Origin: Spirogloea muscicola
Taxonomy: Eukaryota > Streptophyta > Zygnematophyceae > Spirogloeales > Spirogloeaceae
Reading direction: 5' to 3'
Assembly (NCBI GenBank): GCA_009602725.1
Contig: WELB01000128.1
Span: 56,413 to 92,762 of the forward strand
Length of the DNA: 36,350 nucleotides
Under the pieces are notes generated by a model that saw only the letters and a list, made by a program, of their open reading frames with translations, had not been told where the DNA came from and made no database searches. This document shows positions 1-36,350 of this stretch, one piece after another; within the stretch, counting starts at the first letter, position 1; every line of letters starts with the position of its first letter. The translations under genes were made by a program, and so were the position numbers.

Positions 1-124
<124 letters not shown>

Positions 125-156
125 AGCCGCCCGCGGCGCCGCCGCAGCCGCCGCCA

Positions 157-2336
157 GATGAGCTGCTGAGCTGCCTGTCGGCCGGCTCCGAGGTGCGGCC
201 CGCAGCCGCCATAAGCGCCATAACAACAGCCGCCGCCGCCGCCGCCGCCAGCGGGCGCCGCGGCAAGGTGGGCGCGCTGATGGGCGGCGGCTGCCTGCGC
301 AGGTGGTGGTCTTCGGCCTCGTGGCGACGCGCGTCGTGCAAGAGGCACAGCGCCGGCATGGCGCAGCGCCCACGGTGAGACTGGCCGAGGCATCGCCGCC
401 GTCGCTGCCGCTGCTGCCGCCGCCGCCGCCGCCAACGCCGCACTCGGCGGGGCTCCGCTTCACGCGCCGCCTCCGTTGCGATCCCGGCCTGGCCTACCGG
501 CGGAGCAGCCTGACTGGCTGCGGGCTGGCGCTGCGGCAGGCGACGGCGGCGCTGGGGCGGCTGCTCATGGGCACGCTGCTCATGGGCGCCTTCAAGGGCG
601 ACGGCGAGAGCGTGCAGGTTTCGAACCCTGAGCCCCGAACCCGTGGCACCTGAACCTTACCGCGCAATTGCAGAACCCCAAAACCCAGCACCAACTACCC
701 ACTTCGTGCCATCACCAGCAAAGACTGCCGAGACGGTGGACTTGGAGGCCAGCAAGCGGCAGCTGTTAAGCAGCAGATCTAGGGTTTAGGTTTTATTTTC
801 TTTACTGGTTGCCTTTTACTGGTTGCACAATAGTCCAGATTGAGCAGCATGGCGGCTCTGACATGGGCGCGCATGCAGGTCGTGATCAACGGCCGCGGCG
901 AGCTCGGGCAGCTCACCGCCGTGGCCGACACGCGCGGCAACGTCAAAGGCTTTGCTGCCAACCCCGCATGCGACCCGCCCCTCAAGCCCTCCGGCAAGCT
1001 TGACGTGAGCAGCCTTGGCTAGCGCCGCTGGTGGTCGCACGGCGCTGGCCCCGCGGCATCATCTTCCCTTCACCTCGCAGAGCAAGCCAATCACACAAGT
1101 GCTCCGGCCCCAGGTCGGAGGTGCGGTTGGGCCCGGCGTAGTGACGGTCGTGCGCAGCCACGCCAGTTGGAAGGAGCCATACACGTGAGCCGCCATGTCT
1201 TAGAAGGCAAACTTCTTGCACCATCTGAGCTGCTGCCACGTTGCATTGGCTGAGCCTGGCCATCATCCATCCACCCCGGTTGTTCGTCTGCCTATCAGGG
1301 GCATGGTGGCTGTCCAGTCAGGCGAGGTCGCTGAGGATCTGGCCCACTACATGGTGGACAGCGAGCAGACCAATACAGCACTCGGTCTCGGCGTGTCAAT
1401 CAACAAGGCTGGGCTCGTGCGAGCAGCTGGCGGCTTCATGGTCCAGGTGGTCACCAGAAGCGCAGGTCAGAACTTCAGATGCTAACCCCAAGCCCTCAGT
1501 TGCTGATAGCAGCGAATAACTATGTGTTGCAGGTCCTGCCAAACTGCTCGGAGGAGACGCTGTGTCGTCTGGAGGCAAACATTGGCGCGCTACCATCTGT
1601 GTCAGAGTTGGCGGAGCGCGAAAGCGCTCGCAGCCTCGTGGAGCTCGTCCTTGCCGGCATTGGCACCGGCCCCTTTACCGACGCGGTCTGCCGTCGCCGC
1701 CACCATTCAAGACATCTGCCGTGCCTCTTCATGACTACAAGTCAAGACAATGGGTATTTGCCCATTGTAATGTGGTTTCCAAGAAGATTCTTGGACGCCT
1801 GCGGTGCTTGCAGAAACTCAGCCCACCTAGTTTGGAGTGCAGATTGAGCCCCGATTCGGGCCATGCTCCGTGGACGACCTGCGGCCTCGCATGTTGCGGG
1901 CCATCAGTTCCCTTGGCGCCGACGATGTGCGCACCCTACTTGATGAGCAAGGAGGTGATGTTGAGCACAACATTCTCACCTCGTCACACAGTATCCGATA
2001 CGAGGCGCAGCAGAACCGCAGTAGTCAATTACATGTTATCAGGGCTATGCACTCTGTACTTCAGCGTCAGAATACTGGTCAACTGTCTCAGGTGTGCATT
2101 GCTCTTGGTGCCTCTGCTTCGCATGCTTGCTTTCCAAGCTTGTCCTGGCTAAATGCTGCCGATGTTCACATAGTGTTGACTGTTGCAATAATCAATCTGA
2201 CTTGCGATTCTTGGCTATTCGAAACTCTGCCTGAGTAGGTATCATCGAGGTTCGGTGCGAGTTTTGTGCAGAGATGGTGCATTTTCAGGAGGATGACCTC
2301 CAGATGCTGCTTGTCAGTGACACTGTTGCCCCATGA
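157..2336 (+). CDS. HSP33: Hsp33 redox-regulated chaperone, chloroplast lineage (5' partial)
   Basis: Hsp33 is a holdase chaperone switched on by oxidation; in algae it is thought to act in the chloroplast. Nine exons can be traced: 157-192, 303-374, 540-617, 879-1004, 1114-1184, 1299-1446, 1533-1685, 1843-1954 and 2239-2336. All have GT-AG borders and together give 298 codons including the TGA stop. Family landmarks in order are DELLSCLSAGSE, ATAALGRLLMGTLL, GDGESVQVVINGRGELGQL, SGEVAEDLAHYMVDSEQTN, GLGVSIN, LPNCSEETL and IGTGPF, then the C-terminal redox switch with GPCSVDDL and CEFCAE. The bacterial switch has CxC followed by CxxC. Here the first cysteine is glycine, leaving C-Xn-CxxC. The start codon and transit peptide lie left of the window or were lost in the A run. 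The gene converges on the copper ATPase. Confidence 0.93.
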
Positions 2337-2529
2337 GATGGTCTGAAGAGCAGCTAATCGTAGTGCATGCGTTGTGTCAAGATTTGACTTTACCACGTTC
2401 ACGCCCATTCGCAAGCGCAAACAAGCAGGCCAGCCGCTTGTTTTTGGACATCCTAATTGAGGATTCCTAACTCCTAGGGGCAGTGACTATTCTTTGCCCA
2501 GGCCCCAGCTTAATGGGCCGCAGGGCTGC

Positions 2530-2534
2530 TGTAA
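2530..2534 (+). promoter_or_regulatory. Candidate poly(A) signal TGTAA for Hsp33
   Basis: TGTAA lies 194 bases after the Hsp33 stop codon. This pentamer is the usual polyadenylation signal of chlorophycean green algae. The motif is short, so the call rests on position. Confidence 0.35.
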
Positions 2535-2976
2535 AGACTCTTAGTATTTGTGGATGATCAGCTCAGTGGTGCTAGGGGTAGAGGTTTAGTGGGAGTCATG
2601 TCCAATTAACCAAAGATGCTGGCGAGATTCAAATGGGCAAGACCTTGCAGGTACCACTGAATCCACGGCACGGCCGTGAGCAGGTTTGAATAGCAGAGTG
2701 AAGGCAGATCAGTTGATAGCAGACACGGTGATGACTTGCTTCTGCAGCCATCACTGGCACGCTCTAAGTGGACCAAGGTAGAAAACAAAGCCATCAGTCC
2801 TTCTAAGACATTGACAGGTGGGGTCAATCAGAGGTTTGCTTTTGCCTGCAAATATATCAAGGTCCCTGCTCACAAGTGTACACAGCTGCACATAAGCAGG
2901 AACTGCAATGAACATTATTAATCTACAAGAGGCAATGGCAATCGAAATTGTCCAATACTGGCCACATGGCCAAAAT

Positions 2977-2981
2977 TTACA
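2977..2981 (-). promoter_or_regulatory. Candidate poly(A) signal TGTAA for the copper ATPase
   Basis: On the minus strand TGTAA lies about 125 bases beyond the copper ATPase stop codon, as expected for an algal 3' end. It could occur by chance. Confidence 0.35.
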
Positions 2982-3104
2982 CCGATACTGTGACTATTCA
3001 CAGTGTGCTAAAGACAAGTCGGCAGTCTATATCTTCAATATCCAATGCCGCTATTTGACCCCCCGGCATCTATCACGTGCCATTAGCGAGAAAAGTAGCC
3101 ATTG

Positions 3105-6100
3105 TCAGGACTGATCGCTCCTGACATCCAGGTGCAGTGTGTTGAGCTGCGACGGCCGGCGGTACGCACGGAGGAGCAAGGATGAGCACACAACGCTGAC
3201 GGATGAAAGAGCCATTGCAGCTCCGGCCACCCATGGCGGCAGCCGTATCCTGAAGGAGGGGTAGAGCACCCCAGCTGCAATGGGGATGCCGCAGAAATTA
3301 TACGCCAGAGCCCAAAAGTAATTCAGCCGAATCCGTGAGAAAGTCTTCTTGGCCAAGTCCAGAGCAGTGATGACGTCCTCGAGAGATGAACGCATGAGGA
3401 CAATGTCAGCGGCCTCAATGGCAATGTCCGTCCCAGCACCAATGGCCATGCCCACATCTGCCGCCACCAGCGCTGGGGAGTCGTTGATGCCATCTCCTAC
3501 CATCGCCACCTGCGTCTTATCGGCCTGCAAAATTCAGATGGCAAGAACTTAGGCAGCACATGAATGTGGGCAAAGCTTCTGTGCAGAACAATAGAGGGGT
3601 TGGGCATCAAGACCCTATGACTGTTACCAACATCAGTATCTACTACTTGACTTGCAGTAAAGGACATGTTCAGTGAAATGCCAGGCCGAAGAAGTGCCTT
3701 GACAGTCTCCACCTGAAGATCCTTGATAGCCTCTGCTTTCCCTGCAGGTAACACCTGGGCCATGACATCCTCCGGCAGTATGCCGACCTCCTTGGCAATG
3801 GCAGTTGCTGTGCCCCAATTGTCTCCAGTGACCATCATGCTTCTCACACCCATTTCCTTGAGCATCCTAACAGCGGCCTTGGCCTCGGGCTTTACAGGGT
3901 CTGAGATTGCAATGCACCCATGAAGGACCCCTTCCACTGCAACAAGAACGGCTGTCTTTGCTCCCTGCTCCACCTCCTCGAGAAACTCTGTCACCTGAGG
4001 ACCAGCATGTCCTCTTCAGATAAATGTTTCCAGCATTGCCTTGAGCATTAGTGTCAATTTTCTACATGTTCAGACATCTTTCAAAGGATCTTGCTGCACT
4101 ATTAAACAGACTGCCAAATCAGAGCATGTACAGGAAGGTTAAAAGCTGTGCAAGAAAGCTGCAAATACCTCGACATCGATGCCAATACCCCTTTGCAATA
4201 TGAGTTTCTCATTTCCCACAAGGACTTCCTTGCCTTCAACCAAGCACCTCAAGCCACACCCTGTGAGAAATTCAAAGTTCCCAGACTGTAGCAGCCACCG
4301 CCTGTCTGTGTTGACGGATGCTGAGCCCGAGTCAGTCCGCAAGCTTGGGGGCAATGGCGACCTTGAGGTCACAAGGAGTTGACCAGCATGGTCCACAATT
4401 GCTTTTGCAAGGGGGTGTTCGCTGTGGGCCTGGTCAGCGGGCACAGCAACATAGGGATAGAGTGAGGCAAGGACATTAGCCCAAGCTGGCCACTGACGCA
4501 CGAAGGTCAACGAAAAGTACAGTAAACCTTTCATCTGCATCATTCAGATGTCCATCTTGGTCACAGTGCACATCAAGGGTCACAAGACTTCGGTGATATT
4601 ACTAAGGCTATGCGACTTATTCGGACAAGAAGATTTCTAGCCACCACACACTCTCTTCTGCAGAAACATGCAATCAGTTTGTGATGCTGTCAAGCCTTGA
4701 GGTGGAGGTTACCTCTGCAGTTGCTACTATTCTGTAGAATTGCTGGAGACTAATTGGATGACAAAGTTTGGTGCTGGTTACAATTGGCTTCCCCTGTGTC
4801 AAAGTTCCGGTCTTGTCAAAGACAACCACCTTGACCTGTTCGGCACAACGGCAATGGAGGTTGCTGAAGTCAAAACATGGCACCTCAAGACTTTCTCCTA
4901 AAGTAGCTAACACAAAAGAGTACACGAGCCGCAATATTCACCTTGTTAGCTCGCTCAAGGGCATCTGCTCCTTTAATAAGGATGCCCTGGCCAGCTCCGA
5001 TGCCAGTTGAAACCATGACAGCTGTTGGGGTGGCCAGGCCAAGTGCACAAGGGCAGGCTACAACAAGCACCGCGATGCCCAATTGCAGTGCCAACTCAAA
5101 GACGCTCATGTTTTTGGGCAACCACGATAAAGGGAACACATTGTTGACTCCCGTCAGGTACCACAACAGGAACGTCATCACTGCTAAGAGGACAACCTGT
5201 GTGAGCATACAACTCATACAAGTGAGTAAAGCCAATTTGCTTTGACTGGCTTGAATGCAGCAGCATCTGGTTGCTATGACAAGGGTGGTGCACTGCCTGA
5301 CTGCAAGGTAACAAACCCTTCTTGGCTTGCAACAGGCTCACTGCAGCCTGCATGCTTACATGCTAGCATGCAATTTGCTTAGAAGTGCTTGACTTCTTAC
5401 CACTGGAACGAAGACCGATGAGATGCGATCGGCAAGCTTCTGGATAGGAGCTTTTGCCATCTGGGCAGCTTGGACCAGGTTGACAATCTGAGCGAGGGCA
5501 GTCTCTCCACCGATATGAGTGGCCTTGACATGCAGCATACCATTCCCATTGATGGTCCCTCCAATCACCGAGTCAGTCAGCTTCTTGAGAACAGGCCTGG
5601 ACTCACCCGTGATCATGCTCTCATTGACAAAGCTCTGCATAAATGTACACATTTTTCAGGAGAGATCAGATGTCAAATACGTGACAGAGTCTCTCAGGCC
5701 TAAGAGCAAACAAAGAATTGAGCTACCAGTACCACCACTACCAATTTTCACAATATTCTATATCTGAAGAGACAGAATAAGCAACGGCAACAGACCTGCT
5801 TGTGTGATTGAAAATAAGACCAGGCTACAGTAACTGACCTCACCGTGGACCACCACTCCGTCTGTGGCGATTTTGCACCCTGGGACAATTTTAATGATAT
5901 CGCTCTTCTGTACCAGGTCCAAATCGATTTCACGTTCTGCTACAATATGTCCTTGTGTATCAAAGAGTAACAATGTAGCAGTGGGCGGGGCAAGCTGGAG
6001 CAGCTTGGTCATTGCAGCGGAAGTCTTCCCTCTTGCCAAAGCTTCCAGATATTTACCCAACAGGATGAAACATATAAGCATGGCACTAGTCTCGAAAAAT

Positions 6101-8671
6101 TCAACACCCTGCACATGGCAGCAATTATCTGCATTACTATGGAAGGTCAGATCCAGCTGTTAGATCCACTCAAAGCCACTGACACACATTGATTGAATCC
6201 AGAAAGACCAATGCCAGGAGTGGACCTTGAAGTCCGAGCGAATTGCTGCTGATATTACTGAAAAGGTTGAGTAGAAGTAAGCTGCATTTGTCCCAAGTGC
6301 AATCAAGACATCCATGTTGGCAGTCTTCCGCTTCAATGCATGCCATGCCCCACTGTAAAACCTGCATATAAACCAAACGCACTTCAGAGTCATGTAATGC
6401 CTGTATATCATCACTGCAGTAGGGCCACATCTATTCTGCACATGAATGTGAATCGGCCTCTGGAGTTGGGCTAGGTGATCGCCTCATGCATCAACATGCC
6501 GGGGATCCATTCAGGGATGCTCCAATGAGAACCTTCTTCCAACTATGAATTGCACAGGTGTTGCCAGGGACCAGCGGAGAAGATCACCTATTGTGAAACT
6601 GATGCAAAAGCAACAGCCTCCTGTTAGTGTGCGACTTGCTGCAAGCCAATGACTCGCTGTGGGGCATGCACTTAGGAAAGCAAAACAGTGAGATCATTCC
6701 AAACTCACGCTAATCTGCAAAGTAGAATATGGGAAGCATGAAACCTCAAGTACAATTCATTACAGCTATATATTGACGGCGCTCTGTTGATACTATGAGC
6801 ATCTGCATCAATGACCTGCATATTGGGTGCTGGGAAGCTACTGACTGATTGATTAAATTTGTGTCGAGCCCTTGCTTGATGCCTGGTATTTCAGGGAGGA
6901 CCATAGATAGAAGGAAAACGGGCAAAGTGAAGATAGAGCTCAAGACAAACAGGCGCCAGTGTTGCTTGACCTCCTTCTCGCGGTGCTCTTGATCCAAGCC
7001 ACTCTGCCTGCACAAAGAGAATAGAAGTACATTCAAGCACACAGCTAATGCTCAAGCAACACTGAATTTGCATCCATACTTGTCACTGGAGGACTACGGA
7101 GCAGGCCAAGACAGTAAGGGACTTTAGCTCCTCCAACTTTGACCTCATGAAGAGAAGCAGACCTGCTATGCAATGTGGCCCTGTACGCGCCTCCTGGTCC
7201 AGCACCTTCTATGCAGTCTACCAGCGTTCGAGGCCCAGTGACATCAGGATCAAACATGACAGTCACTCTCTCCCCAGATGGATTCATGTCAACAGAGATG
7301 ACCCCAATCAGGCTCTGTAGAGCCGTCTCCACCAGATTGATAGCTTCCAAAGAGTGCACACCCTCCAGAGTGATGTTGACTTTATTCCTGTCGCCCATTG
7401 TAAGGAGCTCAGCTTCAAAACCAGAGTTCTCCACCACTTTGATAATGTCAGCTGGGCTCACCAACTTGCTGTTATATTCCACAGCAGCTTCATTGGTGGC
7501 AAGTGCCACAGTGGCTTTACTTACGCCTCGTACCCTCTGCAGATCAAGGCTACGTGGACAGCTGAGTGAATGTTGTGCCTGAGGGTAAATAGGACACACT
7601 GTTCACAACTAGTATTTCCTTCTATGACTCATCCACATATCAAGGTTCGAAAGCATAATTTTGATCTTTCATTGTACCAGTTTGAGCAGTCATCCAAACG
7701 GTAAGCAGGATCCGTATGTGCCTATCAATCCATTGCATACCTTTACAGCCTCTTCCACTGCACCACTACAAGTCGTGCAGGTCATGCCAGTGATCTGGAG
7801 CTTGCAAACGCTTAGGCCTTCATCCTCCTCCAGCAAGCTTGCCTCGAAACCTGCATCTTCAATAGCCTCTAGAATGTCTTCAACCTGCATGACTCCTATA
7901 GTTGGGTCAACAATCAGCGTGTTTGGAGTTTGCATCCCACATCAGTTGAACCAATATCATGTAGTCTTGCCTCGATGGGTGAACATGGTGCGAAGGGTGA
8001 GCAATGTGGTAAGGCAGTGGGTAGTAGCTCAGGACCTGGACAATGCTTGGATAGAAGGCAATCTTTGCTCTGTTGCTCATCACCGAAACAGTCCCCGATG
8101 CAACACCATCCATACGCTTCAAAGCCTTCTCAATGGCAGCTGAACAGGCTGTGCACTGCATGCCCGTGATGTGCACCATGACAGTCCTTGAAAGCTCTTC
8201 CCTGTTGGAGTTGCTCCTTCGGGCAGGTGATCTAGACAGTGCGAGCTGCAGTGACACGAATTCCTACAGCCAGAAATACAAGCGGCCAAGCTGAGCTCTC
8301 AGCTTAGGCAGTCCTGTGAGAATGCGCGACAAATGAACTGCACGTCCAAGAGCCTCCTCCTTTCATAGCATACATAAGGAGTTGACCTTCTGCTCAACTG
8401 AATATAAACAAATTGACGTGTAGCACGGCCCTGGCAGCTTCGACACCCTCTAGTATACTGCCAACGACACGGCGCAAGGGTGGAAGAACAATCATTCTTT
8501 GCACAATTTCCATAATCAACAGGCCTTATACTGATCGCAGGTCCACGCTGATCAAGTAACCCACACCACCAGCTGAAAGTACTACGCTACCCCAGCACGC
8601 ACCTTGCTCTCGGATGGTGTGCGATGCTCCGCCTGCACGAACTGCAACTGTGAGCTTCGAGTGCTCGCCAT
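3105..8671 (-). CDS. RAN1-like: Copper-transporting P1B-1 ATPase, RAN1/HMA7-like
   Basis: This pump moves Cu(I) across a membrane at the cost of ATP, typically into the secretory pathway or plastid in plants and algae. Fourteen exons in transcript order: 8671-8603, 8245-8036, 7884-7741, 7536-7087, 7003-6816, 6598-6533, 6361-6226, 6108-5839, 5634-5401, 5196-4942, 4835-4713, 4429-4169, 3994-3713 and 3524-3105. They sum to 1035 residues. Two metal-binding HMA domains carry CTAC (54-57) and CTTC (129-132); a third HMA-like domain lacks CxxC, as in Arabidopsis RAN1. Then come TGES (520-523), the ion-binding CPC (637-639), DKTGT with the phosphorylated Asp681, SEHP (718-721), MVTGDN and GDGIND. The C-terminus [16 protein letters not shown] matches the family. 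The start is the ATG at 8671, but the frame stays open upstream to 8881, so a longer N-terminus is possible. Confidence 0.95.
6533..6598 (-). other. Short copper ATPase exon for a transmembrane segment
   Basis: This 66-base exon is easy to miss. It encodes [17 protein letters not shown], the segment before FYSGAWHAL in copper ATPases. Its borders are an AG acceptor and a GT donor, and the phases (one base in, two out) join the neighbouring exons exactly. Confidence 0.85.
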
Positions 8672-9130
8672 GAGGCTGCAGCTAGGCGTCAGTGTGCGCA
8701 AGCCTGACTGTTCTCCCCGACTATTCTTCCAGTCTGGAAACTGCTCAACAGCCCGTGCCAAACCCCTTCCTCTGCGAGCTGATTGTCCTGCCTTCACAAT
8801 CGTGGAGCTGTATGAAGCGACAGCATCGCTGTCGAGGCTGTCCGGTCGCTGAACAAAGCCTGCTGCCCTGCTGCACGGCACTCAAGGGCAGTCCCTGCTC
8901 AGCTCCGCAGGAGGCGCTCCGCAGGCCGACGGTCGTGCCGCCGCCACTGTGCGTAGAGGGAGGCCGTCGGGCCAGGGTGAGGGCGCGGCATGCGGCACCG
9001 CAGGCCCCTGAGTGCGGGCCGGGCGCCGGCGGGCAGCGCTGGCGGCACCAGCTCCGGGGTGGTGCGTCGGCCGGGAGGCTGGCAGGGGGGGGTAACTGGA
9101 GCCTTCCCAGTCGCACGGGCGGCCTTGACT
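8672..9130. other. Region upstream of the copper ATPase
   Basis: The minus-strand frame of the first copper ATPase exon remains open to 8881, so part may be leader or coding. The rest is GC-rich with no recognisable domain. A plus-strand open frame from 8692 to 9705 is rich in Pro, Arg and Ala and looks compositional. The copper pump promoter presumably lies here; no defined element was recognised. Confidence 0.4.
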
Positions 9131-9146
9131 GCCGGTCGTGGGAGCA

Positions 9147-9330
9147 GGGGCTTTGCCAGCCCCTCGTTTCCCAGCAGACGGCGCAAGCAGCCTTCCTGGG
9201 CTGCTGGCACCACATCGCCTCTCTGCACCACCCCACGCGCCACGGCCCTGTACGCAACGTGGAGGAAGGCTCCCGCTTCCGGGAACCCAGTCTCTCTGAC
9301 CTGAGGCTCCTTAGTCCCCGCCGAGTCCCC
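9147..9330 (+). mobile_element. Truncated 3' end of the retroelement family (relic)
   Basis: The segment contains the hairpin GGGGCT-TTGCC-AGCCCC near 9147-9165. At 9271-9320 it has a frame reading FREPSLSDLRLLS, matching the conserved C-terminus of the family (SLSDL..L.RGY). The final RGY and the stop are not preserved. It lies just upstream of the long copy. Confidence 0.6.
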
Positions 9331-9701
9331 CCGGGGCGTCCTCGGGCGCCCCGCGCGATGCCGCGCCAGGCCCCGGGCCCCCACCGGGCGCCTCGCCGGC
9401 GGCCGAGCTTCCCCAGCCACCCTCGCCTGGGCAGCAGTCCCCCGCGCCCGCGCCAGGGGCATTTGTACCGCCCGTCGCCTCACGCCCCACGACGGCCGCC
9501 TCAGGCGACATCGGGCGCCCCGCTCCATGCCGCGCCAGGCCCCGGCCCCCCCCCGACTGCAGCGCAGCCCCTTCTGCCCAGGTTGCAGCTGCACTCGTCA
9601 CCCGTCAATCACCTCCTGTCCCGCCTCCCTCAGCAGTACCGCTGTCCGTCGCACCGCAGCCGAGCACGCCCTTGCACCCTGCCACTCATGCCGCAGGGTG
9701 T

Positions 9702-12700
9702 ATGATATTCTCTAGCGTGCGGCTGCCGCCTCCTCGTCCGAAGCGGGCTTGCCCCAACAAGTCGCCACCCCGGGCCAGGAAGAGTGCACGCAGCGAGGGT
9801 GGCGTGGCCACTGCCGCCACTTCCCGGGGCGGAGACGGCCCGAGTACGAGCGAGGCGGCCCCTGCTCCTCCAACTGCCCCTCCTATGTCCACCATCCCGG
9901 CACCCACCATTCCGGCGACTACCGCTGCCGCTGCCGTTGTTGCTGCTGTTGCCGCTTCTGCTGCCACTACCGCCGACGTGGCTCCTTCAAGCCCAAGTGG
10001 TTCCAGTAACAGGCGCAGGAGGGGTCGTCGGCCCCAGCCCCCGATGGCTTCAGCCCTCCCGCCTCTCCTTCCTACTCCCGCCATCCCTGCAGCTGCAGCG
10101 GCTGCATCCACACGCTCTGCTGCTACCGCTGTCCCCCAAATCTGCCAGTACTGCCAGCACCCCTGGCCTAGCCTGCGGAGCGTTCGCATGCACGAGAGCC
10201 ACTGTTCCAGGAAGGCCAATCGCGCCAAGCAGCAGACCCAAGCCCTTGCTGAGGCCGCTAACCGACGACGGCAGCCCGGCACCCCAGCCCCGACACCCCC
10301 TCCCCCAGCTCCCTCGCCGGCTCAGTGGCGTTGGGCAAGGCTCCTGGACCTAGATGCGGTCATGCTGGAACCCAGTCTGCCCACCTTGCGGCACATTCCC
10401 CACTGGGCACGGCCGCACATCCAGCGAGCCTCGCGGCCCCTACTCACTCGGATGGCTCGGAACAGCTTCGACGAAGCTGCGTGGACTGTCTGGCACCTCC
10501 TCCCTCGCCTAGTCCTGGGACCCCTTCCAAGTGGTCCAAGCCGACGCGCGGTGATGCTAGCCAGGATTCAGCGTTTTGAGGGCGGTGCATGGGAGCAGCT
10601 CCTGGAGGAGCATCGCGCAGCTGTCCAGGTGTCCCAGGCGAATCGGCCCACCCCAGCCACCTCAGAGGCTTCAGCTGTCCGCCGAGCCATTCGTTTCGGC
10701 CGCGCAGGGGACCTTTCCCGAGCTGCCCAAGCTCTGGACCCAGCCACCCCAGCACCTCACGACGCAGAGACCCTTGCTGCTCTCCAGACCCTCCACCCCC
10801 CTGCCCCAAGCTCCCTACCCCCCTGGCTCGAGGAGTTTCAGCCCCCGACCATGGTGGACCTCAATCCAGAAGCTCTTCGGACAGCGCTGGTGCAGAGCCG
10901 GAAAGCAGCGGCCGGAGGGCCCTCGGGCATGCTCTTCGAACACCTTCGAGAGCTCTGGCTCGACGACGAGGCGGGTGACTTCAGTCTGCTGCACAAAGTG
11001 TGCCAAGCGGTTGCGCGCGGCCTCCTCCCACCCAAGGCCCGGGCGGCACTCACCAGCAGCACCCTGCTCGCTCTCTCCAAGCCCACCGGGGGCGTCCGAC
11101 CAATTGCGATGGGCGAGGTCCTTACCCGACTGGTTTCAAAAACCCTATTCCAGCAGAACAGAGAGGCGGCGCAGCTCCACTTCTCTCCACACCAGTTTGG
11201 CGCAGGGCTGTCTGCGGGCGCGGAGACAGTGGTTCATGGTCTACGTGTTGCCCTAGACTGCAATCCCGATTGGATGGCTCTATCTGTGGACGTGAAGAAT
11301 GCCTTTAACAGTGTTGACAGAGGTGTCATCGCCGAGGAGCTGCGCACGCATTTTCCCTCCCTCATCCCTTTCTTCCGGTGTTCCTACGGAGCACCCTCCC
11401 GACTGCTCTGGGGAGCGGGCACGTCACAGGTGGTCTTGCAATCCAGCACAGGCACCCGGCAGGGAGACCCTTTGGGCGGGTTCCTCTTTGCATTGGCACA
11501 CCTACGTGCGCTGCGTAATACGGCGAAGGCCCACCCTGCCGTGCTAATCCCAAGCTACGCCGACGACACCACCCTGGTGGGACCCCCAACTGAAGTCACC
11601 AGCGCTTACAGCACGTTGGAGCGCGAGCTTCACAGCCTCGGCCTCAGCATCCGGCCCGAGAAGTGTTCAGCCTGGTCTCCAGCCGGCATCCCTACCTCCA
11701 GCAAGCTGCCGGCCGGGTGCCAGACCCCACCACTCGGCATGGTGGTGCTTGGAGCCCCGTTGGGGGCTGCTGCGTATGTGGAGCAAGTTGTGGAGTCCAC
11801 CCTTGAGAACCATCTCCGGACCCTCCCGGCCCTCCCCTCCCTACAGGACGCGCAGCTTGCGGTGGCCATCCTCACCCGGTGTGTGGCCCAGCGTCCCACT
11901 TACCTGTTGCGGACTGTGCCCCCCACCACTGCACTAAACGCCATCTACTCTATCGTGGACTCCAGACTCCAACAGGCTCTTCATGGCCTGGTGGACCATC
12001 CCGACCTATCCGCCACGCCGGCGGCCATCCTACAGTGTACCCTACCCATCAGTAAAGGCGGCCTTGGGTGCCGTCCATTGGCTCGCCTGTCCCAAGCAGC
12101 TCACCTGGGTTGCTGGGCCCAAGTGGCCTCCACCATCTCCAGTCGCTTCATCCTGAGGGGCCAGGCTGTTTTAGCACCCGCCATAGCGGGTGTTGCAACA
12201 GGGAACCTGCCCTTCCAGCTTTCTCTAACCGCAGCACTACGTGACCTCTCGCGCTGCTTACCAACGCTTGCAGAGGGTCATGCAGATTTTGCGGCATGGG
12301 CACGCTGTTCTGACAGGAAAGCGCAGGGCCTTTACTCTCACGCTGCGGACGTGCAGGCCGCCTCTGACTTGCAGGGACTGCTCAAGGACGATGGACGTGG
12401 CCTCACCCGGCTCCTCTCCATCAGCTCCCCAGGCGCGTCGGAGTGGTTAAATGCTCTGCCGATATACGAGTCCCTTCGGCTCTCAGACAACCTGTTTCGT
12501 ACCGCGCTCCATCACCACCTCGGCCTCCCCCCCCCTTGCTTGGCTGGCATCCGCCAGTGCGAGTGTGGCCACATTGCCGATGACAAAGCTCGCCCTAGCC
12601 GCGCACATGCTGAGGTGTGCTGAAGGGGTGAGCGCATTGCCTCCCACGACTTACTCAGGGATACAATGTTTGGAATTTTGCGAGAGGCGGGGTATCATCC

Positions 12701-13241
12701 GGCAATGGAGGTGTCCGGCATCATGCCAATCTCCTTCAGGCGCAGCAAGCCATACGTGCGGCGTCTGGACGTGGTCGCCACCCCCCGGGGCGGTGGGCCT
12801 CGTCTGCTCCTGGACGTGGTACTGATCGACGCATACAAGGCTGGCGCACCCACGTCAACCGTGTCTGGCTGGGCCACGTCCAGCGCGGAGCGCAAGGAGC
12901 GGCACTACCAGGACCATCCCCGAGGGGACCATCTTTGCCCGTGTGCCATGGATATCTACGGCGGCTACGGCTTGAAATGGTCCTCTCTGATCCAGCATCT
13001 GGCCCGGCTGGTTGATGCGCGTCGCAGAAGTCGGGGGGGCAGCTTGGGCCACTCCAGCATTCCACAGGCCTTAGTTGCATACTATAGAATGCGGCTCTCG
13101 CTTTGTTTGCTGCGCTCGCAAGCCTTGGCTCCTCATCAACGTGCAGGGCGCGCTCTAAGTCGGGCCTCCGGCTTTCGTGGCGGCGCTCCAGCTCCCCAAG
13201 TTAGCTTGTCCGATTTGTTTGTGCTCTCCCGTGGGTACTAA
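9702..13241 (+). mobile_element. Non-LTR retrotransposon, long copy: reverse transcriptase plus putative nuclease tail (frame disrupted)
   Basis: The element copies its RNA into DNA at the insertion site. The frame runs from the ATG at 9702 to 12623. It starts with an Ala/Pro-rich stretch, then a C2HC finger (CQYC...HESHC, about 10141-10203). The reverse transcriptase starts near 10850 and shows KAAAGGPSG, SKPTGGVRPI, the catalytic VDVKNAFNSVDR, GTRQGDPLGG and SYADDT, then GLSIRPEKC and VVLGAPLG. A knuckle (CECG...HMLRC) follows at about 12558-12617. The last part (12630-13241) has RRLDVV and LLLDVV, resembling the paired acidic strands of restriction-like endonucleases in R2-type elements, and ends SLSDLFVLSRGY. 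The frame shifts out and back around 12590-12630. The reverse transcriptase itself is intact. The clade is inferred. Confidence 0.88.
12575..12635 (+). other. Double frame shift across the zinc knuckle
   Basis: CECGHIADDK is read in the frame of the reverse transcriptase, LALAAHMLRC in the +1 frame, and ERIASHDLLRD back in the original frame. The protein pattern is continuous only if two compensating length changes of one base are assumed. They may be mutations, base-calling errors or recoding. Confidence 0.75.
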
Positions 13242-13605
13242 TGTCACCTTAGGCACCTTAGTTTAGGTCTCTATATTATGTAGCCTTGTTTAGTTTGCAC
13301 TCGCCTCTGCTTGAACTGTGTATTGGCTTGAATTGGCCTCCCTTTTCATTTCATGCGCCCCGCGCGCCTTTCTCTTTGTGCTTGTTATTCTTAGTAAACC
13401 CGTGTCAGCAGTAGGAAGTCAGATGAGCTTTTCTTAGCGCTTCCCCTGGCCCCTTCTCGTACTTTGTTCCTTCCTTTTTCGGGCTAAGGCCCCACAGTCG
13501 CTGCTTAGCTCGTAGTTTGGCCCCTTCGAACCTTGTCAATCTTTTCGGGCTGGCTTCTTACAGCCCTTGCCCCCATTGGGAGAGCCACTTCTTTCTTTCT
13601 CCTTC
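13242..13605 (+). repeat. 3' untranslated region of the long copy, with hairpin
   Basis: Following the TAA stop at 13241 is T-rich non-coding sequence. The part at 13244-13345 resembles 15953-16045. The part at 13368-13482 is repeated at 13690-13806. The part at 13519-13590 resembles 15839-15936. A stem-loop GGGCTG...CAGCCC lies at 13547-13566. Confidence 0.7.
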
Positions 13606-13671
13606 CTCCAGGGGACCCGTTTCCAGGAACCCGGTCTCTCTGACCTTAGGCTGCTTAGTAGGGGTTACTGA
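13606..13671 (+). mobile_element. Retroelement C-terminal relic
   Basis: One frame reads QEPGLSDLRLLSRGY and a TGA stop at 13669-13671. This is the conserved end of the element protein. Upstream coding sequence is absent, so this is a 5'-truncated or rearranged copy. Confidence 0.65.
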
Positions 13672-13689
13672 GTGCTTCGTAGCTGCTTC

Positions 13690-13850
13690 GTTTCTCTTTT
13701 GTGCTTGTTGTTCCTAGTAAACCCGTGTCAGCAGTAGGAAGTCAAGATGAGCTTTTCTTAGCGCTTCCCCTGGCCCCTTCTCGTACTTTGTTCCTTCTTT
13801 CTCGGGCTGGCTTTTCCAGCCCCTATCCTCAATGGGCGAGCCCTTTCTTC
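13690..13850 (+). repeat. Second copy of the 3' UTR module with hairpin
   Basis: 13690-13806 repeats 13368-13482 almost base for base, including TAAACCCGTGTCAGCAGTAG and the following pyrimidine-rich tract. The stem-loop GGGCTGG-CTTTT-CCAGCCC lies at 13804-13822, followed by ATGGGCGAGC, a motif that recurs after other hairpins here. Confidence 0.8.
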
Positions 13851-13879
13851 TCTCTCCTTCCCTTATGCATCTGGCTGGC

Positions 13880-14954
13880 TTTCACAGCCGCTCTTTTGAT
13901 ATCAGCAGCCGTTCCCCTTCCTTCCAAGCGGATCCGAGGAGCATCCGCGACTCAGCCATCGGCTCTTTTCCCTCTCTTCAACCCCTACTCACGCCCTTCT
14001 ACGCCCTCGCCCAAGCTTCTGATAGAGGGGCACAATCCAAACTGTTCACGGCAGTGGAAGATGAGTGCCGCAGAAGGTTAAGGAGGCTGCCAGAGATTCA
14101 GAACAATTTCACGGAGCCTGGCAAGACTTACTTCTCTAGCCACACCTGGTGCCACCGACTGGATCACCTCACACGCCGTCGTCAAAGCCTTCAGCATCAG
14201 CTCCGAGGCCTTTCGGACGTTGCTTGAACTCAACTCAACAACTCTTCCTCCCACCTAATTGCCTGATTGGGGTGCGCCAGTATGAGTGCGGCTCCGTGCA
14301 GAGGGTGCTGAGCTCGCCACTCACATGCTGAGATGCCCCACTGGACCAGAAGTGGTGGGCATCCACAACCTCTTCCGCGATGCCCTGGCGGGTTTGATCC
14401 GCGACGCCGGCTACCGTGCGGTCGTGGAAGTCAACGACATCATGTCTATCAGCACGGACGCCCAGGGACGTCATCATCGCCGCACACTTGACATTGTGGG
14501 CGTGCAACCTGGTGGAGGACCACTGGCCTTGGTCAATGTTGTTACAGAGGCGTATAAAGGTCCAGCATCGACACACATCGCTGGCCACGCAATGGGCGGT
14601 GCAAAACAAAGAAAGCTGCAGCACTACTCCGATGACCCCCAATGCAATCAGCTCCTGCCAGCGGCAGTCGACATCTTTGGCTGTCAGGGTCCTCGTTTCC
14701 ACACTCTCTTTCAGAATATTGCCAATCTAGGCTGCACACGACGTGCAGATGTGTCCCCCGCTGAGGTGGGCTTGCCAGCTGCATATCTGGCGTTCTTGCG
14801 ACGACGAGTTTCGGCCTGTTTGCAGCGTGCTCAGGCTAATGCTTTGCACCAGAAAGCTGGGCGAGCTCTAGTTGGTGGCAGTAGGGCTTCATATCTGACA
14901 TCTAGTATCCAGGCATCAATTAGTGACCTTTATGTTTTGACCCGTGGTTACTGA
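13880..14954 (+). mobile_element. Divergent truncated retroelement copy (knuckle and nuclease-like end)
   Basis: From 14286 to the TGA at 14954 the frame is open and aligns with the last third of the long copy: HMLRC, RDAGYRAVVEVNDIMSIS, RRTLDIVG, the equivalent of the second acidic strand, RKLQHYSDD and a C-terminus ending ISDLYVLTRGY. The second acidic strand reads LALVNVV where the long copy has LLLDVV, so the key Asp is Asn. Upstream, GATDWITSHAVVKAFSISSE and YECG (14150-14292) match the region before the knuckle but carry a stop and a different frame. The copy lacks the reverse transcriptase. Confidence 0.8.
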
Positions 14955-15097
14955 GCGGGTAATCTGCTGTAGGTTATGTAGGTCTTAAGATGTGCTTACC
15001 TTTGTACTTGGCCATTTTGCCGTCGTTTCTTACAAATACACAAAGTTTACTGGCAGAGCCAATTTTGAATTTGGATTACTTTGTTCATCCTTTTCTA

Positions 15098-15551
15098 GGC
15101 TGGCTTTTCCCAGCCCCGATCCTCTATGGGCGAGCCCTTCTCTAATTTGGAAGCAGAGCGAGCAGCCGGGCTTCAGTGCCACCGCGTCGCTTGCTCAAGT
15201 GCACAGGAAGCGCCTGGCAATGGGCGAGCAATTCCTTTCATGGCCCAACGCTCGTCGCAGGAGGCGGTCTACGCAGTCCGCCAAGCAGCGGGCGTCAAGG
15301 AGAGGAGATACTCCGATCACCCAGCGGGCAACGAGTTTGTCCCGCTGGCCGTCGACGTGCATGGGGCATTTGGGCCCCGCTGGCTCGACCTCCTTCTGCG
15401 CCTTGCGCGAGTGGCCGCCAAGCGAGCAACCCGGTTTCAATGCCCGCCAAACTACGAAGGGGCCAAAAAACAGGAAATCTATAGAGAGCAACTTTCTTCT
15501 TTTCTTCTAAGTCAGGCCACCCGCTTTCGTGTCAGTCTCCCTTTGTTTTGA
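15098..15551 (+). mobile_element. Retroelement fragment with internal nuclease-tail segment
   Basis: A hairpin GGCTGG...CCAGCC at 15098-15116 precedes an open frame (15126-15551). This encodes GVKERRYSDHPAGNEFVPLA and VDVHGAFGPRWLDLLLRLAR, corresponding to ERKERHYQDHPRGDH and MDIYGGYGLKWSSL in the long copy. The flanking parts of the domain are missing or in other frames, so it is a broken fragment. Confidence 0.7.
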
Positions 15552-15655
15552 GGTGTAGTCCTTTTCGGCACCTCTTTTTCTTTGGCTTTGGACATTGTCC
15601 ATTCTTTTTGGGCTGGCTTTGCCAGCCCCTCTTCTCTATGGGCGAGCACTTTCTT
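15552..15655 (+). repeat. 3' UTR hairpin module, arm of an inverted repeat
   Basis: The module contains GTGTAGTCCTTTT, CTTTGGACATTGTCCAT, the near-perfect stem-loop GGGCTGGC-TTT-GCCAGCCC at 15610-15628, and ATGGGCGAGC. It recurs in inverted orientation at about 16138-16243. Confidence 0.85.
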
Positions 15656-15787
15656 CAGCGGTCCATGGCACACGCCTTGCATCTGCGTGCTGGCCGGGCT
15701 CTCGCTGCAGCCTCTGGCTTTCGCCAGGGGGATTGTCTTCCGGCAGCTAGTCTGTCGGATTTGAGGCTCCTCACTCGTAGCTACTGA
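15656..15787 (+). mobile_element. Retroelement C-terminal relic
   Basis: The frame ending with TGA at 15787 reads RAGRALAAASGFRQGDCLPA and then SLSDLRLLTRSY, clearly the end of the element protein. It starts directly behind a 3' UTR module, which implies insertion of a truncated copy next to another tail. Confidence 0.8.
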
Positions 15788-16137
15788 GGGTCCATCCTCC
15801 ACCCGTTCTGCCATAGCGTTTTAGGCCCCTCCGTCGTTTGGCTCCTTCGAACCTTTGTCAATTGTTTTCGGGCTGGCTTTTCACAGCCCTTGCCCCCATT
15901 GGGAAAGTGCTCGCCCACATTGGGAGAGCCACTTCTTCGTGGCGGCGCTCCGGCCACCTTAGCATAGGGCTTCAATCTATGTAGCCTTCATTTTTCTCAC
16001 TAGTTTCTGCCTGAACAATGTATTGGCTTCGATTGGCGCGCCTTCTCTCTCCTACCTCGGCTCCAAGTCCAACGTTCCCACCTCTTCTCTATGGGCGAGC
16101 TCTCTCCTTCACCTGTAGCCATCTGGCTGGCCTTCTT
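15788..16137 (+). repeat. Composite of 3' UTR modules
   Basis: 15839-15936 repeats 13519-13590, with the hairpin GGGCTG...CAGCCC at 15870-15889 and a duplicated CCCACATTGGGAGAGCC-like segment. TTCGTGGCGGCGCTCC at about 15934-15949 is a scrap of the coding tail. 15953-16045 resembles the 3' UTR after the long copy. ATGGGCGAGC occurs again near 16090. Confidence 0.65.
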
Positions 16138-16490
16138 TATTAGAAGAAGTGCGCGCCCATAGAGAAGAGGGGCAAAGCCAGCCCAAAAATAAATGGACAA
16201 TGTCCAAAGCCAAAGAAAGAGGAGCCGGAAAAAGGACTACACTACAAAACACTGCAGAACACAGAGACGATGCAGAGGAAGCTCAGTACCCACGAGTGAG
16301 CAACATCAGGTCTGAGTAGCTCGCTGCTGGGAAAGAGGCACTCCGCCGAGACCCACAGGCGGCGGCCATAGCACGGCCTGGTCGCGTGTGGACGGCGTGG
16401 GCAAGGGAAGCGATACGTTGAAGCGATACGGCCAGGCGCATGCGGAAGACTTGCGCGAGCGAACCGGCGGCGTTGAAGCCGGGCATCGCC
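16138..16490 (-). mobile_element. Retroelement tail in inverted orientation
   Basis: On the minus strand, coding sequence from about 16485 to the stop at 16283 reads GSLAQVFRMRLAVSLQR, RPGRAMAAACGSRR and SYSDLMLLTRGY, the end of the element protein. Its 3' UTR follows at 16243-16138 as the second arm of the inverted repeat, but the hairpin has lost four bases. Its 5' limit comes within about 110 bases of the zinc ATPase start codon. Confidence 0.78.
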
Positions 16491-16595
16491 CCTGGCAGAC
16501 CCGGCCGCCGGTCAACCGCCACCGGCCTTCTAACAGCCGGCCTTTCAATATCAGCAGCCGCGTTCTTGTTCACTCGCCCCGCGGCCGCCGCCTCC

Positions 16596-19500
16596 ATGGC
16601 GGCCTCCCTGTTGGACTCGCTGATCACCGCCAAGCGCGACGGCGGCGACGGCGGCGCCGGTGGCCGCCTGGCGTCGTGCAGCAGCTACTACCTCCTCAAC
16701 CGCTCCGGCCGCTTCTCGTGCGTCACCATCCCGCCGGCCCTCTCCTCCTCCATCTGCTTTGTGGACCACGACCACGACGACTCGCGGACTCCGCCGACCG
16801 CTGTCCACGACCGCTCGGACGACAATGGCATTGACGCCTGTTGCCTGAAAGACACGGACCATGTCCATGCTCACGTCCATGACGGAGAGATCACACAGGA
16901 GGTCACACTTGACCAGGTGCACTGCATGGCATACGCGTCCCATTGCTCACTTCAGCACGTTCAACCCATAAGGCAGACGGGCTGGGATCACCACTTTCAG
17001 CAATTGACGAGTTATAGATTTTGCTCATAGCTCATTGCAAGGATTGTTATGCATTCATAATGTAGCCGAGGTGCAAGTATCTCATATGAAGTTTGCGAGT
17101 TGCAGCATAAGGCAAGGTTTGCAAGTAACTGGATGATGTTGTTTTGCAGTGCCAAAAGGAGCTCTGTAACTTGCCTGCTACAGCAGCGTCACAAGAACTT
17201 GTCAATTGCACAGATGAGCTCTCTAAGGAAGAGGAGCACCTTCATACAGAAGGCTGCGGGCATGAACCTATCTTTCATGGAGATCACACTGACTTCCTCC
17301 TTCCGATGGAGGATGGTTCGTTTGTCTTGCGACATCCTCATGCGGGGTGACTAGCTGTGCCTTCCGTTCACCGACATGGACAGGGATAGTTCGGGCCTTA
17401 TGCAATTGCAGGTGTAATGTGGGCTAGGCCACTAGTTTGGCACGTGGGTCCCGCTCAGTTTTTAAGACTATGATCGCCTGGATTCTCTCATTCCAGCTCA
17501 GCGGTCTAGTCAAGACACTGCCTATCCAAGAATGGACTGGAAAGGTCTAATGCACTTGATACTCTTTGGTTCAGGAGGGATGGATCCCACCATTTTCATG
17601 AACATGGAAGATTTGTACCCGTTGGCTCACCCTTGAGTACAACCCGACGACGGCGCCATCAACAACTCTTCCAATTTCAAGATTCTGAAGTAGAGAGTCC
17701 CAGTGTACACAGTGCATCCTCATGCAACAGTGCGGTCATGCACACCACCAGACCCTGCGGCAGGTACAGTGTAGCAGTTGCTTGACCTGTACATGTACAT
17801 GGCTTGAAGGCAGTGTATGCTCCTGAGAGGGAAAAAGCGCTGGACATCGAAAGTACTATGAGGTTAGCTCCTTTTGGAGAGAGGGTCATGGTCAGGATGA
17901 GCTGCAGAGAGTGTGCATACAGACAAGCGACTTGACTGAGGCATTTGCTAGCTCAGCTTGTGAAGGCGTAGTACTTCCAAGCGGACAGCAATGACTGCTG
18001 AGCTAAAGCTCGGTGCTGTGGAGTAGATTGAGCTGATGACTGCTGCTCATGCTGTGGACCTCTTGGACTCAGGTCACCCCATATCCATCAGTCACTCATA
18101 GACGAGGTACAGCAGGAAGCAGCCGTTGAAGTGGTTGTGACTTCACCAACACATCAACTTCAGAGTACCACTTTGAATGTTTTTGGGATTTGTTGTCCTT
18201 CTGAAAGTGGTCTAGTCACAAATCTTCTGAAGGCCCAACCTGGTGTTACTGAAGTCACGGTGAATGCTGTATTGAAGACTACGATTGTCATTTATGATAG
18301 CAAGCTCATAAGTGATGTCCAGCTTGGTGAGCGACAATCTTGACTAGGGCCTGACATCAGGGTTCTCCTCTACTGATTAATATGTAGGAACATACCAAGC
18401 TCTCAGCTGCTTGCATTCTTGCACATGCCCCAATGCTTTCTTGGTAGAATTGGTACCGGTACTGCTGCTTCAGCTTTGCATAACAGATTATCAGCAGTCA
18501 CAGTGAAGTAGAATGAGGCTTGCATCGTCTCTGGTCATTGAGAGGAACAGGCCGATTGATGTATTTCCTACTTTTGCGTGCAGTACGCATTCTCAACGAA
18601 GCCAAATTGGATGCAAGCATTCACAGGAGGGGCACCTCAAAGCCAAGGTCAAGGTGGCCAAGTTGCTGGACCATTCTTTGTGGCCTATTGCTGGGGGTTG
18701 CCTTGTTCAAGTATCTTTATCCTCCTCTTAAATGGGTGGCATTGGCTTCCATAGCAATAAAGCTACCGTCTACCCTGTTGAAGAGTATCAGGTCGTTATC
18801 TCGTTACATTTGTGACATCAACACCTTGATGACCATAGCAGGTACTTTGTACTGGGGAGTGCATCTCATGTGCTGCCATGGATGTAGCATCTTTCTATAT
18901 GCGAGAAATTTGTCAGCTGGTATGTCACGTTCTTATCACAAGTGGAATATCACCTACAACGGATGCTCATAAATCCCTGGCTTCTGCAGTGGTTGGTGCC
19001 GTTGCTTTAGGTGACTATGTGGAAGGGGCGACTGTTGTATTCTTGTTTGCACTATCTGAATATCTGGAGACGAGGTCGACAGAGAAGGTGGACTTTGGTC
19101 ACTTTAATTTGCATCATAAGATCACATTCAGGTTGTCATGTGATCCATAGGCATTCTTTGAGTCTCTCCTGCACTCCTGCACTCAGAAAGGTTGCAATTT
19201 CCTATGAGGTAAGTAAAGGAACGTTTGGACACATCCAACTATCTTGGACACATGTATACGGTGGCTCTTTAAGTATGTCGTTAGGGTTTGTGTGGACCAT
19301 CATATGATGAACAATCTGACAGGGGTGGTTGTGATGGCAGGCTAGACATGCAATTGAGGACATCATAAACCTTGCCCCAGAGACTGCACTACTTGCTGAA
19401 TCTGGGATGAGGGTGCCTGTGGAGTCACTCGAAGTAGGCTCGGTTTTACTAGTGAAGCCAGGAGAGAAGATACCTGTAGACTCCAAGGTAGTCTCTGGGA

Positions 19501-22500
19501 CCAGCACTGTGGATGAGAGCAATCTGACTGGCGAGTCACGGCCCGTCACCAAGGATAGTGGGTCAATGGTGTGGGCTGGCACAATGAACACTACCGGTAA
19601 GTAGGGAGTTTCTAGCTGCAGAAGTGGTGTATGGCAGATTTACAGACGCCTCGAATTTTCATTTTATACAATCTTCAAATCAGACTACTTCGCCTCAATA
19701 TGCAGGTCCTCTGAGGGTTGTGACAATGGCTCTTGCAAAGGATTCAGCAGTGGCAAAGCTTGTCCGACTTGTTGAGGACGCCCAGAAACAAAGATCAAAG
19801 ACTGAACAGTTTGTGGAGGCCTGTGCTCGTTACTACACTCCAGCTGTTCTTCTGAGCGGTGCTGCACTCCACAATACAACTTTTGACTACCTGTGTCTTG
19901 TGTGCCAAGTAGCTCCTTGTCAATAAGTCGCTGTTGTACAATGTCTTACATTCATGTTCGCTGGTAGCTTACTCAGTCTGCTGACATATGTTGCTCCCGT
20001 AACTGCTCTAGATACTCGCTAGTGTTGGCGCACGAACTTATCAAAAGCATCTCATTAATGACTGGCAGCAACTCTGGTCACTGTCATTCCCTTGGCCATT
20101 GGTGTACCCAACATCAGACACTGGTTATACCTGGCCCTGGTCCTCTTGGTGGTTGCTTGTCCATGTGCACTAGTCATCTCAACACCTATCACCACTATTG
20201 CTGGACTAGCACAGGTGAGGCGTCTGTTCTGTGCTAGTTTGCTTGACTGGCTGTGCTTATCTACCGCTAGAAAGTGTGAACGTGAGTAACTGAATATAGT
20301 AGTTGCCAAGCTGGCCTTGGCTAAGGACATGAATGCATAGCCGACGCATCTGAGCTGCTGTCTGGGCACAACTTTTCTCCAGGGTGCACGATGTGGGATA
20401 CTCATAAAAGGAGGCCGTCACCTCGAAACTCTTGGCCGCTTGAAAGTGTTGGCCTTCGATAAGACTGGGACGTTAACTAGGGGTCTCTTTCGGGTAGCAC
20501 ATTTTCAAGTGTTGACGGAGAAGGTGGAGCTCAGCCAAATACTCTCCTGGTAAGAAAATTGTCCTGCTACGTGCAGCCTTGCAGTCTAATAATACCTGCA
20601 CTTGTCAGCACAATGTGAAGTAGATGATATTGGCTGGAGAAGTGGACTGGTTTTGCACTCACTTTACTTTGCTGATGAGACTGGGTGTATGCGCCAGCCT
20701 TACAGCCAGCCAGGATTGTCAGTACCATCAAGGCCACCAAAGCACATGCTAAGTACTACTGCTGTAGTTTCCATTCTGACAGAGTCACTCTTCTGTAGGC
20801 TGGCATCGGTGGAGGCACAAGCAAGTCACCCTGTGGCCCCGGCCTTGGTGCTCTATGCAAATGTACATGGTGTCAAAGCCGGAGCCTTTGTAGAAAATTT
20901 TGAAACTCTAGCTGGAGAAGGAGTTGCCGCCGAGGTTGAAGGGCGAGTGATTCGTGTTGGCAACAAGCGCATGGCAAGTCGCCTAGGTTGGCTGACAGGT
21001 ACGCAAGACATGAGTTCTGCACTGTTGCCTAGCAATATCTCTTCAAATGTGACAGTGAAAGAATGTGCTACAAGAATATAAAGTGCTTGAACTTGGTGGT
21101 TTGTGGGGTGTCCGGAGCATGTCATACATGCTAGGGTCATGACATGCCTCCCTGCTGTGACAGAACTGGATTCTCAAGTTCTGGAAAGGTGGTCAGAGGA
21201 AGGTGGCACGGTCGGATACATCGGAGCTGATGGCCAGCCCCTTGCCATCTTCAGCGTGAATGATGAAGCACGTCCGGAGGCCAAGACAGCCCTGCAGAAA
21301 CTAAGGGCAGGTTCCTTGTGACTTATCTGCATTCTTTGTCAATGTCAATGTTGCTGAATGAGATGTTGTCACGACTTGTAAAGTATAGTCGTTCAGGTGG
21401 CTTTGAATGCATATCTGGGGTCCAGGCACGTGTCAGGATTCATATGTGCCTGAGTTCTAGTCTTAGCTACCGAGGAAAAGGACCGTGTGCTATGGCCAGT
21501 GGCCAGAGCTACTTAGCTTGTGTCATGTCCAATTTTCTCAAGATTTCCCTGTACTGCATGAAAGTGAGGAAGGAAACATGGCAACCTGTGGATGTTGCGC
21601 CAGGTGTCATGCTTATGAAGATGACTGTGGAGAGAGGGAGCTGACTGTCTCATGAGACACTTGCACTTTGCAGGGGAGAGGCATCCATGTTGCGATGCTG
21701 ACTGGCGACAATCCTGGTGCAGCTCAAGCGATTCAGCTGCAGGTGACAACCTTGTGCTGCTGAGGACGTTCCTCATATGTGGGTCTGCAACTGCTCCAAA
21801 GCTTGCTGCAGCATGCTTGATCCACCCTCTGTCTTATACTCTTGCAGAGCCCTTGTTGGACTTGGTTGTGTAGGTGGGGAACATTGATGTGTACTCTGAG
21901 CTACTGCCTGAAGACAAGGTGCAAGTACTGTGTACGCTCAAGCGGGGAGGAATGACCGGCATGGTGGGCGATGGGATCAATGATGCTCCAGCCTTGGCTG
22001 CTGCAGACCTGGGCATAGCAATGGGCGCAGCTGGATCGGCTTTAGCTGTAGAAGTGGCGGATGTTGCTCTGATGCAGGATGATCTGCACGGCATCGAAAA
22101 GGCACTTGTGCTTGGAAGAAGCTGCAGAAATAAGATCATCCAGGTGACTGATGTGCATGGATGTGCCCCTTCTTGTGTCTGTCACTACCCTCGCCTGCAG
22201 CAATAACAGCAGGTTTTGGTACCACTACCTAAGTTAGCATTCCTTCTCTCTGCCCGCCTGCCATTCAAGCAGGATGCACATCATTGTTGCCTGGCAATGC
22301 TGATGAATTATTGATGATGCAATTTAACATATGCCTGCACTTGTTGCTGCAGAATGTAGTACTGTCTATTGTCACAAAAGGAGTTGTCGTGGGGCTTGCT
22401 ATAGGCGGCTGGGCTTCGCTGTGGGCTGCTCTCTTGGCGGATGTGGGCACCACCCTGGTTGTGATTACCAACTCTCTTAGGATCCTTGCACGGGTTGAGA

Positions 22501-23015
22501 GGCGATCGACCGGGCATGGCACTTGCAAATCCATTCACGAGCACAAGGGCCATCATGGCGACTCTTCTCCTGCTTTGGAGCTCACAGAAGACCCGCATCG
22601 TGCACAATCTCAGAGGGCTCGGCACGCGTGCAAATCAGCATCTGTAAATGCATCTTGCTGCAGCAACGCGCCACTTGCCTCCTCGTATGGCGAGGGGGCG
22701 ACTGCTTCAAGCAGCCGTACTGTCAAATGCTCCCACAAGCACGCACAGAAGGAGACCCATCTTGCTCGCAGGTATCCACCAGTCGGTCCTTCCTGTGGCA
22801 AAGCCCAATCAGGTAATTCCTGCTGCACTGCGCCATGTGTTCCAAGCAGCTGTGCCATGAGCTGCACCTTGGAACAGGGTCAGCAGGAGGAGCAACTCCA
22901 CAGTCATGCTGGCAAGGCAACACTGGATACCTCATTTATCTGCGGCAGTGCACAAGTTAGTGCAGCTTGTTGCAACACCACAGCCACTTCTGGCAATTGT
23001 AGCCCACTTTCATAG
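16596..23015 (+). CDS. Zinc/cadmium P1B-2 ATPase, HMA2/HMA4-like
   Basis: This ATP-driven pump exports Zn(II) and often Cd(II) from the cytosol. Fourteen exons: 16596-16916, 17150-17346, 18073-18326, 18584-18841, 18990-19087, 19341-19596, 19706-19858, 20069-20214, 20383-20549, 20799-20998, 21164-21306, 21674-21742, 21874-22143 and 22353-23015. They sum to 1064 residues. The N-terminus is His/Asp-rich. One HMA domain carries FGICCPSE (210-217), the plant zinc-type variant. Further landmarks are TGES (439-442), CPC (543-545), DKTGT with Asp587, SHP, MLTGDN and [10 protein letters not shown] (786-795). After the last membrane segments ([17 protein letters not shown]) comes a tail of about 170 residues with CC pairs and His. 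The frame requires a GC donor after 21306. The ATG at 16596 precedes a conserved-phase exon and is the likely start. Confidence 0.94.
21307..21673 (+). other. Probable GC-AG intron in the zinc ATPase
   Basis: Exons 21164-21306 and 21674-21742 join in frame only if the donor is GC in AAGG|GCAGGT. Using the GT three bases further on breaks the frame before the conserved MLTGDN. A GT alternative exists only with a different acceptor at 21656, adding a few unconserved residues. Confidence 0.55.
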
Positions 23016-23829
23016 GAAGCTATTTGACAAAGAAACTTTCTCTGATGCGCTGTGCGCCATGGGCTGTGGGTTGTGCAAAGCTGCACTATGAGCTGCGCAA
23101 CAGCCAGCACTTGACACTGCAGAGGCTGCATCTGGTGCATTTCCTTCAGTACCAGTACTTTCCACCCCTAATTCTCCAGATTCTGGCTCTTCAAGCTGCT
23201 GTAGCCCTTCATGAAGCTGTAAGTGCAAGTTCAAAAGTGGATTGTTTATGTACCAAAATGTAGACAAACGAAGTAACACTCCAAATTTCTACAATTTGAT
23301 ACAATTTGATAGTGTAGCCAAGGAGTTGCAGTGCACGTAAAAGGCCATAAGAAGAACAGGAGAAATGGTCTCTGAAAGAAAGACCACAAAGTATATTCCC
23401 CCCCAACATTCTAGAAGACGTTCAAATAAGCTTCTCTTTTTGCTAGCACATATACAGTATCTCTTACAACTACTAGCGGACGTTGCGCTGCACACCTGGT
23501 AATACGTCAAAGCATTGTGACTCGTCAAACAACAAGTACTGTAACCACATCAGGTCATTGAGTGCGAACGGTACGTACAGGGGTCTTTCAAGATCAAAGG
23601 AGCTGCATGCCAGCGGCAGCTTATGTTTCTGAGAGAGACGCGTCAATACTCATTGCCATGGCACATTCACTGTCGTTTTGCGACAGAGATAGTGGCTGGA
23701 TGAACACCTACCTTCAGTTACCTAGCTACTGCCATCAACCTGAAGATGAAGATGACTACACCACTTTCCGCTATTTCGACCGCTGCAACATGGTCTGATG
23801 GAGATGAAATGCTCAGTGAGATGCATCAC
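23016..23829. other. Intergenic region after the zinc ATPase
   Basis: It holds the zinc ATPase 3' UTR, a TGTAA at 23218, and a short tandem duplication (ACAATTTGAT twice near 23290-23312). Open frames here are short and show no family motif. I see no gene. Confidence 0.5.
23218..23222 (+). promoter_or_regulatory. Candidate poly(A) signal TGTAA for the zinc ATPase
   Basis: TGTAA lies about 200 bases after the TAG stop of the zinc ATPase, a plausible position for an algal poly(A) signal. Confidence 0.35.
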
Positions 23830-24141
23830 TTGCCCACTGGTCCTCTGTGCTCCCAGGCTTTGGCCGTTCATCAACGAGCTGGGCGCGCACTAAGCGAGGC
23901 CACTGGCTTCCGTGGCAGTGCTCCGGCTTCCCAAGCTAGCTTATCTGACTTTTATGAGCTCACGCGTGGGTGCTTAAGCCCGCCTTCAGCTCTGCCATCG
24001 CCTCTTGATGTAGCACCTCCTTGCCTAGGGCATCGCTTTGTGCAAGGGTATGAAGGGGTGCAGATGGCTGTGGTTGGCCAGCCCAAACCTTTTGGAGTGA
24101 CAATGTAGGACAATGTCAGCAGAGGGGGCTGACACAGCCCA
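23830..24141 (+). mobile_element. Isolated retroelement tail downstream of the zinc ATPase
   Basis: The frame ending near 23976 reads ALAVHQRAGRALSEATGFRG and then ASLSDFYELTRGC, the end of the element protein with Tyr replaced by Cys. The stop is a TAA. Downstream, GGGCTG-ACA-CAGCCC at 24127-24141 is the counterpart of the 3' hairpin. The copy is several kilobases from the main nest. Confidence 0.72.
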
Positions 24142-25222
24142 GTCCCAGTAAGCAGCCGCAACTCGGCTGTATGAACTCGGACGGCCTGGTGTAGATACGT
24201 CAATAATCGGATGCTTGTGGCTGCAGCTCATGCAGCTCAATGGTAGAGCGAAGAGGACCCCTAATGTAAGTACGTATCAAGAGATTGGCCTCACAGCAAG
24301 CACTCCTTCTGCTGTATGCTGATTACATTGACATTGCCATACCAGGTGCAAAAGGCACCATGGCGATTCTATTGCCAGTACATGCTGCAGAAGGAGAGCG
24401 CAGTCCAATGTCAGAGAAGATGGTTGCAGGACACTCGAGCTTGAAGGCAAAGTGAGGGAGGCTGCAGGCACTGCTCTGTGCTCCTGTTGACCTCCAGATA
24501 TTGCACATCTAAGCAATAGTATACATCATATTCCATGTAGTCATTCAGCATTGCTCAAAAGAGCTCTATGAAGGTGCAGCCATTGGTGCCAGTGCACTTG
24601 CGAGCAGCAGGCGGCAAGTCTGCAGTGCGACCTTGGTGTAGATGTGGAGACGCTGGCCCACAAGTGGCGAAGCAGCTGCAAGTGGTCTTAGCTGGAATTT
24701 GAGCTTCCGGAGTCAGTGGTGGATTGCCATATTATTTGCCTTGTCTGCACTCTCTCCATCTCCCCAGCTGGCAAAGCCCTTGCCCACAAGACATGGAAGA
24801 GAGCTGCCACACGTAGGCCCAAGCCCACGCACCATATAGGAGGAGGACACAGCTCCAAGCCCAACTTCTCAGACGCCAGCTCGAAGGCAACAATTGGCTC
24901 TTCAATATCAAATTGCCCATCCTGAAGGGCGGCTGTGGTAGCCGCACAATGCATCCAGTGCAGAAGACAAAGCTCTGTGAAGGGGTGCATGCCGTGACTG
25001 GTTGAAAAGAGGTAGGGGTAAGGCACAAGGAAAAAGGGAGAAGATGACTTTCACGCAGACAGTATGGCTCGTCAAGTGGATGTTGACTTGATACCCTGAA
25101 TGATTGACAGGCTGTAGTGATCTCTCTTTACAGCCATGCATTTGTCCACCACGTTATACAGAATCTACAAATCTACATTCAGAGAATCGGAGGCATAAGC
25201 ACATCCATTACAGTAAAAGTTC
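24142..25222. other. Unassigned region with two exon-like minus-strand segments
   Basis: On the minus strand, about 24914-24833 has an AG acceptor, an open stretch containing DIEEPIVAFELASEKLGLEL, and a GTGCGT donor. About 24470-24355 has an open stretch containing LPHFAFKLECPATIFSDIGL ending at a GTATGG donor. I could not link them into a gene or assign a family. They may be a degraded gene or the 3' flank of the lactamase-like gene. TGTAA occurs on the minus strand at 25208 and 25128. Confidence 0.3.
25208..25212 (-). promoter_or_regulatory. Candidate poly(A) signal TGTAA for the lactamase-like gene
   Basis: This minus-strand TGTAA lies within 15 bases of the stop codon. A second one at 25128-25132, about 90 bases downstream, is at a more usual distance and may be the one used. 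Confidence 0.35.
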
Positions 25223-27881
25223 TCATCGCTTTGACCATATCCATCGGTGCATATAAGTGCAGCAGACTAGCCTGCCAATTTGAGCCAGGACCACTTCTGC
25301 TTCTTTTTCGTGATTCTGCAAGCAGAGTTGGGAATCCATGTGATCAACAAATACTTCAGTCAGCTGCAAACATAGGCATATGAAGCTGGTAGGATGTTGG
25401 AACACCAACACCAAGACACCTGGACTTGTGAAAGTGCATTCAACACATCGATCTGACCAATGCCCAACAGCTACGCAAACTTTTGAGAAATTGCTCTAGC
25501 AGCCTCACCCTGTCGATCTTGTCAATGAAGGCTGCAACAGCCACCTGGTCGTACTCCGTGCCCAGTTTGATGATACCAACATCATTGCAGACGCCAAGTA
25601 TGCTGCCAGAGACAAACGATAGGACCATCAATAGATTTGCCTGTATGCATGTATACCTGCATAAGTCACACAACTTGTGCAGCATCTTAACGCAGAATTA
25701 CTGGTGATTAGACAACTTTCGCACATTTCAAGAAGCAGAGAGGCACTGCACTCTTACGTGCCAGTCTTGTGATATATAGTGGCGCTTCGTGGCAGGCGTC
25801 GACGCAGTCGTCTGAGGCCGAATTGCTACGACAGTGGACACAAACAAGATCACAAATGGTACAGTGTGTATGACTGCACAAATCCTCTACAGGCGTCACT
25901 CTTTCATGAGACTTGCCTATGCAGTTCTTGGCATAAGGGATGGGTATACCTGCTGGGAGAGGAACAGAAAGCACACGGCCCTCAAGTGCGGCAGTAGTAA
26001 AGGCCCCTGCGCCATGGCTGCCAGCAGGCGCACAGTGTCCCGAGGGGAACCATAGTTGTCAACAGCTGCAGCACACTCACGGTCCTGCTTGTAGTCCGCT
26101 CCTCCATTTGCCTGCCAAGCTCGCAACTATGTCAGTCAACAAGCTCTGATGTGACCAATGGCGACATTGAGGGTGTGACTTGAAGCCATCCAGCTGTGCA
26201 TGCATGTGTGTGAACGTTTGCAAGAGAACGGCTTGAGAGGCAAGACGAATTTGGTACTGACCATAAATGCTACTTCAGCTTGGCACTCGAGAGCGTGCAG
26301 GCCCACAAGGGGAAGGCCTCTGTTGGCATTCTCTGTAGCCACTGCAACGGCACGACGCTGACCTGAGCTCAAGGTTTGCCACCTTCATCCAGCCAAATGC
26401 AGGAGCTGAAATCGACATCAGGGTTCACAGCAGTGCTCAAGCTGGTGCCATTGACCATGAACCAGACTGCATAGCAGTATCAGAGCAAGCTATTGGATCT
26501 GCACAATGCAATCTGCCAGTATCGTGGAGATTGCACTGCTAACCCTCTGCTGCAGTGTGCTCATTGCGCAGGATGAGGCTGACAAGGCATTGCACCTTGC
26601 AGCAATCTGCTGCGACGACTGGCCAAACATTGATGGTGCCCTCCCAAGTGCCATGAGATACGCCTGCACATGTATGAGGAGCACAGGCACGCTTTGCCAA
26701 TGACTGCGTACATGTATAAAGCTTCAGTCAGATCAGGCACTCAAGTTGTGTAAGCTCAACATCAGCGTTCAGGCAAACCATACACAAGCTTCCAATTGGA
26801 CCAGGCATGTATGTCACCACAATCAATTGTTAGGCTGTGAGGTAAGACACCGAGGGCACCCCTGAGCCCTCAACCCTATATCCTAGAACTTCAGGACTTA
26901 GGGCACTCTGCTTCACCTGTCGTTGGGAAAGCTCAACTGCAGTCTGCTGCAACCCTAATTGATGCACAAGACCACCCACTCTGCTCAATGTGACAGCACG
27001 CAGGACCTGCCACAGCACAAGCAGTGCACTCATCGCCCCAGAAGCATCTGATGCAATGTTGGCACAAGATACGACTGTTGCCAGTCGTGAAGGAAAAGCA
27101 CTTCAATGATGCTCTGCTCGGTGACCATTCAACAAACTGTGTCAAGCTAACCCCGAAGCACTTACCAGGTCAGCGGCAGTGTTGTCAGAGATGACAGTCA
27201 TCAGGCGCAGGCACTCCCGTAAAGGAACACACGTGCCACTGGAGCAGCACCGTATTGCTTGTAACAGCATGAGTGTCTTCCGGTTAGTGAGTCGAATCAA
27301 AATATAATCTCTCAAACAGTATCCAATCACCACCTTTCACTCCACTGGATATTGTTACTCGCGCTCAGTACAGTGACGACCATGGGAGCATAGCGCAGCG
27401 ACGTGCCTAGGCAGGGCACGTAGGACGCCGCTGCCGATGCACTTGTCGGCTTCGTCCATGCAGACGAGATCCTCGAGGCTCAGCGTCCCCTCCTGCACTA
27501 CATGACACCCGTGACAATGGTGGGTGACGGCGCAACTCGAGGGTCTGAAAGAATGATTGTTGTTGACCACGGAATCGCTTCTGCAGCCCTTGGTCACAAG
27601 CCCAAAGATAAGCCACTGATGGTACTGAAGAAATCTGGCAGCCCGACTGTTGTTGTCGGTTGCTGGAGGCAAGAGCTCTTCAGGCATGCAATGCTCTGGT
27701 TCGGCAACGGATGCAGAGATGGCAGAGGCTGTGATGGCGGCAGCGGCCTTGCCTGCGCCTGCTGCGCAGCGGCCACGAGCAGATGGAGCTTCACGACGGA
27801 GGCGAGCGGGAACTTAGAGCTGGCGGCCACGCCGGCCTCCTCGCCAGTGCCCAAGTGCAGCACAGCGACGCCCACACGCAT
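25223..27881 (-). CDS. Class A beta-lactamase-fold serine hydrolase, intron-containing
   Basis: The fold contains class A beta-lactamases and DD-peptidase-like serine hydrolases; the substrate here is unknown. Eight exons in transcript order: 27881-27753, 27492-27407, 27238-27166, 27006-26917, 26111-25950, 25825-25758, 25602-25509 and 25315-25223. They give 264 residues, the size of a mature class A enzyme. The nucleophile motif is S28-VV-K31 in FPLASVVKLHLLVAAA. SDN is at 89-91 in RLMTVISDNTAADL. KTG is at 200-202 in IYHKTGTILGVCNDVGII. Their spacing matches class A enzymes. A Glu166-xx-Leu-Asn equivalent is not apparent. Introns 1 and 2 need GC donors (CAG|GCAAGG and CTAG|GCACGT). No signal peptide is seen from the ATG at 27881; an in-frame TGA upstream means any longer N-terminus needs another exon. 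Confidence 0.9.
27408..27752 (-). other. Two GC-AG introns flanking exon 2 of the lactamase-like gene
   Basis: The intron 27752-27493 begins with GCAAGG after CAG, close to the consensus for GC donors. The next intron, 27406-27239 (just outside this span), begins with GCACGT after CTAG. Both joins keep the frame and reproduce the family sequence around EGTLSLEDLV and GSGVLRALPS. Confidence 0.65.
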
Positions 27882-28481
27882 GTGCCTGCCGAAGGCATCC
27901 GCAGCGCGGGCAGGCCCTCAGTGCCTGCGGACTCAAGGGGGCGACTGACGGCGACGAAGTCCGGCCAGAGCAGCTTACTCCTGCGCAGCGGCAAGCCGCG
28001 ACAACTTGCGCTGGAGCCGCCGGGTCCGCATGGGCACAGGCGACGGCGGTGCCCGCTGCTGCGTCGGCAGCAGCTCGGCCGGCGGCTTGCACCACGGAGG
28101 CCACACCCCGCAGCCCGGGTCCTCGGCAGCGGCAGCGGCTGCGGCATTGGCGGCAGCGGTGTCAGCACCGCCAGCTGCACCACGCCGCAGCACGGCAGTC
28201 GCAGCCGCCGCCCACGCCTGAGCAAGGCGCAGCGGCAGCCCCGCGCCCTGCCCTCCGTCCGCGCCGCCGCTGCCNTTGTTTGTTGGGCGCCCACAAAAGC
28301 TCCCACTTCTCTGTGGTGGGCGCCCGACTCCCTCCCCGCCCTAATCCTAACCTAAGCCTAGATGCCTGCCCTGAACCCTAGTCCGCAGCCCCCCCAGGCC
28401 CAAGGCCATGGCTGTCTCACCCTGCAGCAGCAGCCCGAGTCGCGCTCCCTCGCAGCCGCCGCCGCTCTCCGGCTTCTCCAG
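27882..28481. other. GC-rich spacer between the lactamase-like gene and ATX
   Basis: This stretch contains the promoter side of the lactamase-like gene and the 3' flank of the ATX gene, both on the minus strand. It has a single undetermined base at 28275 and runs of GCN triplets. Open frames on both strands are Ala/Arg/Cys-rich and look compositional. A leader exon of the lactamase-like gene could lie here but could not be defined. Confidence 0.45.
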
Positions 28482-31400
28482 TCAGTTCATGAAGCGGCGG
28501 CACGTCGGCGCGCCGCACAGGCACGGCACCTTCTTGTCCTCCTGTGCAAACCGGTAGTCGTATCTGCGCCGCCATGCCAGCCCGTCGCATCGTCGTCAGC
28601 ACCTTCCGGCAGCGGCCTTGGTCAGACTGTCGAGGCGAGGATGAAGGAGGAGAGGGGTATGTGTGTGTATTGTGAGGCAGGGCGGAGGGAGGGTGCCCGG
28701 CACTCTCACGTGAGCTCGTCGCCGACCGCCACATCCTTGCGTGTAATGAGGACAATGCTGCTCACACCGTCCACGTCCAGGATCTTCGCGTGGCAATTCG
28801 GGGAGCACTGCCAGCAGACGTGGGAACGATGCGGCATTGGACCCAAATCTACATATCTTCCTCTTCCAAAGTGAGTAGTCTGTCAGGTAACGGTACTCAT
28901 GAAGCTTAGACAATCAAGCAGCATGATTGCCAGAAGCAGTTTGTACCGAGTGGTTGATGAGCCGCGCAATATTTCCCTGCATTGTCGCGTCAATCACCTT
29001 CTCCTCGTCCATTTTGAACAGCTGAAGAAGCAAAGAGATTAATCAGTACCCTGGACATCCGCATTGTTTACATCAGCTGATGGCTCAAAGCTGAATCCTG
29101 ACCTTTGATCTAAGCTATGTGTTTGATTGAATTGAATTCAAGACAGTGCCTCAACGCTCCAGACAATCTTCTGCTGCTTGCCGAGAACTAATCATCAAGT
29201 ACAAAGAGGCTGCCATGATGGCTTACATAGCAGTCCTTGCCAACCGCAGCATAGCGTCGCTCTCGCAGGTCCGCAATGCTCCTCCTCACCGCCTCCCCGC
29301 GATAATCAATCACCTGCACAGCCCCGCATTGCACTCGTTAGTTGCTCTACTAGGCCACACTCAAGGGTGGAAGAGGCTGGCAGGACCAATGTCATTTCCA
29401 CATCGTCACCACGATGCTTGCTACCACAGGAGGACGCTTGCCACTGCGTTATTGAGACAGGGTGGCTCCTTACCCATTCGCCCTCTCTGAGAGCGCGCCG
29501 TGCCATAAGGCCCCACCCGTGGATGGCCGACTTCCCAATGCAGGCCCTGGTCATTGCTGTCCTCTGAAGAGAAGAAGCCCACAATCATTGTGGCAATTGA
29601 TTAGATAGTCATCTCATTCCCTCCTTCCAGTTCCAAGTTTCCAAGTTTCATCACTCCAAGATGAACAGAGGGTTTGTTGTTCACCTGTACAAAGGCAACC
29701 CGCTCCTGCAGCGAGTATCGTTGACCGGAGTCTGGCTGCGGAAACACCTGCAAGCACCAATAGATAAGAGCAGCAATTGTTATCATGCAGCAGGTATATG
29801 CTACATGTCCACATTGTGTAGAAGAGACAAATTACGATATGTAAGATATACTATGAAGGTATTGGGGGTTATTGCAGCTCAAATATCCTCACCCGCATCC
29901 TGTGCAGGCTCTCAAGCGAATGGTGCACAAAGCCCCCCACCCAGTGTGGCACTGCTTGTCTCTTTGGCCCCTGAGTACCCTTGTCAACATCGACCAGCTA
30001 TTGGGTCAGTCAACACGCCGAGATCACTGCCCCACCACAGCCCTACCACAGCCTGGCAAAGGGCTATTGAACAACAATGGCTGGGCTCACAACGGACTCG
30101 AGAGCTTCATGTCACTTCGACATGGAATATCCTTATAGTCCTGGAAGGGAAGACAGACAGACAGCGAGTGACACAAAGACTTCAAGCACAGAAAGTCGAA
30201 GCTTGCCCAAGCAGTAAGTACAACGCAGATGCTACGACTTACCTGCAGCTTGACCTCCCTTGTGAAAGGAGCGTACGGCTGGCATCGGGCAGCTAGTGCA
30301 AGGTCGTCATCCAGGATCATCGCCTGGACAACAGCGGCATTGTCCAGGATCTCCTCAAGCGGGTGCTCCATCGATGTCACCTTTTCAAGAGTAATTCGCC
30401 GGGGGGCTCGTCGCGCCCGCAGCTTCTGGTACGCCGCCTCGGCTGCTGGCGCGATAACAGCAAGCTCCTGATTGGGAGCTCTGCTTATTGGGGACAGCGC
30501 AAAAAGCACGCAGCTGATTTTCAGCATGTGCAACACATGACTTGAGTTCTGCTGCTTCGTGCATACATATCAATCCCTATATCATATCGTTGCATGCTAT
30601 TCTGGTGTCACTAGGTCCTAATCGAAGAATGTCCTGAACCATGACTTGTAACAAGATATGGGAGCTCGTACACCTAGCTATCAGCAAGCTTTGGCCAACA
30701 ATGGGCAGGCTTTGAGGAGCATGTACCTGTGCTTTCCGCAATACGAGCGGAGTTGCAGCCCTGTTTCCCCGTTCTTGGATGCCAGGGAGCTAGTGGACAT
30801 CTGCAACACAAAAGTCGAAGTTGCTGCGACACTGTCAATATACTCCGCTGGTCTTCACAAATTAGCTGGCCTACCACAAGCTACTGCACACCCGAGATGA
30901 AGACTGGCTCATTGTTTAAGCTTTTGTCCTTCAATCCAGTGATAAAGGCAAGCCTCTCACCTCCAAGGTAAATCCGGCCTTGAATGCACACATTGGATGG
31001 TAGGAGGCCATGCAGCCCGGTTCGTCGCACTGGATACATGCCCCATGGGGCTGCCGGCAAACCATGCACCTCTGCCAAAGAACGGGCGAAACGATACATA
31101 TACTTTAACCAGATGCCATCTGAATGGCTTACCCTACCATGATGCCTGCCTGCACGTATGCAAAGACCTGATTTGATGAAGGATATGGAAGACAAGCCGT
31201 GACCTCTGAAAGAGAAGGTGCTAGTGTCGGGCTCATACGTCTTTGGGCTTAGTAAATTGCAAGCAGCACTCAGGACCCAGAGGGACAGCAGACCTTGGGG
31301 CTGTATTTCCAGGTGTAGAGCTTACCAGCTTGAAGCGCTCTGCGTTGACATTGCGCAGCCCGGCTATAGGCTCCATGCGGGCACCGTCTGGGATTACAAC

Positions 31401-34400
31401 GCCGGGCACCCACCATGCGCACGTGACGTGGGCCCACACCCCCTTCACTGTGCTCGGCTTTAGGGCCCCTCCTGCAGCACATTCTAGCAGCAGAGCCAGT
31501 CAGGACAGCGCTGGTGTGAAGGATTGCTGGATAGTGAGCACTCCCCTACTCGAGCAAGTGCTCATGAGAGAAGCTTGAGCTATCTGACCTTTGATGGGGC
31601 AAAGGCAGCACTGCAGCTCGTCACTGAGTTCCTCGCAGGCACGGCACACCCAGGACCCCACCCTGCCAGCAGCTCTCACACCATAGCACATCTCGTGCAC
31701 CGCCACCTGGCACCTGCACAGCTCGTCTCGTGCACAAGACGCACAGAATTAGTACTACCTTATGACATGCATCTCCTGTGCCATCTCCTACAAGAAAGCA
31801 AAGGTGAATTGCATTCTTTCGGTCTCTTGGCACATCCAGGCAACAAGCGTAAATCACCAACGACCAAAGGGCTGAACATATGTAGCATGTACCTGTCACA
31901 CATCATGAACTGATTCTCGTGGTGGTCGTCCTCGCGATGGCAGACCGCGCACCGCTCTGACGTCCACGTCAGCTCCAAGGGCTCAAATCCGACTGCAAGC
32001 AGTCAAATGTCCCGCATGAATGCTGCACCTCTTGTCTTGTGAGTGCACGCAGTAACACATCCTTGTGCTTCTCATGTACATCACAAGTATCTAGGATCAT
32101 GTGTTACTACACCCATTAACGAACTCTTGACCCATAATGGTTTCAGCTCCAGGCTTCAGGCTTCAGGATGCAGGCATCAGCTTACTATCACTGGAAGCAG
32201 AGTGGTCCCTGGAGCTTGACTTCGATGCAGGCGGCTTCTCCTCGAAGTAGGCTAAGCGGTGGGTCCCTGAGCTCTGCGCTGCTGTGAGCTGCGCCAAAGA
32301 CCAACATGCTGCTCCTCAGGTATTGCATACATCACTGTGGATGTGCAAGGGCCTTAAGATACAAGGCCCTTAAGATACAATCTACTGCATTAGCAGATAT
32401 GATGGCACTGCAGATTTTGTTTTACTTCCCTATTACATCCATGCAATTTGGGCACTCCAGGTCCGGACCAAATCATGTTACAGAAAAGCTAAGAGATCAG
32501 CAGAAGAAGGTGCAGTTAGATGGTAGCAGACGAACCCATACGACAAGGTGTTGCTGGCTGCTGACGACTATGACGCTCTCCTTCCACTTCTTTTTCCGAG
32601 ATCCTGCGTGGGCCTCAAATTCAGACAGGCTGACTTCCCGTGCCCCCTTGCACTCCCTGCAGTGGCACCTGACTCTGCAGCACTTGGCACCATAGGCTCG
32701 TCAACAATTCGGAAAAGAACAACCCACTATATATCTCCTCTGTGTAAATTCGTACACTATCATACTATGACACATTTCCAAGTAATGATTGATGTGTGTG
32801 GAGTTTGACAGGTACAAGGTAATTGACAAAAACTCTTCGTCTGAAATCAAGACTTCAAGCACGCTGCAGACATTGCCTATCATCCATGAAACAGCTTGAC
32901 AATGACTGAATCAAGTCTTATTTCTGCTGAGACGTCTGGTCAGCTCTAAAGTACATTCTAGCTCATACAGTAGCTCTAAGGCTGCCTTCACAAGCTCTTT
33001 TGGCTGGCACTCTGACCTGTGCAGGGAGGGCACGTATTCTCCAAACAAGCGCTCACATTTGACCTTTATTGTGGCCAACTTGTTGTGAGCAATGTCGCCG
33101 TTCCTGAAGAGGATGGCACCATGTCTCAACAGTAGAAACTCAAAGGGGGGAGTTTTCAAAGAGCTTGATATGAGGTGAACACCAGTCTACACCACGGAGC
33201 AAGTAGATTTACAGTGTTAAGATGATACCTGGCACTAGGGGCCTTCTTTGAGGCAGAGGAAGCCTTGGCTGCTCTCTGCAGCTGGCATTCTGGGCAGAAG
33301 TAAGCTGCACCGTTCTTCAAGTCCTGCATCACTTCGAACGAGGGGCCCTGTGAGTACAGCTCTAAGTCATCACAAGGCCTCACTGAGGCCTTGCAAATCT
33401 CAAGCTACACCATCCCGAGCGTGTTTGCAACAGCACAGCTACTTGTGCTGACTCCTAGCAAGCCCGATCAAGCCAAGTAGATGAGGGTCCAAAAACGCGA
33501 ATGATACACTCAGCTACCTGTAGCCGATGGCTGTTGAGTTTCTCGCAGGACGCGTGCACCCAGATGCTGCAGCCGTCACATGCCACCTGCCGAATTACGT
33601 GTGCAGGCTTGTCAGCTAGGACTGAATTGCATACAGTCAGGAGGAATAGAATTTAATACGCTGCTCCGATCAATATCAATGCTCTGACCAGATGCTATAC
33701 TGAGCATGTAGCCTGAGGCTCGGAGTTCGCTATACATCGTGTGGGGCTTTGTGCCCTTACCCAATCGCCCTTCTCGTTTGGCAGCCACACCTTCTTGCAG
33801 ACGCCGCAGTACTGCTTCAACTTGTAGAGCTGTAGCAGCAACAGCGTTGAGAGCCAAGTCAGCTTTGACGAGGCAGTCAGTCTACGAGATGCAGCTGCAT
33901 TGGCAGCATATCACTTGGGTCTGACGTTCCACCAGACAGGCTTGCCACCCTGCGGATCTGGAACAGAACAACTAGCGCAACACCAGCATAGCAGAGGTCG
34001 TTGAGGCTAGGTGCACTGCCACTCACTTTTGCACACGACTTGCAGACTAGGCTGGTATGGACGCTCGCCGCCTTTTTCTTGGCCTGCGCGATGATAGTCG
34101 GCGGGAGAACCTGACCACAGCCCCCGCATAGGATGTGTGCTTCCTGCGTGCATTATTCAAGGCAGCAAAACGATTAAGATAGAACAAGCTCCAGAAGTCC
34201 AATGAGAGCAACACCAACTCCAACTCAAACTTTAAATTCTGTCATGATAAGTTGCTTGCCTCGTCCATGGATGCAGTCCAGCTATCAAGACCATCATTAT
34301 GTTTCTGGTGCACCTGCTTGACGGCTGGCACATCTCCTTCCGGTGCAGGAGCCCCCTCGCCGACAAGCTCAGCAGAGATGGCCGTGGCTCGAGCTGGTGG

Positions 34401-36350
34401 CAGGGATGCCGCCTCATCGCCGGCGCACTCGCCAGCATCCTCCAGCAGCGCCTCCTCCACAGCCAGCCGGTAGTCGCCTGGTCGTTGCTTGCTCATCAGC
34501 GCCTGGCCTTGGAAGCTGCAATTGCAAGCAAGCACACTCATCAGCCGCATGCAAACCAAAGGCTTCACACTGCAGCTAGACATAACAAACAAGCAACAGT
34601 CACGGGGTGACGATGGCTAAGCTGTCAGCTCTAGCCGGGGACCTTGACTGGACTATGACATGAGGCAGCGGGCGTACCAGGCCAAGTAGTCCAAGAATGG
34701 AACGATCATGCCCTGCTTCACCCACGCATAGTCCTGCCGCAACAGCAGAGCGATAAACCCCAGTTAGTACTCTAATCGCAACCTGAGATGCACGGTCACA
34801 ACTGGGACTGACAGATGAGATGCTGCTGTCCTCACCCGCTTGTGCTTCTTGACGGCAGGCGGCCCGAAGAAGACGACACAAAGAGCGCCGGGGCTGGCCA
34901 GGGCCCGCACGCCATCCGGGGCATCGTTGACGGGGTCGACAACGCGCGCCGGCCAAAAGGGGTCGTGCTTCTGGCCCGACCGCGCCCACACCAGATCGCC
35001 GACCTCAAACTCCTCCAGCCGGTGACCCGCTGCGGTCGCTGCCGACGGTGGCGAAAGCACAGTGCGCAGCTGATGCTGTCTCTCGCGGCCCGCCGCCGCT
35101 GCTCCACCCGACAGCGGCCGGATGTCAGCCAGCCCAACGAGGTTGGCCGTTGCTGCCGGAAGTATCGCCACCTCCGCCTCAGCCAGCTCCGCGCGGGCGC
35201 TCCGCAGCGCCTCAGTCCGGGGCGACTCTGGCGGCGTGGCGGGCTTTGACGTCGCCGCATCCGCCTCCAGCATCTCTGTATCCGTGTTCAGAGCAGACGG
35301 CAGGAGGGCCGCCATTGCCAGCCCGGGCATGGCTGGCACTGGGACCGCCGTGGCACGCGGAGCACTGGCGGTGCTCGGGCGCTCGCTGTTGAAGGCACTG
35401 AGTGCCAGGATGTACTTGTACTCGGGCGTGTCAAACGGCGTCAGCGGCCCATCCCACAGCGGCGGCAGATAGCGTGCCGGAGCCGGGGCGGGAGGCCATG
35501 CCGCCGGCAGCGGCGTCCGCAGCAGCTCCAGGGCGCGCTTCTTGGGCGGCCGGCAGACCATGGCGGAGGACGCCGGCCTGGCGCACGGCCGCTGTGCATC
35601 GGCTTCAGGGGCCGGTGGCCTTGGGCGCTTCTCCGCCGGCGGCCACGGCTCCTCGCCCGGCTCCACCCGCAGCTTCTTGACGCGGTGCCGGAAGGAGCGC
35701 CGTGTCACAGCGACGGCCGCCGCCGCGTCCATGGCTGCCGCCATCGTCACGCACCGCAGGTCCAGCTCCTGGGCGCTGTCGCCGCACTCGTGCAGCGGCT
35801 GGCGAGCGCGCCAGCCCTGCGCCGCAGGCCGAGGCTCACGTCAGGAGCCATGGCCTCAGTCGATCTCCTGACTAACCACATGGGCGACTAGAGGTTGTCG
35901 AGCTGACCTCTTCTGGCGATGGCGGCGTGGCTGGGGCCTCGCCACCGCCGTCGCCGTCGCCGCGGCCGACGCCGGCGCCGGCGCCGGCGTCGGCGACGAG
36001 CTCGGCGGCCCCGTCCTCCTCAGATGGAGCCCGCTTGGCGGGCGTGACATGGCGCTGGACCGCGCCTGTGCGTGTGACGGCCCCAGCTCGCTGCGATGGC
36101 TGCGGCGGCGGCGGCGCCGCTAGCGCCTCCGACGACGCCGCGGCAGCGTCCGGCGACGGCACCGCGGATTGCGGGGGCTGCGACAGCTGCGGCGCAGGCT
36201 TTGGCGTAGCCCTCTCCGAGCTCCTGAGAAGGCGCCGGCTGCTGTCCTCCGAGCTGGCGGGGGCGGGCCACGGACGCTTGCGAGGCGGCGGCAGCGGTGC
36301 CGGCGAGCACGGCGGCAAGCGCGGCGAAGACTGCCGCGGCGGCGGCGGCG
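28482..36350 (-). CDS. ATX-like: Trithorax-type histone H3 lysine methyltransferase, PWWP-PHD-ePHD-SET (ATX3/4/5-like; 5' partial)
   Basis: This nuclear enzyme is expected to methylate histone H3, probably Lys4. Firm exons include 36350-35908, 35816-34836, 34733-34678, 34515-34260, 34143-34027, 33829-33761, 33586-33518, 33347-33229, 33103-33017, 31471-31326, 30800-30727 and the last, about 28575-28482. A Pro/Ala-rich leader precedes the PWWP domain ([23 protein letters not shown]). Next are [13 protein letters not shown], the PHD zinc ligands ([40 protein letters not shown]), the block [17 protein letters not shown] and the extended PHD ([37 protein letters not shown]). SET follows with [47 protein letters not shown] and DELTYDYRF, then post-[16 protein letters not shown] and TGA. 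No FYRN/FYRC domain was seen. The start lies beyond the right edge. Confidence 0.93.
32345..32381. repeat. Short tandem duplication in an ATX intron
   Basis: CCTTAAGATACAA occurs twice with AGG-CC between, giving a unit of about 17 bases. It sits in non-coding sequence and has no obvious function. Confidence 0.7.
34144..34259 (-). other. GC-AG intron in the ATX gene
   Basis: The exon 34515-34260 ends SMDE and is followed by GCAAGC; no in-frame GT donor is near. The next exon starts after CACGCAG with [10 protein letters not shown]. The join keeps phase 0 and leads directly into the conserved PHD cysteines. Confidence 0.65.

What the first reader, a model, noticed from the sequence alone, without database searches (positions are those of the whole stretch)
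25223..27881. Intron-containing class A beta-lactamase-fold gene in an algal nuclear genome
The S-x-x-K, SDN and KTG motifs are all present with class A spacing (S28, S89, K200) in a 264-residue product split over eight exons. Seven introns argue against bacterial contamination and for a gene long resident in the genome, possibly an ancient transfer. The Glu that deacylates penicillins (Glu166) has no clear counterpart, so the enzyme may be a peptidase or esterase or may act on another substrate. Motifs are seen; transfer and function are inference.
Basis: partly seen in the sequence, partly recalled or inferred. Interest (0 to 1): 0.75.

Follow-up and report, generated by a model that had tools for sequence, protein, structure and literature searches.

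The report
Bacterial cell-wall-type enzyme in an alga
[quoted passage not shown] it keeps the acylating machinery but has a glutamine where penicillinases have the glutamate they need, so it is probably a peptidase or similar hydrolase and not a resistance enzyme.

Summary
The gene (minus strand, 25223 to at least 28274) has at least 11 exons, not 8: a 5' exon (27979-28274) and two internal exons (26596-26663, 26262-26382; a 63-residue in-frame cassette) were missed. Two further copies in the genome share all ten intron borders; the eight reported exons have pN/pS near 0.1; 11 bacterial proteins align end to end through the cassette (profile 303.6 bits with it, 246.9 without; 0 of 500 shuffles reach 303.6). 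The product is a PF13354 class A-fold serine enzyme with S70, K73, S130, N132 and KTG. Position 166 is Gln in all three copies, Asn in those 11, Glu in 3 of 88 others. Among solved structures the family profile fits TLL2115 (PBP-A, a DD-peptidase) and LRA-5 best, neither with a natural Glu166. So it is not a class A beta-lactamase by definition; most likely a PBP-A-like acyl-enzyme hydrolase of bacterial origin, present before the segment was triplicated. Triplicated loci, 92 GRAS matches and LHCII suggest a zygnematophyte (perhaps Spirogloea; inference). Donor, substrate, location and expression are unknown.

The parts
27979..28274 (-).
   Evidence: in-phase GT-AG junction conserved in three copies; ATG present in the C15 copy; in-frame length differences between copies
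27753..27885 (-). Exon x1, carries SxxK; GC donor
   Evidence: Pfam
27789..27800 (-). SVVK: nucleophile Ser (Ambler 70) and Lys 73
   Evidence: S and K in 102 of 102 aligned proteins
27407..27492 (-). Exon x2 with DKCIGSG; GC donor
27439..27441 (-). Cys of CIGSG: in 3 of 3 algal copies, 11 of 11 XL relatives, 1 of 88 others
27166..27238 (-). Exon x3 with SDN
27181..27189 (-). SDN (Ambler 130-132)
26917..27006 (-). Exon x4, ends in the Omega loop (..ELSQRQ)
26923..26925 (-). Gln codon at the Glu166 position
   Evidence: alignments
26596..26663 (-). Exon x5 (missed): first part of the 63-residue Omega-loop cassette
26262..26382 (-). Exon x6 (missed): second part of the cassette
26286..26288 (-). 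Glu of ALECQ (E200 of the model numbering): in 3 of 3 algal copies and 11 of 11 XL relatives; the column is a gap in the 88 others; candidate replacement base
25950..26111 (-). Exon x7 (..VDNYGSPRDTVRLL..)
25758..25825 (-). Exon x8 with HKTG
25760..25768 (-). KTG (Ambler 234-236)
25509..25602 (-). Exon x9
25223..25315 (-). Exon x10, last helix and stop codon

Best explanation
A nuclear gene of a streptophyte green alga, of bacterial origin, encodes a class A-fold serine acyl-transferase/hydrolase that works like cyanobacterial PBP-A. Ser70, activated by Lys73 with Ser130 and Lys234 nearby, attacks a D-Ala-D-Ala-like peptide (or another amide or ester) and forms an acyl-enzyme. The Omega loop carries Gln, not Glu, at 166 plus a 63-residue insertion that probably forms a lid over the site, so deacylation does not run by the beta-lactamase route; beta-lactams should bind and be released slowly. 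Shown: gene structure, selection, motifs, Gln at 166, bacterial kinship. Inferred: chemistry, substrate, lid role. Most likely use: hydrolysis of muropeptide-like or D-amino-acid peptides of bacteria around or in the cell.
For: PF13354 at 2e-49. All acylation residues present in 3 of 3 copies; position 166 is Gln (3 of 3), Asn in 11 of 11 XL relatives, Glu in 3 of 88 others. The best solved relatives of the 12-sequence profile are TLL2115 (6.6e-42) and LRA-5 (8eo7 3.4e-41, 8eo5 1.6e-40). PBP-A is a DD-carboxypeptidase and DD-endopeptidase that lacks the catalytic Omega-loop glutamate (abstract and introduction of PMC11189452); wild-type LRA-5, without Glu166, has biologically insignificant beta-lactamase activity (abstract and passages of PMC12777564). 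Purifying selection in the alga: pN 0.013, pS 0.12-0.16 over eight exons. The alga and the XL proteins lie on one side of a 100/100 branch.
Against: With the single algal sequence (eight-exon model) the best solved match is 6v4w, whose aligned residue is Glu, and TLL2115 ranks fifth. The genome shows no D-Ala-D-Ala ligase match (PF07478) and one weak, stop-interrupted transpeptidase match (PF00905), so an internal peptidoglycan substrate is not supported, although such exon-by-exon searches can miss split genes. The solved relatives lack the cassette. The conserved Glu in the cassette could supply a deacylating base after all. That TLL2115 is PBP-A is recalled, not printed by a call.
Confidence: 0.6

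Rival explanations
1. A true beta-lactamase in which a Glu of the cassette (E200) replaces Glu166 as the deacylating base.
For: E200 is present in 14 of 14 XL and algal proteins and lies in the Omega-loop insertion.
Against: No structure places it near Ser70; the class A cut-off of NCBIfam is not reached; 85 of the 88 other proteins lack Glu at 166 as well as the cassette, so the wider family is not defined by a deacylating Glu.
Confidence: 0.12
2. An esterase or amidase of eukaryotic metabolism that kept the fold but lost the peptidase and penicillin-binding roles, in the manner of LACTB.
For: No clear peptidoglycan synthesis genes found in the host; the hydrophobic N-terminal stretch of the bacterial relatives is replaced by a 115-residue region without a strong hydrophobic stretch.
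Against: The active-site motifs are fully those of penicillin-recognising enzymes.
Confidence: 0.2
3. A remnant of the plastid ancestor (endosymbiotic gene transfer from the cyanobacterium) and not a lateral transfer.
For: PBP-A is cyanobacterial and is the best solved match of the profile.
Against: The proteins found with a cassette like the alga's lie in the phylum of G004 (11 loci), where PsaA/PsaB is in 0 of 149 genomes, and once in the phylum of G001, reached from a Caldilineaceae MAG (L110). RpoB of G156 is nearer to 18 other solved chains than to 8syi and 8gzg, taken from memory as cyanobacterial. Photosynthetic cyanobacteria were not sampled as genomes, so this is weak.
Confidence: 0.12
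4. Bacterial contamination or a decayed pseudogene.
For: None beyond bacterial kinship.
Against: Ten introns with conserved borders in three copies, collinear neighbours with SET and PWWP domains, no frameshift or stop in the exons and pN/pS near 0.1.
Confidence: 0.02

Closest known systems
XL group: 11 unnamed bacterial proteins (L096, L097, L099, L100, L102-L108)
   Same: End-to-end alignment, 34-37% identity, same Omega cassette, CIGSG-type Cys, Arg after 166, cassette Glu
   Different: Asn, not Gln, at 166; hydrophobic N-terminal stretch like a signal peptide in the six examined; no introns
L110, from the phylum of G001 (1 of 3 loci fetched out of 400 genomes)
   Same: Omega loop of similar length, DKCPGSG Cys and cassette Glu
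   Different: Only 26% identity and 91.7 bits, Phe at 166; part of it is masked
PBP-A of Thermosynechococcus (TLL2115; PDB 2j9o, 2j7v; identity of the two recalled)
   Same: Class A fold, acylation motifs, no catalytic Omega-loop Glu (introduction of PMC11189452; Leu158 listed among active-site residues), best solved match of the profile
   Different: No 63-residue cassette; bacterial; characterised DD-peptidase
LRA-5 (PDB 8eo5)
   Same: Class A fold without Glu166 (Val166)
   Different: Short Omega loop; soil metagenome protein
Class A beta-lactamases
   Same: Fold and S70, K73, S130, N132, KTG
   Different: Glu166 present; no cassette of this length in those aligned here (L011, L014, L095)
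LACTB (PF00144)
   Same: A eukaryotic enzyme derived from bacterial penicillin-recognising proteins (PMC2266909, listing and passages)
   Different: Different family: PF00144 matches only residues 17-72 of the algal protein at 28.3 bits

Membership tests
PF13354 (Beta-lactamase2) | Whole-domain profile match above the gathering score (22 bits) | tested here: met
   168.3 bits (eight-exon model plus part of x0), 159.2 bits (with cassette)
PF13354 (Beta-lactamase2) | SxxK, SDN, KTG | tested here: met
   all three algal copies
Class A beta-lactamase | Glu166 in the Omega loop | tested here: not met
   Gln in 3 of 3 copies
Class A beta-lactamase | NCBIfam NF033103 equivalog cut-off of 200 bits | tested here: not met
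   124.2 bits, eight-exon model
Class A beta-lactamase | Rapid beta-lactam hydrolysis | not testable with these tools
PBP-A | Class A fold with acylation motifs and no Glu at 166 | tested here: met
PBP-A | Omega loop without a long insertion | tested here: not met
   63-residue cassette; the profile's matches to TLL2115 break there
PBP-A | DD-carboxypeptidase/endopeptidase activity | not testable with these tools
XL group (defined here) | Cassette of about 60 residues in the Omega loop, collinear | tested here: met
   303.6 against 246.9 bits; 0 of 500 shuffles of x5, of x6 or of both reach 303.6
XL group (defined here) | CIGSG-type Cys, Arg after position 166, cassette Glu | tested here: met
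XL group (defined here) | Asn at position 166 | tested here: not met
   Gln in 3 of 3 copies; Phe in the further candidate L110, so this may not define the group
LACTB / PF00144 | Full PF00144 domain | tested here: not met
   28.3 bits over residues 17-72 only

The most novel reading that the evidence does not exclude
A sister lineage of land plants has domesticated a bacterial enzyme of an undescribed class A-fold group in which Glu166 is lost and a new Omega-loop lid, with its own conserved Glu and a conserved Cys in the CIGSG loop, creates a different deacylation chemistry, used against or on bacterial wall peptides by an alga that makes no wall peptide itself.
Probability: 0.15. Interest if true: 0.8.

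Novelty: new variant of a known kind. Interest (0 to 1): 0.55.

Why it matters
If true, it adds a bacterial wall-type enzyme to the genes that algae near the origin of land plants took from bacteria, kept under selection and through a genome triplication. It also marks a group of penicillin-recognising proteins with a large Omega-loop insertion and no Glu166, useful for the open question of how beta-lactamases and DD-peptidases are related: the group shows what the fold does when the deacylating Glu is absent in nature.

Tried and rejected
Exon choice: other GT donors for the intron after x2 gave poorer fits to bacterial relatives by eye; the GC donor TAG|GCACGT, conserved in three copies, was kept. 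A longer x5 was rejected because the C85 copy has an in-frame TAG. A first homology test of x5 against the shorter 'long Omega' bacterial proteins was not significant (24 of 200 shuffles scored as high); the test against the XL group was.

Donor. Phylum of G001 (400 genomes, evenly drawn; G001 is a Caldilineaceae MAG): 3 genomes match at E 1e-20, best 90.5 bits. Phylum of G007 (396 genomes; an Acidobacteria MAG): 1 genome, 76.8 bits. I fetched those four loci. In local tblastn these four reach 88-124 bits, the 11 XL loci 162-202. Photosynthetic cyanobacteria (apart from plasmids), Bacillota and Actinomycetota were not searched for the cassette; the genome-contig scan used patterns that I judged the XL proteins not to fit, and kept 80 of 534 confirmed loci. 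Plasmids: 4 records with the algal protein, 14 with L103 (24-35% identity, not inspected for the cassette). Phages: 2 partial weak records. Viral contigs: one distant locus with Glu166 (L014), none with the XL alignment. The 102-row tree is the quick one; the careful search did not finish.

Not in print: the listings of 10 paper searches showed no title or abstract start about a class A-fold gene in a zygnematophyte; one paper names 'beta-lactamase' among genes moved into plants (PMC9667741, one passage) and its text has no mention of Spirogloea or Mesotaenium.

Full report
What is there. The window is part of a 153.1 Mb genome in 471 contigs (C128:56413-92762). A PF13354 scan of that genome gives three places: window 27723-27872 (minus strand), one on C85 and one on C15. 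The C85 and C15 segments align with the window at 87-93% over most of about 16.5-36.3 kb, so the three genes are copies of one duplicated segment.

Gene model. Comparing the three copies (with provisional borders for x5 and x6): exons x1-x10 differ by 1.4-7.9% with no gap columns, introns by 3.3-21.7% with gap columns in 24 of 30 comparisons. For the eight exons pN is 0.013 and pS 0.12-0.16 in each of three pairs; for x5+x6 pN is 0.035-0.042 and pS 0.13, a weaker constraint. For x6 only the frame used is open in all three copies; x5 is short, is open in other frames too, and its antisense frame 0 gives the same silent/replacement counts, so x5 rests on homology (and below). All ten introns keep GT/GC-AG borders in 3 of 3 copies; those after x1 and x2 have GC donors. 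The upstream exon x0 ends ..RKLSRLAAAQ|E and joins HMRVGVAV in phase; in the window it runs into a gap (n at 28275), while C15 has an ATG, giving 444 residues; its length differs between copies in steps of whole codons where it can be compared.

The missed cassette. x5 and x6 add 63 residues in frame. A test against a first set of long-loop bacterial proteins was not significant (24 of 200 shuffles). A search of the 149 held genomes of the phylum of G004 (146 match at E 1e-3) then found proteins that match the algal protein on both sides of a central insertion. I examined 14 loci of that phylum: 11, from 11 genomes, carry the insertion; L095, L098 and L101 do not. The 11 align collinearly through x5 and x6 (tblastn 162-202 bits; alignment). 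Against their profile the full model scores 303.6 bits and the eight-exon model 246.9; with x5, x6 or both shuffled, 0 of 500 each reach 303.6, and the cassette alone scores 32.0 bits (E 3e-12 for a search of one sequence). The exons are therefore part of the protein.

Active site. In an alignment of 3 algal, 11 XL and 88 other proteins, Ser70, Lys73, Ser130, Asp131, Lys234 and Gly236 are invariant; Asn132 is lost once and Thr235 is Ser or Pro in 14 of the 88. Position 166 is Gln (3 of 3), Asn (11 of 11), and in the 88 others Cys 28, Met 19, Ile 14, Leu 12, Val 8, Thr 3, Glu 3, Pro 1. PDB alignments place the same Gln on a Glu of 6v4w and on residue 166 of the engineered LRA-5 variant 8eo7; the gapped alignment to wild-type 8eo5 in that call shifts the residue. 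The profile of alga plus XL places its Asn column on residue 166 of 8eo7. A Cys in CIGSG and a Glu in the cassette are present in 14 of 14 algal and XL proteins; the Cys occurs in 1 of 88 others, and the Glu column is a gap in all 88.

Nearest solved proteins. With the eight-exon algal sequence alone the order is 6v4w (1.2e-19), 8eo7, 8eo5, 4ewf, then TLL2115 (9.8e-17); 6v4w has Glu at the aligned place, which tells against a simple tie to Glu166-less enzymes. With the 12-sequence profile TLL2115 leads (6.6e-42), then LRA-5.

Kinship. The algal and XL proteins lie on one side of a branch in the quick 102-row tree (SH-aLRT 100) and in a careful 24-row tree (100/100; L110 not included; roots are for drawing only). 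Whether the alga lies inside or beside the sampled XL group is open (XL alone as a clade is not rejected, p-AU 0.371). The algal branch is long (1.0 and 1.4 changes per site in the two trees). The phylum of G004 is unnamed here: it was reached from L088, a MAG titled Candidatus Melainabacteria, but PsaA/PsaB is in 0 of 149 of its genomes, and the RpoB stretch of G156 scores 1271 and 1231 bits with its two best chains and 1104 and 1090 with 8syi and 8gzg (that these are cyanobacterial chains is recalled). My guess from memory, Vulcanimicrobiota, is untested. With L110 in a second phylum the donor stays open.

Host. GRAS (PF03514) gives 92 matches in the genome and none in 14 control genomes, which hold no plant or alga; LHC and GRAS matches recur, by eye, in sets of three contigs. 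One LHCII piece has as best PDB match a 620-residue LHCI-2 chain (9vfj, 416 bits; source not known to me), then 7xqp, 8htu and 8c29 (329-340 bits), many chains near 320, and 6kac at 317.5 (that 7xqp, 8htu and 8c29 are land-plant and 6kac Chlamydomonas is recalled), a small difference. That GRAS is absent from chlorophytes is recalled. Spirogloea muscicola has a reported genome triplication (passages of PMC7994812). I infer a zygnematophyte, perhaps this species; no call names it.

How it may work. Acylation residues are complete, the beta-lactamase deacylation base is not. PBP-A is a DD-carboxypeptidase and DD-endopeptidase (PMC11189452, abstract and introduction read). Wild-type LRA-5, which lacks Glu166, has biologically insignificant beta-lactamase activity (PMC12777564, abstract and passages read). 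By analogy the algal enzyme should form acyl-enzymes with D-Ala-D-Ala-like peptides and bind penicillins without fast hydrolysis. The genome shows no PF07478 match and one weak PF00905 match with stops, so an internal peptidoglycan is not supported; but the search is exon by exon, and a paper on plastid peptidoglycan (PMC10784329, passages) says that even most angiosperms keep a DDL, so the missing match may be a miss of the search. Bacterial relatives begin with a hydrophobic stretch (maximum mean hydropathy 1.5-2.4 in six examined), the C15 copy with an Ala- and Gly-rich region (1.17), so its location is unknown.

Verdict. It is a new variant of a known kind: a class A-fold serine enzyme without Glu166 and with an Omega-loop cassette, of bacterial origin, in a streptophyte alga and kept under selection.

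Noticed in passing
window 28485-35840, minus strand: Directly upstream on the same strand lie a SET domain (28485-29042 region) and, further up, a PWWP domain (34767-35840), perhaps one trithorax/ATX-like gene; the SET match was made with exons joined by hand.
   Followed up: partly
window 9315-12620, plus strand: A 1102-residue open frame with a reverse transcriptase domain (PF00078, 1.8e-15): a LINE-like element.
   Followed up: no
window 7048-7602, minus strand: Heavy-metal-associated (HMA) domain.
   Followed up: no
window 28275: A single n at the 5' end of the gene; the C85 copy also has an n beside its likely start codon, so the GC-rich start region seems to assemble badly.
   Followed up: partly
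window about 26550-26595, minus strand: About 46 bases downstream of the x5 donor are almost as conserved as the exon; in C85 they run into a TAG. Alternative splicing or a splicing signal is possible.
   Followed up: no
L128 and L131: In two bacterial genomes the XL gene lies beside a gene for a SIS-domain (GmhA-like, by eye) protein; meaning unknown.
   Followed up: no
L012, L010: Distant relatives on Deinococcus and Rhodothermus plasmids sit near a dipeptide epimerase and a MurR/RpiR regulator, and next to a peptidoglycan recognition protein: wall-recycling surroundings.
   Followed up: no
G000 contigs C153, C94, C69: PF00144 (class C-type) exons also occur in the genome, again in three matching places.
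   Followed up: no
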